Assembly (NCBI GenBank): GCA_029560585.1
Contig: JAKQKQ010000187.1
Span: 1 to 64,000, forward strand
Origin: Verrucomicrobiota bacterium
GTDB taxonomy: Bacteria > Verrucomicrobiota > Verrucomicrobiia > JADLBR01
DNA: 64,000 nt
Direction: 5' to 3'
The translations under genes were made by a program, and so were the position numbers. Positions 1 through 64,000 of the stretch are shown here, piece after piece. The notes beneath the pieces were generated by a model. It worked only from the letters and a program-made list of their open reading frames with translations, searched no databases and was not told the origin of the DNA. How positions within the stretch are numbered: position 1 is the first letter of the stretch; every line of letters starts with the position of its first letter.

Positions 1-82
1 GCCCCGGACCCCGCGCCACGCTGGCCGTCGGCACCCAGATGTCTTCCTGAAGTTCACCTCGCTCGCCCAGCGCCATATCACT

Positions 83-610
83 TTGACCCGCGCATGCCCC
101 AGCGGTTCATTCGGATCGACCGTTTTTCAACGGGCTGTTAAAGAGGGGTTCGCTACCCCGTTTGCGGACAGGAGCACGAGATTGATGGCGGTCGTCGCGG
201 ACGCTATCCTTGTGTCTGCACTTGCCTTTGGCCTGCTCGCCGGGGTTGCTGTGCTGACCAGCCGAGTCAAGATATCTCCGTCTGATGACCAAGCGATCCT
301 TCTCCTGGCGATTGCTGGTCCGGTTGCCTTCCTCCTGCTCAACGGTCTCCTTCTCGCTATCCGCGGCCAAACTGTCGGTAAGCTGCTGTTTCGGACACGC
401 ATCGTCCGGTCTGACGGAGAGCGGGCTGGGTTCATTCGTATCTATGGTGTCCGCTACTTGCTCATGCAGATGATCTACGTCATTCCTGTTGCGGGAGGCA
501 TCTTCGCCCTTATCGACGCCCTACTGATCTTTGCAGGCAATGAGCAAAGGTGCCTCCATGACCGGATTGCGGGGACCTATGTCGTCGATCTCAATCGTCT
601 CGACACATGA
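83..610 (+). CDS. RDD family membrane protein, 5' end uncertain
   Basis: This is a small integral membrane protein of the RDD family, whose molecular role is mostly unknown (some members are linked to ion transport). The family pattern is visible: a first hydrophobic helix after FADRSTRLMAVVADA (about residues 35-60), a second around 70-92, the conserved GQTVGKLLFRTRIV stretch after it, a third helix near 130-150, and the terminal block NEQRCLHDRIAGTYVV. The frame is open to the left window edge, and the first plausible start here is a TTG at 83. Residues before about 20 have no family match, and bases 126-137 are identical to the terminal repeat of the elements at 19809 and 24579. The native 5' end may therefore have been replaced or displaced. 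The next gene upstream is outside the window. Confidence 0.7.
   Translation: MTRACPSGSFGSTVFQRAVKEGFATPFADRSTRLMAVVADAILVSALAFGLLAGVAVLTSRVKISPSDDQAILLLAIAGPVAFLLLNGLLLAIRGQTVGKLLFRTRIVRSDGERAGFIRIYGVRYLLMQMIYVIPVAGGIFALIDALLIFAGNEQRCLHDRIAGTYVVDLNRLDT
126..137 (+). repeat. Isolated right terminal repeat of the CAGCCCGTTGAA element
   Basis: TTCAACGGGCTG here is identical to the right terminal repeat of the elements ending at 19982 and 24763. No body of the element is recognisable to its left. It lies inside the RDD reading frame just before the conserved domain, so it marks a likely rearrangement at that gene's 5' end. Twelve bases alone could be chance. Confidence 0.4.
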
Positions 611-804
611 TGCACGGAAGACAACAGACATCGAACCAGTCGATTGAGAGGGACTCTCGTAACCTCGCGCCCCTCATCGTAGCGTTGAATTGTCTGTGGG
701 GTTAAGCTCATCGCCTCACATGGTTTCCGGGAAGGCGCTTGGCTGGTCCCCGCGATTCCACATGCGGATGCCCATGTGATGTGGCCGAATGTCCCGGATG
801 GGCA

Positions 805-836
805 CTGACAAAACCGACACAACCGGGTTTCGTCAG
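805..836 (-). terminator. Possible hairpin terminator after the DUF3987 gene
   Basis: On the minus transcript, CTGACGAAACC (836-826) pairs with GGTTTTGTCAG (815-805), an 11-bp stem with one G-U pair and a 10-base loop. It lies 30-60 bases downstream of the DUF3987 stop. There is no U-rich tail, so it may only be a 3' stabilising hairpin. The rest of 611-865 shows no gene, and the left end of the integrated element should lie in or to the left of this stretch. Confidence 0.35.
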
Positions 837-865
837 TTTTGGCGGTTCCGTTTTTGGGGATTGCC

Positions 866-2476
866 TCATAATTTCAGTTTCGCCTTGGCCCCCTCTGTCA
901 GCTGAAAGCGAAACGTCGGACGCCCCCCGGCGGGGCCGCGCGACTCGGTTTCGGTCAGCCACCCCAAGTCCACCAAGAAACCGCATCCGGCCTCCACGGT
1001 CTCGGTATCGGTTAGGCCGCCCCAGCCCTTGCGGTAGATGTCGCGCGCGGTGAAGGTGCCCGCGATTTCGCCCTTTTTGATCCTCTGCAATATGAGGCGG
1101 GCCGTCTGCCCGTTGGCATTGTGCCCATGGCCGTAGAGCCGATTCGCGTGGCTCCAGAGGTAGCGCTCCCACCCAAGCGCCTTTTGCAGAGCACCCAACT
1201 TCACTTCCACGGACGCCGGGTCGGGGTTGTCGCATAGCGCGCAGATCAGCGCCAAGGCGGGCACCAGTTTCCGGTATTTCGCGCGGTGTCCCTCCAGGTG
1301 TTCGGGCAATTCGTGTGACCGCAGGACGCGCTCAAGATCCGTGCGCCACGAGGTGAACGCCTCCAGCGCCTCGGGCGCGAAGCGGTATTCGCGCGCCTGT
1401 GTGTCGGGACCGAAATCGCCCCTGATTCCCGCAAGCCGCTGGAACGTGGCAACTGCCGTATCCCGCGCGGCGGAATCGGGCCAGCGGTCCACGTTCGCCC
1501 AATCCCCGGCGGGGGAGTCGGGCCAGACGGTGACGCTGAACCTCTGCAAGAGTCCGTCGTTCCTCGGCCCGCCGCCGACAGCGCCCCGAACCAGTGGGGC
1601 AAGCTTCCCCGGTTGAATCGAACCGAGCACCGACAGGCAGACGCGCGAAACATAGCGCACGCCCCGGCCAATCCGATCAACCGCGAAGTTTCTCTGAACG
1701 GACCAGGCGGCGAGAAGCAACTCCCGCAACCCCGGAATGTCCTCTACGCGCGCCAGCAGTCCGGCCAACTCATCCTGATAGAGCATCACACCGCCGGGGT
1801 TTTCCTTGCAGCGCTCGCACAATGCCTCGTAGCTGGCATCGTTCACGGTGAAGCGGCGGGGCGCGGGCGCTTCGTCTTCCAGTTCCGCGTCAAGCATCGG
1901 CGAGACATCGAATTCCTTGCCTCCCTTCGCGGCTTGAACCGCTTTCGCCTTTGCCGCTTCGGCGCGGATCTTTCTGACGGTCTTCTCTCGGACGAAATCC
2001 CGATTGTCCGCTTGCCATTGTGAGAGCGCGTCCGCCGCAAGGCGGTTGATTGGTTCCATGACCGCTTTCAATGCGGGTGTCTTGAGCATCCCCGGTCCGC
2101 CCGCCAGCATCGCCCAAAGATTCGCGTGCTCGTGCCAATCGTCCTTGCACTTTGGGTAGATTGCAACGGAGCAACCGAGGACCGATCCCGCCGCAACGAT
2201 TGCCGCGGCGGCCGGAAAGTCCGGCGGGCAGTGAACCCGCTCGGCCATGTCCTGAATCCACGGGCGAAACGAGTCCGGCAATAGCGCGAAGTCAAACGGG
2301 GCCACGGGCAGCAAGCGGTCGGGTATGTCCATCGGAACCGCCGCGCTGTCCGCGCCCATCCTGTCGGGGTCGGCCTGACCGTTGCCCCCGCCGGAAACCC
2401 TCGGCGCGCCTTTGGGGCCGTCCATGACCTTAATGGTGTGAAACATCTCCTGCCGCCTGGGGTCGTCCGCCCTCAT
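866..2476 (-). CDS. DUF3987 family helicase/primase-like ATPase of an integrated element
   Basis: This 536-residue protein resembles the DUF3987 family, common in prophages and integrative elements beside a primase and thought to act in replicating the excised element. The typical family opening is seen at about residues 60-125 (LLPDSFRPWIQDMAERVHCPPDF, then an Ala-rich helix, then NLWAMLAGGPG). A P-loop GGPGMLKT occupies about residues 126-133. A charged Lys/Ala/Glu-rich stretch at about 165-205 probably forms a coiled segment. The ATG overlaps the primase stop codon by ATGA, so the two are translationally coupled. It is the last gene of the element's replication block. The function is inferred from family and context. 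Confidence 0.8.
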   Translation of the reverse strand: MRADDPRRQEMFHTIKVMDGPKGAPRVSGGGNGQADPDRMGADSAAVPMDIPDRLLPVAPFDFALLPDSFRPWIQDMAERVHCPPDFPAAAAIVAAGSVLGCSVAIYPKCKDDWHEHANLWAMLAGGPGMLKTPALKAVMEPINRLAADALSQWQADNRDFVREKTVRKIRAEAAKAKAVQAAKGGKEFDVSPMLDAELEDEAPAPRRFTVNDASYEALCERCKENPGGVMLYQDELAGLLARVEDIPGLRELLLAAWSVQRNFAVDRIGRGVRYVSRVCLSVLGSIQPGKLAPLVRGAVGGGPRNDGLLQRFSVTVWPDSPAGDWANVDRWPDSAARDTAVATFQRLAGIRGDFGPDTQAREYRFAPEALEAFTSWRTDLERVLRSHELPEHLEGHRAKYRKLVPALALICALCDNPDPASVEVKLGALQKALGWERYLWSHANRLYGHGHNANGQTARLILQRIKKGEIAGTFTARDIYRKGWGGLTDTETVEAGCGFLVDLGWLTETESRGPAGGRPTFRFQLTEGAKAKLKL

Positions 2477-3570
2477 AGGATGTTTCCCCTTTCATCGGTG
2501 AGACCGTTCGCGAGCATCATCGCCCCAATGTCTGCGGGGGATATGGGCCGCGCCTTGAATGCCTCGTTGAAGTCCTTCGCGCCCCCGCACGTCACGACCG
2601 CAACCTTGCGGGCTCGGGCCGCGAGTTGATCCGCGAAGGGTTCGCGCCCATTCGATCCCGCCTCGAACCACGTTCGGCCCGCAGCGTCCGCATCCGGCAT
2701 GAGCAGCACGTTTGGCGGCGGATCGGGCCAGCATGGGCCGTGCGCTTCAAGGAAAGGCCGGACGCCTTGCGCGCCACGGATGCCGAGCGCACAGGCCCAA
2801 TCGGGCCATGACGCGTCATGGCCGAACCAGCCCGCAGCGTGCGCGAACGTGATGGCGTCCCACAGTCCCTCGCATATCACCAGCAGTCGCGCCGTGCGGA
2901 ATTCGCCCAGCACAAACGGCAATGCCCTCACCACGCCACCGCCGGGGTGGAACCGCCAGCCATCGGGCGGGGGCAGGGGCCGAAGGTGCAAGCCCGTCTG
3001 GATCGGGCCGCGAGGCTTGGCGGGTGCCACGACGGGAAACGCCACGTTGGGCACCTTCCCGCTGAAGACAACGCCCATGAGCCCGTCATCCGCGAGCGTC
3101 GCCACCAGCCCCACCGGCCAACCGCGCCATTCCGCGATTTGCCGTTTCAACGCGCTGTCATCCTTCAGCCGCCGGATGCCATCGGCCCACCATGCCGCAT
3201 CGGCGGACGACATGGGGCGAGGCGGGGGCGTGGGTGCCTCTCGCCCCACATCGCGCGCGCCTGGGGCCAACGTGGGCCGCGCGGCGGGCATCTGCGGCGA
3301 GGACTCGCAGCCCACCAGCCGGATGAATTCCTTGACCGCATCCGCCGGACTCAGCCCCCGCGCGATCCGCAGGAAATCAACCGCATCGCCCCTATGCTCG
3401 GGGTTCCCGAAGTCGTTGAACCGCCTGCCGTCATCATAGACGGAAAACGATGGGTTGCGGTCCTTGCGGAACGGCGAGTGGCAGGGGTTGCCGGGCTTTC
3501 CGCTTAGGCCCAGCATCTCCCACAGTTGCGGAATACGCATCTTGTCCTTGGCGATTTCGATGGGCCTCAT
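2473..3570 (-). CDS. Toprim-domain primase with degenerate zinc-binding N-terminus
   Basis: This is a predicted DNA primase of 365 residues. The N-terminal module (about 20-85) has the layout of CHC2 primase zinc domains: GNPCHSPF, NPSFSVYDDGRRF and NDFGNPEHRGDAVDFL. Most of the usual zinc-ligand cysteines are missing. The Toprim centre follows with Glu234 in VICEGLWD and the DAD pair at 293-295 in LLMPDADAAGR, the acidic residues that bind metal. I chose ATG 3570 over an upstream start at 3678 because it overlaps the stop of the preceding small gene (ATGA) and the conserved sequence begins right after it. It probably works with the DUF3987 protein to replicate the element. Confidence 0.8.
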   Translation of the reverse strand: MRPIEIAKDKMRIPQLWEMLGLSGKPGNPCHSPFRKDRNPSFSVYDDGRRFNDFGNPEHRGDAVDFLRIARGLSPADAVKEFIRLVGCESSPQMPAARPTLAPGARDVGREAPTPPPRPMSSADAAWWADGIRRLKDDSALKRQIAEWRGWPVGLVATLADDGLMGVVFSGKVPNVAFPVVAPAKPRGPIQTGLHLRPLPPPDGWRFHPGGGVVRALPFVLGEFRTARLLVICEGLWDAITFAHAAGWFGHDASWPDWACALGIRGAQGVRPFLEAHGPCWPDPPPNVLLMPDADAAGRTWFEAGSNGREPFADQLAARARKVAVVTCGGAKDFNEAFKARPISPADIGAMMLANGLTDERGNIL

Positions 3571-3785
3571 TGCGCCACCCCCGATCCCGACGCCACACGC
3601 CTCGCGCATTCTAGATACGGTTCCGCGCCGACGCACCACCACGCGCCCAGCAACAGTTCGAGTTTGCGCGCATCCCAAGGGTTGAATGCCGCGCCACTAT
3701 GGCTATCCTTCTTTTGTCCGTAGTCGTTGAATCTCCCCAGCCCGTTCCAGCGGGCGGGGTGTCGCTCGGGGGCACTCACACTCAT
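3567..3785 (-). CDS. Small conserved-position protein of the integrated element
   Basis: This 72-residue reading frame begins with an ATG overlapping the stop of the HTH gene and ends with a TGA overlapping the ATG of the primase. The exact 4-base overlaps on both sides are the best evidence that it is translated. The product is basic and Trp-rich in the middle (GAWWCVGAEPYLECARR) with no signal peptide or membrane helix. I do not recognise a family. Its place between a predicted DNA-binding protein and the primase suggests an accessory part in replication or its control. Confidence 0.6.
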   Translation of the reverse strand: MSVSAPERHPARWNGLGRFNDYGQKKDSHSGAAFNPWDARKLELLLGAWWCVGAEPYLECARRVASGSGVAQ

Positions 3786-4117
3786 GCGGCACCGCCTTCC
3801 GCCGCGATCCTATCGAGGTAGGCCAAGAGCGACTCCCGCCCGATGAGCACGATTCCCCTTGCGGTCCCCGGCCTCTGCAAGCGCGCCACCCTGACCGCCC
3901 CGCCGGAACGCTCCACCAGGTCAATCAATCCGGTTCGGCTCAGTCCCGTGAGGGGGCACCGCGCGCGGGGGGCGGGCAATCGCATCCACGCGGCCCCCGC
4001 CAATTCCGCGGCCGTCAGCAGGCGGGGCGGGCGGCTTTTCCTGACTCGCGCCGGACTCTCGGCCCCGGCACTTGGCGTCACGCTGGGTTTCACACTGTGG
4101 TGATTATAATTTCTCAC
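3782..4117 (-). CDS. Helix-turn-helix / excisionase-like protein
   Basis: This is a 111-residue basic protein. Its second half (CPLTGLSRTGLIDLVERSGGAVRVARLQRPGTARGIVLIGRESLLAYLD) has the layout of MerR/excisionase-like winged helices: a short recognition helix after LTGLSRTGL, a basic wing with RVARL, and a closing helix. Such proteins precede DUF3987 and primase genes in related elements and may control excision or transcription. The GTG at 4117 has no clear ribosome site, and an in-frame GTG further in is possible. It heads a four-gene block with 4-base overlaps (HTH, 72-residue protein, primase, DUF3987). Confidence 0.65.
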   Translation of the reverse strand: MRNYNHHSVKPSVTPSAGAESPARVRKSRPPRLLTAAELAGAAWMRLPAPRARCPLTGLSRTGLIDLVERSGGAVRVARLQRPGTARGIVLIGRESLLAYLDRIAAEGGAA

Positions 4118-4232
4118 GGATAATAGATCGCCGATACTTTGATGGGCGACAACCAGTGGTAAGGGAAATAGCGCAGATTATATTTCCCCTATCGCCAACG
4201 ATTGGTGCTGGCGTCCCAAGCACGTGGGCGGG

Positions 4233-5213
4233 TCAGGCGGGCGGTGCTGATTGGTCGGCGGACCTCTTTGAGAGTCTCTTCAGAATTTGGCGAAGGTTTT
4301 TCACAATCAGCTTTTTTCGCTCATGGCGCTTTATGCACTTTTTCGGGAAATCAAACCCCTTCCAGTCCTCAAGATTTTCCCCCGCTTGTCTTTTCGTTTC
4401 CTCTTCGATGAATTTGTTCGCATACCACTCCGCCTCTTTTTCGGATGGTTCTGGCCATTTACTCCAGTCGTCACCAAAAGCGATCTTCTCGCCTTCGAAA
4501 TTCAAACCTCCCTTGCGCCTTGCTTTGACCAATGGCAGCACTTGCATCAGCCAATTGAATAAACGACGTGGGAGTTTCTTGCGAAACACCATGGCGGCCC
4601 GTGTCCTTTCGGTGGTGGGTAAACGCCAGAGTTGCTTCTCGCGGGCCGTCAACTCGTTTCTCTTGGTTTCATCGGTGTCCTTCAGGATCGCTATCCGAAT
4701 TCTCCTCAGCGTTTCTATGATCTCCACCAGAAGGCTTTCTAGACACACCAATACGGATGGTCTCTTCAGGGCCACGCTCACAAGTCCCCACAACGCGCGC
4801 TCAGCGATCCGGCCCAATGCGTTGCACGCGCCCGTGTCACCATCGGTGCGCGCCTTTTCCTCAAGCACTGTGATCAGTGCCGACAGCTCGCGGCCCGACT
4901 CGATCAGATCGCGATACTTGCGCGAGATTCTCCCTTTGGCGCGGGCTTTCATCTTCTCGGTCGGCAGTTCCCGTACCTCATCCCGCACCTCGGATCGAGA
5001 GAGGGGGCGCGTCGGGGGCTTCTTGCCCTTGGCGATAAACCACGCGAGACTCTGGCTCTTGTCCAGCCTCGCCACTGGTTTCCCCACAAGGGCGCGGGTC
5101 TGTGACTCGCGCGATTGCGAGAATATGATATCCGTCAGAAGTTTGCCTTGCGCCGGTCTTCTCGGTCGCTGCTTCTTGGTACCCATAGATTTCCCTCTGG
5201 CCCTGTCCGCCAT
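4233..5213 (-). CDS. Hypothetical charged protein following the integrase
   Basis: This 326-residue protein belongs to no family I recognise. It is highly charged, with a basic N-terminus (KKQRPRRPAQGK) and a Lys/Arg-rich C-terminus (KKCIKRHERKKLIVKNLRQILKRLSKR). The middle (about residues 100-185) is predicted mostly helical with LLVEIIETLRRIRIAILKD. No signal peptide or membrane segment is seen. The integrase TGA overlaps its ATG (TGATG), and a GTG one codon upstream is an alternative start. The coupling to the integrase and the absence of enzyme motifs suggest an accessory DNA-binding or element-maintenance role, but this is only inference. Confidence 0.65.
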   Translation of the reverse strand: MADRARGKSMGTKKQRPRRPAQGKLLTDIIFSQSRESQTRALVGKPVARLDKSQSLAWFIAKGKKPPTRPLSRSEVRDEVRELPTEKMKARAKGRISRKYRDLIESGRELSALITVLEEKARTDGDTGACNALGRIAERALWGLVSVALKRPSVLVCLESLLVEIIETLRRIRIAILKDTDETKRNELTAREKQLWRLPTTERTRAAMVFRKKLPRRLFNWLMQVLPLVKARRKGGLNFEGEKIAFGDDWSKWPEPSEKEAEWYANKFIEEETKRQAGENLEDWKGFDFPKKCIKRHERKKLIVKNLRQILKRLSKRSADQSAPPA

Positions 5214-6454
5214 CACTTCTCGCGGGTGAATGACGGCACCGCATCAATGGCCCGCCGCAACGTTTCCAGCTCGTGGTGCGTGTAGCGCTCGTGAACGGCA
5301 GACTTGTGCCCTGACAACTTCATGCGGACTTCCTTGGAAACACCGCGATTCGCCATCTCGGAAATCGCCGTGTGACGCAGGGAGTGGAAACCCAGTTCGA
5401 AAAAACGCCGCCCCTTGCCCCGCTTTTTGGCCTCGCCCTCGCCTTCGGCAATGATCCCGACCCGCCGCATCAGCCGCCGGAATCCGTCCGAAAGCCCATA
5501 GCGCGATCCCACCTTCAGCTTATAGAGCGTCGGAAACAAAGGCGCTGTCGGACTCTCGCTCACCGGAAGCGCTTCGATGTACTCCGCAACGTCAGAGTGC
5601 AAGGGGTATTCTTCGGGCAAACGCCGCGCGCCGCGCGCCGTCTTTTGCGGATGAAAGCGCAACGTCCCCCGCTCGGGGTCAATATTCGCCCAAGTGAGTC
5701 GGGCCGCGTCCCCGATGCGCAAGCCGTGACACACCCCCAATAGGATCATGCCACGCCACTCGACATCGGCCACGGCCAATAGCGCGCGAATCTGCTCCCT
5801 CGTGAAGGTGGAACGGACACCGCTTTCTGCGGGCAGCAGGTCAACCCCCTCGGCGGGATTGGTCAGGATCAACCCTTGGCGGCGGGCAAGATTCATCGGA
5901 ATCCGCATTACCTTCAAAGCCATGTTCGCCGTCCCTGGGCTCTTGCCTTGCTCAATCTGCAAGTCACGGAATCCCTCAAAATCGTTGGGCATCAGCGCCC
6001 CGAGGCTCGCCCCGGCACGATCCCCTAAGAATGAGAGGAAATCCCGCACCGTCTGCGCATAGCGCTTTGCGGTCGTGGCGGATTTTGTCACGCCCTTGGA
6101 CTCCTGCCATGAGTTTAGGTACTCCCCAATCGACACCAGCCGCATGGGCTCTTGCCCCATCGATTCCAGTATTCGGTTCAGCGTCTCGCGGGCCGTCGCC
6201 TCCGTGAAGGTACCATCCTCCGTTTTCTGGATGGCCTCGAACAACGCCCCCCGCACCGCCTCTTTGTTGCGAATCGGCTCGGCCTTTTCCGTCTTGTCCT
6301 CGGCCCGCTGGAAGTCCTCGGCCACCGCCTGCGCCCTCGCACGGTTGCGGATCGAATGCGGGATTTGCGTGGTTTTGCTGGTGCGAGAACCATCGGCCCG
6401 CGTGATGATCGCAAACCAGTAGGGCGAGAGGGGGTGTTTTCGGACGTAGGCCAT
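5213..6454 (-). CDS. Tyrosine recombinase (integrase) of the element
   Basis: This is a site-specific tyrosine recombinase of 413 residues. The full catalytic set is present: Arg246 in HGLRIGDA, Lys271 in HPQKTARG, His357 and Arg360 in HSLRHTAIS, His383 in LSGHKS, and the nucleophile Tyr391 in HERYTHHE. The N-terminal half contains a SAM-like core-binding domain (about 105-205, with EYLNSWQESKG and YAQTVRDFLSFL). It is the gene nearest the attachment site at 6571-6604, in the usual arrangement for elements inserted into a tRNA 3' end. No catalytic residue is lost, so the element may still be able to move. Confidence 0.95.
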   Translation of the reverse strand: MAYVRKHPLSPYWFAIITRADGSRTSKTTQIPHSIRNRARAQAVAEDFQRAEDKTEKAEPIRNKEAVRGALFEAIQKTEDGTFTEATARETLNRILESMGQEPMRLVSIGEYLNSWQESKGVTKSATTAKRYAQTVRDFLSFLGDRAGASLGALMPNDFEGFRDLQIEQGKSPGTANMALKVMRIPMNLARRQGLILTNPAEGVDLLPAESGVRSTFTREQIRALLAVADVEWRGMILLGVCHGLRIGDAARLTWANIDPERGTLRFHPQKTARGARRLPEEYPLHSDVAEYIEALPVSESPTAPLFPTLYKLKVGSRYGLSDGFRRLMRRVGIIAEGEGEAKKRGKGRRFFELGFHSLRHTAISEMANRGVSKEVRMKLSGHKSAVHERYTHHELETLRRAIDAVPSFTREK

Positions 6455-6570
6455 TGTGTTCTCCGGTGTTGTCGCTTTGGGTGACTAACACAATTCTAAC
6501 ATCAACTGGGGTTCACGTCAATAACTACTGTTGTTAATAATGAGGCATTTACAAAATTCTTGAGTTGCGG

Positions 6571-6604
6571 ATTCGAACCGTGGGTTCGACTCCCACCCCT
6601 TCCG
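6571..6604 (+). other. Attachment site: 3' end of a tRNA-Ser-like gene
   Basis: Bases 6580-6596 form a T arm (GTGGG, loop TTCGACT, CCCAC). They are followed by a 7-base acceptor strand CCCTTCC (6597-6603) and G at the discriminator position (6604); CCA is not encoded. G73 and this T arm fit tRNA-Ser. No matching 5' half (GGAAGGG) lies upstream, so this is the fragment left when an element inserts at a tRNA 3' end. The intact tRNA should lie at the other end of the element. TCGAACC (6573-6579) and GGTTCGA (6583-6589) form a tight inverted repeat, probably the recombination core. A minus-strand frame across it is not a gene. Confidence 0.6.
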
Positions 6605-6674
6605 CTTCTCTTTGTATCTCAATATCTTATGACTCTCTTGGCGTTGTTGGAATCCCAGTAGCCCCATGAAGTAC

Positions 6675-6766
6675 GGGCCGTTGAAAAACTCACAAAACCG
6701 TTGCGTTGGGCGCGGGAGGGATGCCGGCCCCGAAAACAAGGCTGGAAGCGGGAGCGCATCCCACCC
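6675..6766 (+). repeat. Degenerate left half of the CAGCCCGTTGAA element
   Basis: Starting with GGCCGTTGAAAA, this stretch follows the same order of blocks as the element at 24579: a Cys/Ala-rich spacer, GGGAGGGATGCCGGCCCC, then CGCATCCCACC matching CGCGTCCCACC. Similarity fades before the glycosyltransferase start and no right terminal repeat follows. It is a decayed, incomplete copy lying directly beside the attachment site. Confidence 0.4.
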
Positions 6767-6778
6767 AATTTGGATCTT

Positions 6779-7795
6779 ATGCCTGAAGCGCCCAAACTAG
6801 CCGGATTTGCGCCCTGCATAAGCGTGGTGGCGCCGGTCTACAACGAGGCCGGCAACGTCGCCCGCCTCGTCGATGAGGTTGCCCGCGCCCTGGCCGAGTA
6901 TCCGTCTGACTGGGAACTGATCCTCGTCGACGACGGCAGCTCCGACGGCACCGCGGCCGAGATCGCGTGCGCCGCAGCCGCCAACCCCGCCGTCCGGCCC
7001 CTCCGCCTGCGGCGCAATTTCGGGCAGACCGCCGCGCTCTCGGCGGGGATCGACGCGGCCCGCGGCGAGGTCATCATCACCATCGACGCCGACCTCCAGA
7101 ATGACCCCGCAGACATCCCCGCCCTATTGGCCAAGATGGCCGAGGGCTACGATGTCGTCAGCGGCTGGCGCGCCCACCGCAAGGACGACTTCGTGTCCCG
7201 AACGCTCCCTTCGCGGATCGCCAACTGGATCATCTCTCATAACACCGGCCTCAAGCTCCACGATTTCGGTTGCTCCCTGAAGGCGTATGACCGCGACGTG
7301 CTGCGGAGTTTTCGGCTCTACGGGGAGATGCACCGATTCCTGCCCGCCCTCTGCACATGGCGCGGCGCGCGCGTAGCGGAGATCCCGGTCAACCACAGGC
7401 CCCGCACCGCCGGCAACTCCAAATACGGGATAGGGAGAACGACGCGGGTCGTGCTCGACCTCATCACTGTCAAGTTCCTCATCGAGTATTCCACCAAGCC
7501 CATGCGCGTCTTCGGGGGCTGGGGCATGCTCTTCGGCGGCGCCGGCGGCGCCCTCTGCCTCTATCTCACCTGGCTCAAGCTCGTCCTCCACGAAAACATC
7601 GGCCAGCGGCCGCTGCTCGTCTTCGCCGTCCTGCTGGTCATCGTCGGCATCCAGCTTCTCATGATCGGCCTGCTGAGCGAGCTGCTGGCCCGCATCTACT
7701 TTGAGAGCCAGGGCAAACCCGTGTACGAACTGGCCAAGCCCGACCGACCACCCAGGGGGCGATTCCTCGCGGGCCAGGGCCCCGCATCGGGTTGA
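6779..7795 (+). CDS. Family 2 glycosyltransferase, GtrB/dolichol-phosphate-mannose-synthase-like
   Basis: This 338-residue membrane-anchored enzyme is predicted to move a sugar from a nucleotide donor to a polyprenyl phosphate carrier at the inner face of the cytoplasmic membrane. The GT-A domain covers about residues 12-235: SVVAPVYNEAGN, VDDGSSDGT, RRNFGQTAALSAG, the metal-binding DAD at 103-105 in TIDADLQNDP, and the NHRPRTAGNSKYG block. Two membrane helices follow (about 245-268 and 278-302), as in GtrB. I chose ATG 6779 because the conserved domain begins shortly after it and the upstream part of the frame is repeat-derived. It starts an envelope-sugar cluster with the GT9 and KdsD genes. 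Confidence 0.9.
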   Translation: MPEAPKLAGFAPCISVVAPVYNEAGNVARLVDEVARALAEYPSDWELILVDDGSSDGTAAEIACAAAANPAVRPLRLRRNFGQTAALSAGIDAARGEVIITIDADLQNDPADIPALLAKMAEGYDVVSGWRAHRKDDFVSRTLPSRIANWIISHNTGLKLHDFGCSLKAYDRDVLRSFRLYGEMHRFLPALCTWRGARVAEIPVNHRPRTAGNSKYGIGRTTRVVLDLITVKFLIEYSTKPMRVFGGWGMLFGGAGGALCLYLTWLKLVLHENIGQRPLLVFAVLLVIVGIQLLMIGLLSELLARIYFESQGKPVYELAKPDRPPRGRFLAGQGPASG

Positions 7796-7809
7796 CGCGG
7801 ACGGCTCCA

Positions 7810-8889
7810 ATGGAACACCCGCGCCGCACACCAGAGCGGATCCTCGTCATCCGCATGCGATACCTCGGCGATGTCCTGCTGCTCCAACCCGCGCTTCGCG
7901 CGCTGCGCCGGGCATTCCCCTCTGCCGAAATAGACGCCCTGGTGAATGCCGGGACGGAGGTTGCCCTCCACGCTCCCGGTTGCGTCAACGAGATCATCCC
8001 GTGGCCCAGGGGCGACCTCCCCCGTGAACTCCGCACCGTCGCCCACATCCGCTCGCGCCGTTACGACTGGGCCATCGACCTGACCGGAAACGACAGGAGC
8101 GCCATGGTCAGCGTCCTCTCCGGCGCCGCCCTGCGCGCCGGCTACCATCGCCCAAAGCAACCGTGGTTCTTCTGGCGCAATCGCGCCTACAACGTCCGAC
8201 CCCACCACCGCAAACAGAAACCCCATATCATCCTCCAGCACCTCGAACTCCTCGAGGCCTGCGGCGTGCCCCCCGCCGGCACCGATGTCCATCTCGAGGT
8301 GCCACCCGAAAACGCCCGGTGGGCCAAGGGATTCCTCGGCGCCAGATCCGCGACGGGGTCCCCGCCCCTGCTCCATGCCCACCTTGCGTCGCGCGACATG
8401 CGCAAGAGCCTCCCGCCCGACCTCGTCAGGAGAGTCCTCACCACCGTCCTCAGCCGCACGCCCACGACGGTCACCCTCAGCCACGGACCGGCCGCCGAGG
8501 CCGACCACGCCCGAGCCTGCGTCGCCGGCCTGCCCCCCGACCGCATCCGATTGGCCGCCGGACTCACGTGGGGCCAACTCATCTCTCTCATTGATGCCGC
8601 AGATGCCTATTGGGGCGCCGATACCGCACCCATGCATGCGGCCGCCGCCCTCGGCAAACCCCTGCTCGTCCACTTTGGCCCCTCCAACGCCAACCACTGG
8701 CGTCCCCTTCACGACGGCGCGGACGCCACCGTCACCCCTTGCCCCTGCCTAAAATCCGGCCACTGGTCCTGCCCCGAGGGCTCCTCCGGCCGCTGTTTCA
8801 CCGCGCTGGACTCTGTCGCAATATCCGATAAACTTACTTGTTTGCTCGGAAACGCCCGCCTGCCACTGCGGACGGGCTCACCGCGATGA
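7810..8889 (+). CDS. Family 9 glycosyltransferase (heptosyltransferase-like)
   Basis: This protein of about 359 residues resembles ADP-heptose:LPS heptosyltransferases, which build the lipopolysaccharide core at the cytoplasmic face of the inner membrane. The GT9 signatures are present: the N-terminal RILVIRMRYLGDVLLLQPALRALRRAFP, the DLTGNDRSAMVSVLSGA strand-turn, and the C-terminal donor-site region WGADTAPMHAAAALGKPLLVHFGPSNANHWRP. The start may be the ATG at 7810 or a TTG at 7792 that overlaps the stop of the GT2 gene (TTGA). Its stop overlaps the next small gene (ATGA). The exact sugar cannot be read from the sequence. Confidence 0.88.
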   Translation: MEHPRRTPERILVIRMRYLGDVLLLQPALRALRRAFPSAEIDALVNAGTEVALHAPGCVNEIIPWPRGDLPRELRTVAHIRSRRYDWAIDLTGNDRSAMVSVLSGAALRAGYHRPKQPWFFWRNRAYNVRPHHRKQKPHIILQHLELLEACGVPPAGTDVHLEVPPENARWAKGFLGARSATGSPPLLHAHLASRDMRKSLPPDLVRRVLTTVLSRTPTTVTLSHGPAAEADHARACVAGLPPDRIRLAAGLTWGQLISLIDAADAYWGADTAPMHAAAALGKPLLVHFGPSNANHWRPLHDGADATVTPCPCLKSGHWSCPEGSSGRCFTALDSVAISDKLTCLLGNARLPLRTGSPR

Positions 8890-9017
8890 CCGATTCTCCG
8901 CAATCCAAGCAACGGCTATGGGTCCGCCTCTTCCTCCTGGCGGTATTCCTCACCCCCCTCGTGTCTCTCCTGTGCTTTTTCGCACTCCGCATCCTGGGCT
9001 ACCACATCCGGCCATGA
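8886..9017 (+). CDS. 43-residue single-pass membrane peptide
   Basis: ATG at 8886 overlaps the GT9 stop, and the TGA overlaps the kdsD ATG at 9014, so the frame fits exactly between two real genes. The product has a basic N-terminus (QSKQRLWVR), one hydrophobic stretch of about 22 residues (LFLLAVFLTPLVSLLCFFAL) and a short tail RILGYHIRP. That is the layout of a small N-in membrane protein. I do not recognise a family. The double overlap suggests it is co-translated with the envelope genes, perhaps as a partner of the glycosyltransferases. Confidence 0.65.
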   Translation: MTDSPQSKQRLWVRLFLLAVFLTPLVSLLCFFALRILGYHIRP

Positions 9018-10009
9018 GTCCAAAAGTCGGCAACACCTTTGACTGTCAGGCGAAGGCCCGCGACGTGCTCGGAATCGAGATCGAGGGACTCAAGGCCCTT
9101 CGAGCCCGCCTCGGCCCCGAGATCACTCGCGCCATCGGATTGCTCAAAGACAGCCTGGACCGCAGTCACAAGATCATCGCCACCGGCATCGGCAAGTCCG
9201 GCCACGTCGCCGAAAAGGTCGCCGCCACCTTCACCAGCACCGGTGCGCCCTGCGTCTATCTGAATTGCGTCAACGCCGTGCACGGGGACCTCGGCCTCGT
9301 CTCCGAGGGGGACGCCATCCTCATCTTCAGCTACAGCGGAGAAACCGACGAAATCGTGCGCACCCTGCCCGCCCTACGCAGGCCCGGGGTCCAGATCATC
9401 GGCCTCACCGGCGACCCCCGATCCACGGTCGCAAAGAATGCCGATGTCCACCTCGACGTCCGCGTCGAACGCGAGGCCTGTCCTCACAACCTCGCCCCAA
9501 CCGCCAGCACCACCGCCATGATGGCCCTCGGCGACGCCCTCGCCATGGTACTCCTGCAGGCGCGCGGCTTCCGTCGCGAGGACTTCGCGCAGCTCCATCC
9601 CGGCGGCGCCATCGGCCGCAACCTCCTCCTCGGTATCCGCGATGTCATGCGCACCGGCGACCGGATCGCCACCGTCCGCGGCCACCAATCCGTCCTCGAT
9701 GCCGTCAGCGCCATGAACCGGGCGCGCTCCGGCGCCGCCGTGGTCCTCGACGACGGCGGCCACCTCCTCGGCATCTTCACCCAGGGCGACTTCGTCCGAC
9801 ACTACCAGACGGACGCCCAGCTCGGCCGTCGCCAGATCAAGGAGGTCATGACCGCGGACCCGATCGTCGTCCGCGACGACCGCCTTGCCATCGAGGCCGT
9901 CCGCATTTTTGAAAAACATCAGATTGACGATCTCGTCGTCATCGACCAAAAGAGGCGGCTCCTAGGCGTCGTGGACGCCCAGGATCTGACTAAATTCAGG
10001 CTGATCTGA
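9014..10009 (+). CDS. kdsD: Arabinose-5-phosphate isomerase
   Basis: This enzyme interconverts ribulose 5-phosphate and arabinose 5-phosphate, the first step of Kdo synthesis for lipopolysaccharide, in the cytoplasm. The 331-residue product has the KdsD/KpsF architecture. An N-terminal SIS sugar-isomerase domain (about 30-195) contains GIGKSGHVAEKVAATF, SYSGETDEIV and the NLAPTASTTAMMALGDALA region. Two C-terminal CBS domains follow (about 205-330: IRDVMRTGD, GIFTQGDFVRH, IKEVMTADP, GVVDAQDLTKF). I chose ATG 9014 because it overlaps the stop of the small membrane peptide and SIS homology begins soon after. Together with GT2 and GT9 it makes an LPS-related cluster. Confidence 0.95.
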   Translation: MSPKVGNTFDCQAKARDVLGIEIEGLKALRARLGPEITRAIGLLKDSLDRSHKIIATGIGKSGHVAEKVAATFTSTGAPCVYLNCVNAVHGDLGLVSEGDAILIFSYSGETDEIVRTLPALRRPGVQIIGLTGDPRSTVAKNADVHLDVRVEREACPHNLAPTASTTAMMALGDALAMVLLQARGFRREDFAQLHPGGAIGRNLLLGIRDVMRTGDRIATVRGHQSVLDAVSAMNRARSGAAVVLDDGGHLLGIFTQGDFVRHYQTDAQLGRRQIKEVMTADPIVVRDDRLAIEAVRIFEKHQIDDLVVIDQKRRLLGVVDAQDLTKFRLI

Positions 10010-10037
10010 GACCACGGAAACACAGGAAGAGGCATCT

Positions 10038-10598
10038 ATGGCTATCGTCGCGAACAATGTCCGCAAGGGCATGGCTATCAAATACAACAACGACGTCTGC
10101 GTCGTGCTGGAGACCCAGCACCGGACACCCGGGAATCTCCGCGCCTTCGTCCAGATGACGCTGCGCAGCATCAACACCGGAAAATCTTCGGTGCAGCGCT
10201 TCAGCAGCACGGAGAAAGTGGACGAAGTCCTGCTGAGCCGACAGAAACTCGAGTTCAGCTACGCCGACCAGTCCGGCTACCACTTCATCGACCCCAACTC
10301 TTTCGAGACCATCACCCTCAACGACGAGATCATCGGCGACGCAAAGAGCTACCTCGTGGAGAATACGCCGGTCGATGTCCTGCTCGTCGAGGGCCGCGCC
10401 GTCTCTATCGAGTTGCCCCCGACTGTCACCCTCACGGTGACCGAATCGGCCGAGGGCATCCGCGGCGACTCCGCGAACAACGTCATGAAGCCGGCCAAAC
10501 TCGAAACCGGCATCGAGATCCAGGTCCCCCTCTTCATCAAGGAGGGCGAGAAGCTCATCGTCGACACCCGCGAGGGCAAGTACATGAGCCGGGCCTGA
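10038..10598 (+). CDS. efp: Elongation factor P without the usual loop lysine
   Basis: EF-P binds stalled ribosomes between the P and E sites and helps form bonds at polyproline stretches. The 186-residue product has all three beta-barrel domains (KOW-like about 1-65, OB about 66-128, C-terminal OB about 130-186, ending in the conserved LFIKEGEKLIVDTREGKYMSR). The domain-I tip reads RTPGNLRAF. Aligned to E. coli KPGKGQAF, the modified lysine (K34) is Asn33. A ribosome site AGGAAGAGG lies about 6 bases before the ATG. The gene is 28 bases after kdsD. The loop is the odd part: it cannot take the lysine-based modification known from the EpmA/EpmB pathway. Confidence 0.95.
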   Translation: MAIVANNVRKGMAIKYNNDVCVVLETQHRTPGNLRAFVQMTLRSINTGKSSVQRFSSTEKVDEVLLSRQKLEFSYADQSGYHFIDPNSFETITLNDEIIGDAKSYLVENTPVDVLLVEGRAVSIELPPTVTLTVTESAEGIRGDSANNVMKPAKLETGIEIQVPLFIKEGEKLIVDTREGKYMSRA

Positions 10599-10766
10599 CG
10601 CGAAGATTCGGGTGCGCGAATGCAGGACCCTGCTTGCAGGTGATTCAGATCGCGCGCAAGCGCGCCCCCACGTTTCATTTCCATGCCGAGGCGACGAGCG
10701 TTTGCGGCGTGTCGATCGCCCGCCTTCCGTCTTGACACCGATCGCCCCCCGCGCGTGCAATCGCGC

Positions 10767-12218
10767 ATGACAACGCATTCGACGGGACTGCTTCTTGGAC
10801 TCCTTCTTTGCGCGGCGGCGGCGCCTTGTGCGGAACCCGGCAACCCGGCCCAGTTCCGCGCGGGTGCCGCAGCGAGCAACATAACGCCCCCCCTCGGCAA
10901 AGATATCATCGGTGGTTTTCACCCCTTCCCATCGAAACAGATCCACGACCAGCTCTGGGCCCGCTGTCTCGTGCTCGACGACGGCCGCACGCGCATCGGG
11001 CTGGTCGTCTGCGACATCCTCGGGCTGGCCCAGCCCCTGTGCGCGGAGGCGCGGCGCCTCGCGGAAGAACAATCGGGCATGCCCCAGGCCAACCTCCTGA
11101 TATCGGCCACACACACCCACTCCGCATCTAGCGCCCTCGGTACCAATCGCTTCGCCGCAAAACCCGACCTCGATGAATACCAGCGCTTTGTCGCGGGGCG
11201 TATCGCCGACAGCGTCCGCTGCGCCATCGCCAATCTGGCGCCGGCACAGGTCGGCTGGACCACCGCGCAGGAACCGCGCCACGTCTTCAACCGCCGCTGG
11301 TTCATGAAACCCGGCTCCATCCCCCCGGGACCCCTCGGCACGCAGGATCAGGTGAAAATGAACCCGCCCCGCCGCAGTCCAGATCTCGTGAAACCCGCCG
11401 GCCCCACCGATCCCGAGATCTGCGTCCTCGCGGTCCGCTCGCCCGAGGGCCGCCCCATCGCGCTCATGGCAAACTACTCCCTCCACTACGTCGGCGGAGT
11501 CGGGGCAGGCGACATCTCCGCAGACTACTACGGCATGTTCTGCGACCGCATCCAGCAACTCCTCGGCGCCGACCGCCTCGATCCCCCCTTCGTCGCCGTC
11601 CTCAGCAATGGCACTAGCGGCAATATCAATAACATCGATTTCACCAAGCCCTCCGAAAAGTTGCCGCCCTACGCCCGCATGCGCGAGGTCGCCAACGACG
11701 TCGCCCAGGACGTCCATTCCGCGTATGGCACCATCCAATGGCACGATTCAGCGCCCCTGGCCGCCGCAATCGCAGAACCCGATATCGCCTTCCGCCACCC
11801 GACCCCGGAGGATATCGGGCGGGCCAAGGCCATCCTGGCCCGCCGCGACCCGGCATCCAAGAAACCCGCCCCGCTCGAAGAGATCTACGCCGACCGCACG
11901 CTCAAGGTGGCCGAGAGCCCGGACCGCGCCCCCATCCGGCTCCAGGCATTGCGCGTCGGAGATCTCGCGATCGGCACCATCCCCTGCGAGGTGTTCGTTG
12001 AGACCGGCCTCGAGCTCAAACGCAAGAGCCCGTTCAAACCCACTTTCGTCGTCTCGCTGGCGCAAGGTTACTTCGGCTACCTCCCAACGCCGGAACACCA
12101 TCGCCTCGGCGGCTACGAGACGTGGCTCGGCACCAACCGCCTCGAGATCGAGGCCGAACCCAAAATCGCCACCGCTCTCCTCGGCCTCTTCGCGCGACTG
12201 AAGGACGATGTGAGATGA
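10767..12218 (+). CDS. Exported neutral/alkaline ceramidase-like hydrolase
   Basis: This 483-residue protein has a clear signal peptide (STGLLLGLLLCAAAAPCA). The mature part opens with AGAAASNITPPLGKDIIGGF, the hallmark of the neutral ceramidase N-terminal family, followed by HDQLWARCLVLDDG, GLVVCDILGL and the metal-site-like ISATHTHSASSALG. Family members are zinc amidases. Many bacterial relatives near sulfatases and glycosidases have no proven substrate, so ceramide should not be assumed. I chose ATG 10767 because it gives the signal peptide. The gene stands alone on the plus strand, 168 bases after efp, with repeats downstream. Confidence 0.8.
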   Translation: MTTHSTGLLLGLLLCAAAAPCAEPGNPAQFRAGAAASNITPPLGKDIIGGFHPFPSKQIHDQLWARCLVLDDGRTRIGLVVCDILGLAQPLCAEARRLAEEQSGMPQANLLISATHTHSASSALGTNRFAAKPDLDEYQRFVAGRIADSVRCAIANLAPAQVGWTTAQEPRHVFNRRWFMKPGSIPPGPLGTQDQVKMNPPRRSPDLVKPAGPTDPEICVLAVRSPEGRPIALMANYSLHYVGGVGAGDISADYYGMFCDRIQQLLGADRLDPPFVAVLSNGTSGNINNIDFTKPSEKLPPYARMREVANDVAQDVHSAYGTIQWHDSAPLAAAIAEPDIAFRHPTPEDIGRAKAILARRDPASKKPAPLEEIYADRTLKVAESPDRAPIRLQALRVGDLAIGTIPCEVFVETGLELKRKSPFKPTFVVSLAQGYFGYLPTPEHHRLGGYETWLGTNRLEIEAEPKIATALLGLFARLKDDVR

Positions 12219-12265
12219 CCCCCTGGCGAGTGCCACGGCCGATCAAAACACCGAACCGCAAGATG

Positions 12266-12447
12266 TAGCCGAACGCGTGAGCGTTTGGCCCGCCTGCCAG
12301 CCGCCAATCGCCGCAGCCGATCGGCTCTACGGCTTTTGCCTGATTCCAAGTCACATTCCATGCCCCGCGCGGCAGGGCACCTCCGCCCGATGAAAACATA
12401 GCCGAGGTCGTGAGGCCTTGGCCGCCAAACACTCATGCGTTCGGCTA
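12266..12447. repeat. Hairpin-containing repeat with 11-bp inverted ends
   Basis: The ends TAGCCGAACGC (12266-12276) and GCGTTCGGCTA (12437-12447) are perfect inverted repeats. Inside are two related hairpins: GCCGAACGC-GTGA-GCGTTTGGC (12268-12289) and GCCGAGGTC-GTGA-GGCCTTGGC (12401-12422). There is no reading frame of note. It looks like a small non-coding mobile element or a composite of extragenic palindromes, and it fills the gap 12219-12594 between the ceramidase-like gene and the next repeat. Confidence 0.55.
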
Positions 12448-12594
12448 CTAAAATTCTCAATTCAGACTGCGCGCCAAAGCCACGCGCAATGGCAGAAACC
12501 CTGTGACCATTCGGCCTGAGTAAGTCGAAGGCCGCCATCGCCTCCGCCCGGTCTCGCGTCAGTTGCGTGGCGCAGTGACGGGACACGCATGGCC

Positions 12595-12823
12595 CTAACC
12601 CGGATATTTCACAGCCTTGCGGGCTGTGAAATTCCGGGCTCTGGGAAAACCGCGCCATGGGAGCCATTTATTGGGAAAGGTCTGGCAAAGACTGGGATTT
12701 TTCGCGGTTGCAGAGTGTGTTTCGCGGACCGGTGGCACAAGACCCTCCAAAATCGCGTTTTTCGGAGCGCGGTTTTCCTTTGAGCCTGCATGTTTCACGC
12801 GGAAGCGTGAAATATGCAGGCTA
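12595..12823. mobile_element. Hairpin-bounded repeat element, copy 1
   Basis: This is a non-coding unit of about 229 bases nearly identical in order and length to 24764-24991. The left end is an imperfect hairpin (12599-12638, arms with CCCGGA and TTTCACAGCC). The right end is an 18-bp stem with a GGAA loop (12783-12822, AGCCTGCATGTTTCACGC and its complement with one wobble). The middle carries CCTCCAAAATCGCGTTTTTCGG and CATTTATTGGGAAAG in both copies. Subterminal hairpins at both ends without terminal inverted repeats resemble non-autonomous IS200/IS605-type units, though no transposase is present. Its last three bases, CTA, are the TAG stop of the minus-strand gene 12821-14065. Confidence 0.7.
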
Positions 12824-14065
12824 ACGCGACGGGTATGGCCCGAAGATCTTGGTCACGCGATGGCTCTCGGAGGCATCATCGACGATGACGACGCGGTACT
12901 CGCCGCCGCCCGGCGAAACGCGCAGCACGATGTGGCCCCGGTCGCTCGCCAGCTTGTCGATGCCACCTATGACCACCCGCGTCGCCTCATGCACGTCCGT
13001 GGCAAACACCTCGCGAGGACCCGGGTAGAGTCGCCGCGACTGCAGGCGCTGCCACACCCTCTGGGTCGGATGGCCGGCATCCCACACCGAGATGATCCAA
13101 ACCCGCGGGCGCAGCACACCGATAAGAAATGCGTTTTGCGAATCGATATACCCGTGGTGATCCACGACCGCCGCCTCCACCGGCCCCACGGCCATGGCCA
13201 CCGGCGTTTCGACGTCGTGCCACTCCGGATAGCCCTCGGCCGGAACCCCCGGAATATCGGCGCCATTGAAATAATCGAATTTGCCATAGCTCAGGCGGAA
13301 TGATGTGCCGCACATATTCTCGTGCGGCCAGTCCGCGCGCGGCACTCCCTCGAGCGGGGGAAAATGGTTTCGCGTCTCCGTGCCCACCCCTGTCCAGATC
13401 TCGCCGTCAACCCCGATGTTTCGGAACTCGAAATTGGGGTATCTCTTGGGATCGCGGCACAGCACGACCTGGTCGCTCCGACCCGGCGCAAATCGTTGCA
13501 CCTCCATGCCGTTGTTCTCGGCCTGCCATTTCAAAAAAGCGCGGTAGTTCTCCATGAATCCGACCTTGACCGGCTCCGGATATTTATAATCCGGCCAACC
13601 GCGGTCGATCATCTTGCCAATCCGGAACTCGTCTCCAACCCGCGTCAGGCCCGAGAGCTTGTAGGCGCCGCTCTTGGACATGTACAAAACGTCCGACGCG
13701 TTGCCCATGTGGTCGTCGTGGAAGTGCGTCGCCAGCGCATAGTCCAGCGACGGTTTCGGATCATTCCGAAGCGCGTGGCGGATGTAGCGCGCTATCCACT
13801 CCCCCGCAGGCCGCGTGCCATCCGGCCGATCCGGCGTGTGGCGGGGTGTTTTTTGCCCGAGTTCCCCGGCGTCCACCAAGAGGGTGGTCCCATCGGGAAA
13901 CACGTGCAGGGCCGAATTGCCGCGCCCGGTGCTGATCTGATGGATGTCGAGCATCCCCGGCTGCCAGGGCGCAATCTCCTGGCCAACGACATCCTCCGCG
14001 CGACCCGCGGCCGTCGCCATCGCGAGAAGCGCCACCCACACAATGCCATATCTCATCTTCATCAT
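12821..14065 (-). CDS. Exported metallo-beta-lactamase-fold hydrolase
   Basis: This 414-residue protein has a signal peptide (IVWVALLAMATAAGRA) and a metallo-beta-lactamase fold. Visible motifs are TTLLVDAGELG (about 61-70) and the metal-binding HFHDDH at 114-119, with more His/Asp ligands further on (VVDHHGYID). This layout resembles the ComEC/Rec2-like exported beta-lactamase proteins of unknown substrate. The stop TAG is supplied by the edge of repeat copy 1, so the present C-terminus (KIFGPYPSR) may differ from the ancestral one. It starts 13 bases after the nitrilase-like gene and is the last gene of the operon running from 16648. Confidence 0.8.
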   Translation of the reverse strand: MMKMRYGIVWVALLAMATAAGRAEDVVGQEIAPWQPGMLDIHQISTGRGNSALHVFPDGTTLLVDAGELGQKTPRHTPDRPDGTRPAGEWIARYIRHALRNDPKPSLDYALATHFHDDHMGNASDVLYMSKSGAYKLSGLTRVGDEFRIGKMIDRGWPDYKYPEPVKVGFMENYRAFLKWQAENNGMEVQRFAPGRSDQVVLCRDPKRYPNFEFRNIGVDGEIWTGVGTETRNHFPPLEGVPRADWPHENMCGTSFRLSYGKFDYFNGADIPGVPAEGYPEWHDVETPVAMAVGPVEAAVVDHHGYIDSQNAFLIGVLRPRVWIISVWDAGHPTQRVWQRLQSRRLYPGPREVFATDVHEATRVVIGGIDKLASDRGHIVLRVSPGGGEYRVVIVDDASESHRVTKIFGPYPSR

Positions 14066-14078
14066 GGGTCCCCTGTCG

Positions 14079-15500
14079 TTACCTCAAGCCACCAAGATTC
14101 GCCTGATCGGTGAACGCGCCGTAGAGATGCGGGCGGCGCTGGAGCCAGTTCACGTCGCGGAAGCAGCCGCCCTGCCAGATGCGATACCCATCGTCGAGCG
14201 CCACCTCCGCTGCGATGAAATCGCGGTCACCGTCGTTCCAGGCCAGCATCTCGCCCTTGCGGTCCACTATGCAACTGCCCAGCGCGTTGTTGCGCGATAC
14301 GATCATGCAGAGCTGGTTGTCCATCGCGTGGGTGCGCATGATCGCCCTCCAGCGATCCTCGCTGTAGATCGGCGTTCCACGGCTCCAGCGATCGGCCCGA
14401 TGGTCGCCCATGATCGGCAGCAGCAGGAAATCCGCGCCGTTGAGGCCGACCATGCGGGAGGACTCCGCGGCCGAACTGTCCATGCAGATATTGCAACCGA
14501 TGCGCCCCACCTCGGTGTCGAAAACCGGAAAACCGTCCCCCGGCAGGACGCCGGAAACGTCCTCGCCACCGGCCGCCAGGTGGACCTTGTGATAACGCCC
14601 ATCGATGCCTCCGGTCGGCCCGATCAGCACGACGCTGTTGCGCACCGCGTCGCCTTCGCGCTCGAGCATCCCCAGCGCGATGCGCGCCCGATGCTTGCGG
14701 GCGATCGCCGCGAACGCCTCGGTCTCCGGTCCCGGCGCGGGCACGGCCAGATCAAGCGAATCGCCGGGCACGCCCCATTGCAGGGCGATCTCCGGCAGCA
14801 CGATGAGCTGCGGCCGACACCGCTGGCAGGCCGCCTCGCAGAGATTCCCGTAGAACGTGATGCTGTCCTGCATCGACTTGAACTGCGGCTGCCGACCGTG
14901 GGTTTGGCCCGTCACCACGCACACGCTAACGGATGGTCGCTCTGCCAGCGCCGTGCCCGCGGCCACGACGCGCGGCGCCCCCCAGAGCGTTTCGCCGGTG
15001 GCGGTCCAGCGCAGGGAGCAGCGGAGGGTGAGTTGGCGGGCACCATCGGGCGCGACCACTTTGCGCGAGAACCGCATGCGGTCCGCACCGGCCGCCTCTG
15101 GCAAAAGGAGGTCCCAGATCGCGTCCGGCCGTTCCTTGTCCGCCGCCGGTGCGCCCCAGATCGCCATGCACTGCAACACGTCGCGCGGCACCGCAAGGCC
15201 CTGGTGCCGGGCCTCGATCGCAATCCCGTAACTCTGGCCGGGCGCAATCCCATCATAGCGCCATTGCCAGCCGCCGCTGCAGGTGCGCGTGCCGTTCGCG
15301 GCCACGACGAATGCCTCACCGCGCCTCGCGGTTTTCGGCGCGGCCTTTGGATGCGGCGCCCACGGCTCGGATGCGCCCAGCTCCGCCCCGGTCTCCACGG
15401 CGCGCGAAACCGCAGGCGCCATCGCGCCGCCAACCACCGCGGCCGCCCCGGCCAGGAAACCCCGCCGGGACAAGGACAGCTTCGGATCCATCGAGTTCAT
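14079..15500 (-). CDS. Tat-exported carbon-nitrogen hydrolase (nitrilase superfamily)
   Basis: This 473-residue protein hydrolyses C-N bonds of an unknown amide, ureide or nitrile. The catalytic triad is visible: Glu237 in VLPEIAL, Lys305 in RYHKVHLA and Cys339 in CNICMDSS. An extra domain of about 150 residues (40-190), probably beta-rich, precedes it. The N-terminus SLSRRGFLAGAA is a twin-arginine signal, so the folded enzyme should be exported. I chose ATG 15500, 9 codons before the twin arginines; the frame is open far upstream but that part lies across the neighbouring URO-D gene. It lies between the URO-D-like and metallo-beta-lactamase-like genes in one operon. Confidence 0.85.
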   Translation of the reverse strand: MNSMDPKLSLSRRGFLAGAAAVVGGAMAPAVSRAVETGAELGASEPWAPHPKAAPKTARRGEAFVVAANGTRTCSGGWQWRYDGIAPGQSYGIAIEARHQGLAVPRDVLQCMAIWGAPAADKERPDAIWDLLLPEAAGADRMRFSRKVVAPDGARQLTLRCSLRWTATGETLWGAPRVVAAGTALAERPSVSVCVVTGQTHGRQPQFKSMQDSITFYGNLCEAACQRCRPQLIVLPEIALQWGVPGDSLDLAVPAPGPETEAFAAIARKHRARIALGMLEREGDAVRNSVVLIGPTGGIDGRYHKVHLAAGGEDVSGVLPGDGFPVFDTEVGRIGCNICMDSSAAESSRMVGLNGADFLLLPIMGDHRADRWSRGTPIYSEDRWRAIMRTHAMDNQLCMIVSRNNALGSCIVDRKGEMLAWNDGDRDFIAAEVALDDGYRIWQGGCFRDVNWLQRRPHLYGAFTDQANLGGLR

Positions 15501-15616
15501 TTGGATATCCTCACACGAAATCGCGGCGAACCACAGCCAATTCCATGAATGGTTGCGGACCCCGCCGACGGGTTCCCCGATCCAAAGTGCCGACAGATTC
15601 GAATCGCCGCCGTATT

Positions 15617-16648
15617 TCAGTACCCACCGAACTCGTGGCACGCGCGGACCATCGCGACGAAATTCTCCGGGGCACACGAGGAGTGGATGCTGTTCGACGA
15701 AGTCAGGATGTACCCGCCGCCGGGCGCGGCGTCGGCGATGGCCTGACGCACCGCCGCGCGCACCTCCTCCGGTGTCCCGTGCGGCAAGAGATGCGCGCAG
15801 TCGATGTTGCCGGTGATGCAGACCCGGTCGCCATACAATCGCTTCACCTTCGCCAGCTCCATGCCGGCGACCGGCTCGATGGGATTGATGCCGTCGGGGC
15901 CCGCCGAGACGATCATGTCCAACAGCGGGTAGAGATCGCCATCGGAATGCTTGATGCACAGGGCGCCCTCATCGTGGATCATGGCGATCATCCGCTTCAG
16001 CGGCGGCAGGATGAACCGCCGGAACAATTCGGGACTCATCATGGGCCCATTGTTGCCGGCGTAGTCGTCGCCCAGGATAATCACCTCCGCCCCGGCCCGG
16101 ATCGCCCGCTGCACGATCCGCATGTTGCAGCGCAAAACCTTCTCCATCGTGACTTCGACGAGCTCCGGCTCCGCCAACATGTTCATCAGGATGTTGTCCA
16201 GGCCCATCAGGTAGGCCGACCACATGAACGCGGCGCGATGATGAAAGCAGATCGCCCGCCTGCCCTTGTATCTGGCGACGAGGTCCGGCAACTTCCCAAG
16301 ACGACCCGGTGCCTCGGGATCCGGCGGCGTGTGGGCGCGGGCGTCGTCGATCGTCGCGATGGGGCCCCGGTGCGGATGCGCCACCGCCTCCGGACTCTCC
16401 TTATAGGTCACGCCCCACTCGTCCACGAAGGAGCCGTCGGGACTCCGGCTGACGACATCAAACCTCGCCCCGCAGCCAACGCCATCCATGTCCAGCCGGT
16501 CCATGCAGTCGGCCACGTCGCGGCAGCCCGGCACCGCGGCGCGCGCGACCTTCTCGTCCACGACGAATTCGATGACCGGCACCCGGTCGGGCTGGCGTCG
16601 CCTCAGCGCCGCGTGGACGCGCTCGACGGAGTTCATGGGCGGGCTCAT
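15617..16648 (-). CDS. URO-D-like protein (methyltransferase-type), copy 1
   Basis: This 343-residue cytoplasmic protein belongs to the uroporphyrinogen decarboxylase superfamily. It resembles the MtaA/CmuA-type methylcobamide:CoM methyltransferase branch more than true HemE: it opens with SVERVHAALRRRQPDRVPV, has AEVIILGDDYAGNNGPMMSPELFRRFILPPLKRMI, and ends with GGYILTSSNSIHSSCAPENF. The central CIKHSDGDLYPLLDMIVSAGPDGINPIEP strand is typical of that branch. The ATG at 16648 is preferred, and a TTG two codons upstream is possible. It is the first gene of an operon with a nitrilase and an MBL protein. The palindromic operator 16668-16683 sits 20 bases before the start. Confidence 0.85.
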   Translation of the reverse strand: MSPPMNSVERVHAALRRRQPDRVPVIEFVVDEKVARAAVPGCRDVADCMDRLDMDGVGCGARFDVVSRSPDGSFVDEWGVTYKESPEAVAHPHRGPIATIDDARAHTPPDPEAPGRLGKLPDLVARYKGRRAICFHHRAAFMWSAYLMGLDNILMNMLAEPELVEVTMEKVLRCNMRIVQRAIRAGAEVIILGDDYAGNNGPMMSPELFRRFILPPLKRMIAMIHDEGALCIKHSDGDLYPLLDMIVSAGPDGINPIEPVAGMELAKVKRLYGDRVCITGNIDCAHLLPHGTPEEVRAAVRQAIADAAPGGGYILTSSNSIHSSCAPENFVAMVRACHEFGGY

Positions 16649-16667
16649 GCTCAAGGTTGCTGCCTGT

Positions 16668-16683
16668 TACTGATATATCAGTA
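16668..16683. promoter_or_regulatory. Palindromic operator, site 1 of the predicted GntR regulon
   Basis: TACTGATATATCAGTA is a perfect 16-base palindrome in the divergent gap between the URO-D-like operon (start 16648, minus) and the permease (start 16826, plus). Its 14-base core recurs exactly at 49834-49847 beside the GntR/FCD gene. FadR-subfamily repressors bind short palindromes of this kind. At 20 bases from the URO-D start, it would block that promoter or the leader. Effect on the permease is less sure. Confidence 0.7.
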
Positions 16684-16825
16684 TCTGATCGGATATGCGA
16701 TGGCCCCGGGCGTGTCAATGCCATTCCTGGGCCGGGGGCCACCAAACCGATATGCCCGCCCGAGATCGCCATTGCCGCGACCGTTGCACCCGGCAGAATG
16801 CGCACGCGCCAATGGCCGCGGGTAT

Positions 16826-17590
16826 ATGGCGCGGACGCACATGGACACCACCACGATCGCATTGCTGGGGCTGGCGGCCCTTTTCGCCGGGTGCATCGAC
16901 GCCGTGGCGGGCGGCGGAGGCCTGATCACGCTCCCCGCCCTGCTTGCGGCCGGCCTTCCTCCGATGGAGGCCCTCGCGACGAACAAGGGACAGAGCACGT
17001 GGGGTTCGACGGCGGCACTGGTACGGTTTGCCGGCACCCCCCTCCTCGATCGGGGCATGGCCCCTTGGGCGTTCGCGGCGGCGATCGCCGGTTCCGTTGG
17101 TGGCGTCCTGATGTTGCGCGCGCTGCCGAACGAGGCTTTGCGGCCCCTGGTGCTGATCCTGCTGCTTGGGGCGGCGCTCCTCGTTGCGGCGGTGCGCCCG
17201 AAGCCGCGAACTGCAGCGGTCCGCCGCCCACTATGGTGGTCGCTGGCCACCGCCGTGGGCATAGGTGCCTACGACGGATTCTTTGGGCCGGGAACGGGCA
17301 CCCTCATGATCCTGGTTTTTGTCCTCCTTTGGCATCAGGCATACGACGCGGCCAGCGCCAACGCCAAGGTCGTCAACTGCGCCAGCAACTGGGGGGCGCT
17401 TCTCCTATTCGCAGGCATGGGCCTCATCCATTGGCCCATCGCTCTGACCATGGGCGCGGGCCAGTTGTTCGGTGGCTGGATCGGCGCGCACCTCGTCATC
17501 CGCCGAGGACAGAAGCTGGTTTGCATCCTGGCCGCTGCCGTCAGCCTCGCCCTCGCCGCCCGCATCGCGTGGCAGGTGTTTGTTGACTGA
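16826..17590 (+). CDS. TauE/SafE family anion permease
   Basis: This 254-residue inner-membrane protein has about eight hydrophobic segments. The TauE/SafE (DUF81) signatures occur twice, as expected from its duplicated fold: FAGCIDAVAGGGGLITLPALLAAGLPPMEALATNKGQ near the N-terminus and GAYDGFFGPGTGTLMILVFVLLWHQAYDAASANAKVVN in the middle. The family exports or imports sulfite, sulfoacetate, taurine and related small anions. ATG 16826 or 16841 are both possible. It is divergent from the URO-D operon and shares its operator region. Export of sulfite or sulfate-derived anions would fit a locus with a sulfatase, but this is inference. Confidence 0.88.
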   Translation: MARTHMDTTTIALLGLAALFAGCIDAVAGGGGLITLPALLAAGLPPMEALATNKGQSTWGSTAALVRFAGTPLLDRGMAPWAFAAAIAGSVGGVLMLRALPNEALRPLVLILLLGAALLVAAVRPKPRTAAVRRPLWWSLATAVGIGAYDGFFGPGTGTLMILVFVLLWHQAYDAASANAKVVNCASNWGALLLFAGMGLIHWPIALTMGAGQLFGGWIGAHLVIRRGQKLVCILAAAVSLALAARIAWQVFVD

Positions 17591-17607
17591 CTCGAAAATT
17601 GCGAATC

Positions 17608-17672
17608 TTGTAGGCCGTCTCTATGAGACGGCAGCGGCGGATAGGGTGGCGTCTGACACAGACGCCCTACAA
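17608..17672. repeat. 65-base repeat with two hairpins between convergent genes
   Basis: The ends TTGTAGG (17608-17614) and CCCTACAA (17665-17672) are inverted. Between them lie CCGTCTC-TAT-GAGACGG and GGCGTCTG-ACA-CAGACGCC. It sits in the gap between the permease and the minus-strand sialidase-like gene, where a bidirectional terminator would be expected, and could act as one. No second copy is present in the window. Confidence 0.5.
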
Positions 17673-17744
17673 CCCCATTTTCCGCCCCGCTGGTGCCTCC
17701 CTCGGGCGGCATGGGATCTGGCTTGAGGATTCAGGTCCGGCGCA

Positions 17745-19022
17745 TCACTCCGAACGCTTCACGCGCGCGTCCAGTTCTTCCAGTTTGAACCGCACGCTCA
17801 CGATATAAGGCTGCTCACCCTGGGTCCAATGGCCGTAGGTCGTTGTGACGAACGTGCCATCCGGCAGCACTTCCACACCGGGATAGGTGCAGTCTGCGCC
17901 CTTCGTGTTGTCCATGATGCGGACGCGATACTGGCCTTCCCGGCCCCGGGCGATGTCGTCGTAGGTGCCGACCCAGCCCACCCAATCGCCCTTGGTCGGG
18001 CTGACGTGCGTTGTGTCTCGAAAGCTGACGAACAGCCGCCCATCGGGCGCATACTTCGCCACATGTCGGTCGCCGGTGAGTGCGGCGGGCAGTTCCCGCG
18101 GCTCGGTCCACGTGAGGCCCTCGTCATCGGAAAAGATAACGAAGGAGTTACGCCTCCGGGAATTCTCGCGCAAGAGCACCGCGATCTGTTTACCGTCGGG
18201 CGAACGCAGTGCGCCCGGCTCGCAGAGGTTTGCATCCGGCAGCATCGCGATGGGGACGGGCACGCTCCAGCTCAGCCCGCCATCCTTCGAAAGCGTGGTG
18301 TACACCCAGAAGCGCCAGGCCTTGGCCATCGGCGAGGTGTGCCCGCCATCTCCTCGCTTTGCCTCGAGTCGCCCCTCGCCACCGCGAATGAACCGCCCAT
18401 CATCATGGAAGAAGGCCAAGTAGTGGCCCGGGGATTTCAGGGCGATCACCGAGGCCATGGCCACGACACCCCCGAAATCCCCGATGGGCTTCAGTTCGCT
18501 CCAATTCGCCCCATCGTCCTCCGTGACCGCCATGCGAATGGGGAACAGGCCGCTGAACATGATGATGCGTCTCTTGCCTGACGCATCCACGACACGATGC
18601 AAGGTCGGCACCTCAAGCGAGGTCTCCCACGACTTCGGCGTAGGCAAACGCTCGCTCCACGTCTTTCCGGCATCGGTGCTGCGCTTGTAGACGATCGCAC
18701 CGCGCCCATGGCCCTTGGGATACACGACGAGAATCGTCGCGTTATCCTCGAGCAACACCGTCGTCGGATGCCCGAGATACTGCCCCGCCTCGCGATCCAC
18801 GATGATTTGCCGCCCCCCGTCGCCGCTGATGTCCACGATCGGGATCGTGTAGCCAGGCGCGAGCTGCGTCTTCAGGCCCTTGGGCGGCACGAGCGTCGTG
18901 TCCATTTTCTGCAGGGGCGTCTGTTGCGCGGGCCCAGGGGACGCGATCAGGCAGATGGCTGATGCCGTGACGGCAAGGCGTGCGCGCTTGCCCATCTTCA
19001 TAGAGCCAGCGAATTTTTTCAT
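17745..19022 (-). CDS. Exported sialidase-like six-bladed propeller protein
   Basis: This 425-residue protein has a signal peptide (ARLAVTASAICLIASPGPAQ). Asp-box motifs STDAGKTW (about 115-122), SKDGGLSW and SDDEGLTW mark a BNR/sialidase propeller (GH33-like). The C-terminal GVEVLPDGTFVTTTYGHW fits exo-sialidase-like proteins. Many such proteins in this kind of genome are found with sulfatases and may act on sugars other than sialic acid, so the substrate is open. ATG 19022 overlaps the stop of a 44-residue frame (ATGA). It converges with the permease gene. Confidence 0.8.
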   Translation of the reverse strand: MKKFAGSMKMGKRARLAVTASAICLIASPGPAQQTPLQKMDTTLVPPKGLKTQLAPGYTIPIVDISGDGGRQIIVDREAGQYLGHPTTVLLEDNATILVVYPKGHGRGAIVYKRSTDAGKTWSERLPTPKSWETSLEVPTLHRVVDASGKRRIIMFSGLFPIRMAVTEDDGANWSELKPIGDFGGVVAMASVIALKSPGHYLAFFHDDGRFIRGGEGRLEAKRGDGGHTSPMAKAWRFWVYTTLSKDGGLSWSVPVPIAMLPDANLCEPGALRSPDGKQIAVLLRENSRRRNSFVIFSDDEGLTWTEPRELPAALTGDRHVAKYAPDGRLFVSFRDTTHVSPTKGDWVGWVGTYDDIARGREGQYRVRIMDNTKGADCTYPGVEVLPDGTFVTTTYGHWTQGEQPYIVSVRFKLEELDARVKRSE

Positions 19023-19153
19023 GTCCTTTTGTTGGTGTCGAGCGTCTTGAGCAACTCTATATTCTCCTGCCCCACCTCTGCGGTCTGTTGAGCCACAGGC
19101 TCGTTCAATAGCACGGCCAGAAGCACACTCGCAATCCCAGTTTCAGGTTTCAT
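19019..19153 (-). CDS. 44-residue frame coupled to the sialidase-like gene
   Basis: An ATG at 19153 opens a 44-codon frame whose TGA overlaps the ATG of the sialidase-like gene (ATGA). Its N-terminus (GIASVLLAVLLNEPVAQQ) resembles a signal peptide, and the rest is short and polar (NIELLKTLDTNKRT). It is too short for a known enzyme. It may be a leader peptide that couples translation, or the stump of a deleted exported gene that once preceded the sialidase gene. Confidence 0.4.
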   Translation of the reverse strand: MKPETGIASVLLAVLLNEPVAQQTAEVGQENIELLKTLDTNKRT

Positions 19154-19278
19154 ATTCTGCGTCCGCTGTCCCTGGTCCTCTGCATAGCAACCCATTGGAG
19201 AATGTCATCGGATGGCAAGGGCGATACGCGGAGGATCCCCCATCGACCCGTTGTCTTGCCGCCCAGCCGACGAACATG

Positions 19279-19749
19279 TCACTCGGTGAACAGGCGAACG
19301 GGAAGCTGCGCGAGTTCGGTCCGTGACAGCGTGCCCTGGACGTCGGCGTCAAGTTTCTTGAAGATGCCCTCGGCACGATCGGCGAATTCCTTGCTGCTGA
19401 CACAGCCATTCTTGTCCGCGTCTAGCGAAAAGACAACTCGCTTGATAATGGGCACGATCAGCTTCGCCCCAACCTCGCCGATCCTGCCCCCGATGGGCTC
19501 CTCCAGCGCGCCGAGTTCACCGCCGGTGATAACACCGTCCCCGTCCTCGTCCATCATCTGAAATGCGGCCTTGATGCCATACTGCCATTCCTCGCTTCCC
19601 ACGATCGTGTCACCGCTCGTGTCGAACTGATCGATGATCAGATCGGCGAGCGCATCGCCGCCGGGCGGTGCAGAGAACGTGGGGGAAACCGCCGCCCAAA
19701 AGGCGGCTGCCGCCGATAGCGCGAGCACCTTGCTGGTTGATAGCCTCAT
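19279..19749 (-). CDS. Exported EF-hand calcium-binding protein
   Basis: This 156-residue protein has a signal peptide (KVLALSAAAAFWAAVSPTFSA). Four EF-hand-like loops follow: DTSGDTIVGSEEW, DEDGDGVITGGEL, DADKNGCVSSKEF and the weaker DADVQGTLSRTEL. The middle two have good calcium ligands at positions 1, 3, 5 and 12. It is probably a periplasmic or extracellular calcium sensor or structural protein. I chose ATG 19749 for the signal peptide; the open frame upstream runs into the repeat at 19809-19982, which is only 60 bases before the gene, so that repeat may carry or have removed its promoter. Confidence 0.8.
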   Translation of the reverse strand: MRLSTSKVLALSAAAAFWAAVSPTFSAPPGGDALADLIIDQFDTSGDTIVGSEEWQYGIKAAFQMMDEDGDGVITGGELGALEEPIGGRIGEVGAKLIVPIIKRVVFSLDADKNGCVSSKEFADRAEGIFKKLDADVQGTLSRTELAQLPVRLFTE

Positions 19750-19808
19750 CTCACCGCGATGATGTACAGATTGGAATCTATTGTAAATCCATCGCCGCGC
19801 CGCGCTAA

Positions 19809-19982
19809 CAGCCCGTTGGAAGACCCACACCACAGCCGCGTTGAATATGGGAGGGATGCCGGCCCCGGCGTCCGCGTCCCACCGGATAGCGGAAGGCACC
19901 TCTCATTCGCGGCCCGCGAAGCCGTGGGCCATCCCGGCGGAATCGGGCCACGCACGCCATCAGGGGGCTGTTCAACGGGCTG
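19809..19982. mobile_element. TIR element (CAGCCCGTTGAA ends), copy A
   Basis: CAGCCCGTTGGAA at 19809 and TTCAACGGGCTG at 19971-19982 form inverted ends around about 150 non-coding bases. The inside shares GGGAGGGATGCCGGCCCC, GTCCGCGTCCCACCGG and GCGGCCCGCGA with copy B at 24579-24763. A non-autonomous transposable element is the simplest reading. It lies between the EF-hand gene and the 3' end of the decayed GH2 gene and ends 8 bases from that gene's stop. Confidence 0.65.
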
Positions 19983-19989
19983 CCACATC

Positions 19990-21462
19990 TCATCTGGCTT
20001 GGTCCACTGGCACGGCACGTACGCGGACGCTGGTGAAAAGCTCCGTGTCCGCAACCGGGCGGCTGCGCGTGTCCTGGACGCCCGTCCATATTGGCGTCCT
20101 CCCGCCGTCGGCGTGACGAATCTGGAGGTTGTCGATGTACACCCTGTACGTGCCGGGTTTCCCTCCCCGGAAGACAATGCCATGGCGCGGCAGAATGCCA
20201 GGGGCGAAGCCACATAGGCCGATGACACGATGCTCCCAAACGCCCGGACCGCCCCGTGTCTCGGGACCGCTGGCCTGCTCCCGACCGAATTGGTCAATGC
20301 CTTCGCCACGCTTGAAATCCAGGGAAACGCTCTTCCCATCATTGCCTTTGAAGGGCGAGTAGTAAAAGCCCCTGCACAAGCTGTCCTTTCTGGTGGCGGT
20401 GCGGTCGGTGAGGGAGCAATTGAAAGGCCGCAGGGTTGAAGGGTTCGCGCCGCGGAGCATGACAAGAGTTGTCCCAGGGGTGCTTTCGGTTGGGGCGACA
20501 CCGTCTGCGATGTTGAAGGCGCGCGCGCCGTTGCAGGAAACCCAGTCCCGCGTGGGGTCGAGCCGCCGCGCGCGCGCACCGAGTTCGGCGAGCTGGCGAT
20601 ACCAGCCTTCGGCTATCTCGTTCGGCACGCTATTATGATCGAAGATCGCGAACAGCTCGTTGCCGAAGCTCCAGCCCAGCACGCTCGGATGATTGCGGTC
20701 GCGCAGCACCAGCCCGTCGTAGTGTTCGGCGAACCGCCGCCAAGCCTCCGACTCCTCGAAGTTCAGCGAGATCGCGCTCCCGAAGATCGCCGTCTCGTCG
20801 AGCACGACCACGCCCATCTCGTCGGCGAGATCGAGATAATGGCGCGGGTGCGGCTGCGCGTGGGGGCGGACCGAATTGCCGCCGAAGTCTTGGATGAATC
20901 GATACCACGCCGCGACTTAGCTTCGCGATAGCACGAATGGGCCGAATGGATGCAGGAAATCGCCGATGAGTTTGATCGGTTGCCCGTTGAGCAACAGGTC
21001 GCTCCCGCGGATGCAGAACTGCCGCCAGCCGAAGCGAGTGAAGTGGCTGTCGACGATGCGGTCGCCCTGTTTCAAGGAGAGCAACGCCGCGTATAGGTTC
21101 GGCGAACCCGGGGCCCAGAGCCTGAGCCGACCGTTGACGCGCTCCCGCAGCGCCAGCTTTGCCGTCGCCCCGGCGCGGACCGTGACATTTGCGGCGGCCA
21201 GCCCATCTCGGCTTTGTCCCATGTTTCCAGATAGCTCCGAAAATGGACCGAGTCCGGCCACCCCAATATCGACCATGGCAAATGTCAGCGCTGCTGCGCC
21301 GATTGCCACCATTTGCGCCCCCAACATCAGCCGTGGGATCAGAGGGCGCTGTTTCGACTGGTTTGGTCTGCTCATCGGATATCGGTTTGACCCAGATCGT
21401 AGCGCCGGGCCGGCATCCGACAGCGCCGCTTTGCGCAAAAATATCACCATTTTACGAATCAT
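19990..21462 (-). pseudogene. Decayed GH2 glycosidase (beta-galactosidase-like), in-frame stop
   Basis: Two blocks in the same frame are split by a TAA at 20917-20919. The upstream block has a signal-like segment, then the immunoglobulin-like GH2 domain (RLRLWAPGSPNLYAALLSLKQGDRIVDSHFTRFGWRQF) and the start of the barrel (LLLNGQPIKLIGDFLHPFG). After the stop it continues WYRFIQDFGGNSVRPHAQP, MGVVVLDETA and HPSVLGWSFGNEL with the acid/base Glu. The N-terminal sugar-binding domain is missing. The sequence after the barrel's first half switches to a jelly-roll-like segment (GIVFRGGKPGTYRVYIDNLQIRHADGG), so the nucleophile region is also lost. It is therefore a multiply damaged gene rather than a single readthrough case. 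Confidence 0.75.
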
Positions 21463-21641
21463 GTCTGATGACCTGCCCCGGCGCGGGACGTGGAGTCCCT
21501 TGCCAGGGTCGGGACCGAGGCGACCGCCATTGGCAAAACCCGGCGTCCCATGAATCCCGACGTGATGGTCTTCGCGTAAATCAGCTCCATGGAACCGCGA
21601 TAATCCAATCGACGCGCGGGCGCGATGGGCCGAAAATAGTC

Positions 21642-23546
21642 ATGATGAATCATCAGATCGCACTGGTCACCGGATTACTGGGCGCGGTCGCGCTGCCCGT
21701 GGCGGCGGCCGTAGAAGCTGGGCCCGCACTCCCGGACTGGTTCGAGCGGAACCGGGTGCAGGCCCATTTTGAGAACAGGATCGAAGAGGACCTCGGGGGC
21801 ATGTATCGGGACCTGCATCCGGCGATCGCGTCGATGGGCGCGCGGGTCCTGACACGGATCTTCAAGACCACCGGCGAGGGCGCATGGTGGCCCACGGCGG
21901 CCGGACAAAGCCACGAATCTTTGGCGGGACGCGACCTGGGCCGCGAGATAGCCGAGGACGCGCACGGGCGAGGGCTGAAGGTCTTCGCGTACTACCGGAT
22001 CATGTGCGATGACTACATCGAACGGGAGCACCCCGACTGGCTTTGTCGCGATGCCGCAGGGAAACTGGTCGTCGAGCCCCGCACGCGCAGGCGCCCCCAA
22101 CCCACACACGTGATCTGCTTCAATTCGCCCGCCCGGGAATACACGCAAATCCGCCTGTTGGAACTCGCCGACCTCGGGGTCGATGGGATCTATTTCGATT
22201 CCTGGCACATGCCGGAGATCTGCACCTGCGCGAACTGCCGCACAGCCTACGAGAAGGAGATGGGCCAACCCATGGACGTGTCGGCAGGTCGGGGGACTGA
22301 GGCCTACCGCCGCGCGGCCCATTTCGTGGGCCGGTCGATCGTGCGAACGTTCGCCGGATGGAAGAAGGTGGTGCGGCAAAAACATCCCGGCGTGCTGTTC
22401 GCCATCGGGAGCTCGCTCTATCCGTGTTTCGACACGCAGATGCAAATCACGGCCGACCTGCTGGCGATCTCCGATACGAGCAAGACCGAGTTCTCGAAGC
22501 CTTTCGGCGGGCATCTCCGCGCGCCCGCCGCGACCGGCGTGGAAGGAACCGCAAAACGGCAGGGCTTCATGGACGCTTCCTTCGCTGTGCCCGCCTACGA
22601 CGTGCAGAATGCGCTGGGCTGGAGCTTTACCAGGGACTCTTGCGATGGACGGCCGCCGCTAATGTGGATCCCGTTCACGCGGACGGGAGAGGAGGCCCTC
22701 TTCTCCGCGGCCGCATCGGTCGCCTACGGCTGCATCGCGTCCTTGCATCCCGAGGGCTTGCAGGAACGTCGTTCCCCGGTGATCCGGCCCGAGGCGCTCA
22801 AGACCTACGAGCCATGCTATGCCCTAGGAGCGAAGGTCTCACCATTCCTGGCCGGAACGCGCCCTGTGCAGTACGCGCTGATCCACGTGAGCGCGCGCTC
22901 GCGTGACGCCCGAATCGCGGACGCCCGCGCCCTGTGGGTGGAATTCTTTGCCCCGACCCTCGGCGCGTTCGAGGCCCTGAAGGAGGAGCACCTCCCCGTT
23001 GCCACGATCAATGACGCCCAACTGGAACATGGCGTGCCCACCGAAACCCGCGTCCTCATCCTGCCCAACGAGCGGGAATGCGGCGACGCGCAGCGCGCGG
23101 CCGTCAAGAGATTCGAGGCTGGGAACGGCACGGTGATTCGGCTCGATTCCGGCGCGGGCTGGCATCTCGCGGCAGAGAAAGAGGCACTCAAACGCGCACT
23201 TGTGGACAAGATTGAACGCTCGGGGCAACGTCCGCCCATTCGGGTGCGCGGCCCGGCAGGGATGCACTCGGTGTTCTTTGGCGAACGCGGGTCGGGGCGG
23301 ACCGTCGCCTGCCTGGTCAACGCGTTTGGCTGGTTTCGCTCATCGCGCGAGCGCGCTCCAGGATCCGCGGGGAATGCGCCCTCCCCATGCTCGGGTGTAA
23401 CGATAGAAATGGATCTGGAGCCCGGCGCTGTCGAGCGCGCCTTCGACGCCGTGACAGGAACGCAATTGAAACCGGTCACAAAGAACGGACGCCCTGTTCT
23501 GAATGTGCCGGATTTTCCGGTCACGGCCTGCGTGGTCATCGAATAG
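21642..23546 (+). CDS. Exported putative glycoside hydrolase of the GHL6/GH29-like barrel type
   Basis: This 634-residue protein has a signal peptide (MNHQIALVTGLLGAVALPVAAA). The first half is a (beta/alpha)8 barrel of the hypothetical glycosyl hydrolase type: KVFAYYRIMCDDYIEREHPDWLCRD, CFNSPAREYTQIRLLELADLGVDGIYFDSW, then the Cys-rich CTCANCRTAYEKEMG. The second half looks like a Rossmann/trimerisation domain (YALIHVSARSRDAR, RVLILPNERECGDAQRAAVKRF) as in GH42-type enzymes. The catalytic pair cannot be named with certainty; Asp in GIYFDSW is a good candidate. ATG 21642 or 21645. It is divergent from the decayed GH2 gene across a gap of 180 bases. Confidence 0.75.
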   Translation: MMNHQIALVTGLLGAVALPVAAAVEAGPALPDWFERNRVQAHFENRIEEDLGGMYRDLHPAIASMGARVLTRIFKTTGEGAWWPTAAGQSHESLAGRDLGREIAEDAHGRGLKVFAYYRIMCDDYIEREHPDWLCRDAAGKLVVEPRTRRRPQPTHVICFNSPAREYTQIRLLELADLGVDGIYFDSWHMPEICTCANCRTAYEKEMGQPMDVSAGRGTEAYRRAAHFVGRSIVRTFAGWKKVVRQKHPGVLFAIGSSLYPCFDTQMQITADLLAISDTSKTEFSKPFGGHLRAPAATGVEGTAKRQGFMDASFAVPAYDVQNALGWSFTRDSCDGRPPLMWIPFTRTGEEALFSAAASVAYGCIASLHPEGLQERRSPVIRPEALKTYEPCYALGAKVSPFLAGTRPVQYALIHVSARSRDARIADARALWVEFFAPTLGAFEALKEEHLPVATINDAQLEHGVPTETRVLILPNERECGDAQRAAVKRFEAGNGTVIRLDSGAGWHLAAEKEALKRALVDKIERSGQRPPIRVRGPAGMHSVFFGERGSGRTVACLVNAFGWFRSSRERAPGSAGNAPSPCSGVTIEMDLEPGAVERAFDAVTGTQLKPVTKNGRPVLNVPDFPVTACVVIE

Positions 23547-23599
23547 GATCACCGGTCGGATATTCTTGGTCAGAGATGTCCAGCGCGCGAGGCGCGGCC

Positions 23600-24460
23600 T
23601 CAGCGGCTGATGTTCCCCGACACCTTGGCGATCTTGAAAAAATTCTGCAGCAGCCGTTTGCCATCCATGTGGCCCTCCTCGTAGGCTTCGGGGTGAAATT
23701 GCGTCGCGTAGAGCGGCTTGCCCTTGTGCTTAATGGCCTGGACCTGGCACGCGTCGGTGCTGGCCAGCAGTTCGAATTCCTGTGGCAACGCCTGGCACTC
23801 GGAGACATGCTGTTCGAGCATCTCAAATTCTTCACCTAGCCCTTCGAACAAAGGATCGCTTTTGACGGCCCTGATCTTACAAAAGCCCCATTCTTTTAAA
23901 CGGCCGGGGGCGTACTTCGGGTTTGGGTCAGACTCTCCGGGTCGAAGTCGTCGCATGTCACCGCACTTGCCACCGAAAGCCAGATACACCTGATGGAATC
24001 CGCCGCAGAAGGCGATCGTTGGCACGTCGCTCTCCCTCAGCAGGGCCCACAGCTCGTCCCGGGCAGCCTCGCATTTCAGCATTCCGGCGGGCGACGGGGC
24101 GCGCAACACAATCGCCTTCACTATGGGCCGATCCAAAGTCTCGCGCTTGAGCTGCGTATAATGAAAACAATAGCAGTCCAGGCCCGACAGCGCCGTGATC
24201 CGCGATCGCAGGCAGGCGAGGCGCCATAGCCCGCCCGGCGTCGCCAGGTTCTTCGGAAGATCCGATGGATCCGTGGGATCGATCAGGACCACGCAGGGAG
24301 ACCGTTCGCCGGCGAATCGGTCCAGGCTGTCATACAGCCCCTCGAAACCCCGGATCGTGTTCGCGTCTGCCCCGGACTCAGCCGCATTGGACCCCGCCAC
24401 CACCCACAGGGCAAGAAACGAAACCAACCAACGCCCCAGAAAACCGACCTCGACGCGCAT
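23600..24460 (-). CDS. Exported class I glutamine-amidotransferase-fold protein
   Basis: This 286-residue protein has a signal peptide (RWLVSFLALWVVAGSNAA). Its fold is that of class I glutamine amidotransferases: the nucleophile elbow TIAFCGGFHQVYLAFGG has Cys-Gly-Gly-x-x-Gln, and the partner His-Glu pair is in YATQFHPEAYEEG. Such a domain is normally cytoplasmic and attached to a synthetase. Here it is alone and predicted to be exported, so it more likely acts as a gamma-glutamyl hydrolase or peptidase-like (C26-type) enzyme. I chose ATG 24460 for the signal peptide. Repeats occupy the upstream side from 24579. Confidence 0.75.
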   Translation of the reverse strand: MRVEVGFLGRWLVSFLALWVVAGSNAAESGADANTIRGFEGLYDSLDRFAGERSPCVVLIDPTDPSDLPKNLATPGGLWRLACLRSRITALSGLDCYCFHYTQLKRETLDRPIVKAIVLRAPSPAGMLKCEAARDELWALLRESDVPTIAFCGGFHQVYLAFGGKCGDMRRLRPGESDPNPKYAPGRLKEWGFCKIRAVKSDPLFEGLGEEFEMLEQHVSECQALPQEFELLASTDACQVQAIKHKGKPLYATQFHPEAYEEGHMDGKRLLQNFFKIAKVSGNISR

Positions 24461-24578
24461 GGCCAAATGTACATCCCCGTGCCCGCGTGAGGAGAGCATT
24501 CTCGGACAACTCTTGGTGGCCCAGCCAACCGCCGAAAGGCCGACGCCCGAAATTCGTCTTCATCGGGCGGCTTTCCCA

Positions 24579-24763
24579 AAGCCCGTTGAAAATACCACAC
24601 GACAGCCGCGCTGGGCATGGGAGGGACGCCGTCCCCGGCGTCCGCGTCCCACCGGGAAAAGGAAGGGCACCTGTCATGCGCGGCCCGCGAGACCGCGGGC
24701 CCTCCCGGCGGAACCGGGCCGTGCACGCCATCAGGGCAATCCATGACGTATTTCAACGGGCTG
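24579..24763. mobile_element. TIR element (CAGCCCGTTGAA ends), copy B
   Basis: Inverted ends AAGCCCGTTGAA (24579-24590) and TTCAACGGGCTG (24752-24763) flank a non-coding body that matches copy A at 19809 block by block. The body includes ACGCCATCAGGG near the right end of both. Its last base is directly followed by the first base of the hairpin-bounded element at 24764. Short frames across the pair are by-products of the repeats. Confidence 0.65.
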
Positions 24764-24991
24764 CTAGCCCGGACATTTCACAGCCTGCCGGCTGTGAAGT
24801 TCCGGGCTCTGGAAAAACCGCGCCATGAAAGCCATTTATTGGGAAAGATCAGGCAAAGACTGGGTTTTTCCGCGGTTGCAGAGTGTGTATCGCGGATCGA
24901 TGGCCCCAGCCCCTCCAAAATCGCGTTTTTCGGAGCGTGGTTTTCCTCTGAGCCTGCATATTTCACGCGGAAGCGTGAAATATGCAGGCTA
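24764..24991. mobile_element. Hairpin-bounded repeat element, copy 2
   Basis: This is the second copy of the unit at 12595-12823, in the same orientation. The left hairpin is at 24768-24806. The right hairpin at 24951-24990 is a perfect 18-bp stem with a GGAA loop (AGCCTGCATATTTCACGC and its complement). The shared middle includes CCTCCAAAATCGCGTTTTTCGG. As in copy 1, the terminal CTA provides the TAG stop of the neighbouring minus-strand gene, here the alpha-galactosidase. In the mRNA the strong hairpin starts inside the stop codon and could act as a terminator or 3' stabiliser. Confidence 0.75.
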
Positions 24992-26896
24992 GGGAACCAA
25001 GGAGTACTGGAGAACGACAGCCTGGTCACCACCGCGGGAACCAACCTCGATTCCAGTCTCACACAGTTCAGCGCCAATGCGTTTCGTGGGAGCCGTTTCG
25101 CAGTCCCAGTCGACGAAGGTGTATTGTCTGCGTGGGTCGAGCCCGCGGAGTCTTACGGAACGGCGGCAGCGGGGGGCCGCGGAGCCGCAGAACGCCTGGA
25201 CGAGACCATCGCCGCTCGTGGGATCGTGAAACTGAAATGCGAGCCACTGTTTCGGATCGTCGCTCCATGCCGCCAGTGGATAGAAATCGGCCGTGAAGAG
25301 CCGGCGCACTTTCAGGCAGCGGTCGATGTGCTGGCGCAGGGCGCCAACCGCTTCAGGGTTGAGAAAGTTTATGGCAAATGATGCGCAGGCGCCCATGCCA
25401 CTGCGAAGGGCGACCTCGTCGGTCTTGTTGGCGCCAAGGCCGTGAAGCGGCAGCCAGAGTGACAGCCCATGGGTCATGGCCTGCACGTTGCGCGGAAACG
25501 CCCTGTCGCCCCAGCAACTATCGCTCCGCCACAACGCGACACATCGGCGCATCATCTCGAAGTCAAGACGCCGCCCACCACTGGCACAATTATCAAGTAT
25601 GAGACCAGGGTGTCGCCGGACGAGTTCATCCAGAAAATCGTAGAGGCCGGTGATGTGCCGCACTTCGCGCAAGCCGATGTCATCGGGGCCTTCCCCCGTG
25701 TGCCAGAAATAGGCCGGATACAAATTGAAATCCTGGCGATAGATGGCGATGCCGGCGTCGCGGATGTTCTTCGAAATGGTGTCAAGCGCCCAGGCGCGGG
25801 CATGCGCATTGCCGAAATCGAGCAGGCGAAAACCGTCCTTTTCCATGTAGCGCAGGCCGTCCGGCGTATCGCTCGGCGCGAGGAGCCAGTCGGCATGCTC
25901 GCGCTGGAGCCATGTGCCGCGCATGGCGCGTTCGGGCTCGAACCAGGCAAGGAATCGCATTCCCGCCTGGCGCACGGCAGCGCCCACGGGGCCAAGGCCA
26001 CGCGGGAAGCGCGCCAAATCCGCGTCTGGATTCCCCTGCCCTCGTGGGAAGCCACCGCCGTTCCATCCGGCATCCAGCCAATACGAGTCCAATGGTAGTC
26101 TCAGGGCGGCGATGTCAGCGGCCAGTTGGATGAGCTTCTGCTCGGTCGTATCATTGAACCGGACCATGCCGTGAACGCTCGCGGCCACCGGCATAAGGTC
26201 CAGCGGCGCATGCGTCTTCGGCGTAAAGGCCCGCAGCACGAGGCGGCGAAAATGGTTCTGCCCATCGATCCAATCCCCGCGATAGCCCATGACCAACACC
26301 GATGGCAATCGCACCTCCTCGCCAGCCCGCAGCTTAAAATGCGACCGCTTCAAGCCCGCCGTCACCCGCACCCTCCCGCCGCCAACCGCCTCAAACACAG
26401 ACCTCCAGTCGCCCGACCAACCCACGGCAACGACCAGCCCGCCGCCCTCGCCCGCAAGATTGAAGTAGGGCATCACGCCATCCGATGATCGCCCCCCGAA
26501 CGACTCCAACGCAAAGGACTTGCCTTGGTTCAGCGGCTCCACGCGCGGTTGGAAATCGCCGACCTCCGAATGGCTGCCCTTGCTCCAGTGCAGCATCACC
26601 GGATTGCCGGATGGGAACTGGACCACGAAGTCCGCCGACTTCAGATCGCCGTAGACCGGCGATTCCCCGCTCGCCGGAGCCCGGAGCCGAACCTGCCACT
26701 CGATGGCGCCTTGCCCGGGATACTCGCGCCTCTCAAAGCGCAGGCCGGAATGTGAGACCGGACCGGGCAGCGCGCCCCGCTCGCCCAATTGAAAGTCGGG
26801 GGCCAGCAGCAGCGTCGAATCGTCGGCCACGGAGATGCCACACCCCGAGGGCACCACGAAGAGGATAAGGCTTCCGATGACGATCAACGATTTCAT
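24989..26896 (-). CDS. Exported alpha-galactosidase (GH36)
   Basis: This 635-residue retaining glycosidase is predicted to release alpha-galactose. The GH36 signs are clear: SYWLDAGWNGGG, FLAWFEPERAMRGTWL, the nucleophile Asp389 in IYRQDFNLYP, DNCASGGRRLDFEMMRR, and the acid/base Asp459 in LWRSDSCWGD. The N-terminal beta-sandwich covers about 25-230. The N-terminus LIVIGSLILFVVPSGC looks like a signal peptide, possibly a lipoprotein signal with Cys19. I chose ATG 26896 because residues upstream are not signal-like. The stop TAG lies in the edge of repeat copy 2. It follows the pectate-lyase-like gene by 44 bases and is the last gene of the long minus-strand run. Confidence 0.9.
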   Translation of the reverse strand: MKSLIVIGSLILFVVPSGCGISVADDSTLLLAPDFQLGERGALPGPVSHSGLRFERREYPGQGAIEWQVRLRAPASGESPVYGDLKSADFVVQFPSGNPVMLHWSKGSHSEVGDFQPRVEPLNQGKSFALESFGGRSSDGVMPYFNLAGEGGGLVVAVGWSGDWRSVFEAVGGGRVRVTAGLKRSHFKLRAGEEVRLPSVLVMGYRGDWIDGQNHFRRLVLRAFTPKTHAPLDLMPVAASVHGMVRFNDTTEQKLIQLAADIAALRLPLDSYWLDAGWNGGGFPRGQGNPDADLARFPRGLGPVGAAVRQAGMRFLAWFEPERAMRGTWLQREHADWLLAPSDTPDGLRYMEKDGFRLLDFGNAHARAWALDTISKNIRDAGIAIYRQDFNLYPAYFWHTGEGPDDIGLREVRHITGLYDFLDELVRRHPGLILDNCASGGRRLDFEMMRRCVALWRSDSCWGDRAFPRNVQAMTHGLSLWLPLHGLGANKTDEVALRSGMGACASFAINFLNPEAVGALRQHIDRCLKVRRLFTADFYPLAAWSDDPKQWLAFQFHDPTSGDGLVQAFCGSAAPRCRRSVRLRGLDPRRQYTFVDWDCETAPTKRIGAELCETGIEVGSRGGDQAVVLQYSLVP

Positions 26897-26940
26897 CTCT
26901 GCCGCGGAACACCCAGGCCTCTCTTCCGATCCGCAGAATC

Positions 26941-29900
26941 TCACTTCGCATCCTCCAGCGACACGTCGTCATAATGCACAACGTACGCGACTCCCTGAGC
27001 GCGGAGTTCCAACCGCATGCCCATGGCGCCGGGCATGGGCCGAAACTCGCCCGAGAACATTTGCCACTGATCGGTGAGCACGCCGCTCACGGTATGGTGA
27101 CCCAGAAACTTATTGTTGCCATCCATCATCATCACCACCGCAAAAAACCGCCTCCCCGCCGTACCCTTGACCCGCCCGGAGAAGCGGTATGTTTTTTGAT
27201 CATCGGGGCGCACCGCGGGTCCGTCGTAGGCCGCGCCACTATAGTTGGTTCTGTTTCTCTTCTCGATGCGTATGCACTGTTTGCCTTCGCTCGCCTCGCC
27301 AACGATGGACACTGTCGCAAGCGAATCCTTGGCGTCGAAAAACCGCCAATAGATCGGCGCTCCGCTCGATGCGTTGACCTCTTCGAAACCGCCGTTCCGC
27401 AGCAGGGGACCGGCCGGCGGCGCGCAGAGGGGGATGGCGCGCCCTTCCTCCAGGATGAGCGGTTCCATCACATGATCCCCGGCCTCCGCGACCACGGCCG
27501 TTCTCTCATCGGGGATGCCAGCGAAGGTGTTATCCCGTATCAACGTCCAATTGGCAGGGGCGCCAAGCCGCACCTGGTCGCGGCATTCTTCAAATCGGTT
27601 ATGCTCCAGGACGCAGAGCAGGAGACCGCCGTCCTGGTGTGAGACGCTGGCGAGACCGGCGACCGTGGCCACATTACGGGTGTGGACAAAGGCGCCGACC
27701 TCCGCCTCACGAAAGACATTGCGCCGGGCCGCATTGCCGGCGATGTACCACAGGACATCCCTATCCTCTTTCGGGAAAGTCCCCCCGTACGCCCGGTAGT
27801 GGTCCACGTAGGCGCCCGGAGACTCGCTCGTGTCGTACGCCTGGCCGTGCACGTGCTCGATGACATTATCAACGGCAAGATTCCACCCCGTGGGATTTCG
27901 GTAGCTCGAATTGTAGACCACGCCGCTCGTGACGTTCCGCGCCGTATTGGCCGCTATGATGTTGTCGAAGGCGTTATACCAGAAACAGACGAGGTGGATC
28001 TTGATCTCCGGCACGAAGGCGCCCGAGTCCAGGAAATTGTGATACATGATATTATGGCGGTAGGCCACGGTGAGTACCACTCGGCTCGTGGGGTCCGGTG
28101 CAACGCGCCAGGGTTTGGAGAGCGCGAACGAAACCCGATCACCCGAGACCGTCTTTCCTTTGATTTCCCGGTACTGCCCCGCGCCCTTGCCGCAGGCGAT
28201 GTAGAGCATCCAGTGATCGTTCTCGCCCACCTCGCCGATGATCCGCGAACCGTCGGAATTCCATGAGACCCGATAGCCCTGCGGCGTTGGGGCTTGGGAA
28301 TTGATGCCGGCGGTGGTCACGGTCGTCATATCATCCTGGGAAGAGATCACGTCGAAGAGACCGCCCTGCGGATAATGGTAATGAAAGATATACGACTCGC
28401 CCTGGTTCTTGGCGGAATTCCGGGCACTGGCGATGCTTCTCAACGCGCCCCTCTCAAACATGCTCGGGTGATTGCCTATGTTCATGCTGCGATTGTGGGC
28501 GAAATAGCAATACTTGACGGACGTGTTGACGCAGGTGATGGTCCGGTTAAGGACTCGGGCGTGGCAGCGGTCCGCGCCGCCAAAATCGCAGCGTTCCACG
28601 ATCACCCGCTTGCCGTTGTAGATGGCCACGCCCGCCGAGAGCGCATTTTCGTATAAGGCGCGGGAAACGCCGTTCGGCGAACCGGCGTGATGCCCACGAA
28701 AGATCGTGTCCTGGATCAGCACCCAATCCGTGCTCGGCGGGCAGGCCTGATCATCGTTGTGCGAGGGCACGGCGTTTTCTCCGATCTGCACAAGGCCGAT
28801 GGGGGCGTGCAGTTCGCATTTCCGGACGATGATGTTTGCGGCCCCTCCGCATAGGAGGTGCAGCGCCGGCGCATCGATAATGTTCTGGACGCCTCGGAAA
28901 TCGTCCGACCAATCGCGCTCATCGGTCTGGACAACGCACACCCCGTCCACCACGCAATCGGCGGCGCGGATGAGTAGCGTGCTCTGCTTGTTCCCGTTGT
29001 TGCCGTTGAGGACCGCCATGTTCCGTATCGAGATGCCGCCTTCGTCGAAGATCAGGATCGCCTCGGGAAAGGATCGTCCCGGCAGGGGCCTCAACACCGT
29101 GGCCGTGCCCCTGACGGCGTTCGTGCCGTCGTATTCTCCCATGCCGACGCCCTCGATGCTCACCCCCGCAGACGGTTTCAATGGTCGCGAGACATGGAAG
29201 GTCCCTGCGCCGAAACGGAGCACGCCGCCCGATCCCCCCGCCTTCTTCAGCGCATTTTCAATCGCGCCCGTGTCGTCGTCGCTGTCGTCGCCCTTTGCAC
29301 CAAAGTCCTCTGCCCTGAACATTTCCTTTTTTGTTTCGTCCTGCCAAGGGGTGACCTCAAAGGTGAGCGCCTCGCTCCAGCCATATTGGCCGCCCGTGCC
29401 ATTATGGGCCCAGGCCGTATACGTGCCCGGCGCCAAATCCGGCGGCAGGACAGCCTCGAGGTGATATGGCTCGGCCACCTTCACCGCTAGCGTCTTCGCA
29501 AAGTTCCTGCCCTCGATGTGGATAACTGGCGTGAAGCCCGCGAGCGTGAGGTTCTTTCCAAACACCCGCACCGTTTCCCCCGGTCTCCCGGATTGGGCGC
29601 GGCGCGGCCATAGCCACCAGGCTTCCGCACCATTAAGCCGGTACGGCCGCCCGGACTTCCCACCGCACTGTGGCCAAATAAGCATGGCGGTCGCTGGCAG
29701 GTCTTTCGGAATGATCGCCTGCAGCCGATTGTCTTTGGCCCGGAGCGGCGTCACCTGACGGGTGACACCTTCGGCCCAGACCAGGAGCGTTGCGTTGTCG
29801 AGGCGGCATCCGGCTGCTGAAAGTGTTTCGTCCGGCATCACGGGGTCCGTCGCCACAGAGAGCTCTGGAGCGTCGGCCGACGGCTCTCCCCCCATGGCGG

Positions 29901-30045
29901 GAAGGGCCGTGTCTACAGGGGCGGCCACCGCATTGGGAGGCGGGTGCGGGACATCGATCGGCGGCGGGAGCACGCCCGCGAAGCACGATTGGCAGGCGCA
30001 CAAACTGAGCGCGAGGTGAAATGCGGGGCTGGGGACGGACAGCAT
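26941..30045 (-). CDS. Large exported pectate-lyase-like beta-helix protein with C-terminal CBM
   Basis: This protein of about 1034 residues begins at ATG 30045, which has AGGAG 7 bases upstream; a TTG at 30069 is less likely. A signal peptide (FHLALSLCACQSCFA) and a Pro-rich linker come first, then an IPT-like beta domain (about 130-235: GRPGETVRVFGKNLTL). The right-handed helix starts with EDFGAKGDDSDDDTGAIENALKKAGGSGG, the Pectate_lyase_3 opening, and runs through many N/V/I-rich coils to about 860. The C-terminal 150 residues (LRNGGFEEVNASSGAPIYWRF ... VHYDDVSLED) are a CBM4/9-like jelly roll. It is probably an outer polysaccharide lyase or hydrolase of unknown specificity. Confidence 0.8.
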   Translation of the reverse strand: MLSVPSPAFHLALSLCACQSCFAGVLPPPIDVPHPPPNAVAAPVDTALPAMGGEPSADAPELSVATDPVMPDETLSAAGCRLDNATLLVWAEGVTRQVTPLRAKDNRLQAIIPKDLPATAMLIWPQCGGKSGRPYRLNGAEAWWLWPRRAQSGRPGETVRVFGKNLTLAGFTPVIHIEGRNFAKTLAVKVAEPYHLEAVLPPDLAPGTYTAWAHNGTGGQYGWSEALTFEVTPWQDETKKEMFRAEDFGAKGDDSDDDTGAIENALKKAGGSGGVLRFGAGTFHVSRPLKPSAGVSIEGVGMGEYDGTNAVRGTATVLRPLPGRSFPEAILIFDEGGISIRNMAVLNGNNGNKQSTLLIRAADCVVDGVCVVQTDERDWSDDFRGVQNIIDAPALHLLCGGAANIIVRKCELHAPIGLVQIGENAVPSHNDDQACPPSTDWVLIQDTIFRGHHAGSPNGVSRALYENALSAGVAIYNGKRVIVERCDFGGADRCHARVLNRTITCVNTSVKYCYFAHNRSMNIGNHPSMFERGALRSIASARNSAKNQGESYIFHYHYPQGGLFDVISSQDDMTTVTTAGINSQAPTPQGYRVSWNSDGSRIIGEVGENDHWMLYIACGKGAGQYREIKGKTVSGDRVSFALSKPWRVAPDPTSRVVLTVAYRHNIMYHNFLDSGAFVPEIKIHLVCFWYNAFDNIIAANTARNVTSGVVYNSSYRNPTGWNLAVDNVIEHVHGQAYDTSESPGAYVDHYRAYGGTFPKEDRDVLWYIAGNAARRNVFREAEVGAFVHTRNVATVAGLASVSHQDGGLLLCVLEHNRFEECRDQVRLGAPANWTLIRDNTFAGIPDERTAVVAEAGDHVMEPLILEEGRAIPLCAPPAGPLLRNGGFEEVNASSGAPIYWRFFDAKDSLATVSIVGEASEGKQCIRIEKRNRTNYSGAAYDGPAVRPDDQKTYRFSGRVKGTAGRRFFAVVMMMDGNNKFLGHHTVSGVLTDQWQMFSGEFRPMPGAMGMRLELRAQGVAYVVHYDDVSLEDAK

Positions 30046-30243
30046 GGCGAGACTCCTCAGGAATGGCAAAAGTTCAACACCTTTGTTCCATTATTACATG
30101 CGATTCCCCCCGATTTTCGATCCCGATATCATTCTCTATTTCGCGACGCTGCGCTTCTGGCCCTGCCCGGTCGCCTGGCCCCCTGCTCGATGACACGACT
30201 CAGGACCGCCTTTCAGAAGCGAGCGCGACCGGGATGTTCCCCT

Positions 30244-31983
30244 CTACTCAACCCGGATCGAATCGATCTTGATCCGCACATCGCTGCTCCCGGACATCCC
30301 CATCGGCCATTCGGGCGCGACGTAGAGGCCTCCAAAACAGATCTTGCGCAAGAGCGGCTTCTTGAACGACTGGGCGGGCGAGCCGTTCGCCACGACCGAA
30401 AAACCCTCCGGCGTCAGCTCGACCTCGAAGTGGTTCCACTCCTTCATCTTGAACGGCGCGATTTCCGCCCATCTATTCCCGCCGATCGCCACTTGAAACA
30501 CATCCGATTTCTTCTCCACGTCGAAGATGGCGCGCAGGGTCGTGCCGCCCCGCGTCTTGCCGCCCAGTGTGAGCAGGGGCCAATCGAGGCCGCCGTACCG
30601 ATTCACGTTGACGTCGAACGCCAGGCGGAGACTCGCTTGGCGCGTGAGTCGCTCGGTCAGCACCAGCCCCAGGCTCGATTGCCGCTGGCCGAAGCGGGCG
30701 ATCCCGTTCTCAATTGTCAGGCCGGACCGTCCTCCGCGCGGCAGCAGGAATGGCTTTGAGAAATCCGGCAGGGGCCCGACCACACTGCAGTGAATGCCGC
30801 GCGGGTACGTGTAGGCGACGTAGAGTCTGCCGTCATCGACAAAACCGTTGGGATAAAAGGCCGTGCCACCCTGGGGCTGGATGACAGGGCCAGGCAACAG
30901 CAGATCCGGATCGGAAACCGGGGAACAATACAGCGCCAAGAAGTAGCGGTCGCGGCTGATCCGCTCTGGCACGCGAACGTTGTTGTCGTTCATCACCATC
31001 AGCAGGCCGTCGGGAGAGCCAACGCCGGCCACGGCGTAGTTGCGCGAGCAGATCGTGTCAACCTCGACCGAACGGGCCTTTGTCCACGTCCGGCCGTGGT
31101 CGCTGCTGGTGGCATAGAGCAGCATCCGGTGCGGCTTCTCCGCGCGCTCCGGGTTGTCCTGCGCGGTCGAGTTGCGGATCAGCAGGCCGATCCTCCCGTC
31201 GGCTTGCTCGAACAGCATCGGCTCCCAGATGGTGACCAGCTCCCCTCCAAACTCCTCCGGTTTCTCTCCCATCTTCGACCAAGGCAGGGCCTCGATCGGA
31301 TCGCTCCATGACCAGGACTTGCCGCCGTCCTCGCTGATCAGCACGCCCGCGTAACGGGTGTGGCCCACGATGCATTTCTCCTCCACGATCGGCAGGCTGC
31401 ACGGGAACATCATCACGCCCTTGCGGGTCAACAGGCCGTGATTCGTGGGAAAACCTACGACCTTCCCCTCCAGCGCGGGAGGCGCCGCCGGCACCTCCCG
31501 GTTGCTCCATTTGAGACCGTCCGCCGATGTCGCAATGAAAGTCTTGCGGGCGTTGTAGTCGCACCATGCGCAGAACAGGGTCTCGTCGCGAAAATTTATG
31601 AAAATGGGCTGCCACTGGTTATCGGTCTCAATGGGATTCTCCGCGCCCGCGTCCTTCGTGAATAGCCGAACGGGCTGCGACCAGCGCTCGAAATCATCGC
31701 TCCAACTCAGAAAGTTATACTGGCCCGGGACATCCTCCCCGTGCGACTCGTTCGCATTCCACGCGGCGAAGAACTTCCCCTTGAACCGTACGATGTCCAC
31801 GTCGTGGTTATAGAGCAGGGCCGGCTTCGCCGCCGGGTGATAGAAATAGACGTCCGCCTGCTTCACCGTTGGCCGATAGATCGGCAGAGGGTTACCACCG
31901 AACGCCGGGCCGCCCGCGAGGTTGGCGGCGGCGGCAAGCGCGAGAACAATCCCATGTTTCATGGCAGATGAGATGCGATTCAT
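30244..31983 (-). CDS. Exported sialidase-like propeller with C-terminal lectin-like domain
   Basis: This 579-residue protein is related to the products of 37760-39583 and 50667-52562. A signal peptide (GIVLALAAAANLAGGPAFG) precedes a propeller (about 30-420) with YNHDVDIVRFKGKFFAAWNANESHGEDVPGQ, FLSWSDDFERW, ISEDGGKSWSWSDP and TSSDHGRTWTKA. A C-terminal domain of about 150 residues (LAFDVNVNRYGGLDWPLLTLGG ... KIDSIRVE) resembles concanavalin-type lectins. The ATG at 31983 overlaps the stop of the esterase gene (ATGA). The 198 bases between its stop and the start of the next gene contain no frame of note and may include a promoter. Confidence 0.78.
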   Translation of the reverse strand: MNRISSAMKHGIVLALAAAANLAGGPAFGGNPLPIYRPTVKQADVYFYHPAAKPALLYNHDVDIVRFKGKFFAAWNANESHGEDVPGQYNFLSWSDDFERWSQPVRLFTKDAGAENPIETDNQWQPIFINFRDETLFCAWCDYNARKTFIATSADGLKWSNREVPAAPPALEGKVVGFPTNHGLLTRKGVMMFPCSLPIVEEKCIVGHTRYAGVLISEDGGKSWSWSDPIEALPWSKMGEKPEEFGGELVTIWEPMLFEQADGRIGLLIRNSTAQDNPERAEKPHRMLLYATSSDHGRTWTKARSVEVDTICSRNYAVAGVGSPDGLLMVMNDNNVRVPERISRDRYFLALYCSPVSDPDLLLPGPVIQPQGGTAFYPNGFVDDGRLYVAYTYPRGIHCSVVGPLPDFSKPFLLPRGGRSGLTIENGIARFGQRQSSLGLVLTERLTRQASLRLAFDVNVNRYGGLDWPLLTLGGKTRGGTTLRAIFDVEKKSDVFQVAIGGNRWAEIAPFKMKEWNHFEVELTPEGFSVVANGSPAQSFKKPLLRKICFGGLYVAPEWPMGMSGSSDVRIKIDSIRVE

Positions 31984-33245
31984 CGATCCTCGAACTGGAC
32001 GGCCGACGTAACCATCGCGCCGCGTTCGTCGGTCAAGCTGATGAACCACGTGTTGGCGCCCGCGGGAGGGCGGGCCGCTATGATGGCGCCGCCCTCGCCC
32101 ACCTGGGCGGGGACGCTCTGCCATTTTCGTTTCGAGCGCAGGCCGGTGTCGGCGGTATAGTGCAGCGTTGCCTCTCTGATGGCGGTGATCGATTTGACCG
32201 GCAGTCGGATGTTGTCGCCTTCAGTGACTGGCTTGCCGGGCACGGGCAGGGGTGTTCCGGCGTTGCAGTATGAGTCAATGAACAATCCGATCTCTTTAGG
32301 GGCCCAGCCCGGGCCATGGCCATGGCGCATGTTGACCTCGATGCGCATCTGCTTGAAGCCGGGCACCAGGTCAAAACTCTTCTCGTAGCTGTCCAGCGGG
32401 TAATGGATGTCACACGTGCCATTCACGAACAAGATCGGCACCCGGCAGCGCCCCAACAGGCTGGAGGGGTCGTAGGTCTTGATCCAGAGGTCCCGGCGCT
32501 CGCCGAGCTTGTCTATGGAGGGTTTCTGCACGGATTCGCCCTCAAACAAGAAACCGCAGCCATAGACGGGCACGGCCGCCTTGAAACGATCATCGACCGA
32601 GGCCACCAGGCACGTCGTGTAGCCGCCCCAGCTGATGCCCGTCACGGCGGTGCGGTCTGCGTCCACCTCGGCAAACGAGCGCAATAGCGAATGCGCCCGG
32701 ATCGCGGAGGCTGCCGCGTGGAAAGGCCAGTCGTCGTTCGTGTCGCCCCCGATGGTGTCAAATTTCTCCGGATGTCCCTGGTCCGGACCGCCGTTCGGCA
32801 ACCGCTTGCGCGTCTTCCGATCTGACGCCTGATTCGGCACCGGCGCGCCACTCTTCGCGTCATAGGCCGGCGCGTCCGGCTGATGGCCCGATAGGTCCAT
32901 CGCGATGGCCGCATAGCCACGCTTCGCCCAGAGCCAGGCCCACTCCGCAAAGGCGGTTCCACCGCCGCCGTGAATGAGCACCACGCCGGGAAACCTCGTC
33001 TTGCCTGCGGTGACCGCCCCCAATGTCCGCGGTGACGCATAAAACGCGAACACCTCCGTGGCGTGGCCCTGATAGCTTTCGCCCGCATAGAAGAGCCAAT
33101 AGACGGGCCCTGACTGGTCCACCCAACGCATGGGGGGCGCTTGCTTGAGTTCGCCCAGGTTCCACGGGCCAACCATTTCATCGCCCGCGTGGGCGAGGCC
33201 CGCGACGAAAGTTACCGCGACGAGGATGGCGATGGGGAGTCTCAT
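31980..33245 (-). CDS. Exported alpha/beta hydrolase, acetylxylan-esterase/dienelactone-hydrolase-like
   Basis: This 421-residue secreted hydrolase has a signal peptide (PIAILVAVTFVAGLAHA). The alpha/beta fold is shown by PGVVLIHGGGGTAFAEW (oxyanion region), GYAAIAMDLSGHQPD, the nucleophile elbow GISWGGYTTCL with the catalytic Ser, the acid in VNGTCDIHYPLDSY, and the His in MRHGHGPGW. Related proteins deacetylate glycans or are annotated as S9-like peptidases. Deacetylation suits its place among glycan-degrading genes. I chose ATG 33245 because it gives the signal peptide. A beta-sandwich tail (about 330-421) follows the catalytic part. Confidence 0.8.
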   Translation of the reverse strand: MRLPIAILVAVTFVAGLAHAGDEMVGPWNLGELKQAPPMRWVDQSGPVYWLFYAGESYQGHATEVFAFYASPRTLGAVTAGKTRFPGVVLIHGGGGTAFAEWAWLWAKRGYAAIAMDLSGHQPDAPAYDAKSGAPVPNQASDRKTRKRLPNGGPDQGHPEKFDTIGGDTNDDWPFHAAASAIRAHSLLRSFAEVDADRTAVTGISWGGYTTCLVASVDDRFKAAVPVYGCGFLFEGESVQKPSIDKLGERRDLWIKTYDPSSLLGRCRVPILFVNGTCDIHYPLDSYEKSFDLVPGFKQMRIEVNMRHGHGPGWAPKEIGLFIDSYCNAGTPLPVPGKPVTEGDNIRLPVKSITAIREATLHYTADTGLRSKRKWQSVPAQVGEGGAIIAARPPAGANTWFISLTDERGAMVTSAVQFEDR

Positions 33246-33332
33246 AACATTAGATGCTTGAGGATGGAGTGAACACCACCCCGCAGTGGTTTCAAAGCAG
33301 GGAATACGCACATTCCATGCCCCACGGCTTTG

Positions 33333-34964
33333 TCATTCTACGATGGCCTCGCTCTGCACGTAGATCGCGCTGAACCTGATCCCCACTTTCTCCTCGCCTT
33401 CAAACGTCCCTTTGATGCGAACGCGATCCGGCAGACCACCGATGGAGTTCTGCCCACTCCACGAGATTGGCGTGTGATAACCGCTTTCGCGAACAACCGC
33501 CGCGTCTTTCCCAGAAAAATGCGGCAACGGTCGCTCGCGGTCGTCCAGCAACTCGATCCTCAGGTCCGCCCGCGCGCCCAGTCCGTCAGCATTCAGGTAG
33601 AACCGGTGGCGTACGCCCACCTTCGTCGGAACCGAAGCCGTGACAAACTCACTCTGGATGACGGGCATTTGATAATCGCCGGGGCCTTTGCCCGTTTCGT
33701 CCGCCACCAAGTCCCCAAAACGATCGCGCGGAAGCGTGGCGATCCCCACGCCACCGCGCGGGGGCGTGTCTTCCCTATGCCGTGGGTCCCACGCGCCATA
33801 GTAGATGAACGTCTTGTCCCCGATGTTTTCGAACCCCTGCCCCTGCAGAAGTCCACCCTGATCCCAGGCGCCATCCTTCCCGCGCATGAGGAATGTCCAT
33901 TCGTGCGCGGGCTCGCGGAAATTGATGCCGTCGTTGCTGACCACGAAACCGAGGTCGATCGTGACATCCTTCCATTCTTTCGCGCCGTGCCAGCGGCCAT
34001 ACAGGCCCAGCAGTACATTGCCGCGATTCCAGACGCTGATGCCCTCATGCGTCTGCTCGCCCTCGAGGCTACGGCCCGCACCGAGCGGCGCGTGCTGCGT
34101 CGTCCGCACGAACCCGACGCTGCTGGTGCCGGACCAGTTCACAAAATCGGGCGAGCGATACATGCGCGCGACACGTCCCTGATAAGCGCTGGCCGCACTC
34201 ATGGCGTTCTGTCCGCAGATGTAATACATCCCACCCCATTTGTAGAGTCCCCCGCAGGGCTCGAAATGAATGGCGGGCAGCACGAGATCCTTTTCCAATA
34301 ATTCCGCATTCTTCGGCGCCGCCGCGGTGAGCAGTTTCCACCGCAAGCCATCCGCGCTCGCGAACGGCGCCAGCGAACCGAGGCGCGTATTGTGGCGAAA
34401 ATAGATGTGGGTTGAGATCTTGTACCGCCGCTCCGGGTTGGGATCATCGGGATCCGCCAGCACCTTCAGGTTCACGAAGCCCAGCGGCGCTGGATCGGTC
34501 AGGATCAGGTTGTTGTTCTTGTTACCCCGATACTCGACGAGGCCAAGATCGGGCTTGATCCAGCGCAGGCCGTCAGGACTCTCGGCATAGGCCGCGCGCC
34601 ACCGTGCTGATGCCATCTTGTTCGAGGTGTCATCGTCAAAGGCGACATACCACATGCGAAATCTGCCCCGCTCCCGAATGACCGAGCCGTAGAACTGCAC
34701 CCCCATGGCATCCGGAGTACCCGGTTCGCCACGCCTCACCACGGGATTGGCCGGATGCCGTTCGGGCGCCCGCATCTCCAGCCGGAGATTCTGCGAAAAA
34801 GGGATCGCCACCCGATCAAATGCGAACAGGGTTACGCCCGCCGCCTCATCGAACTCTGCCGCATCCGACCGGCCAGCGGCACCGGCCAACGCCAAAGCCA
34901 TCCCGATCACCCCCGCCCTGATTCGCAGGAACGCCCGGCCGAAAAACGCGCTGTCCTGTTTCAT
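33333..34964 (-). CDS. Exported GH43/GH32-like five-bladed propeller protein
   Basis: This 543-residue protein has a signal peptide (AGVIGMALALAGAAGRSDA). Its body has the rhythm of GH43/GH32/GH68 propellers: GSVIRERGRFRMWYVAFD, AAYAESPDGLRW, ASADGLRWKLL, MYRSPDFVNWSG, FVVSNDGINFREP and FIYYGAWDPRHREDTPPRGG. No catalytic triad can be assigned by eye. The C-terminal 120 residues form a beta-sandwich (RHRFYLNADGLGARADLRIELLDDRERPL). The ATG overlaps the stop of the upstream relative (ATGA). It is probably a glycosidase or binding protein for the same polysaccharide as its neighbours. Confidence 0.7.
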   Translation of the reverse strand: MKQDSAFFGRAFLRIRAGVIGMALALAGAAGRSDAAEFDEAAGVTLFAFDRVAIPFSQNLRLEMRAPERHPANPVVRRGEPGTPDAMGVQFYGSVIRERGRFRMWYVAFDDDTSNKMASARWRAAYAESPDGLRWIKPDLGLVEYRGNKNNNLILTDPAPLGFVNLKVLADPDDPNPERRYKISTHIYFRHNTRLGSLAPFASADGLRWKLLTAAAPKNAELLEKDLVLPAIHFEPCGGLYKWGGMYYICGQNAMSAASAYQGRVARMYRSPDFVNWSGTSSVGFVRTTQHAPLGAGRSLEGEQTHEGISVWNRGNVLLGLYGRWHGAKEWKDVTIDLGFVVSNDGINFREPAHEWTFLMRGKDGAWDQGGLLQGQGFENIGDKTFIYYGAWDPRHREDTPPRGGVGIATLPRDRFGDLVADETGKGPGDYQMPVIQSEFVTASVPTKVGVRHRFYLNADGLGARADLRIELLDDRERPLPHFSGKDAAVVRESGYHTPISWSGQNSIGGLPDRVRIKGTFEGEEKVGIRFSAIYVQSEAIVE

Positions 34965-36439
34965 GGGCTTGGTCGGCTGGTGACGGCGTAGATGTTGGCG
35001 CTGCGGAAGAAGAACCGAAGCCGGATGGTCCGACCGGCGAGCTGGCGTGCGGTGGCATCGCCCCATTTCAGCGGGATGTCGCGCCGATCCTCATTGCGGA
35101 TAACGCACTTCTCCCGCTCAAACCCCGGAATGATGCTCCCGTTTTCGTCGAGGGCGGCGACCATCACATAGGCCTGATCTTTGGCGAAGGGCCGATCGGG
35201 CGCGGGCGATGCGGCATTCAGGAACAAATCCGTCTCCGGCACCGGCAACGGCCTTGTCGAAAACTCGCCGTTGGCACGAGCACTGATATAGCTGATGCGG
35301 TCCTCCGGCAGGCCCAGCAGCAGGTTACCGCGCGCAAACAGGATCGTTCCGTTCACGATCATGGGATGGGTCTCGAGCCGAGGGATCTGGGGGAACATGT
35401 CCAGGGCGTTGACCCCGCGAGCCGGGCGTTCCCAGCGCAGGCCGTCGCGGCTGACCCACCACTCGTTGTCCAGTTGGGGCCCGTGCTTGCGAGGTGACAG
35501 CGGGCTGGCCGCGTAGTTGAGCACCATCATGTAGGCCCGGTCGTGGTACCAGAAGCCGTTGCCGCTGTAGAATTCGAGATCCGGAGGGTCATCGGCATCA
35601 GGCACGGTCAGGAACTCCGCCGGGACGGCGCCTTTGCGACCGTTGCGATTCCAGACATCGGATAGTGAGACGGACGGTTCCCACCGGCGTCCGTCGGGGC
35701 TGGAGCGGGTCATCAGCACCCGCCGATCGCGCAAGGAATCGTCACCCAGCGCGGGCGTTGGGCCGCCGTGATCGAGAATGTGCTTGCGATGCGGCTGCAG
35801 GCTCTTGTTGACACAGACGAATCGGCGCAGGACCGGGCTCCAGAAGAGGCTCATCGCATCACCGTCGTAGAACAATGGATTGCCGGGATGCTCCTGCCAT
35901 CGCCTGCCGTCGGAGCTGAAAAATGCCGTGTAGGCAAATCCAGAGCGGTCCACCTTGAGTTTCAACAGGAGGTACTCCCTGGCGTCCGAATTGTAGGCCA
36001 TCGCGCAATGATCCGTCCACGCAGCCGGTTTCGGCTCAAACACTGACTCCGCGCCCTCGAGCATCACGCCATCGCGCGTTGTCGCTCGGAGAAGCTTCCA
36101 AGTCGTGACCCTGTCATACGGTTTATCGCCGCGACTGATCTCCGTCATCCGTTGGCCAAACACCTCCCACGCGCCGCCCGGATGCGGAAAGCAGCCGATT
36201 ATGGTAAAGTCGGGTGGCTCGTACTCGCGGATGCGCCGTACGGGCGTCACGCCAAAGTGCAGCGCCCCCCAAGTATTGGTGACGTCGCCGGCGCCGGAGA
36301 AGAGTAGTTTCCATTGCGCCAAAGGGGGCATTGCGTGCAGCGCCGGTTCTGGTGGAACCGCATTCTCTGGCACGGTGTCGGCGGCAGAGAGCGCGGCAAA
36401 CTGCGCAAACAGCACCGAGAGGAGGAGGATACTTTTCAT
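34961..36439 (-). CDS. Exported GH43/GH32-like propeller protein, relative of its neighbour
   Basis: This 492-residue protein has a signal peptide (ILLLSVLFAQFAALSA). Propeller repeats include TRDGVMLEG, AFFSSDGRRWQEHPGNPLFYDGD, TRSSPDGRRWEPSV and WWVSRDGLRWERPARG. Its order of blades and C-terminal sandwich (EKCVIRNEDRRDIPLKW ... RTIRLRFFFRSANIYAV) parallels the gene downstream, so the pair probably arose by duplication and then diverged widely. The catalytic residues are not evident. ATG 36439 was chosen as the first start giving a signal peptide. It lies 31 bases after the beta-helix gene. Confidence 0.68.
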   Translation of the reverse strand: MKSILLLSVLFAQFAALSAADTVPENAVPPEPALHAMPPLAQWKLLFSGAGDVTNTWGALHFGVTPVRRIREYEPPDFTIIGCFPHPGGAWEVFGQRMTEISRGDKPYDRVTTWKLLRATTRDGVMLEGAESVFEPKPAAWTDHCAMAYNSDAREYLLLKLKVDRSGFAYTAFFSSDGRRWQEHPGNPLFYDGDAMSLFWSPVLRRFVCVNKSLQPHRKHILDHGGPTPALGDDSLRDRRVLMTRSSPDGRRWEPSVSLSDVWNRNGRKGAVPAEFLTVPDADDPPDLEFYSGNGFWYHDRAYMMVLNYAASPLSPRKHGPQLDNEWWVSRDGLRWERPARGVNALDMFPQIPRLETHPMIVNGTILFARGNLLLGLPEDRISYISARANGEFSTRPLPVPETDLFLNAASPAPDRPFAKDQAYVMVAALDENGSIIPGFEREKCVIRNEDRRDIPLKWGDATARQLAGRTIRLRFFFRSANIYAVTSRPSP

Positions 36440-36470
36440 GGGCCGTCGAAGACGGTGACTCTGAATCGAC

Positions 36471-37763
36471 TCAAGGCTGCAGTTCCTGATTGGACACGCC
36501 CGCCGCGCCGGGATGGAGCAGGTTGTTGGAGAAATGTAGTCCCCGCGGCGCGTTTGGCCCGCCCGCGACGATGACCGCATACTTGTAGCGCGGGGTGCCG
36601 ATACACTGCACGAGATTGCCCTGGATGACGACATCCGTCAGCGGCGGATCGTCGGGCTGCTGGCCCGAGTCGAACTTTAGCGGCGAACGCTCGTCGCCCC
36701 AGATCCAGTGCGCGTCTCCGTGGCCGAAGTCAGAGATGATGTTGTTGGCAATGATTGATCCGCCGTCGGCATTCGCGGCATTCGCCGCGGCCCCGGGCAT
36801 GAGGCCGATGGCCCAGAGGCTATTCCTTGTGAACTGGTTGCCGATGATGAGCACGTTGCGCGATCCGTGCATGGCCTTCATGCCCATGAACGAGTTCGCG
36901 ATGACGTTGTTGGCCACGATGACATGATCGCTGTGCAGGTCTATGCCCTGCGCGGCGTTCTCGACGTGGTTCCCGATGATGCGCGTGAGGTCGCTCACCT
37001 CCGGCGCCGTGACAATGATCCCGGAGCCCTGTTGCCAGTTATCCGAATAAGCCGCGTCCCAGGCCGCCTGGCTGAGGAACGTCCCTTTCTGCGCGTTCTT
37101 CTTCACCCAGTCGCCGAGCTTGTACTTCGCCTTGGTCTCTGGGGTGGGGACAAGGTTTTCCTCGATGACGCGGTTGCCTTCTATTAGCGTGCCCGTGCTG
37201 TATCCCACGCTGATGCCTGTGCCGTCGGTGCAGTTGAAGGCGTACCCCCAGTCCTTGCTGCTCGTGCGATCGTCCACGCTCACCCGCATATAGTTCCTCA
37301 CCGAGCAGCGGCTGATTCGGGTGCCCTTGCATTCGCGCAGCGTGATGGCGCCAGAGCGCGTCCGATTGTCGAGCACGCGCACATTCTCCAAAACCAGATC
37401 CCGGCATCTGATCGCCAAGATGCCTTCATTGTTCGTCTCCATCTTCCCTTCTGGCCGCGTGAGCGTGAGATCGTGGACCTCCGCGGCATTCGCGCCCTCG
37501 ATCTCGATGATCGGCTGATCCGGCCTTTGCTGGATGATGCGGCCTGGACCAAACAGCCCCGCCCTCTCACCTCGGATGCGGATCTTCTCCGCGATCGGAT
37601 AGTCACCCGCCGGCACGAAGACCATCCGTCCCGGATTTGCGTCGAGGGCGGCCTGGATGGAGTCATATGCGGCCACAGAAAGCTCGCCCGTCGCACGAGG
37701 CGTAACGCCGGGCAGGCAGAGCAGGAATGCGAGGAGGTGGGCGTGTCCATTCATGGTCGTCAT
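36471..37763 (-). CDS. Exported right-handed beta-helix protein (NosD-like)
   Basis: This 430-residue protein has a short signal peptide (LLAFLLCLPGVTPRATG). From about residue 30 it is a parallel beta-helix: SIQAALDANPGRMVFVPAGDYPI, then LVLENVRVLDNRTRSGAITLRECKGTRISRCSVRNY, DHVIVANNVIANSFMGMKAM, NVLIIGNQFTRNS and VVIQGNLVQCIG. These are the turn patterns of NosD/parallel-beta-helix-repeat proteins, which include lyases, epimerases and non-catalytic glycan binders. The ATG overlaps the stop of the upstream sialidase-like gene. The catalytic role is unproven. Confidence 0.78.
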   Translation of the reverse strand: MTTMNGHAHLLAFLLCLPGVTPRATGELSVAAYDSIQAALDANPGRMVFVPAGDYPIAEKIRIRGERAGLFGPGRIIQQRPDQPIIEIEGANAAEVHDLTLTRPEGKMETNNEGILAIRCRDLVLENVRVLDNRTRSGAITLRECKGTRISRCSVRNYMRVSVDDRTSSKDWGYAFNCTDGTGISVGYSTGTLIEGNRVIEENLVPTPETKAKYKLGDWVKKNAQKGTFLSQAAWDAAYSDNWQQGSGIIVTAPEVSDLTRIIGNHVENAAQGIDLHSDHVIVANNVIANSFMGMKAMHGSRNVLIIGNQFTRNSLWAIGLMPGAAANAANADGGSIIANNIISDFGHGDAHWIWGDERSPLKFDSGQQPDDPPLTDVVIQGNLVQCIGTPRYKYAVIVAGGPNAPRGLHFSNNLLHPGAAGVSNQELQP

Positions 37764-39583
37764 TGCTCCAATACACGGCTCCCTAGCGACCCGAAATCCA
37801 CGAGGAACTCGGAGCCGGAGAGGCTGTAGATATAGTCCACCTCAAAGCCGTCGCCGAGGTAGAGGCGAGGCGTCGGGTTCACAATTGGATTCGGGAACGT
37901 CTTTTGCGATTGCCCGTTTACGGCGACGCTAAAGTCCCCACCGCGCACGGAGACGTGCAACGCGTGCCACTGCTGCATCGGAAAGTCGCATACCGGCACC
38001 CACTGGTTACGCGTGTAGGCGTAGAGTTTGCCGGGGCGGTTGGAGGGCATCCCGAGCCGGATGGGGATTCGATCGCCGAGCGAAAAGAAAACCAGCCTGC
38101 CAACGGGTTGGAGCCGCAGCACCTTCGTCTCGAATTGAAACTCCAGCGACTGTCCGGCGCCGAGGCCCACCGGATCGATGTCCACGCCCGCGCTGGCCCG
38201 CGCGCTGAACTGGATCGTCTTGCGCCCCTCGGTCGTCTTCACACGCGGCAGCGCGGTGCGGGCGTCCGGATTGGTGCGGACAACCTTGTTCTTGCCCGCC
38301 TCATTCTTGATGTCCTGCATCTTGACCAACTCCTTCGAGCGCGGCCAGACGTAGTAACGGCCCGCCTGTGGCGCGGGCGTGACGACCGCGCCCTCGATGC
38401 CCCGCGGCCGATCGCCGGGGCCAACCGTATAGGCGAGGTAGATGTTGCCTGCGTGTGCGACGCCCTGCGGGTAGGCGCTGATGACACCCGGCCCCGACAG
38501 CGGCGGGCCGGCCACGAAATCATCCGCGCCGCTGCGGCTAAAATGCAGCGCCACGTTGAGGCGCGTCGAGTAGTCGCGATGGTTCACAAACGCGTCCTGC
38601 TGCAACAGGCAGTAGCGCCCGCCGTCGAGCCGAAAAATCTGTGGCCGGCAGTTGGCCGTCTCCATGAACGAATAGACCGGGTCGTCAGCGAAAACGACCT
38701 GCGTACCTTTCGCCGAGCCGGTGCCGACCGTCGTCAGCCGCCATTGCGTGCCATGCGGTACGCCCTTGGTGAAGTTGCGCATGAAGGCGCGGATTTTTCC
38801 GTCGCCCTGCTCGTAGAGGAATGGCTCCCACTGCCCCTCGGCGTCGTCCACCGAACTGATCGGGTTGGAGCAGCGCCAGGTCGCGCCACCATCATCGGTA
38901 TAGAAACAGGCATTCCAGCGGCGCACGACGCTGTTGGTCGAATGCCCGCCTCCCGCGTCATGCTTCGGATCGCGGTGGTTCAGCGTGACCGGCGCCAGCA
39001 CGCGGCCCGATTTCAGCAACACCGGATTCTGGCTGGCGAAGATGGAGCAAGGCTGCCCGTCCACATCCTGGCGGCGCTGGATGCGGCGATGACTCCAGTC
39101 GTTACTGCCTTTCTCCATCGTGCTCAGGTAAAGGCCGTCGAGTTCGGGATTCTTGCTATTGAACGACCAGACGCACCAAAGTTGGCGGCCCTGATAATTC
39201 AATAGGTTCGGCTGCCACTGGACGCCTTGCGGATCAGGGGGCAACGCGCCGGGCCCGCCTTGCGCAAGTTTCGCCGGCGCGCCCCATTGTTCGAAGTCCG
39301 CGCTCGTGGCCCAGACGTTCACCTGGCCCGGCTTGCCTTCGAGGTGCGTCTCCGCGTGCGCGCCCCACACCGCGTGGAAGCGCCCGTCGAACCACTCGAC
39401 CGACGCCATGTGGTTGTAGGCGTAGTGACCCTCCGCCAGCTTTCCCTCGTGAATGACGACGCGCTTCACCTCCGGTTGGTAGAAGTCGTAACGGCGCCAG
39501 GCCGCGCCATCGCCAGCGGCCACTGCCATCACGGCGTTCGGAGAAGCCAACAAGAGCGCGGCGAAGACTCTGATTTCTCTCAT
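37760..39583 (-). CDS. Exported sialidase-like propeller with C-terminal lectin-like domain
   Basis: This 607-residue protein has a signal peptide (IRVFAALLLASPNAVMAVA). The propeller (about 30-430) contains HMASVEWFDGRFHAVWGAHAETHLEGKPGQ, WATSADFEQW, FYTDDGGATWR and QPCSIFASQNPVLLKSGRVLAPVTLNHRD. A C-terminal lectin-like region ends in LSGSEFLVDFGSLGSRVLEQ. The C-terminal motif LSGSEFLVD recurs in a gene stump at 61573-61665. Its start region matches the products of 30244-31983 in order and spacing, so they are paralogues. It begins a chain of six tightly linked genes running to 30244. Confidence 0.78.
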   Translation of the reverse strand: MREIRVFAALLLASPNAVMAVAAGDGAAWRRYDFYQPEVKRVVIHEGKLAEGHYAYNHMASVEWFDGRFHAVWGAHAETHLEGKPGQVNVWATSADFEQWGAPAKLAQGGPGALPPDPQGVQWQPNLLNYQGRQLWCVWSFNSKNPELDGLYLSTMEKGSNDWSHRRIQRRQDVDGQPCSIFASQNPVLLKSGRVLAPVTLNHRDPKHDAGGGHSTNSVVRRWNACFYTDDGGATWRCSNPISSVDDAEGQWEPFLYEQGDGKIRAFMRNFTKGVPHGTQWRLTTVGTGSAKGTQVVFADDPVYSFMETANCRPQIFRLDGGRYCLLQQDAFVNHRDYSTRLNVALHFSRSGADDFVAGPPLSGPGVISAYPQGVAHAGNIYLAYTVGPGDRPRGIEGAVVTPAPQAGRYYVWPRSKELVKMQDIKNEAGKNKVVRTNPDARTALPRVKTTEGRKTIQFSARASAGVDIDPVGLGAGQSLEFQFETKVLRLQPVGRLVFFSLGDRIPIRLGMPSNRPGKLYAYTRNQWVPVCDFPMQQWHALHVSVRGGDFSVAVNGQSQKTFPNPIVNPTPRLYLGDGFEVDYIYSLSGSEFLVDFGSLGSRVLEQ

Positions 39584-39694
39584 GGCGTTGGTTCGCCCGT
39601 GTTCGATCACGACCCGTTTTCCCATAGGTTATCGGGACGCCCCCCGGATGTGAAGAAATCCCTCTTTGCCCATTTCGCCTGTCATCGTGTTCTG

Positions 39695-41809
39695 TCATCC
39701 CCCTTCGCGGCACCGTCCCAGAAGGAAGCAGCATCCGAGAGACGGCAAGGGCTGATCCACCGTGACATGGCTTACTCCGTCGCGTGATGTGATCTTCAGT
39801 GGATGAAGTTCTCCCTTCGTATCGATGCGGGACCATTTGCACGCGGCCAGTTCTGCCGTCAGGCCGATGGTCGCCGCAAGCGCAGGGGCGCTGCTCAGGT
39901 TCCAGAGGGTCAACAGCATTTCCCGACCTGAGCAGAGCCGGAGCGCCTTCAACAGGAAACTCCCCTCGGACGTGGTATGGGCCGGAATTGACTTGCCTTG
40001 CACCCACTCGATCGCCCGCACGAGATTCGGCGTGCTCCAGCAGCTCAGGAGCGACTCGCCGACCGTTGCATCGGCCGACGCATTGAGCAGGGCGAAACGC
40101 GCGCCCGAAGGACTGGTCCACCTCATAAGATGGGGAACGCTGATTCGCCTCCGGTCATCCAGGTAGCTAACGAGCGTGTGCCCCCCGGGGACGTTGATGC
40201 GGAAGGGCAGATGCCCCTTATCCTCCAGTCGTCCGACAAAATAGTAAAACGGCCACAGCTCGAAGCCCCCGTCGCGCCGCTCGTAGCGGATGTGCATCAC
40301 ATCGTTGGCCGCGCACCGGTTGCCCAGCGTCAATCCGATGTTGTCCAGCCGCCCGCGCGCCTGAAGAACCTGCACGGCGCGCAAGTCCAGAAAAGCCCCG
40401 GTCTGGAGCACCTTGTCAAGCCGGGCATCACTCAGGTATTGGAGTGAATTCCCCCAGTGCAGGACGGCCGACTCCGGCCGCCGTACGGAGCAGATGGGAA
40501 CCCCGCGCGCCTGAAGCGCCTTGAGATAGGGTTTTGTTGGGCCCAGCTTGTGCATGTCCGGGTCTTGCCAGAACCCCACCCCGGCAACCTCGGTGGCACC
40601 CTGGAGCAATTCTTCGACCGCCCAGATCTCTCCCTTCCGCTCGGCAAAATAGTCCACCAGCGACCGCGACTCCGAGGCCGGCACCTTTGCCCCAAAACTG
40701 TTCAGACTCAACGCGACTCGTGGCTCGCCCAGGGACAGGATGTAGGCGTGGTGGGCGAAAGCCGCCACCGGTGACTTCAGTGCCGGATCGTAGGGATAGT
40801 TTTCGCATTCGGGGAACAGCTGAAAATCCTCGGGCAGGCTCGCCTTCCAAAAGTCAAGGTTCCCGAAACGGTCCGGGTAGTCACCCAGGGGAACATCCTC
40901 CCGGTAAAGAGGGATCTGTGGGCGCACGAAAGGGCGGCCTTGTCCCGCCAGGGCACGCGCAACGCGTCCCACATCATGCTGGACCCCGGCGGCGTGCATA
41001 TGGCCAAGGCGCGTGGCCGGCGATACCGCATGAACCGACTCGCGCAGCGCCTCGGCCAGGGCGACCAGATCGTCCGTCATCAGATCTGACATCAGCGCCC
41101 TGGCATTGCGGTCCCCGCCCTTGAGCAGCGCTTGCACCGCCATGGGATCATTGGTGCAGCCGAAGCGAGCAGAAAAACGGGCCACCCGCTGGGGCGCAAA
41201 GCACTGCGACTGCCTTATCGTGAAGTCGTCATCCACAAAGAGCAGGTCCGGCTTCAGCTGGCCATAGAGGCGATAGGCTTCCTTGAGATACTCCCTCAAT
41301 TCGGGGCAAAGCGGGTCCAGCGCCGGATGAGTTCCGGGTCGCCCGTCCGCTTGGATTTGGCGCAGAAAGCCGAACTGCTCCACCTCGCGCTGGGGGACAT
41401 AGAGATGCCCCAGCGTGTGCATCACATTGAGGTGGAAGACCACCCCCCCTCCCTTCAGCCGATCCGCGCACCAGGCGAGGTGATCGCAGACCTCTTTCAA
41501 CGCCTCGATCGTCCTGAACTGCGGGCTGCCAAGATAATCAGTCGTAAAAAGGAACGCCTCGCTAATGCCAACCCGCTCGCAAGTGGTGAGCAATTCGGCG
41601 AGGTGTTCGTCCCTGCCCTCCGTCGGCACGTAATATCGGAGAATCGCCCCGCCTCGGATCGCGCCGGGGCGCCCGGTGGTGGTCTGGGCGAGCGGACCCG
41701 ACGCGGCCCCGCCGGCCCACCGAAGCGGCAATACCGATGGCGCCGCGGCCAAGGCGGAACTCCCGAGAAATTCGCGCCGTGTGATCTGGCCGGATGGGTG
41801 ATTCCTCAT
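39695..41809 (-). CDS. Tat-exported barrel protein of unknown family
   Basis: This 704-residue protein has a twin-arginine signal (QITRREFLGSSALAAAPSVLPL). The next 350 residues have the alternating pattern of a TIM barrel: ISEAFLFTTDYLGSPQ, GGGVVFHLNVMHTLGHLYVPQ, KPDLLFVDDDFTIRQSQ (acidic cluster at a strand end), TRLGHMHAAGVQHD, FQLFPECENYPYDP and SLGEPRVALSLNSFG. The last 200 residues look like beta-sandwich domains (GHTLVSYLDDRRRISVPH, REMLLTLWNLSSAPALA). It is probably a glycoside hydrolase with catalytic carboxylates at strand ends, but I do not recognise the family. ATG 41809 is 20 bases after the stop of the fusion gene. Confidence 0.65.
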   Translation of the reverse strand: MRNHPSGQITRREFLGSSALAAAPSVLPLRWAGGAASGPLAQTTTGRPGAIRGGAILRYYVPTEGRDEHLAELLTTCERVGISEAFLFTTDYLGSPQFRTIEALKEVCDHLAWCADRLKGGGVVFHLNVMHTLGHLYVPQREVEQFGFLRQIQADGRPGTHPALDPLCPELREYLKEAYRLYGQLKPDLLFVDDDFTIRQSQCFAPQRVARFSARFGCTNDPMAVQALLKGGDRNARALMSDLMTDDLVALAEALRESVHAVSPATRLGHMHAAGVQHDVGRVARALAGQGRPFVRPQIPLYREDVPLGDYPDRFGNLDFWKASLPEDFQLFPECENYPYDPALKSPVAAFAHHAYILSLGEPRVALSLNSFGAKVPASESRSLVDYFAERKGEIWAVEELLQGATEVAGVGFWQDPDMHKLGPTKPYLKALQARGVPICSVRRPESAVLHWGNSLQYLSDARLDKVLQTGAFLDLRAVQVLQARGRLDNIGLTLGNRCAANDVMHIRYERRDGGFELWPFYYFVGRLEDKGHLPFRINVPGGHTLVSYLDDRRRISVPHLMRWTSPSGARFALLNASADATVGESLLSCWSTPNLVRAIEWVQGKSIPAHTTSEGSFLLKALRLCSGREMLLTLWNLSSAPALAATIGLTAELAACKWSRIDTKGELHPLKITSRDGVSHVTVDQPLPSLGCCFLLGRCREGG

Positions 41810-41829
41810 ATCGTTCCCTTCGAACCCCG

Positions 41830-44800
41830 TCACGGTGCCTTCATGTCGACCAGAAGGGAGTCGGGCAGGTATTTGCCCAGCAGGTAGTATTTGCGGTCGG
41901 GATACCAGAGGACGCGCTGGCCGCGCCATTCGGTGAGGCTCGGATACGTGGCGATTTCGGCGGTCTTCTTCGGACCGACGATCACACCCTGCGTGTCGAG
42001 GATTTGCTTCGGGAAGCTGAACCAGATCGGCTGGTGGGCCGCGGGGCGAAATTCGCCCACCGCGATGAACGCCGGGTTGCGGAGATAGTTGGCCTGATTG
42101 ACGGTCCATTTCGTCTTCCACTGGCTGTAGTCGCCGCGGGTGCCGTCGTTGTTGTGGAACACGAGCAGGAAGCGCCCGTCGGCAAGGGGGTAGATCGGGG
42201 CTGGCGCGAGCGGCTGCGGGACGGGGTCTCCGCCGTCCCGATAGCACAGCGGCTCCGGTTTGCGCCACGTCGTCCCGTCGTCATCAGACACGCTGTACCA
42301 GATCGCGCCCGCCATCGTGCGCATCGCCACGAGCAGTCGGCCGTCCGGCAGCAGCACGACGCACGGTTCCTGCGCGACGGACATGTCGGGGAACACGCGG
42401 TTTGGAACCTCCAGACCCTCGCGATCCGTCGGCAGCCATGTGACCTTCAGATCTTTCGGTTCTGGGCCATCGTCAATGTTCTCGAAACGCGCGAACGCGC
42501 AGCGACTGTCCTTGTGGACCCAGAGTTTCGATGGCCACTTCTTGACCGCCTGACTGGTCGTCGTGGTGTACCCGAGAAGATATCGACCATGCCGATCGCG
42601 CGTCGCGGTTGTCCAGAGCCAGTAACTCTTGGGGATCGCAGGATCGGGATGATCAAAGCGGTTTCGGGGCATCGGGATGTCGGCGCCCGCGGCCCATGTT
42701 GCGCCATTGTCGTCACTGTAGTGGCAACCCATGCCGCCGGACTCCTGCTTTTGCCCGGCCTCGGCGCGAGGCTGCTCCTTCACATAGACGCAATAGATGC
42801 GGCCCGTTCGTGCGACGATGGGCACACCCCAGCTCGCCTGGGGCTGCTTCGTTCCCGGCGGCGTTCCCGCGATGCGCTGCGGCGAGGACCAGTGGATGCC
42901 GTCGCCACTGCGGGCCAACATGATGCGGTTGTCGCCGCGCCCCTCGACGCTGCTCTGCGTCCACATGCCGAGGAGTTCCTCACTCTTGGGCGCCTTGAAG
43001 ACGATAAACATCTCGTTGTCGCCGTCGTGATGATCCCCCTCCTTCGGCAGATAGACGACGAGGTCGGGCTTGCTGCGTCTCCAATCGGTGGCGGGGTCCG
43101 CCAGGGCCTTCGCGGCGGACGTGCTCGGGGCCATCGCTGGGCCAGCGGTTTCCAGCGCTATGACGGTATCGGCTGGATCGACAGGTTTGGCCGGCAGCGT
43201 GATCGTGGCGTTCCCGCCCTCGCGTGTGAATCCCAGCGCCTGTTTGTCGCCCAAGATTATGGCGCGCCCGACATCCGCCCGAAGACCTTCCACGAGCAAC
43301 TTGCCGCCTGAGGGCCAATCGAACACGTGCAGATAGAGATTCTTGCCCTTGGCCGTGCATCGCCCCCATGCGGGCTGGCCGATGGGCGAAGCGGACGCCC
43401 CGTGGATGCTCTCCCCATTCTTCATCATCCAACGGCCGATTTCCTCAAGGCAGCGCACGCTCTCCTCCGGGATGGTGCCGTCGGCCTTCGGGCCGATGTT
43501 TAGCAGGAGATTGCCTCCCTTGCTGACGATGTCGACGAGGTGGCGGATGATCTGCCCCGATGATTTCCAATTGTGGTCGAGCCGGTGATAACCCCAAGAG
43601 TCGTTGATTGTCATGCACGTCTCCCACGGTTCGCCCAGCGCGGCATCCGAGATCTGGTTGTCGCCCAGCGACCGATAGTCCCACACCTCGCCCCCGACGC
43701 GGCTGTTCACCAGGCATCCGGGCTGCAGCTCATGAACCATGTTGACGATGCTCTTGCTTTCCTCGGGAGGGATGTCGTACGGCACGTCGAACCACATCAC
43801 GCCGATATCGCCGTATTGGGTCAGCAGTTCCCGGATCTGCGGCTTCGCCTTCTCGTTCAGATAGCGGATGAAATCTTCCTTCGTCCGCGCCGGAAAATCC
43901 CAGGTGTTGCCATACTTGTTCCAGTTGGCCAGCGGGTGCTGGTGATCCCGGGCGTGGCTGTAGTAGAAACCCATCTTGATCCCCTGTGCCATGGCAGCAA
44001 CGGACAGTTCCTTGGCGGGATCGCGCTTGAACGGCGCCGCGTCGACGATGTCGAAGTCCGACACCTTGGAATCGAACATCGCGAAACCGTCCTGGTGCTT
44101 CGCGACAAAGACCAGGTAGCGCATGCCCGCCCGTTTCGCCAGGCCGACCCATTCATCGGCATTGAACTTCTGCGGATTGAACTCACGGGCGAGCTTGGCG
44201 TATTCGGCCATGGGGATCTTGCAGGCCAGCATGATGTGCTCGGCGTATTTCCTTTTGAATTCCCTGCCCTCCCACACGCCCGCCGGGATGCTGAATAGCC
44301 CCCAGTGGATGAACATGCCGAACCTCGCCTCGCGCCACCACGCGATTCGACCGGAGACCGGAGCAGGCGCCCTCTCGCTCGCCTTCGCCGCCCCGATGAT
44401 TTGCAGGTCATCCACCTGTTGGCGTGAGAAAATCTGGCCCACCTCCTTGAAAAAAGGCGAGTCAAACCACTCCTTGCCAATGGTGCGGCCAAGCAAGAAG
44501 AATTTCCTGTCTGGATACCACAGCACCGGCCTGCCCTTGCGAACGGTGAAACTCGAATAGAGCGAGAGATCGAACCGGCCGCTGGTGCCTGGCTTGCCGA
44601 GGCTGACGTTGTCGTGGTCCATGAAGAACCGTGGCTCGTCGAACCACACGGGCTGGTCCGCGCCGGGCTGGAATCGGCCCGCGACCAAATAGACCGGCCG
44701 CCGATTGAACCCCGTGACGGGAGGCGTTGGCCTGTAGCCTTTGAAGTTGCCGTCGTTGTCGTGGATGAAGAGCACGTAGCGACCGCTGCCCGCCTCGTTG

Positions 44801-45843
44801 CCACCGACGTCATACATCGGGCAGGGCGAGATCGGGTGCAACAGAGGCTCGCCCCCGTCCTTGCGAAGCAGGCGGCGCGGCTCCGCCCACGTCTCCCCGC
44901 CATCGGCGCTCACGCTCCAGAAAGGGCTTCCGGCCCCCGTGCGCATGACGCAGAACAGCCGTCCGTCGGGCAATTTCACGATGGAGGGCTCCTGGCAGAC
45001 GCTATTCTCAGGGCATTTCGGATACGGCACGGCCAAAGCCTTCTCGTTGGCCGCGAACCAGCTGATCTTCAGATCCCGTGGCTCCGGGCTGTCATCCACA
45101 TTCTCGAAGCGCATGAACTCGACGCGCGAATCGGCGGACGCCAGATTTTTGATCGGCGATGGCTTTCTCACCTCAAAACTGGTCCAGCGCGTGAAACCCG
45201 CGAAGTACTTGCCGTCCTTGCCGAGCCGCAGCGGCTTCTGCCAGCAGAGCATATTCGGTGGCATCGAGGGGTCGGGATTGTCGTTGATGCTGCGCGCGAC
45301 GGGAATGTTCTGCGGTCTCGACCACGTCGCGCCGTTGTCATCGCTGAAAATACCGTTCAGCCAGCCGGTGTGGTGGACGAAACAATCGGATTTGCCGATG
45401 CTCTGGCTGTAGAGCACGTAGATCCGACCCCTCCTGCTCACCAGCGGATAGGCCCAGCTGGCCATCGGCCCGTCCCCCGCCCGCTTCGGCCCGGCGAGGA
45501 TGCGCGGCTTGGACCAGGTCTTCCCATCGTCCTTGCTCTGCGAAAACGTGATGTGCTGGTCCGGCGGTGTGTCGGGCGAGTAGTTCTCCACAGAGCTTTG
45601 CGTCCACACGGCCATCAGCGAACCATCCGGTCCGTCGAACACGAGAAAGTGCTCGTTGCCGGTGTCGCTCACGCCCGCGTCGCCGACCTCCGGCACAAAC
45701 ACGACGTAGTCGGGCCTGGTGATGTGGAGCTGCATGGCGATACGCGCCTTAAGTTCGGAGGGTGACGCGATGAAATGCTTGTTGGTGTCGGTTCCATGCA
45801 ATACAGCCGACAGCGCGAGAAACAGGAACGGGAGATGTTTCAT
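41830..45843 (-). CDS. Three-domain exported enzyme: sialidase-like / alpha-L-fucosidase (GH29) / sialidase-like
   Basis: This 1337-residue protein has a signal peptide ([17 protein letters not shown]) and AAAGGA 9-10 bases before the ATG. Residues 40-475 are a propeller with [22 protein letters not shown] and [11 protein letters not shown], ending [14 protein letters not shown]. Residues about 498-905 are a complete GH29 fucosidase: [48 protein letters not shown], the nucleophile Asp686 in [11 protein letters not shown], and [19 protein letters not shown]. Residues about 925-1337 are a second propeller, a relative of the first (WTQSSVE in both; [14 protein letters not shown] at the end). No linker stop is present. 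It probably removes fucose and a second sugar from one glycan. Confidence 0.85.
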   Translation of the reverse strand: [1337 protein letters not shown]

Positions 45844-45883
45844 CGAGATCATTCCTTTCTGACCGGTGTCATGTCTTGCCTGT

Positions 45884-46141
45884 TCAATGTGAAGTTGCCC
45901 AACCGCGCCCGGCGGGCGGGGTGGATTGTGGCCTGGCGATGCGTTTGGCGTTTGCGATGTGCGGCGTCGGAATTTCGTGGCAGCCATATGCGCCGCCATC
46001 GCCATAACCGAGATCATCAATCAGCATCACGATGATGTTGGGGCCCCGGGATTCGGCCGCATCAGCAGCCAAGCCCAGCACCGCGGCGACGGCAACGGAC
46101 ATCGAGACTGCCGCGTTTCGAAACCCACCCCGCCTGCTCAT
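45884..46141 (-). pseudogene. N-terminal stump of an exported sulfatase
   Basis: From ATG 46141 the frame reads a signal peptide (AAVSMSVAVAAVLGLAADA), then RGPNIIVMLIDDLGYGDGG and YGCHEIPTPHIAN, which is the opening of arylsulfatases (metal-binding DD pair included). After about 65 residues homology ends (KRIARPQSTPPAGRGWATSH) and the frame stops, well before the Cys-x-Pro-x-Arg active-site motif. Only the first tenth of the gene survives. The fusion gene starts 41 bases further on, so a deletion probably joined the two. Confidence 0.7.
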
Positions 46142-46171
46142 AGAGTCACATGAATATCCATTCCGGCGCAA

Positions 46172-48193
46172 TCATCTCTGTCCCTGTTCGCCCTCAGGAA
46201 GAAAGACTCCGATGTGCCCCTCCTTGGCGCGCAGTTGGAAGACACGCCCTCCGTGGACAATCTCGGATTCGATCTGCTTCTTGTTCGACCATCGAAGCGA
46301 GATGATCGCGTCCGGGCGGAAGCCGCGGAATCGTTCCAGCGCGTACTTCACCCTCGAATGATCCGTGACGTTCACGTCCAGAAAACGCACACCCGGATGA
46401 TCCTCGCAGAGAAGGACCATCATCGGGTATTCCCAATCCGCACCGACGAAACCGACCGCGCTCAACCTGCGATCCTTCAAGAACTGCTGCGCATTCGTGA
46501 AAGGTTCCTTGCGATGGGGAAACCAAAAGTAGCGCTCGTCCCGCTTCTTCGGCAGCATGGAATGCTCGCCCAACAGCGGCCTTTCGCAGGAGTAGAGGAG
46601 CAGGGGCACGGCCAGTCCGGTCAGGAGGATCATACACACGGCCCGACCGACGATCCCGATCCGGTTCTCGTTCGCGCCAAACAGCGCGGCGGCGACGAAG
46701 GGCGCCGACATGACGAAGAAGGGCGTGTGGAGCCGGCTGTGGAATGGCTGCCACTTCAGGTAACCGCAGAACAGGAAGAAGCCCGTCACGCAGCAGAGGG
46801 CGTAACCGAGGAGCCCCTCCCGCTGTCGCAGCCTTTGTCGACCGACAATCATGCCCAACGAGGCAAAGATCATCAGAAAATGCAGAGGGTTTGAGACGCC
46901 CTCGTCGCTGCGAAATCGGCGCCGCTCGCCCGGGTTCTTGGACACGTTCTTATTGGCGCTGCAGCGAAACTGCTGTGTTGCCCATGTGGTGCGCCGGTCG
47001 TTGACATCCATGCCCAGGAATTCGTGGAGACGGATGGCCGCATCTTCAACGGCGAGGTTGACCGTTACGGATGGCGTCATGTGAAAATGCGTCGCGGTAT
47101 TTCGAATCAGGTTGGACAGGATGGCCTTGGGCGTGAAGATTTCGTTCACGACACTGCCGTTGATGTTCTTCTCACGGTCCAAGGTCGTGTCGGTAATGCC
47201 CAGCAGATTTCCGCACAGCTCGTGGCATCGGGCATAGAATGAGGCGTTCAGGAGCAGGGTGAGCGCGGCGCAAGCGGCCAGCGGAGTCGCCGCGGCAAGC
47301 CGGCGGCGTCCGATCTCCAGCATCACGAACCGCACCAGGAATGGCGCCGCATAGAGATACGCGGTCGCTTTTGTGAGGATGGCCAGCCCCAGGGCCAGAC
47401 CGGGCAAAAGGCGAGACAGCCCACGCGCGCGGTCGGATTCTTCGGGACGCAAGGTGAAACACGCGAAACCCATGATCCAGAAGGTCACGACATAATCCAC
47501 ATAGGTGCTGGAGGCCTCGAGGATGCCCATCGGAATCGTCGCGATAAAAAGCGCCGAACAGAGGGACGCGGTCCGGCCCAGCCCAAACCGCGCGCAGAGG
47601 AACGCCGACGCGACCATGCAGCCAATGAACGCATACCATTGCACGAAATTTGCCAGCCGATCGGAACCGCTGAGGAGCTGGAGGTGCATGACGTCGTATT
47701 CCGCGCCGGGCGCCAGCTGGTTCTGACTTGCGAAGTGCGTCGGATAGAAATCCACCGTCCGGTTCTGGATCCAGAAAAGGACCCGGGACATATGATAGTC
47801 CATCGAATCCCAGGTGTTCGGCGGCCCGATGAAGGCAACGGCGCCGATCGTTGCCGTGATTGCCAGGATCGCGGCGAGCAGCAACAACTGCCCGGGGCTG
47901 TATCGCGGCCGGGGTTGCCCGGGTCGGGGCGGGTGCTTCCTTAGCGTCGCAACATAGAGCGCGGCGGAGGCGATCGCGGCCGCCATCCAGAAGACCAGCA
48001 GACACGGAAAGGTCAGCGCCTCAAAGAGGCTCAGCGTTTCCGTGGCGGCGGCAAGGAGAGTGCCCCATAGCGTCGATCCACTCAAGAATGTGTACGGCAC
48101 GCTGTTTGGATCCCCGGCGGCAGAACGCAGCCGAAAAATTGTGAGACAGATAAACAGCAGACTGACAAGGGGCAGTAGGCCAACGACAGTCAT
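46172..48193 (-). CDS. Polytopic membrane glycosyltransferase (PMT/GT39-like)
   Basis: This 673-residue inner-membrane protein has about 11-12 hydrophobic helices. After the second helix region comes FIGPPNTWDSMDYHMSRVLFWIQNRTVDFYPTHFASQNQ, the extracytoplasmic loop of GT39/ArnT-like transferases, where the Asp residues near WDSMDYH are expected to be catalytic. A soluble C-terminal domain of about 150 residues follows (NAQQFLKDRRLSAVGFVGADWEYPMMVLLCEDHPGVRFLDV). Such enzymes move sugars from polyprenyl carriers to proteins or glycans outside the membrane. The ATG overlaps the stop of the upstream gene. It is unusual as a biosynthetic gene within a degradative run. Confidence 0.8.
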   Translation of the reverse strand: MTVVGLLPLVSLLFICLTIFRLRSAAGDPNSVPYTFLSGSTLWGTLLAAATETLSLFEALTFPCLLVFWMAAAIASAALYVATLRKHPPRPGQPRPRYSPGQLLLLAAILAITATIGAVAFIGPPNTWDSMDYHMSRVLFWIQNRTVDFYPTHFASQNQLAPGAEYDVMHLQLLSGSDRLANFVQWYAFIGCMVASAFLCARFGLGRTASLCSALFIATIPMGILEASSTYVDYVVTFWIMGFACFTLRPEESDRARGLSRLLPGLALGLAILTKATAYLYAAPFLVRFVMLEIGRRRLAAATPLAACAALTLLLNASFYARCHELCGNLLGITDTTLDREKNINGSVVNEIFTPKAILSNLIRNTATHFHMTPSVTVNLAVEDAAIRLHEFLGMDVNDRRTTWATQQFRCSANKNVSKNPGERRRFRSDEGVSNPLHFLMIFASLGMIVGRQRLRQREGLLGYALCCVTGFFLFCGYLKWQPFHSRLHTPFFVMSAPFVAAALFGANENRIGIVGRAVCMILLTGLAVPLLLYSCERPLLGEHSMLPKKRDERYFWFPHRKEPFTNAQQFLKDRRLSAVGFVGADWEYPMMVLLCEDHPGVRFLDVNVTDHSRVKYALERFRGFRPDAIISLRWSNKKQIESEIVHGGRVFQLRAKEGHIGVFLPEGEQGQR

Positions 48194-49779
48194 GGTTCGC
48201 TCCGTTCTGCGGGCGACACCAGCAGCATCGCCCACGGTTCCAGCGCGGGAACCTCCAACGCGGTACGTCCCTCGGTGCTGGCGCACGGGATGTCCGCGGC
48301 GCGGGTGAACTTCGAGAAGTCCTTCGTTTCTTCTGCGCGCGCGTGATCGTCGGCGCCTCGCCGGGCAGGGGTGAGGAGGCGGCATGTGATGTGCCTGCCG
48401 CGAAAGAAACGCGCATTGTCCAGCATGACGCGCAACGGCTTCGCCTCCTTGCCCCAGTCACACAGATGCACCACGACGGGCATGTCGCGCCCGCCGGGCA
48501 CAGCGCGCACGAACGCGCAGGCATCTTCATTCCCAGCCAGCACGACGGGCGGCCGATCGCCATACCATTCATCGCGGATGCCCTCGCCAACGGCGGCGGC
48601 GTACTCGTATCCATCGAACCATCGGGCATTGTCTCGGACAAACGCGAAGAAATGGCCGTAATCCTGCGGTTCGCCGTAGAAGCGCTCCGAGCCTTTGATC
48701 CAGACATCCCACGGCGCGACAAAATTTTGGCCAAGACAATAGGCCAAGCACAGAATTTTCCGATTGGCCTCAACGTCGGTGCTTCTGAACGTGAACACCT
48801 GGGCCCTGTTCATGCGGGTGATGGCCAGCGCCTTTTTCCAGAGGGAAACCGGCGAAGGTGGGTCGTATGCGGAGAGTTCCCCCACCGCGAAATCGAACAG
48901 ATTGATCGGGGAATCCCACTTGGTGTAGGAACCGTTATTGCAGGCAAACGGGAAACGTCGCCCTGCCTTCCCGTCGGCACTCCTGCGCAACCCCTCAAGA
49001 AAAGCCCGAACGCCCTTCTCGTAGGTATGTTCAAAGTGCCTGCGCAATCCCGGATTCCGGTTCCCGGCGAGGATGAACTGCCGGTAGTCGAAGGCGGCCG
49101 GATCCGCGATACCGAGCGCCTTGAGTTCAGTCGATGGAAGTTCGGCCAGATAGGCGCGGAATCGGCCCAGGCAATACCCGCAGAAACACCCCCGCGTCTC
49201 CGGGTCGTTTGGTTCACCGCCCCATTTCAACATTTGCGCCGTGTCGGGGTCGTCGATGTGCATGTAGGTCGCCCCCGCCTCGACCGCAAAGATCACGTCC
49301 TGTTCCATCAAACGAAAGAACTCTGGATTGCTGTAGCATCCCCAGGGCGGCTTCCAGTTCTGCCAGCCCGCGATCAGGGGTTGCCCGTGGATACCCTCGG
49401 CGCGGCCGATCCGATACGTGGCGCCCCCGCTGCCTTCGCCAGGTCCGTTGTCCGGCCGACACGGCGATGTGCAATGGCTGATCGGGTAGCCCCGTTTCGA
49501 GCATTCCGAGATGAACTCTCTTGTGGCGTACACCCAGTCGAATCGGGTCCCGTGAAAAAGCGCGACCTTCTCGAATGGATCAACACCCGCCCGCATCCAT
49601 CGAATCGAAAAACAGACATCGCTGTGCCGCGGTGCCCCCGGGGGGCGTTGCCACCGCAGCGCCACGTCCGCCACGGTTTGCGGCGCAGTGGCTGGCGCAC
49701 TCGCAGGCGCACCCCATGACACGCCCAGCGCCATCAGCGGTGCCATCGCCAACCGGACCATTCCGCAGCGGACTCTCAT
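48190..49779 (-). CDS. Exported TIM-barrel protein, putative glycoside hydrolase
   Basis: This 529-residue protein has a signal peptide (MVRLAMAPLMALGVSWGAPASA). The barrel pattern includes FDWVYATREFISECSKRGYPISHCTSPC, LMEQDVIFAVEAGATYMHIDDPDTAQ (acidic strand end, possibly catalytic), CFCGYCLGRFRAYLAELP, and FPFACNNGSYTKWDSPINLFDFAVGELSAYDP. The CxCxxC-type cluster followed by a helix recalls the GHL6-like protein at 21642. The C-terminal region (MPVVVHLCDWGKEAKPLRVML) is a beta-sandwich. It is the first gene of the long minus-strand run and lies 54 bases from the palindromic operator shared with the GntR gene. Confidence 0.65.
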   Translation of the reverse strand: MRVRCGMVRLAMAPLMALGVSWGAPASAPATAPQTVADVALRWQRPPGAPRHSDVCFSIRWMRAGVDPFEKVALFHGTRFDWVYATREFISECSKRGYPISHCTSPCRPDNGPGEGSGGATYRIGRAEGIHGQPLIAGWQNWKPPWGCYSNPEFFRLMEQDVIFAVEAGATYMHIDDPDTAQMLKWGGEPNDPETRGCFCGYCLGRFRAYLAELPSTELKALGIADPAAFDYRQFILAGNRNPGLRRHFEHTYEKGVRAFLEGLRRSADGKAGRRFPFACNNGSYTKWDSPINLFDFAVGELSAYDPPSPVSLWKKALAITRMNRAQVFTFRSTDVEANRKILCLAYCLGQNFVAPWDVWIKGSERFYGEPQDYGHFFAFVRDNARWFDGYEYAAAVGEGIRDEWYGDRPPVVLAGNEDACAFVRAVPGGRDMPVVVHLCDWGKEAKPLRVMLDNARFFRGRHITCRLLTPARRGADDHARAEETKDFSKFTRAADIPCASTEGRTALEVPALEPWAMLLVSPAERSEP

Positions 49780-49833
49780 GGTTCTCGCGCGCCAAATGTC
49801 GGCGCGCACGACTCCCGCGCCAGGACGTCTGAC

Positions 49834-49847
49834 ACTGATATATCAGT
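49834..49847. promoter_or_regulatory. Palindromic operator, site 2, beside the GntR gene
   Basis: ACTGATATATCAGT is a perfect 14-base palindrome in the divergent gap between the barrel gene (start 49779, minus) and the GntR/FCD gene (start 49880, plus). The same 14 bases occur at 16669-16682. The position, 32 bases before the regulator's ATG, fits autoregulation and control of the divergent run. Confidence 0.75.
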
Positions 49848-49879
49848 TTCTCGTTGACTCATGCAGCGCCGGGCGCAGC

Positions 49880-50665
49880 ATGTCAATCATGTTTCCCAGG
49901 CGGGCCCGGTTCGGCGAAGCGCGAGGGGGCAGCCTCACGTCGCGGGCGTACGCCGGCATACGCGCGGCGATCCTGAGCGGCGAACTGCCCCTGGGCGACC
50001 CGATCTCGGGCCGGGGGCTCGCGCGGCGGCTCCGGATGAGCCTTCTGCCGGTGGCCCAAGCGCTCAAGCAACTCGAGAACGATGGCCTCGTGGAAAGCCG
50101 CCCGCGGGCGGGGACGGTCGTGCGGATGCCGACCGGGGAGGATATCCGGGGGCACTACGTCGTGCGGGAGGCACTGGAGACCCAATCCGCCAGGCTGTTT
50201 GCCGAAAAGGCGACGGCGGCAGAGCGGCGAGAGCTGCGCGCGATGGCGTCGGCGCTCGACGCCCTGTACGCCAACCCGCGGCACAGGATCCAGGATGCCT
50301 GCGGCGCGCACGCGGCCTTCCACCACCGGATCGCGGAATGCGCCCGATGCCCGGAGCTGTTGCGCGCCATTGAGAAGAGTCACGTCCTGGTCATGAACTG
50401 GCTGTACAACAGCGCCGCGGGATTCCACCAGTCGCCCGGCCGCTGGCACAGCGCCCTGACGGCGGCACTGGTGGGCGGTGATCCTGATGCCGCCGACCGG
50501 AAGATGCGCGAGCACGTTCGTTTCGGAATGGAGACCGTTCTGGGGCGACTTGCGGCGAGCAACATGTTGGCCGATGCCGCGCGGCAGGTCTTTACGCGGC
50601 AGCCGCGGCGGCGGAGACGGCTCTCAGGAGGATCGAAAGAGGAACCGTATCGAAAGGCGACATGA
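49880..50665 (+). CDS. GntR-family regulator with FCD domain
   Basis: This 261-residue transcription regulator has the FadR-subfamily winged helix at about residues 20-85: RAYAGIRAAILSGELPLGDPISGRGLARRLRMSLLPVAQALKQLENDGLVESRPRAGTVV. The all-helical FCD ligand-binding domain follows (about 90-235). It carries the usual His positions in AAFHHRIAECA and WHSALTAALVGGDPDAADRKMREHV, which often bind a metal and a carboxylate such as a sugar acid. The ATG at 49880 was chosen because the DNA-binding domain follows and the operator lies 32 bases upstream. It is the first gene of the plus-strand operon; the next gene starts 1 base after its stop. Confidence 0.85.
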   Translation: MSIMFPRRARFGEARGGSLTSRAYAGIRAAILSGELPLGDPISGRGLARRLRMSLLPVAQALKQLENDGLVESRPRAGTVVRMPTGEDIRGHYVVREALETQSARLFAEKATAAERRELRAMASALDALYANPRHRIQDACGAHAAFHHRIAECARCPELLRAIEKSHVLVMNWLYNSAAGFHQSPGRWHSALTAALVGGDPDAADRKMREHVRFGMETVLGRLAASNMLADAARQVFTRQPRRRRRLSGGSKEEPYRKAT

Positions 50666-50666
50666 T

Positions 50667-52562
50667 ATGAAATCACGCACCACATTTGCGCTCATCGGGG
50701 CGCTGCTTGGCACCGCACTTGCCACCATGGGCGCAGCGCAACCCGTAAAGGATGCATCAGCCGCCGGAGTCCCCGACCCGCGCCACATCACGAATGGCCA
50801 GAACATTCCCAGCGAGGGGTACGCGGACCAGCCGTACATCATCAAGACCGATGACGGCGCATGGCTGTGCGTGATGACGACCGGCGTGGGCGTCGAGGGC
50901 GCGGGCGGCCAGCACGTGGTCTCAATGCGCAGCACCGACCGCGGCAAGACGTGGGGCGACATTGTCCCGATCGAGCCCGCCGACGGACCCGAGGCGTCAT
51001 ACGCCGTGATGCTCAAAGTCCCCTCCGGCCGCATCTACGTCTTCTACAACCACAATACCGACCGCGTGCCCGAGGTGAAACGCGAGGACAAAGGCGTCTA
51101 TAAGCGCGTCGACTCGCTGGGCCACTACGTCTTCAAGTACAGCGATGACGGTGGCCGCAGTTGGTCGGGGAAACGATACGAAGTGCCGATCCGGGAATTC
51201 GAGTGCGACCGCAATAACGTGTACGGCGGAAAGCTGCGCTTCTTCTGGAACGTCGGCCGCCCGCTGATCCTCGGCGACTCCGCCATCATGGTGATCCACA
51301 AGGTCGGGGCCATGGGCGAAGGCTTCTTCGCACAGTCCGAGGGCGCCTTCTTCAAGAGCAAGAACATCCTCACTGAACGCGACCCCGAGAAGATCACGTT
51401 CGAGACACTGCCCGACGGCGACATCGGCCTGCGCACGCCCGCCGGCGGCGGTCGAGTCGCCGAGGAGCAGAGCATCGTCAAGCTCAGCGACGATTCGCTG
51501 TACTGCGTCTATCGCACCGTCGACGGGTGGCCCACGTGCGCCTATAGCCGCAACGGTGGCCACGAGTGGACGGCGCCCGCCTACAAGACCTATTCGCCGG
51601 GCGGGCGGCGCGTGAAACACCCGCGGGCCGCAAACTTCGCATGGAACTGCGCCAACGGAAAGTTCCTGTATTGGTTCCACAATCACGGCGGACCGTTCAT
51701 AGGAAAGATGGCCGCGGACCCCCGCGGGGCCTCCAGCAGCCCCTACGATGATCGAAACCCCGCATGGCTCATGGCCGGCCGCGAGATCGACACGCCACGG
51801 GGCAAAATGATCGAATGGTCCCAGCCGGAAATCCTCCTCTACGACGACGATCCTTACATCCGCATGAGCTATCCCGACCTCGTCGAGGAGGGCGGCAAGT
51901 TCTTTGTCACCGAAACACAAAAGAACGTCGGCCGGCTGCACGAGATTCCGAACGCGCTGGTCGAAGGCCTGTTCAACCAGTGGGACAACCACACCATCTC
52001 GACCAACGGACTGGCCCTCAACCTGCCAGCCGGCAAACCGATCCCCGCCGAGACCAAGATGCCGAAACTGCCAAAGCTGAACTTCCGCGACAGCAAGCGC
52101 GCCGATTACGGCTGCAAGGACGCCCGGGCCGGCTTCAGCATCGACCTGTGGATACAGCTGGACTCACTCAAACCGGGTCAGGCCATCCTCGACAGCCGCG
52201 ATGAGGAGGGCAAGGGCATCATCCTTTCGACGACCGCCGCCGGCCCCATCAAGATCGCGCTCAACGACGGCCGCAGCGAGTCGTCCTGGGACAGCGACCG
52301 GGGCGCCGTGCGGGTCGGCAAACCGCAGCACGTCGTCATCACGGTGGATGGCGGCCCAAAGATCATAACGTTTGTCGTGAACGGCGTCCTCTGCGATGGA
52401 GGCGACGAGCGACAATTTGGCTGGGGACGCTTCAGCCCCAATCTCCGGACACCCAATGGCTCGCCAACGCTCAAGATCGGACCCGCCGTCCGCTCCCTCC
52501 GCATCTACAACCGCGCCCTGCGCACGAGCGAGGCGGTCGGCAGCTTCCGCGCCGGAATGTAG
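50667..52562 (+). CDS. Exported sialidase-like propeller with C-terminal LamG-like domain
   Basis: This 631-residue protein has a signal peptide (FALIGALLGTALATMGAAQP). Asp-box type motifs STDRGKTWGD, SDDGGRSWSG and SRNGGHEWTAP mark the propeller (about 40-460). Its N-terminal PSEGYADQPYIIKTDDGAWLCVMTTGVGVEGAGGQHVVSM block recurs in many such proteins. The C-terminal 160 residues (ARAGFSIDLWIQLDSLKPGQAILDSRDEEGKG ... GPAVRSLRIYNRALR) form a laminin-G/concanavalin domain. AAAGG lies 9-10 bases before the ATG. Being coupled to the GntR regulator, it is likely the first catabolic enzyme of this operon. Confidence 0.8.
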   Translation: MKSRTTFALIGALLGTALATMGAAQPVKDASAAGVPDPRHITNGQNIPSEGYADQPYIIKTDDGAWLCVMTTGVGVEGAGGQHVVSMRSTDRGKTWGDIVPIEPADGPEASYAVMLKVPSGRIYVFYNHNTDRVPEVKREDKGVYKRVDSLGHYVFKYSDDGGRSWSGKRYEVPIREFECDRNNVYGGKLRFFWNVGRPLILGDSAIMVIHKVGAMGEGFFAQSEGAFFKSKNILTERDPEKITFETLPDGDIGLRTPAGGGRVAEEQSIVKLSDDSLYCVYRTVDGWPTCAYSRNGGHEWTAPAYKTYSPGGRRVKHPRAANFAWNCANGKFLYWFHNHGGPFIGKMAADPRGASSSPYDDRNPAWLMAGREIDTPRGKMIEWSQPEILLYDDDPYIRMSYPDLVEEGGKFFVTETQKNVGRLHEIPNALVEGLFNQWDNHTISTNGLALNLPAGKPIPAETKMPKLPKLNFRDSKRADYGCKDARAGFSIDLWIQLDSLKPGQAILDSRDEEGKGIILSTTAAGPIKIALNDGRSESSWDSDRGAVRVGKPQHVVITVDGGPKIITFVVNGVLCDGGDERQFGWGRFSPNLRTPNGSPTLKIGPAVRSLRIYNRALRTSEAVGSFRAGM

Positions 52563-52571
52563 GGCGATCGA

Positions 52572-55500
52572 GTGCCCCTTCCGATGCCACATCCAATCAG
52601 CCACGTCATCCTTGCCACCCTGCCGTTGGCGGGCGCGCTCGCGCCGCTGGCCGCGGGACCCATCGCCCCAGATGTAGGCGCCCTGTACAACCTCATCAAG
52701 AACAGTGGATTTGAAGAGGGCGATCGGCTGCCGGCCGCCTGGGCGAGATATCCGGCGAAGGACGCAGGCGCGAACTATCAGCTTCGCGACACAAAGATGT
52801 TCCACACCGGTCGCGCGAGCGGCTTGATCACGAGCGTTGTCGGCCAGCCGCCGGGCACGTCCGCGATGCAGTGGAGCCAGTACAAAGTGCCGGTAGAGGG
52901 CGGTTCCTCGGTGATCGTTTCCATGTACGCCAAGAGCGAGGGAGTCCCGGTCCACGGCGGCGGTTTGCACTTCTATGATGAGACGGGCGCCCATCGCGGC
53001 TTCGTCGGCGTCCAGGGCCCGGCGACGCCAGCGACAAACTGGACGCATCTGCACCAGACAGTCGCGGTGCCGCCCGAGGCCCGGACGATGGGGTTCGTCG
53101 CCTACGCGCGCAATGGCGGCAAAACGTGGTACGATGATCTCGCGGTCATCGGCACACCCACGGCCGACGCTACCCGATTCACGCCGACGCTCGATGGGCA
53201 ACTGACCGAGCCGTGCTGGGACGAGGCGCGAGCCATCAAGACATTCGTCGCACACACGGGCGCGAAGATCATCGCGGAACCGATCCGTGCCTGGCTGGCC
53301 TACGACGACACGAAACTCTACGCGGCATTTCGCTGCCCGCATCGGCCGCGGACAACGCTACGGGCGCAAGCGAGCGCGCATGATGGCGATGTCTGGCTCG
53401 ACGACAGCGTCGAGGTGTTTCTCGACCCACGGCACCGTCACCACGACTACATCCACCTGTGCGTCAACTGCAACGGGATCCTCCGCGACTCGCGCGGCCG
53501 AGATACGGCATGGGAATCGGGCGCACGCGTGGTCGTCGCGCGCGAAGAGACGGCGTGGGCGGTCGAGTTGGAGATCCCGTTTGAGCGCCTGGATCTCGAC
53601 CTCGATGTTGGCCACGCGTGGGGTGTCAACCTTGTCTGGAACAACCGGGTGGACGGCGAGACGGCGACGTGGTCGCTTGGCGGATTCCATGCCCCCGGGC
53701 GCTTCGGCAACGTCACCCTCTCGCCCGATCTCGGCCGATTCTACCGACCGCAGCTGGCGCGACACTTGGAGCAATTGCGACACGAGCGCCGAGGTCTGTT
53801 CGACGAACTGCAGGGTGCCGACTTGCCCGGCGGCGGCCGCGCGCAATCCCGCCGACTGCTCGACGAAGCGATGTCGGCGCTTGACGACATGCGCCAGTTC
53901 ACGAAAACGGACGCAAGATCACCCGACGGCGGCTGGGACGACATTTGCCGACGGTTGACGATGGCCTCGGGAACAATCGCGGCAGCGCGCTCCGCGGCGG
54001 TGGCCTCGCTTTACGAAACGGGCCAACCCGGTGGCAAGGGGGCCTTCCGGGTCGTGATCGCTCACTCGCTTCAAAAGGTGCGCCGATCGGGACCCGTGAA
54101 CGACGGCATCCTCGCGCGCCAGATTCGACTCGACGCCGCGCGTGACGAGGCGGAATCGTTCCAGCTGGTCATGGTGCCAGGGGGCGGGCCGTTGAAACAA
54201 GTGACGGTTGAGGCGGGCCCCTTGACCGGCGACGGCGGCAAGCTGCCACTGACGTGGCATCGGGTTGGTTACGTCGAGACCGCGAAGCCGAATTATCCCA
54301 CCGAATACGTCGGCTGGTGGCCAGATCCCCTCCTGGCCCCCGGGGCTTTCGATGTCGCGGCGGACGAGCGACAGCCGCTCTGGTTCACGGTGGACGTGCC
54401 CCCCGAAACCAAGCCCGGCGCATACGGCGGCCCGGTCACCATCAGGCACGGGAACACCTCGCTCACCGTGCCCGTGGAACTGCGCGTGCGCTCCTTCCGC
54501 CTGCCGCGCCCCGGCTCACTCGCCACCCCATTCAGCCTCTACCAACAAGCATGGGCCAAATGGTGGTTCGGGAAAGAGACGAAAAAGATGCCGATTGAGA
54601 CGTTCGCGCGCTGGTGCGAGTTCCTGGGCCGCTATCGATTGACACCCAAGAATATCGCCCGGGAATACATCACGCAGAGCGGCGGCGGCGGCAACGTCCG
54701 CGTGGATCTCAGCCCGCTGGAGCAAACGGTGGTCCCGCTCGCCCCGCGCTACTTTGCGCCGTACTCGTTCAACCTCTGCCGCATGCCCTCCGCCAAATCA
54801 ATCGGCAAGGCCGCCGACACGACCGACCCCGCCGATGCCGCCTCATTGGCAAGGGCCTGGGTGGACGAGTGGAAGCGCCTGAAACTCCCAGCGCAGGTTT
54901 TCATATATGGCTACGACGAGCCGCGGCCCGAGCATTACTCTTTCCTGCGCGAGGCCTATCGGCGCATCCGCGAGGCGGCGCCCGGCTACCCGATCATGCA
55001 GACGCTCAGCGACCAGCAACCCGCGGCCCTCGCCGGCCTTGTGGACATCTGGTGCCCCCTGACCCCGAGCCTGGCCTCCAGTTTCTACGGCCAGCGCCGC
55101 AGGGCGCGCGACACTCTCTGGACCTACGTGTGCTGCAGCCCGAAACCACCCTTCGCGAACTTCTTCGTGGACGAGCCGGCGATCGACCACCGCATCCTGT
55201 TCTGGCAGGCCCGACAATACGGCGCGACCGGCCTGCTCTACTGGTCCACGGCGTGGTGGGAAGGACTGACAACGGCCGCCTCCGGTGAGCCATGCTTTCC
55301 AGACACGCCCATCCGGTTCGCCGACCTAGGCACCTACCAAGAATTCAAGGTGAACGGCGACGGTCTCTTGCTTTATCCGGGCAAAGGCATGGAGCCTCTG
55401 CCGAGCATCCGGCTCGAGGTCATCCGCGATGGCATCGAGGACTACGAATGCCTCGCGCTGCTGTCACGGACTGTCGAGCGGGCAATGTCGTTGCCCGCCG

Positions 55501-55673
55501 ACAAACAGCCCGCCCCCCAGCTCATGGAGAAATCCCGAGGGTTGTGCAAAGTGCCGGAAAGCATCTCGCGCCGGCTGGATGATTACACCAAGGATCCGGG
55601 CGCGATCTTCGAGCGCCGCCGAAAGATCAACGACGCGATCGAACAACTAACCATCGCCCTGGAGCAGAAATGA
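52572..55673 (+). CDS. Exported multidomain protein: CBM4/9 - CBM9/DOMON-like - DUF4091
   Basis: This protein of about 1033 residues starts at GTG 52572, with AGGG 7 bases upstream; an ATG 4 codons later is possible. A signal-like N-terminus (VILATLPLAGALAPLAA) precedes a jelly-roll CBM (about 38-195, NLIKNSGFEEGDRLPAAW). A CBM9/DOMON-like domain follows (about 205-390, LDGQLTEPCWDEARAIKTF and WLDDSVEVFLDP). The C-terminal half is DUF4091, related to GH123: FIYGYDEPRPEHYSFLREAYRRIREAAPGYP, ATGLLYWSTAWWEG and RLEVIRDGIEDYECLALL. The acidic pair in YDEP is a likely active site. Its stop overlaps the sulfatase start (ATGA). It is probably an exo-glycosidase. Confidence 0.8.
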   Translation: MPLPMPHPISHVILATLPLAGALAPLAAGPIAPDVGALYNLIKNSGFEEGDRLPAAWARYPAKDAGANYQLRDTKMFHTGRASGLITSVVGQPPGTSAMQWSQYKVPVEGGSSVIVSMYAKSEGVPVHGGGLHFYDETGAHRGFVGVQGPATPATNWTHLHQTVAVPPEARTMGFVAYARNGGKTWYDDLAVIGTPTADATRFTPTLDGQLTEPCWDEARAIKTFVAHTGAKIIAEPIRAWLAYDDTKLYAAFRCPHRPRTTLRAQASAHDGDVWLDDSVEVFLDPRHRHHDYIHLCVNCNGILRDSRGRDTAWESGARVVVAREETAWAVELEIPFERLDLDLDVGHAWGVNLVWNNRVDGETATWSLGGFHAPGRFGNVTLSPDLGRFYRPQLARHLEQLRHERRGLFDELQGADLPGGGRAQSRRLLDEAMSALDDMRQFTKTDARSPDGGWDDICRRLTMASGTIAAARSAAVASLYETGQPGGKGAFRVVIAHSLQKVRRSGPVNDGILARQIRLDAARDEAESFQLVMVPGGGPLKQVTVEAGPLTGDGGKLPLTWHRVGYVETAKPNYPTEYVGWWPDPLLAPGAFDVAADERQPLWFTVDVPPETKPGAYGGPVTIRHGNTSLTVPVELRVRSFRLPRPGSLATPFSLYQQAWAKWWFGKETKKMPIETFARWCEFLGRYRLTPKNIAREYITQSGGGGNVRVDLSPLEQTVVPLAPRYFAPYSFNLCRMPSAKSIGKAADTTDPADAASLARAWVDEWKRLKLPAQVFIYGYDEPRPEHYSFLREAYRRIREAAPGYPIMQTLSDQQPAALAGLVDIWCPLTPSLASSFYGQRRRARDTLWTYVCCSPKPPFANFFVDEPAIDHRILFWQARQYGATGLLYWSTAWWEGLTTAASGEPCFPDTPIRFADLGTYQEFKVNGDGLLLYPGKGMEPLPSIRLEVIRDGIEDYECLALLSRTVERAMSLPADKQPAPQLMEKSRGLCKVPESISRRLDDYTKDPGAIFERRRKINDAIEQLTIALEQK

Positions 55674-57127
55674 AGCCCGTCACCGTGAGAGTCACCCTCG
55701 CCGTCGCCATGGGGGCGACTTTTTCCGCCGCCGCCGCCACCGAGGAAGTGACGGATACCCCATGCGCCCAGCGCCCGCATCTGCTATTGATCACCGCCGA
55801 CCAACTGCGTTTCGACGCGCTGCGCTGCAACGGCAGTCGCGTGGCCCGGACACCCAACCTTGACAGACTGGCGGCGCGCGGTGTCTCGTTCCGTTACGCC
55901 TACACGGCTTCACCCCTTTGCATGCCGGCGCGAGCGAGCTGGCTTACCGGTCGCTGGCCACACCAGCACGGGATCTGCGGGAATGAGCGGCCCCCGCTCC
56001 GACCCGATCAGCGCGCCCAGTGCTTCCCCAACCGGCTGCGCGATGCCGGGTACCGGTCGGCATTGGTCGGCAAACACCACTTCTTTGATCACTTCGGGTG
56101 GCAGAACTTCGATTACAAGACCCTCCAGCCCGATCTGAAGCAGTTTGGCTTTGACGCGGTAACCCAGGTCCTCGATCTGGGCGAGAGCGAGCACAATGAC
56201 GATGATTACACGGCATGGCTCGCCGCCCGCGGTGCCCTCAAAACATACCGCGAGGGAGTCCGCAACATCCGCAAGACCCAGCCAGAGCTTCCGATGAAGG
56301 CGGAGGACACACCCGATGGCTGGATCGCAAACCGGGCCTTGGAGATCTTGGGGGACCACGACCCGAAACAGCCACTCTTCCTCTGGGTGTCATTCGTCGG
56401 GCCACACCCGCCCTATGTCGCACCGCCCGAACATCTCGCGCGGTTCAAGGACATGGAGCTTGGCCCTCGCGAGACCGCCTACCACGCGATGATCTCCGGT
56501 ATCGACGACTATGTCGGCCAAATCATGGAAAGCCTGCAGCGCCGCGACATGTTGGATCAAACGCTGGTGATCTTCACGGCCGACCACGGAGACATGCTCG
56601 GCGATCATGGGATCTGGGACAAACGTTGGTTCTACGAGGCCAGCGCTAAGGTCCCGCTGATCGTGGCCGGGCCGGGTTTCGGAAAGCAACCAAATCGCCA
56701 GACGGCCGACAAGGGCGGCAAAGAACTTGTCACCAGTTTGGATGTGCCCATGACTCTGTTGGAAGCGGCCGGGACTCGGCCACCCGATGATCCGGTGCCG
56801 TGGTCGGGGCGGCCGCTCCAGCGCGTTGTGCGCCACGAGCCCGGCGCCTTGCGCGAGGCGGTATTCAGCGAACTGGGTACCGGCGTCATGATGCGCACCG
56901 CGCAATGGAAGATGTGGTTCGACCCGGAGCAGGGAGGCGCCGTGGCACTGTTCCATCTCAGGGGCGACCCGGAAGAAAAGACAAACCTCGCCGACAGCCC
57001 CGACTACGCCGACGTGCGCGCTCGCCTGACCACGGCACTCTTGTCATGGATGCGCCGAACCACAAGCTACACCGAACTCAAGGAATACCACCGCCTGCAG
57101 GAGATCGTGGTCGGTCCCCCGGACTAG
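55670..57127 (+). CDS. Exported sulfatase, Cys-type (S1 family)
   Basis: This 485-residue enzyme removes sulfate esters, probably from a sulfated glycan. The active-site motif CMPAR starts at Cys84 in [21 protein letters not shown]; this Cys must be oxidised to formylglycine. Metal ligands are seen in [13 protein letters not shown] and in [18 protein letters not shown]. The N-terminus ([21 protein letters not shown]) is a signal peptide. Its ATG overlaps the stop of the DUF4091 gene, and its stop is 35 bases before the MFS start. No formylglycine-generating or radical-SAM maturase is in the window, so maturation must be encoded elsewhere. Confidence 0.93.
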
Positions 57128-57162
57128 GCAACGGTCGCTCCGGAGGGAAGATATCAACGGTC

Positions 57163-58476
57163 ATGAGTGGCTCCACATCCGGCAACACAGACGATACCGC
57201 AGCGCGGCCGACGCGCGTCCGCTACCGGGTCGTGGCGATGGCCGTGCTGCTGGCGATGGTGACCTATCTGGACCGGGTGTGCATCTCCAAGCTAGCGCCC
57301 GACATCATGCATGATCTGGGGCTGTCGAAGGTGCAGATGGGGTGGGTGTTCTCGGCCTTTGCGCTAGCCTATGCGATCTTCGAGATTCCCACGGCATGGT
57401 GGGCCGACCGCCGGGGCACGCGCCGGGTGCTCACTCGCATCGTGATCTGGTGGTCCAGTTTCACCATCGCCACGGCCGGCGCATTCAACTACGCGTCCCT
57501 GCTGGTGCTGCGATTCCTGTTCGGGGTGGGTGAAGCGGGAGCATGGCCCAGCGTGGCGAAGACCTTTTCGCGGTGGATCCCCGATCGCGAGCGCGGAACG
57601 ATTCAGGGGATCTTCTTCACAGGCGCGCATCTGGCGGGAGGCCTCGCGCCCCTCCTCGTGGTGGCGCTCCTGCGCGTGATGCACTGGCGCATGATCTTCG
57701 TTTGCTTCGGGGTCATCGGTTTCCTCTGGGCGCTGGCCTGGTACCGCTGGTTCCGCGACGATCCATCGGAGCATCGGGCGGTCAACGCGGAAGAATTGCG
57801 CCGCATCGTGACCGAAAGGCGCTCGGACGGCGAACACGCCGCCGTGGGCTGGGCCTACTGGCGGCGGTTATTGGGCAGCCCCAATATGTGGGCCCTATGC
57901 GTAATGTACTTCCCGAATAGTTTCTCTTTCTACTTCTGCATCACGTGGCTGCCCACCTACCTGCAGGAAAAGGGCTCGTTTGATCCGACGATGCTGGGTT
58001 TTCTTGCTGGGCTCCCGCTGCTCTTGAGCGTGGCGAGCGATCTCTTTGGCGGAATCACAACCGACTGGGCCACCCGGCGATTCGGCCTGCGTTGGGGCCG
58101 GTGCGGGGTGGGTGCCGCGGCCTATCTGATCGCGGGCGTGACGCTCATTGTCGCCGCAGCATCGCGCAGTCCCATGCTCTCGGCGATCATGATCTCGCTG
58201 GCCACCGCGGCGAGCATGTTCACGCTCGGGGCATCGTGGAGCGCCGCCATCGAAATGGGCCGCAACCACGCCGGCGTCGTCAGTGCCGCCATGAACACCT
58301 CGGGGCAAATCGGCAGCCTGCTTTGCCCCTTGATCGTGGCCTACTCGGTCCAATGGTTCAGCAACTGGAACCTGCCCCTCTATCTCATGGGCGGCCTATT
58401 CCTGGTCGGCGTCGTCTGCTGGGGCTTGCTCGATCCCCTGCGCCCCATCTTCGGACCGACGGAAGACGAGTCGTGA
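57163..58476 (+). CDS. MFS transporter, anion:cation symporter type
   Basis: This 437-residue protein has 12 predicted membrane helices. The ACS-family signs are present: [58 protein letters not shown] and [32 protein letters not shown]. Family members carry hexuronates, glucarate, phthalate and similar organic anions with protons. A GGAGG lies about 16 bases before ATG 57163, slightly far. Its stop overlaps the GTG of the second URO-D-like gene. In this operon it probably takes up the acidic sugar released by the exported enzymes and may supply the ligand of the GntR/FCD regulator. Confidence 0.9.
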
Positions 58477-59576
58477 AAACGGACGCGCTGGCATGGGCCG
58501 TGGGACGGCCTGCGACAAAGAGGGTTTCCAAAGAGACTCTGAATCATCGGGACCTTATTGAATTGGTCAGCGGGCTTGACGCCTACGCGCACACGGCCGA
58601 GGCGTTCCGCCGGGCATATCAGGCGCTCGGCATCGATATCATAAACCGTGTTCCGCTGGAGAATGCGCCTGAACCCACGCCCGCCGGAAGCGTGCGCCCG
58701 CATCCGGCCAATCCCGATTATGACCTAACGGCGCTAGGAGTGTATGACACCGCTTCCCGCCGCCGATACGCGTGCCAAGATGCCGATGATGTCTGGGGCT
58801 TCGATGCCTCGGGTGTCCGTTATTCGGATCTGATCACACCGGTGCCCCATCCTTGCACGTGCCCCGACATGCGCACGAGGGAACGGGCCCTGGGTGACGT
58901 GGGCCTCTATTACCCGATGCTCTACACCACCCTGTTCATGTGGCCGGTCGAGCTGTTCGGCTGGGAGATTTTTATGACGGCCGCGATGGAGGATCCAGGG
59001 CGATTCCACGAGCAGATCCTGAAACCCTTTGCGGCCCAGTCGCAGGGAATTGTGGCGAAAATCGTCCGGGGCTCCGACGGCCCGTTGGTCTTTGTCCACG
59101 ACGATCTCTGCGATGCGCGAGGGCCGGTTTTCCGTCCCGACTGGTACGAGACTTACATATTCCCCCATTACGCCGAGATCCTCGCCCCCGCGCAACGGGC
59201 CGGACGGCGCGTCGTCCTGGTCGCCGACGGCAATCTGTCGGCACTTCTCCCCCGTCTGCGGGAATTGGGTTTTGGCGGCCTGATGTTCGAGAGCCCCGCA
59301 ACACCGCTGGATGCCGTCCTCGCCGCGTTCGAGCGCCCAGACGATCTGTTGATCGGTGGCATCGAAACCGCCAGGCTCACCATGGGGACGCCGACGGAAG
59401 TCAAGGAGATGGTCCGCGGGTTGTCCAACGGCATCGCCGATCGCCCGGGCTTCGCCATCGCCTCCGGCGGTGGTCTCCATGGCAACATCCCCATGGCTAA
59501 TCTCGAGGCCTATTTCGATGCCCGGGCCGAGATTGGCGCCACTCCCCGCGACTGGCGCACCACCTGCAGGGCCTGA
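58473..59576 (+). CDS. URO-D-like protein, copy 2
   Basis: This 367-residue cytoplasmic protein belongs to the URO-D superfamily. It is only distantly like copy 1 (15617-16648) but shares the plan: [98 protein letters not shown] and [25 protein letters not shown]. It begins at a GTG overlapping the MFS stop (GTGA). True HemE features are lacking, so a cobamide- or metal-dependent methyl transfer is more likely, for example on an O-methylated product. It is the last gene of the GntR operon. Confidence 0.8.
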
Positions 59577-59662
59577 TCGAGTCCGCGCGCGTGGGGAGGC
59601 CGACCTGATCGAGAACGCGCCGCATCAGTCATGTGGAAACTTCGCGGCGCAGCCCCGGGGGC

Positions 59663-59740
59663 CGTGGGGCAGACAATCCTGTCTGCCACCGGGTCTCAGG
59701 GCCGCCGACGCAGGCAGGATTGCCTGCGCCACGGGGGAAG
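59663..59740. repeat. Paired-hairpin repeat
   Basis: GGCAGACA-ATCC-TGTCTGCC (59668-59687) and GCAGGCA-GGAT-TGCCTGC (59710-59727) are two hairpins whose outer sequences (CCGTGGGGC on the left, GCGCCACGGGG on the right) are also inverted. Thus the whole unit is a nested palindrome. It lies in the non-coding stretch 59577-60049 after the URO-D-like gene and may stop transcription of that operon. Confidence 0.5.
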
Positions 59741-59837
59741 TTTCATGTCAGTGCCGCCCCCGGCGCGCGGGGGCGGCGAAACCCAGAGTCGTCCACGCGT
59801 CGGATTATTCAGGGTGTAACTTCTGGGGGCGGGGCCG

Positions 59838-59983
59838 TTTTGGACTGCGGTGGCAGAGCGAAGCGGCGACACCGCTTTTGCCCCCGGCGGAGCCGAAGCC
59901 GATGGCCCCGGCTCGCGCTTCGCGCGCCGCCAAAGCGGTGGCGCCGCCCGGCGGTTGCCGGACTCTGCCACCGCAGTCCAAAA
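59838..59983. mobile_element. MITE-like element with perfect 21-bp terminal inverted repeats
   Basis: The left end (59838-59858, beginning TTTTGGACTGCGGTGGC) and right end (59963-59983, ending GCCACCGCAGTCCAAAA) are perfect inverted complements over 21 bases. The interior holds further palindromes (AAGCGGCGACACCGCTTTT, AAAGCGGTGGCGCCGC). No protein-coding content is supported; frames across it in both strands are by-products. It is the second of two repeats that fill 59577-60049. Confidence 0.65.
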
Positions 59984-60049
59984 ACCTCCCGGCCCGGATC
60001 CTGGGTCGGGGCATGAGCCGCGCCCGCGAACAGCGCCCGAAGTTGCAGG

Positions 60050-61576
60050 TCAGAATCCCTCAAGCTCTATCTTCCGGATGGCGCGGGCGCCCACGTTGAC
60101 GAATTCGGGCACGTTGGCGGCGAGATCCTTATCACTGAAGCGATGAATCAGGACGGGCGGAGAATCACGGCCCTCCTGATCGACGTGTGTGAGGAATATC
60201 TCTGTAAACAGGGTGTTCACCTTGGAGCTGAATAGGAGCCACCGACCGTTCGGGGACCAGCTGTGCCAAGAATTGAAACGGCTCCGGTTGCAGGTCATCT
60301 CCCTCGCGCGCCCCCCCTCGGCCGGGATGATGAAGAGTCGGCTGCCGGGCTCGAGCATGATTCCAGAACGGCTCTGGGTGAAGACGATCCATTTGCCGTC
60401 GGGCGATACGCGGGGAAAGTAATTGCTCATCCCGTTGTCGCTGGCGCCGCGAAGCGGCTTGGCCACCCCGCCCTTTCCCCCGTTGAAGGGAATGCGGCAC
60501 AGGTCGAATTCGATGTGGTAGCGCCGGTTCAATTCATCGGGGCTGGCATCGATGAACAGGGAAGCCACCTTGGTGACCTCTTCGTACTCCTTCCGCTTTT
60601 CCGGAGCGCGCGCAAACACGATATAGCTTTCGTCGGGGCTCCACTCGGGGTTGGCATGAACGAACCGAAAGTCGTCGGCGCCTGGCAGGGGCCGGATGGT
60701 TCCACTCGCCGCCGAATACCATCCCAGCATCCCATAAACGGGGAAAAACACCTGCGAGAAAGTCCTGTCGTTGGTGATCAGGGCCACGGAGATCTCATTG
60801 ACCGAGGCGGCGATATATCTCCCGGTCGGAGACATCCTCCCGAACAGCCCCCGGCTTTTCGGCAGGGTCTCTGGCTTCGGGTAGTCGTTCCAGCTCATGA
60901 AGACATCCTTGGACAGGCGCACGTGCCTCTGCACGGGCGCGATGAATTGCGCTCCCCCGTCTTTGTCGCAGTGCATTTCCATGCTGAACCTCTTGCCATC
61001 GGACGAGAAGGCGTGGCAACTCGAGCAGACGGGGATGTTCTTCATGACCACCGGTGGTGGACGGTACGAGGCGATGTCCCCCAGTCGCCACCGGGCGCGG
61101 CGAAAGCCGTCATCCAAAAATGGCACTGGCACCTGCCGGTAGAAAACCGGGGCCCCAACCCGGTCCCGCGAGGTGCAAAAGTGCACCGCTCCCGTGGAAA
61201 GCGCGCGCCGACCATCCGCGCCGCCCCACCCCGTGACCGTCATCCGCACCGGCGACTCGACGGTGTGCCTCTTGATGGTTTCCCAGAGCGCCCTGGACGG
61301 CTCGAATTCTGGCGCGGCCACCCGCGTGCGGATCGTCCGATGGCCATCTTTAAAGGAAAAGCTCACCATCCACACTGACACCTCGGAAATACCGTCATTC
61401 CAATGGAAGCGCGGCGCGGCGATCTCGGGGGGGAAGACGGCGCCATCGTACGGATACGCGATCGTTAGTCTCGCGATGCGGGCAGGGGGCTTCCCGCCAC
61501 CCTGAGCCGATGCGCAGCCTCCGGCAGCCCAGAGGAGGCAAATGAAGAGACACGCGCTGGCGACGAGGGCCCTCAC
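60050..61576 (-). CDS. TolB-like (PD40) propeller lipoprotein with CxxCH motif
   Basis: This 508-residue protein starts at GTG 61576. The N-terminus LVASACLFICLLWAAGGC looks like a lipoprotein signal with Cys21. A beta-rich domain (about 35-170: IAYPYDGAVFPPEIAAPRFHW) precedes VCSSCHAF, whose Cys184-x-x-Cys187-His188 is a heme-c-type motif. The remainder is a WD40-like propeller with PD40 repeats: SPTGRYIAA, WSPDESYIVFA, VSPDGKWIVFTQS and SWSPNGRWLLFSS. It is probably a periplasmic or outer-membrane binding protein. The GTG start overlaps the stop of a truncated gene upstream, showing it was once the second gene of an operon. Confidence 0.75.
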   Translation of the reverse strand: MRALVASACLFICLLWAAGGCASAQGGGKPPARIARLTIAYPYDGAVFPPEIAAPRFHWNDGISEVSVWMVSFSFKDGHRTIRTRVAAPEFEPSRALWETIKRHTVESPVRMTVTGWGGADGRRALSTGAVHFCTSRDRVGAPVFYRQVPVPFLDDGFRRARWRLGDIASYRPPPVVMKNIPVCSSCHAFSSDGKRFSMEMHCDKDGGAQFIAPVQRHVRLSKDVFMSWNDYPKPETLPKSRGLFGRMSPTGRYIAASVNEISVALITNDRTFSQVFFPVYGMLGWYSAASGTIRPLPGADDFRFVHANPEWSPDESYIVFARAPEKRKEYEEVTKVASLFIDASPDELNRRYHIEFDLCRIPFNGGKGGVAKPLRGASDNGMSNYFPRVSPDGKWIVFTQSRSGIMLEPGSRLFIIPAEGGRAREMTCNRSRFNSWHSWSPNGRWLLFSSKVNTLFTEIFLTHVDQEGRDSPPVLIHRFSDKDLAANVPEFVNVGARAIRKIELEGF

Positions 61577-61665
61577 CGATAGATTATCTGGCCCCACATC
61601 GATCCAATGTCCACGAGGAACTCGGAACCGGATAGGCCGCGACGAATGCCGTCCCTCTGAAAGGG
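61573..61665 (-). pseudogene. C-terminal stump of a sialidase-like gene
   Basis: In minus frame the last codons before TGA (61575-61573) read RDGIRRGLSGSEFLVDIGSMWG and QIIYR. This matches the C-terminus of the product of 37760-39583 (YSLSGSEFLVDFGS), with the same distance to the stop. Upstream of about 61665 the similarity ends and the kamA promoter region begins. The TGA overlaps the GTG of the PD40 gene (GTGA), so the stump kept its translational coupling after the body was deleted. Confidence 0.65.
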
Positions 61666-61716
61666 GCCGCGCGCCCGTGCCTTTTGACTTTCCCGCGCCC
61701 CTCACTAGCATACCCC

Positions 61717-62958
61717 ATGTCCATGCCCGAAGCACCTGCCCAGCCGGCATCCCACGACCCCCGTGCCGCCCTGGACGTACGCTTTTCCGAGACAACCCGG
61801 GGAAGATGGTCCGACGTCCCCGCTGCAGACTGGAATGATTGGCACTGGCAGCTGAGAAACCGCATCACCCGTCTCCCCGAACTGGAGGGGAGTCTCGCGC
61901 TGACACCCGAGGAACGTGCCGGCGTCATTCTTTCTGGGAACCGCCTTGCCATGGCGATCACGCCCTATTTCTTCAACCTGATCGACCCGGCCGACGTTTC
62001 GTGCCCCATCCGCCGTCAGGTCGTCCCTCGGATCGAGGAAATGTCGTTCGGCCCCGATGAGATGGAGGATCCTTGCGGCGAGGACCGGCACATGGCTGCC
62101 CCCGGTCTGGTCCATCGCTACCCGGACCGAGTTCTATTTCTCGTCACCGATCGTTGCGCCTCATACTGCCGCTACTGCACCCGGAGCCGAGTCGTCTCGG
62201 GCGCCGGGGGCCACCTCGATGCCGACCATGAGGCCGCAATCCGATACATAGCCGCCCATCCGGAGATCCGCGACGTCCTGCTCTCGGGCGGCGACCCTCT
62301 ACTCTTCACCGACGAGAAGATCGACGCGCTGCTCGGTCGCCTTCGGGCGATCCCCCACGTGGAGTTCCTGCGGATCGGCACCCGCATCCCCGTATTCCTG
62401 CCACAGCGCATCACGCCAAGCCTCGTCGGTATCCTGCGTCGCCACCACCCGCTCTGGATGAGTGTCCACGTCAATCACCCCCGCGAACTGACTGCCGAAA
62501 GCCGCGATGCCCTCGCCCGCATTGCCGACGCCGGCATCCCCCTCGGCAACCAGTCGGTCCTGCTCCGCGGCGTCAATGACTCCCCCGAGGTCATGCGCGA
62601 ACTCGTCCACAGACTCCTTCTCTGCCGAGTCCGCCCGTATTACCTGTACCAGTGCGACCTGATACGGGGCTCGGCTCACCTGCGGACCTCGGTGCGGGAA
62701 GGCATCGACATCATCAACGAACTGCGGGGCCATACCACCGGCTACGCTGTGCCCCAATACGTCGTCGATGGGCCCGGCGGTGGCGGCAAGATCCCGCTCA
62801 ACCCCGAATACCTGCTGGCCCACGACGGCGACCGCCTGGTGCTCCGTAATTTCAGGGGCGATATCTACGAGTATCCCGAGGAAGCCCCGACTGATTCCCA
62901 TAGTGCCCAACCCGTGCGCCGGCGTGACGACGAAATCGTTTGCCTCGGGCTCGATTGA
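61717..62958 (+). CDS. kamA: Lysine 2,3-aminomutase (radical SAM)
   Basis: This 413-residue enzyme is predicted to convert L-lysine to beta-lysine with SAM, a 4Fe-4S cluster and PLP. The cluster motif is Cys147-x3-Cys151-x2-Cys154 in DRCASYCRYCTRSR. The PLP lysine is Lys358 in GPGGGGKIPLNP. The two Asp residues that hold the lysine side chain in clostridial KAM are kept: Asp314 in YQCDLIRG and Asp351 in YVVDGPGG. Its full length, about 70 residues more than EpmB, and these residues favour KamA over an EF-P modifying enzyme or glutamate mutase. ATG 61717; divergent from the PD40 gene. Confidence 0.88.
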   Translation: MSMPEAPAQPASHDPRAALDVRFSETTRGRWSDVPAADWNDWHWQLRNRITRLPELEGSLALTPEERAGVILSGNRLAMAITPYFFNLIDPADVSCPIRRQVVPRIEEMSFGPDEMEDPCGEDRHMAAPGLVHRYPDRVLFLVTDRCASYCRYCTRSRVVSGAGGHLDADHEAAIRYIAAHPEIRDVLLSGGDPLLFTDEKIDALLGRLRAIPHVEFLRIGTRIPVFLPQRITPSLVGILRRHHPLWMSVHVNHPRELTAESRDALARIADAGIPLGNQSVLLRGVNDSPEVMRELVHRLLLCRVRPYYLYQCDLIRGSAHLRTSVREGIDIINELRGHTTGYAVPQYVVDGPGGGGKIPLNPEYLLAHDGDRLVLRNFRGDIYEYPEEAPTDSHSAQPVRRRDDEIVCLGLD

Positions 62959-62978
62959 GCGACTCGCCGACCGCCGCC

Positions 62979-63389
62979 ATGACCCAGCCCGCGTCTCCGC
63001 CCATCGTCGAGCGGCCATCCGTCAAGGTCTCCATCGATGCCGTCACCTTCCTGCCCGACGCCGAGGCGCCCCCGGACCGCCCGTTCGCTTTCCGATACGA
63101 CATCTCGATACACAACCAGGGAGATGAGCCTGTCCGCATCGTGGGACGCAAGTGGATTGTCGTCGGCCCGAACGGCGACAAGCTCGTCCTCGATGGCGAC
63201 GGGGTCGTGGGCGAGTATCCCGTGATTCAGCCGGGCGGCCGCTTCGCCTACCACAGCTTTCACGTGATCGACGGCGACAGTGATGCCGAGGGCGCCTACT
63301 ATGGGCTTGCCCCATCGGGCGAACGCTTCTTCACCCGCATCCCTCGCTTCCACATGTCGGTCGCCGACGCCTCTGACCCGTTCGCCTGA
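62979..63389 (+). CDS. apaG: ApaG family protein
   Basis: This 136-residue protein has a fibronectin-III-like fold of the ApaG family. The conserved core FRYDISIHNQGDEPVRIVGRKWIVVGPNGD ... VVGEYPVIQPGGRFAYHSFHVIDGDSDAEGAYYG spans about residues 35-110. ApaG is linked to cobalt resistance and Ap4A metabolism in enterobacteria, and the domain binds phosphorylated ligands, but its reaction is not settled. ATG 62979 was chosen because it is 20 bases after the kamA stop and before the conserved core. It is probably co-transcribed with kamA. Confidence 0.85.
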   Translation: MTQPASPPIVERPSVKVSIDAVTFLPDAEAPPDRPFAFRYDISIHNQGDEPVRIVGRKWIVVGPNGDKLVLDGDGVVGEYPVIQPGGRFAYHSFHVIDGDSDAEGAYYGLAPSGERFFTRIPRFHMSVADASDPFA

Positions 63390-63511
63390 CATGCGCGGCA
63401 ATGACCATCGGCCCACAAAGAAAATCTTCGTCCCCCGCAGCATAGTTCCGCTCGATTTTCTCGCCCGGCCCGAGTAAACTAGGACAGGAACAAAAACACG
63501 GAGGTAGGACG

Positions 63512-63934
63512 ATGAAACTCAAAGTTAAACGCGTCGATGTTTGGGCCTCTTCCATCCAAGACCGCCCCGGTGGTCTCGCCGCGAAACTCGAGACCCTCAA
63601 TGCGGCCAAGGCCAATCTGGAATTCATGATCGCTCGCCGCGCGCCAGACAAACCAGGCGAGGGCGTTGTCTTCCTGGCACCCATCAAGGGCAAGAAAGCC
63701 AAGCAGGCGGCCCAATCGGCCGGGTTTCTCAAGACCGAGACGATGCATCCCGTGCGGGTGGAAGGCCCCGACAAGGCCGGCATCGGCGCAAAGATGTGCC
63801 GCGCACTGGCCGAGGGCGGTGTCAACCTTCGGGGCGTCTCCGCAGCGGCCATCGGCAAAAAATTCGTGACGTACTTCGCCGTGGACAGCGACGAGGACGC
63901 CGAAAAGGCCGTCAAGATCCTGAAGAAACTCTGA
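63512..63934 (+). CDS. ACT-domain protein
   Basis: This 140-residue cytoplasmic protein consists of two ACT-like halves (about 5-65 and 75-138). The first has VWASSIQDRPGGLAAKLETLNAAKANLEFMIARR, and the second VRVEGPDKAGIGAKMCRALAEGGVNLRGVSAAAIGKKFVTYFAVDSDEDAEKAVKIL. ACT domains bind amino acids and regulate metabolism. No enzyme domain is attached. The ribosome site GGAGG lies about 10 bases before ATG 63512. Its neighbour kamA acts on lysine, so an amino-acid sensing role is possible. The bases after 63934 to the window end show no further gene. Confidence 0.85.
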   Translation: MKLKVKRVDVWASSIQDRPGGLAAKLETLNAAKANLEFMIARRAPDKPGEGVVFLAPIKGKKAKQAAQSAGFLKTETMHPVRVEGPDKAGIGAKMCRALAEGGVNLRGVSAAAIGKKFVTYFAVDSDEDAEKAVKILKKL

Positions 63935-64000
63935 GGCTGTGCGTCCTATGATCCTGGCCCTGCGCGGGATGTTCTGACCAGTTCCGCCGATCTACATTCA

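Follow-up and report, generated by a model that had tools for sequence, protein, structure and literature searches.

The window analysed here is a 64,000-nucleotide stretch of a Verrucomicrobiota genome, taken from one contig (JAKQKQ010000187.1, here C289). Near its left end lies a tyrosine integrase gene of 413 codons (5213-6454, reverse strand; Phage_integrase, E 5.8e-15). The protein contains GLRIGD, QKT, HSLRH, SGH and ERYTH, which we take to be the integrase catalytic motifs, and on that assumption its catalytic residues are intact, as originally predicted. Beside it, a 28-bp attachment core (6577-6604, forward strand) marks one island end. The predicted tRNA-Ser 3' end is indeed there: the core is identical over its 28 bp to the 3' end of an intact tRNA-Ser(CGA) gene, the expected partner, which we found on contig C147 (112890-112978). 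A 26-bp pattern from the tRNA piece has two matches at up to two mismatches in the 7.06-Mb genome. Among 41 tRNA matches in the genome, the eight long ones were typed and gave four tRNA-Ser, one of them CGA.

Hallmarks of a tRNA island are the whole tRNA gene on one side and a duplicate of its 3' part on the other; here the two lie on two contigs whose join is putative. Judged from the sequence, the region appears to hold the integration and replication functions at one end of a mobile island that has tRNA-Ser(CGA) as its insertion site, in agreement with the integrated element, with tRNA-Ser attachment and a replication block, proposed before. The island probably spans C147 and C289 over at least 16 kb, with a putative join between the contigs. 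A repeat at 683-848 (forward strand) recurs twice elsewhere in the genome, each time at the end of C147, once with 98% over 167 bp and once with 78% over 82 bp, and the last 314 bp of C147 match, within the genome, only C147 itself and 86 bp of contig C48. Because the island probably extends onto C147, its earlier description as compact is doubtful. A left end at 805 was not confirmed either: window base 1 is the first base of C289, and the window holds no second core copy and no tRNA gene. An RDD-family membrane protein gene (83-610, forward strand; Pfam RDD, E 2.3e-17) would lie on the island side and is possible cargo, so the claim that cargo is absent is valid only within 805-6604. On the right flank, coaB adjoins a glycosyltransferase gene only in G387; three order-level relatives have the glycosyltransferase without coaB in the stretches compared, and thus the synteny comparison gave no proven empty site.

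The predicted four-gene chain is present on the reverse strand, each neighbouring pair overlapping by 4 nt: a 111-residue protein (3782-4117), a 72-residue protein (3567-3785), a DnaG-type primase of 365 residues (2473-3570) and a DUF3987 protein of 536 residues (866-2476; PF13148, E 1.2e-69). Searches of Pfam, PHROGs, NCBIfam and PADLOC gave nothing at E<=1 for the first two, and the HTH label once given to the 111-residue protein was not confirmed. The same Pfam search (E<=1) returned no AlpA regulator (PF05930 or PF12728) for either protein; a divergent regulator is possible. The designation Toprim primase stands in part: the Toprim motifs EG..D and DAD can be read by eye, whereas Pfam finds only the CHC2 zinc-finger region (Zn_ribbon_DnaG, E 1e-5), and the match to the dnaG model (E 4.3e-8) is far under that model's cut-off. 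The primase frame is open up to a TTG at 3678, and the 4-nt overlap requires the ATG at 3570. Behind the chain, a 53-residue frame (708-869, reverse strand) shares 4 nt with the end of the DUF3987 gene and takes in the palindrome described below, read as a TKPG..VGFVS peptide; it is possibly not a working gene.

Between the integrase and this chain lies a gene (4233-5216, reverse strand) that starts inside the integrase stop codon, encoding 326 residues from an ATG (1-nt overlap) or 327 from a GTG (4-nt overlap). The protein has no match in Pfam, PHROGs or PADLOC, and a search of 387 genomes of the phylum yielded no credible relative; these searches did not bear out the suggestion that it is a cargo or defence gene. 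Two marginal matches appeared in the phylum genomes (E 0.003 and 0.005, at L012 and L013); the one at L012 falls in an unrelated gene and was rejected, as was a phage match of E 0.2 over 17%. A single-sequence structure model reached a pLDDT of 43. The position of the gene suggests, by analogy, an excision helper. It is placed like iolg of the PICMIs, phage satellites of Vibrionaceae that integrate at fis and are packaged by a helper phage, in which iolg is required for excision (accessible text of PMC10803314). At L098, L110, L119, L124 and L128, too, a frame has an overlap of exactly 4 nt with an integrase gene upstream of it. A cargo or defence role in place of one in excision is a possibility that we rate as the weaker, though by no means negligible: proteins without found relatives are common among fast-changing cargo, but the start within the integrase stop codon, the recurrence of such overlaps, the iolg parallel and the missing PADLOC match all speak against it.

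The predicted structure of the DUF3987 protein suggests a replication helicase of the MCM type. The model (pLDDT 90) has a predicted MCM-like AAA+ fold over residues 68-450, and the 50 fold matches listed are MCMs or complexes that include one, the best with Z 18.4 and an rmsd of 3.8 over 274 residues; the top Foldseek match had a TM of 0.35 and an rmsd of 18.8. By sequence, a 47-row DUF3987 profile matched no PDB entry at E<=1. The protein bears Walker-A-like, Walker-B-like and arginine-finger-like motifs, which we presume to be equivalent to those of MCM. While the predicted AAA+ fold is shared with the archaeal and eukaryotic MCM replicative helicases, DUF3987 differs from them in being a bacterial mobile-element protein, in lacking a sequence-profile match and in having its own putative site-reading winged helix. 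This C-terminal winged helix carries R478, R482 and G484, and in the model residues 478-484 lie in helix 2 and the following turn rather than in helix 3, which usually serves for recognition.

Nineteen bp past the DUF3987 stop lies an imperfect palindrome (804-846, reverse strand; 14 of 19 pairs), our proposed origin. It is built of four 9-bp units, CCGCCAAAA and CTGACGAAA facing CTGACAAAA and CCGACACAA, and has a score of 24.5, where shuffling sets the 99% threshold at 20.2. We looked at the best 80 of 298 relatives and left out four that lacked a stop or had insufficient DNA beyond it. A site lies behind the DUF3987 stop in 65 of the 76 testable relatives (it is missing in 11), compared with 57 of 862 control windows taken from 13 other positions at the same loci. 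Of 80 stretches scored against 320 shuffles, 69 rose above the 99% level and 68 above every shuffle. The plan of two units facing two inverted ones is kept while the sequence differs between loci, and the site starts at a median of 53 bp behind the stop. In 44 non-redundant loci the arms pair at 83%; when right arms were exchanged between loci, pairing was 39%, with a maximum of 49% in 500 trials. An early count of a fixed GACAAAAC-type pattern (two or more matches in 12 of 75 against 0 of 64) is superseded by these figures. We found no description of a DUF3987-linked palindrome in the literature searched, mostly open-access papers.

The island holds three palindrome copies, all in one direction (one in the window and two on C147), and we considered whether they are cassette-recombination sites. 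This reading was dropped because, in stretches reaching at most 6 kb beyond the gene, second sites among relatives were seen only near the first (L117, L119, L125, L139 and, weakly, L140).

The units vary together with the protein. Residues 482, 484 and 478 of DUF3987, all in the C-terminal winged helix, go with unit bases 3, 1 and 5, respectively. This analysis used 65 rows (62 relatives, the window, Acinetobacter and L056) scoring >22, with Bartonella dropped; the cut was set after the scores had been seen and removes the above-threshold L087, L127 and L138. Arg482 occurs with G3 in 44 of 45 loci, and other residues at 482 with a non-G base in 19 of 20. His484 goes with G1 (6/6) and other residues at 484 with C1 (59/59), while Arg or Lys at 478 goes with C5 (62/62) and Ser or Trp with A5 (3/3). 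Exceptions to the code are L133 (R with T), L085 (K with G) and L147 (V with G). Of 2826 column-position pairs, the five that separate best include these three. Five of the top 10 pairs by z fall in the C-terminal part, but only 8 of the top 50, which is about its share of columns (14.8%); residues L232 and V423, outside that part, also separate well.

With frozen settings, a second, viral set gave a site in 21 of 28 loci (missing in seven; one further locus of the 29 had no stop and was left out), with Arg-G in 10 of 10 and non-Arg-non-G in 10 of 11. Four viral proteins (L151, L153, L154 and L157) are 98-100% identical to proteins of the first set, and L157 and L056 are one contig; leaving these four out gives counts of 8 of 8 and 8 of 9. 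The L166 site is probably an AT-rich chance match. Its removal as well gives 7 of 8 for non-Arg-non-G, and its His484-G1 agreement was left out of the support.

We read the region as the integration and replication end of the island, in which the DUF3987 protein would be an MCM-like initiator helicase binding an origin behind its own gene, and give this reading a probability of about 0.68. The integrase, perhaps with the overlapping 326-residue protein, would cut the island out. The C-terminal winged helix of DUF3987 would read the 9-bp units, two direct and two inverted, at 804-846; the bound protein would melt the DNA, and synthesis would then be started by the Toprim primase. The palindrome is most likely the replication start point of the island. 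An iteron-type origin would have short repeated sites beside its initiator gene that match the DNA-binding domain of the initiator; repeats and residue-base covariation are observed here, and binding and origin function are putative. More tentatively, and at somewhat less than even odds, DUF3987 proteins may form a bacterial branch of the MCM fold with its own origin recognition, in which a helix-2 code (residues 478, 482 and 484 reading bases 5-6, 3 and 1) sets two ring helicases head to head on the palindrome behind the gene.

The palindrome could also be bound by DUF3987 and yet serve as an operator, a replication terminator, or a packaging or partition site. Packaging sites are likewise required by satellites, and the two further copies on C147 would suit such a role; we nevertheless consider it unlikely, since the palindrome lies behind the DUF3987 gene and not in front of it, its putative reader is a predicted helicase adjoining a primase, and origins occupy a like position in Gram-negative PICIs, where ori is downstream of pri (accessible text of PMC10111431).

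That the covariation is an echo of shared descent and not of contact seems improbable. Unit similarity does correlate weakly with DUF3987 identity (0.17, against a highest value of 0.10 in 500 permutations), and many tree neighbours carry both states alike. Against this, on a tree built without the winged-helix domain, residue 482 and base 3 each changed 12 times (13 changes jointly) and 9 of 10 independent pairs agreed with none opposed (p 0.004), and the code was upheld in the viral set. Independent changes sufficed for the tree test at this pair only: 484 and base 1 gave four independent pairs (p 0.125), and 478 gave two to three.

Least probable of all is that the palindrome acts as RNA, in the form of a hairpin or terminator closing the replication operon, or is maintained for an encoded peptide repeat (TKPTKP...FVGFVS): the median start is where a terminator would sit and 25 of 65 sites lie inside a frame that shares 4 or 1 nt with the end of the DUF3987 gene, but 40 of 65 do not, the direct 9-bp repeats within each arm and their match to DUF3987 residues are unexpected for a hairpin, and the non-Watson-Crick arm cells (35 G-T/T-G and 43 A-C/C-A) have no wobble preference, which points to DNA rather than RNA.

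The suggestion of a satellite or mobilisable element fits, by analogy: the order of integrase, integrase-overlapping gene, small regulator-like gene and primase/DUF3987 resembles that of PICMIs, which feature an integrase, a DUF3987 (or DUF5906) replication gene and an AlpA regulator (PF05930 or PF12728) (PMC10803314, accessible text). Both have few genes, a gene overlapping int by 1 or 4 nt, a small-regulator position and DUF3987 (PF13148 here) as replication gene. The island differs in its core at the tRNA-Ser(CGA) 3' end and not at fis, the lack of an AlpA family match, a separate DnaG-type primase gene, a probable length of at least 16 kb and another host group; the accessible text on PICMIs makes no mention that we found of a four-unit palindrome (PMC10803314). 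The replicons of Gram-negative PICIs and SaPI/P4 have a helicase/primase gene with an origin near or downstream of it, as proposed for the island, but their helicases are, in the texts accessible (PMC10111431, PMC7145576), of other families; the predicted MCM-like fold and four-unit palindrome set the island apart. On a Bartonella tribocorum plasmid (L061), Toprim and YfjI (DUF3987) genes also overlap by 4 nt, with DUF3987 32% identical; it is a plasmid, and no clear palindrome was scored, an AT-rich match being discarded. The E. coli K-12 prophage CP4-57 likewise combines an integrase (intA), AlpA (alpA) and a DUF3987 gene (yfjI) in a small island but has no such palindrome behind yfjI.

Pfam assigns no function to DUF3987, which occurs in satellites, plasmids and islands from several phyla. 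With a protein-DNA code that can be read, a candidate origin would offer a direct handle on the replication of DUF3987 elements and, if true, would make origins, their specificities and incompatibility groups predictable from sequence across phyla. Translated palindromes would also explain the odd repeat peptides (TKPTKP...FVGFVS, TDKTDK...SVLSV) in frames behind DUF3987 genes.

Behind the stop codon of the DUF3987 gene, relatives of the window's protein carry inverted repeats with a locus-specific sequence and a common plan: two 9-bp units, a short spacer and two inverted units. We ran a scored search for this palindrome in 80 stretches (76 testable relatives among the best 80 of 298, the window, two plasmids and a further locus, L056), taking the 99th percentile of 320 dinucleotide shuffles as the threshold. 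The threshold was exceeded in 69 of the 80 stretches, and 68 scored above every shuffle. In stretches above the threshold, the median site starts 53 bp past the first base of the stop codon. The search favours pairing, and the shuffles and other positions serve as controls. A site lies behind the stop in 65 out of 76 relatives, while 2 to 8 loci pass at each of 13 other positions of the relatives' loci (57/862 in total). The 65 site-bearing relatives belong to Pseudomonadota (43), Acidobacteriota (8), Thermodesulfobacteriota (4), Planctomycetota (4), Myxococcota (3) and three more phyla (1 each). Loci of 5 of the 9 Planctomycetota and both Verrucomicrobiota relatives fall below the threshold, counting those with too little DNA as failing. 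The window palindrome (804-846) scores 24.5, with 14 of 19 pairs formed. No palindrome of this plan occurs behind yfjI of E. coli K-12, so the palindrome marks a subset of DUF3987 genes. A near-perfect palindrome of the same type follows the stop of the DUF3987 gene on the Acinetobacter plasmid NZ_CP090068.1 (L062 5374-7614); the site is thus found on plasmids too.

Across 44 non-redundant loci, arm pairing is 83% and drops to 39% once right arms are swapped between loci, which indicates that the arms covary. Among the mismatches, wobble types are not favoured (35 vs 43), which speaks for a site that acts as DNA. Similarity among the units, whose consensus is roughly MCYNMMAAA, is 83% within a locus and 49% between loci.

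Residues near the C-terminus of DUF3987 track the unit sequence. We compared them in 65 loci with a site score >22 (62 relatives, the window, the Acinetobacter plasmid and L056), using window residue numbers and counting unit bases from 1 to 9. Of the 45 loci with Arg482, 44 carry G at base 3, and 19 of the 20 loci with another residue have a different base there. All loci with His484 have G at base 1 (6/6), and all with other residues at 484 have C (59/59). Loci with Arg or Lys at 478 have C at base 5 (62/62), those with Ser or Trp have A (3/3), and base 6 is other than A in 5/5 loci with Lys478 and in 3/60 of the others. In leave-one-out prediction, residue 482 gave base 3 correctly for 57 of 65 loci (45 by the commonest base), residue 484 gave base 1 for 65 (59) and residue 478 gave base 5 for 64 (62). 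On a tree made without the C-terminal winged-helix domain, residue 482 and base 3 each changed 12 times, or 13 times when the two traits are taken jointly; 9 of 10 independent pairs agree and none is opposed (p 0.004). Changes at residues 478 and 484 are too few to test singly.

This code was found in one set of relatives and checked in one other, viral contigs, with the threshold and unit matrix frozen. A site was present in 21 of the 28 testable loci (out of 29), where Arg-G held in 10/10, non-Arg-non-G in 10/11 and R478-C5 in 20/21; leaving out four near-identical proteins gave 8/8 for Arg-G and 8/9 for non-Arg-non-G. There is also counter-evidence. When column-position pairs are ranked by z, the C-terminal part supplies 5 of the top 10 but only 8 of the top 50, about its share of columns, and a few columns outside it separate well too. 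The window protein has R478, R482 and G484, and its units (CCGCCAAAA, CTGACGAAA, CTGACAAAA and CCGACACAA) each have C1, G3 and C5, in line with the code.

An AlphaFold2 model of the DUF3987 protein from 47 sequences (pLDDT 90, pTM 0.86) contains an AAA+ domain together with a winged helix spanning roughly residues 454-526. All 50 VIA-align matches listed are MCM or MCM-containing complex entries, the best covering model residues 68-449 (Z 18.4, rmsd 3.8 over 274 residues). The single Foldseek match at E up to 0.001 was to one chain of human OCCM (E 3.6e-4), a complex chain that fits the model poorly overall, and a sequence-profile search from DUF3987 reached no solved structure. DUF3987 has conserved Walker-A-like, Walker-B-like and arginine-finger-like motifs, and we take them to be equivalent to the MCM motifs. 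Residues 478-484 lie in the second helix of the modelled winged helix and the next turn, which would be an unusual position for base reading.

The island end in the window carries minus-strand genes between 6454 and 866, in the order tyrosine integrase, 326/327-aa protein, 111-aa protein, 72-aa protein, DnaG-like primase and DUF3987 protein. The start of the 326/327-aa protein sits in the integrase stop codon, and 4-nt overlaps chain the last four genes. By eye, the second zinc-ligand pair of the CHC2 region seems to be missing from the primase (2473-3570, minus strand), which has FGNPEHRGD there. PICMIs, as far as the available part of their description goes, have the nearest gene order, including the int-overlapping gene. 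In 21 of 35 subfamilies that gene overlaps int by 1, 4 or 13 nt, and the model element needs it to excise (PMC10803314, in part). In contrast to PICMIs, this island has neither a fis site nor an AlpA match, and for this reason it is not a PICMI. An integrase is present in the examined stretch of 52 of the 80 relatives, upstream and on the same strand in 38 of these. DUF3987 is rare around the host: at E<=1e-10 it was detected in 2 of 387 genomes from the phylum, counting that of the window.

We propose that the integrase, aided by the overlapping protein should that be iolg-like, would cut the island out, DUF3987 would bind the palindrome and load as a helicase, and the Toprim primase would prime synthesis. 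More speculatively, the inverted unit pairs could place two rings face to face, in the style of the MCM double hexamer. The palindrome's location accords with Gram-negative PICIs, whose origin lies downstream of pri in the part of the report available (PMC10111431). It also agrees with excerpts of another study, in which DUF3987 is a predicted helicase and origins might be recognised by the winged helices that such mobile-element proteins carry (PMC5862659).

A 28-bp copy of the tRNA-Ser(CGA) 3' end (6577-6604) adjoins the integrase start, and the intact tRNA lies on a second contig, C147, about 9.5 kb from the contig end (the assembly has 7.06 Mb in 336 contigs). The window itself covers bases 1-64000 of contig C289. 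Genome-wide, copies of the repeat at 683-848 are confined to the window, which has one, and the tRNA-bearing end of C147, which has two, all in the same direction. From sequence, we infer a single island of at least 16 kb, including its contig join and left end, that would run from C147:112890 through the C147 end and a gap into the window's contig (C289:1-6604). The C147 portion encodes TM2-like, SUMF1-like and other proteins (named by eye). Its two copies of the 683-848 repeat, at C147:117189-117270 and C147:121958-122124 (L003 14690-14771 and 19459-19625), are further palindromes of the window unit type in one direction. Both then run into an identical 73 bp in place of DUF3987 and are perhaps remnants of related elements.

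In G387, the only same-genus genome found among the relatives, tRNA-Ser(CGA) is at a contig end (L030 4-90, G387:C395) and a second contig opens with the same 28 bp (L036 1-28, G387:C34); the assembly break may fall at an occupied or variable tRNA-Ser(CGA) site. Integrase C-terminal fragments lie near this tRNA, three in G387 (L045 358-468, 2135-2245 and 3312-3393) and one more in the window's genome (L003 10067-10178), and such pieces adjoining the tRNA are a sign of repeated insertions there. Elsewhere in the window, a repeat of ~145 bp (12593-12736 and 24764-24908) recurs on other contigs of the same genome (L043 11870-12016), and 65 bp of match to it is also found in G387.
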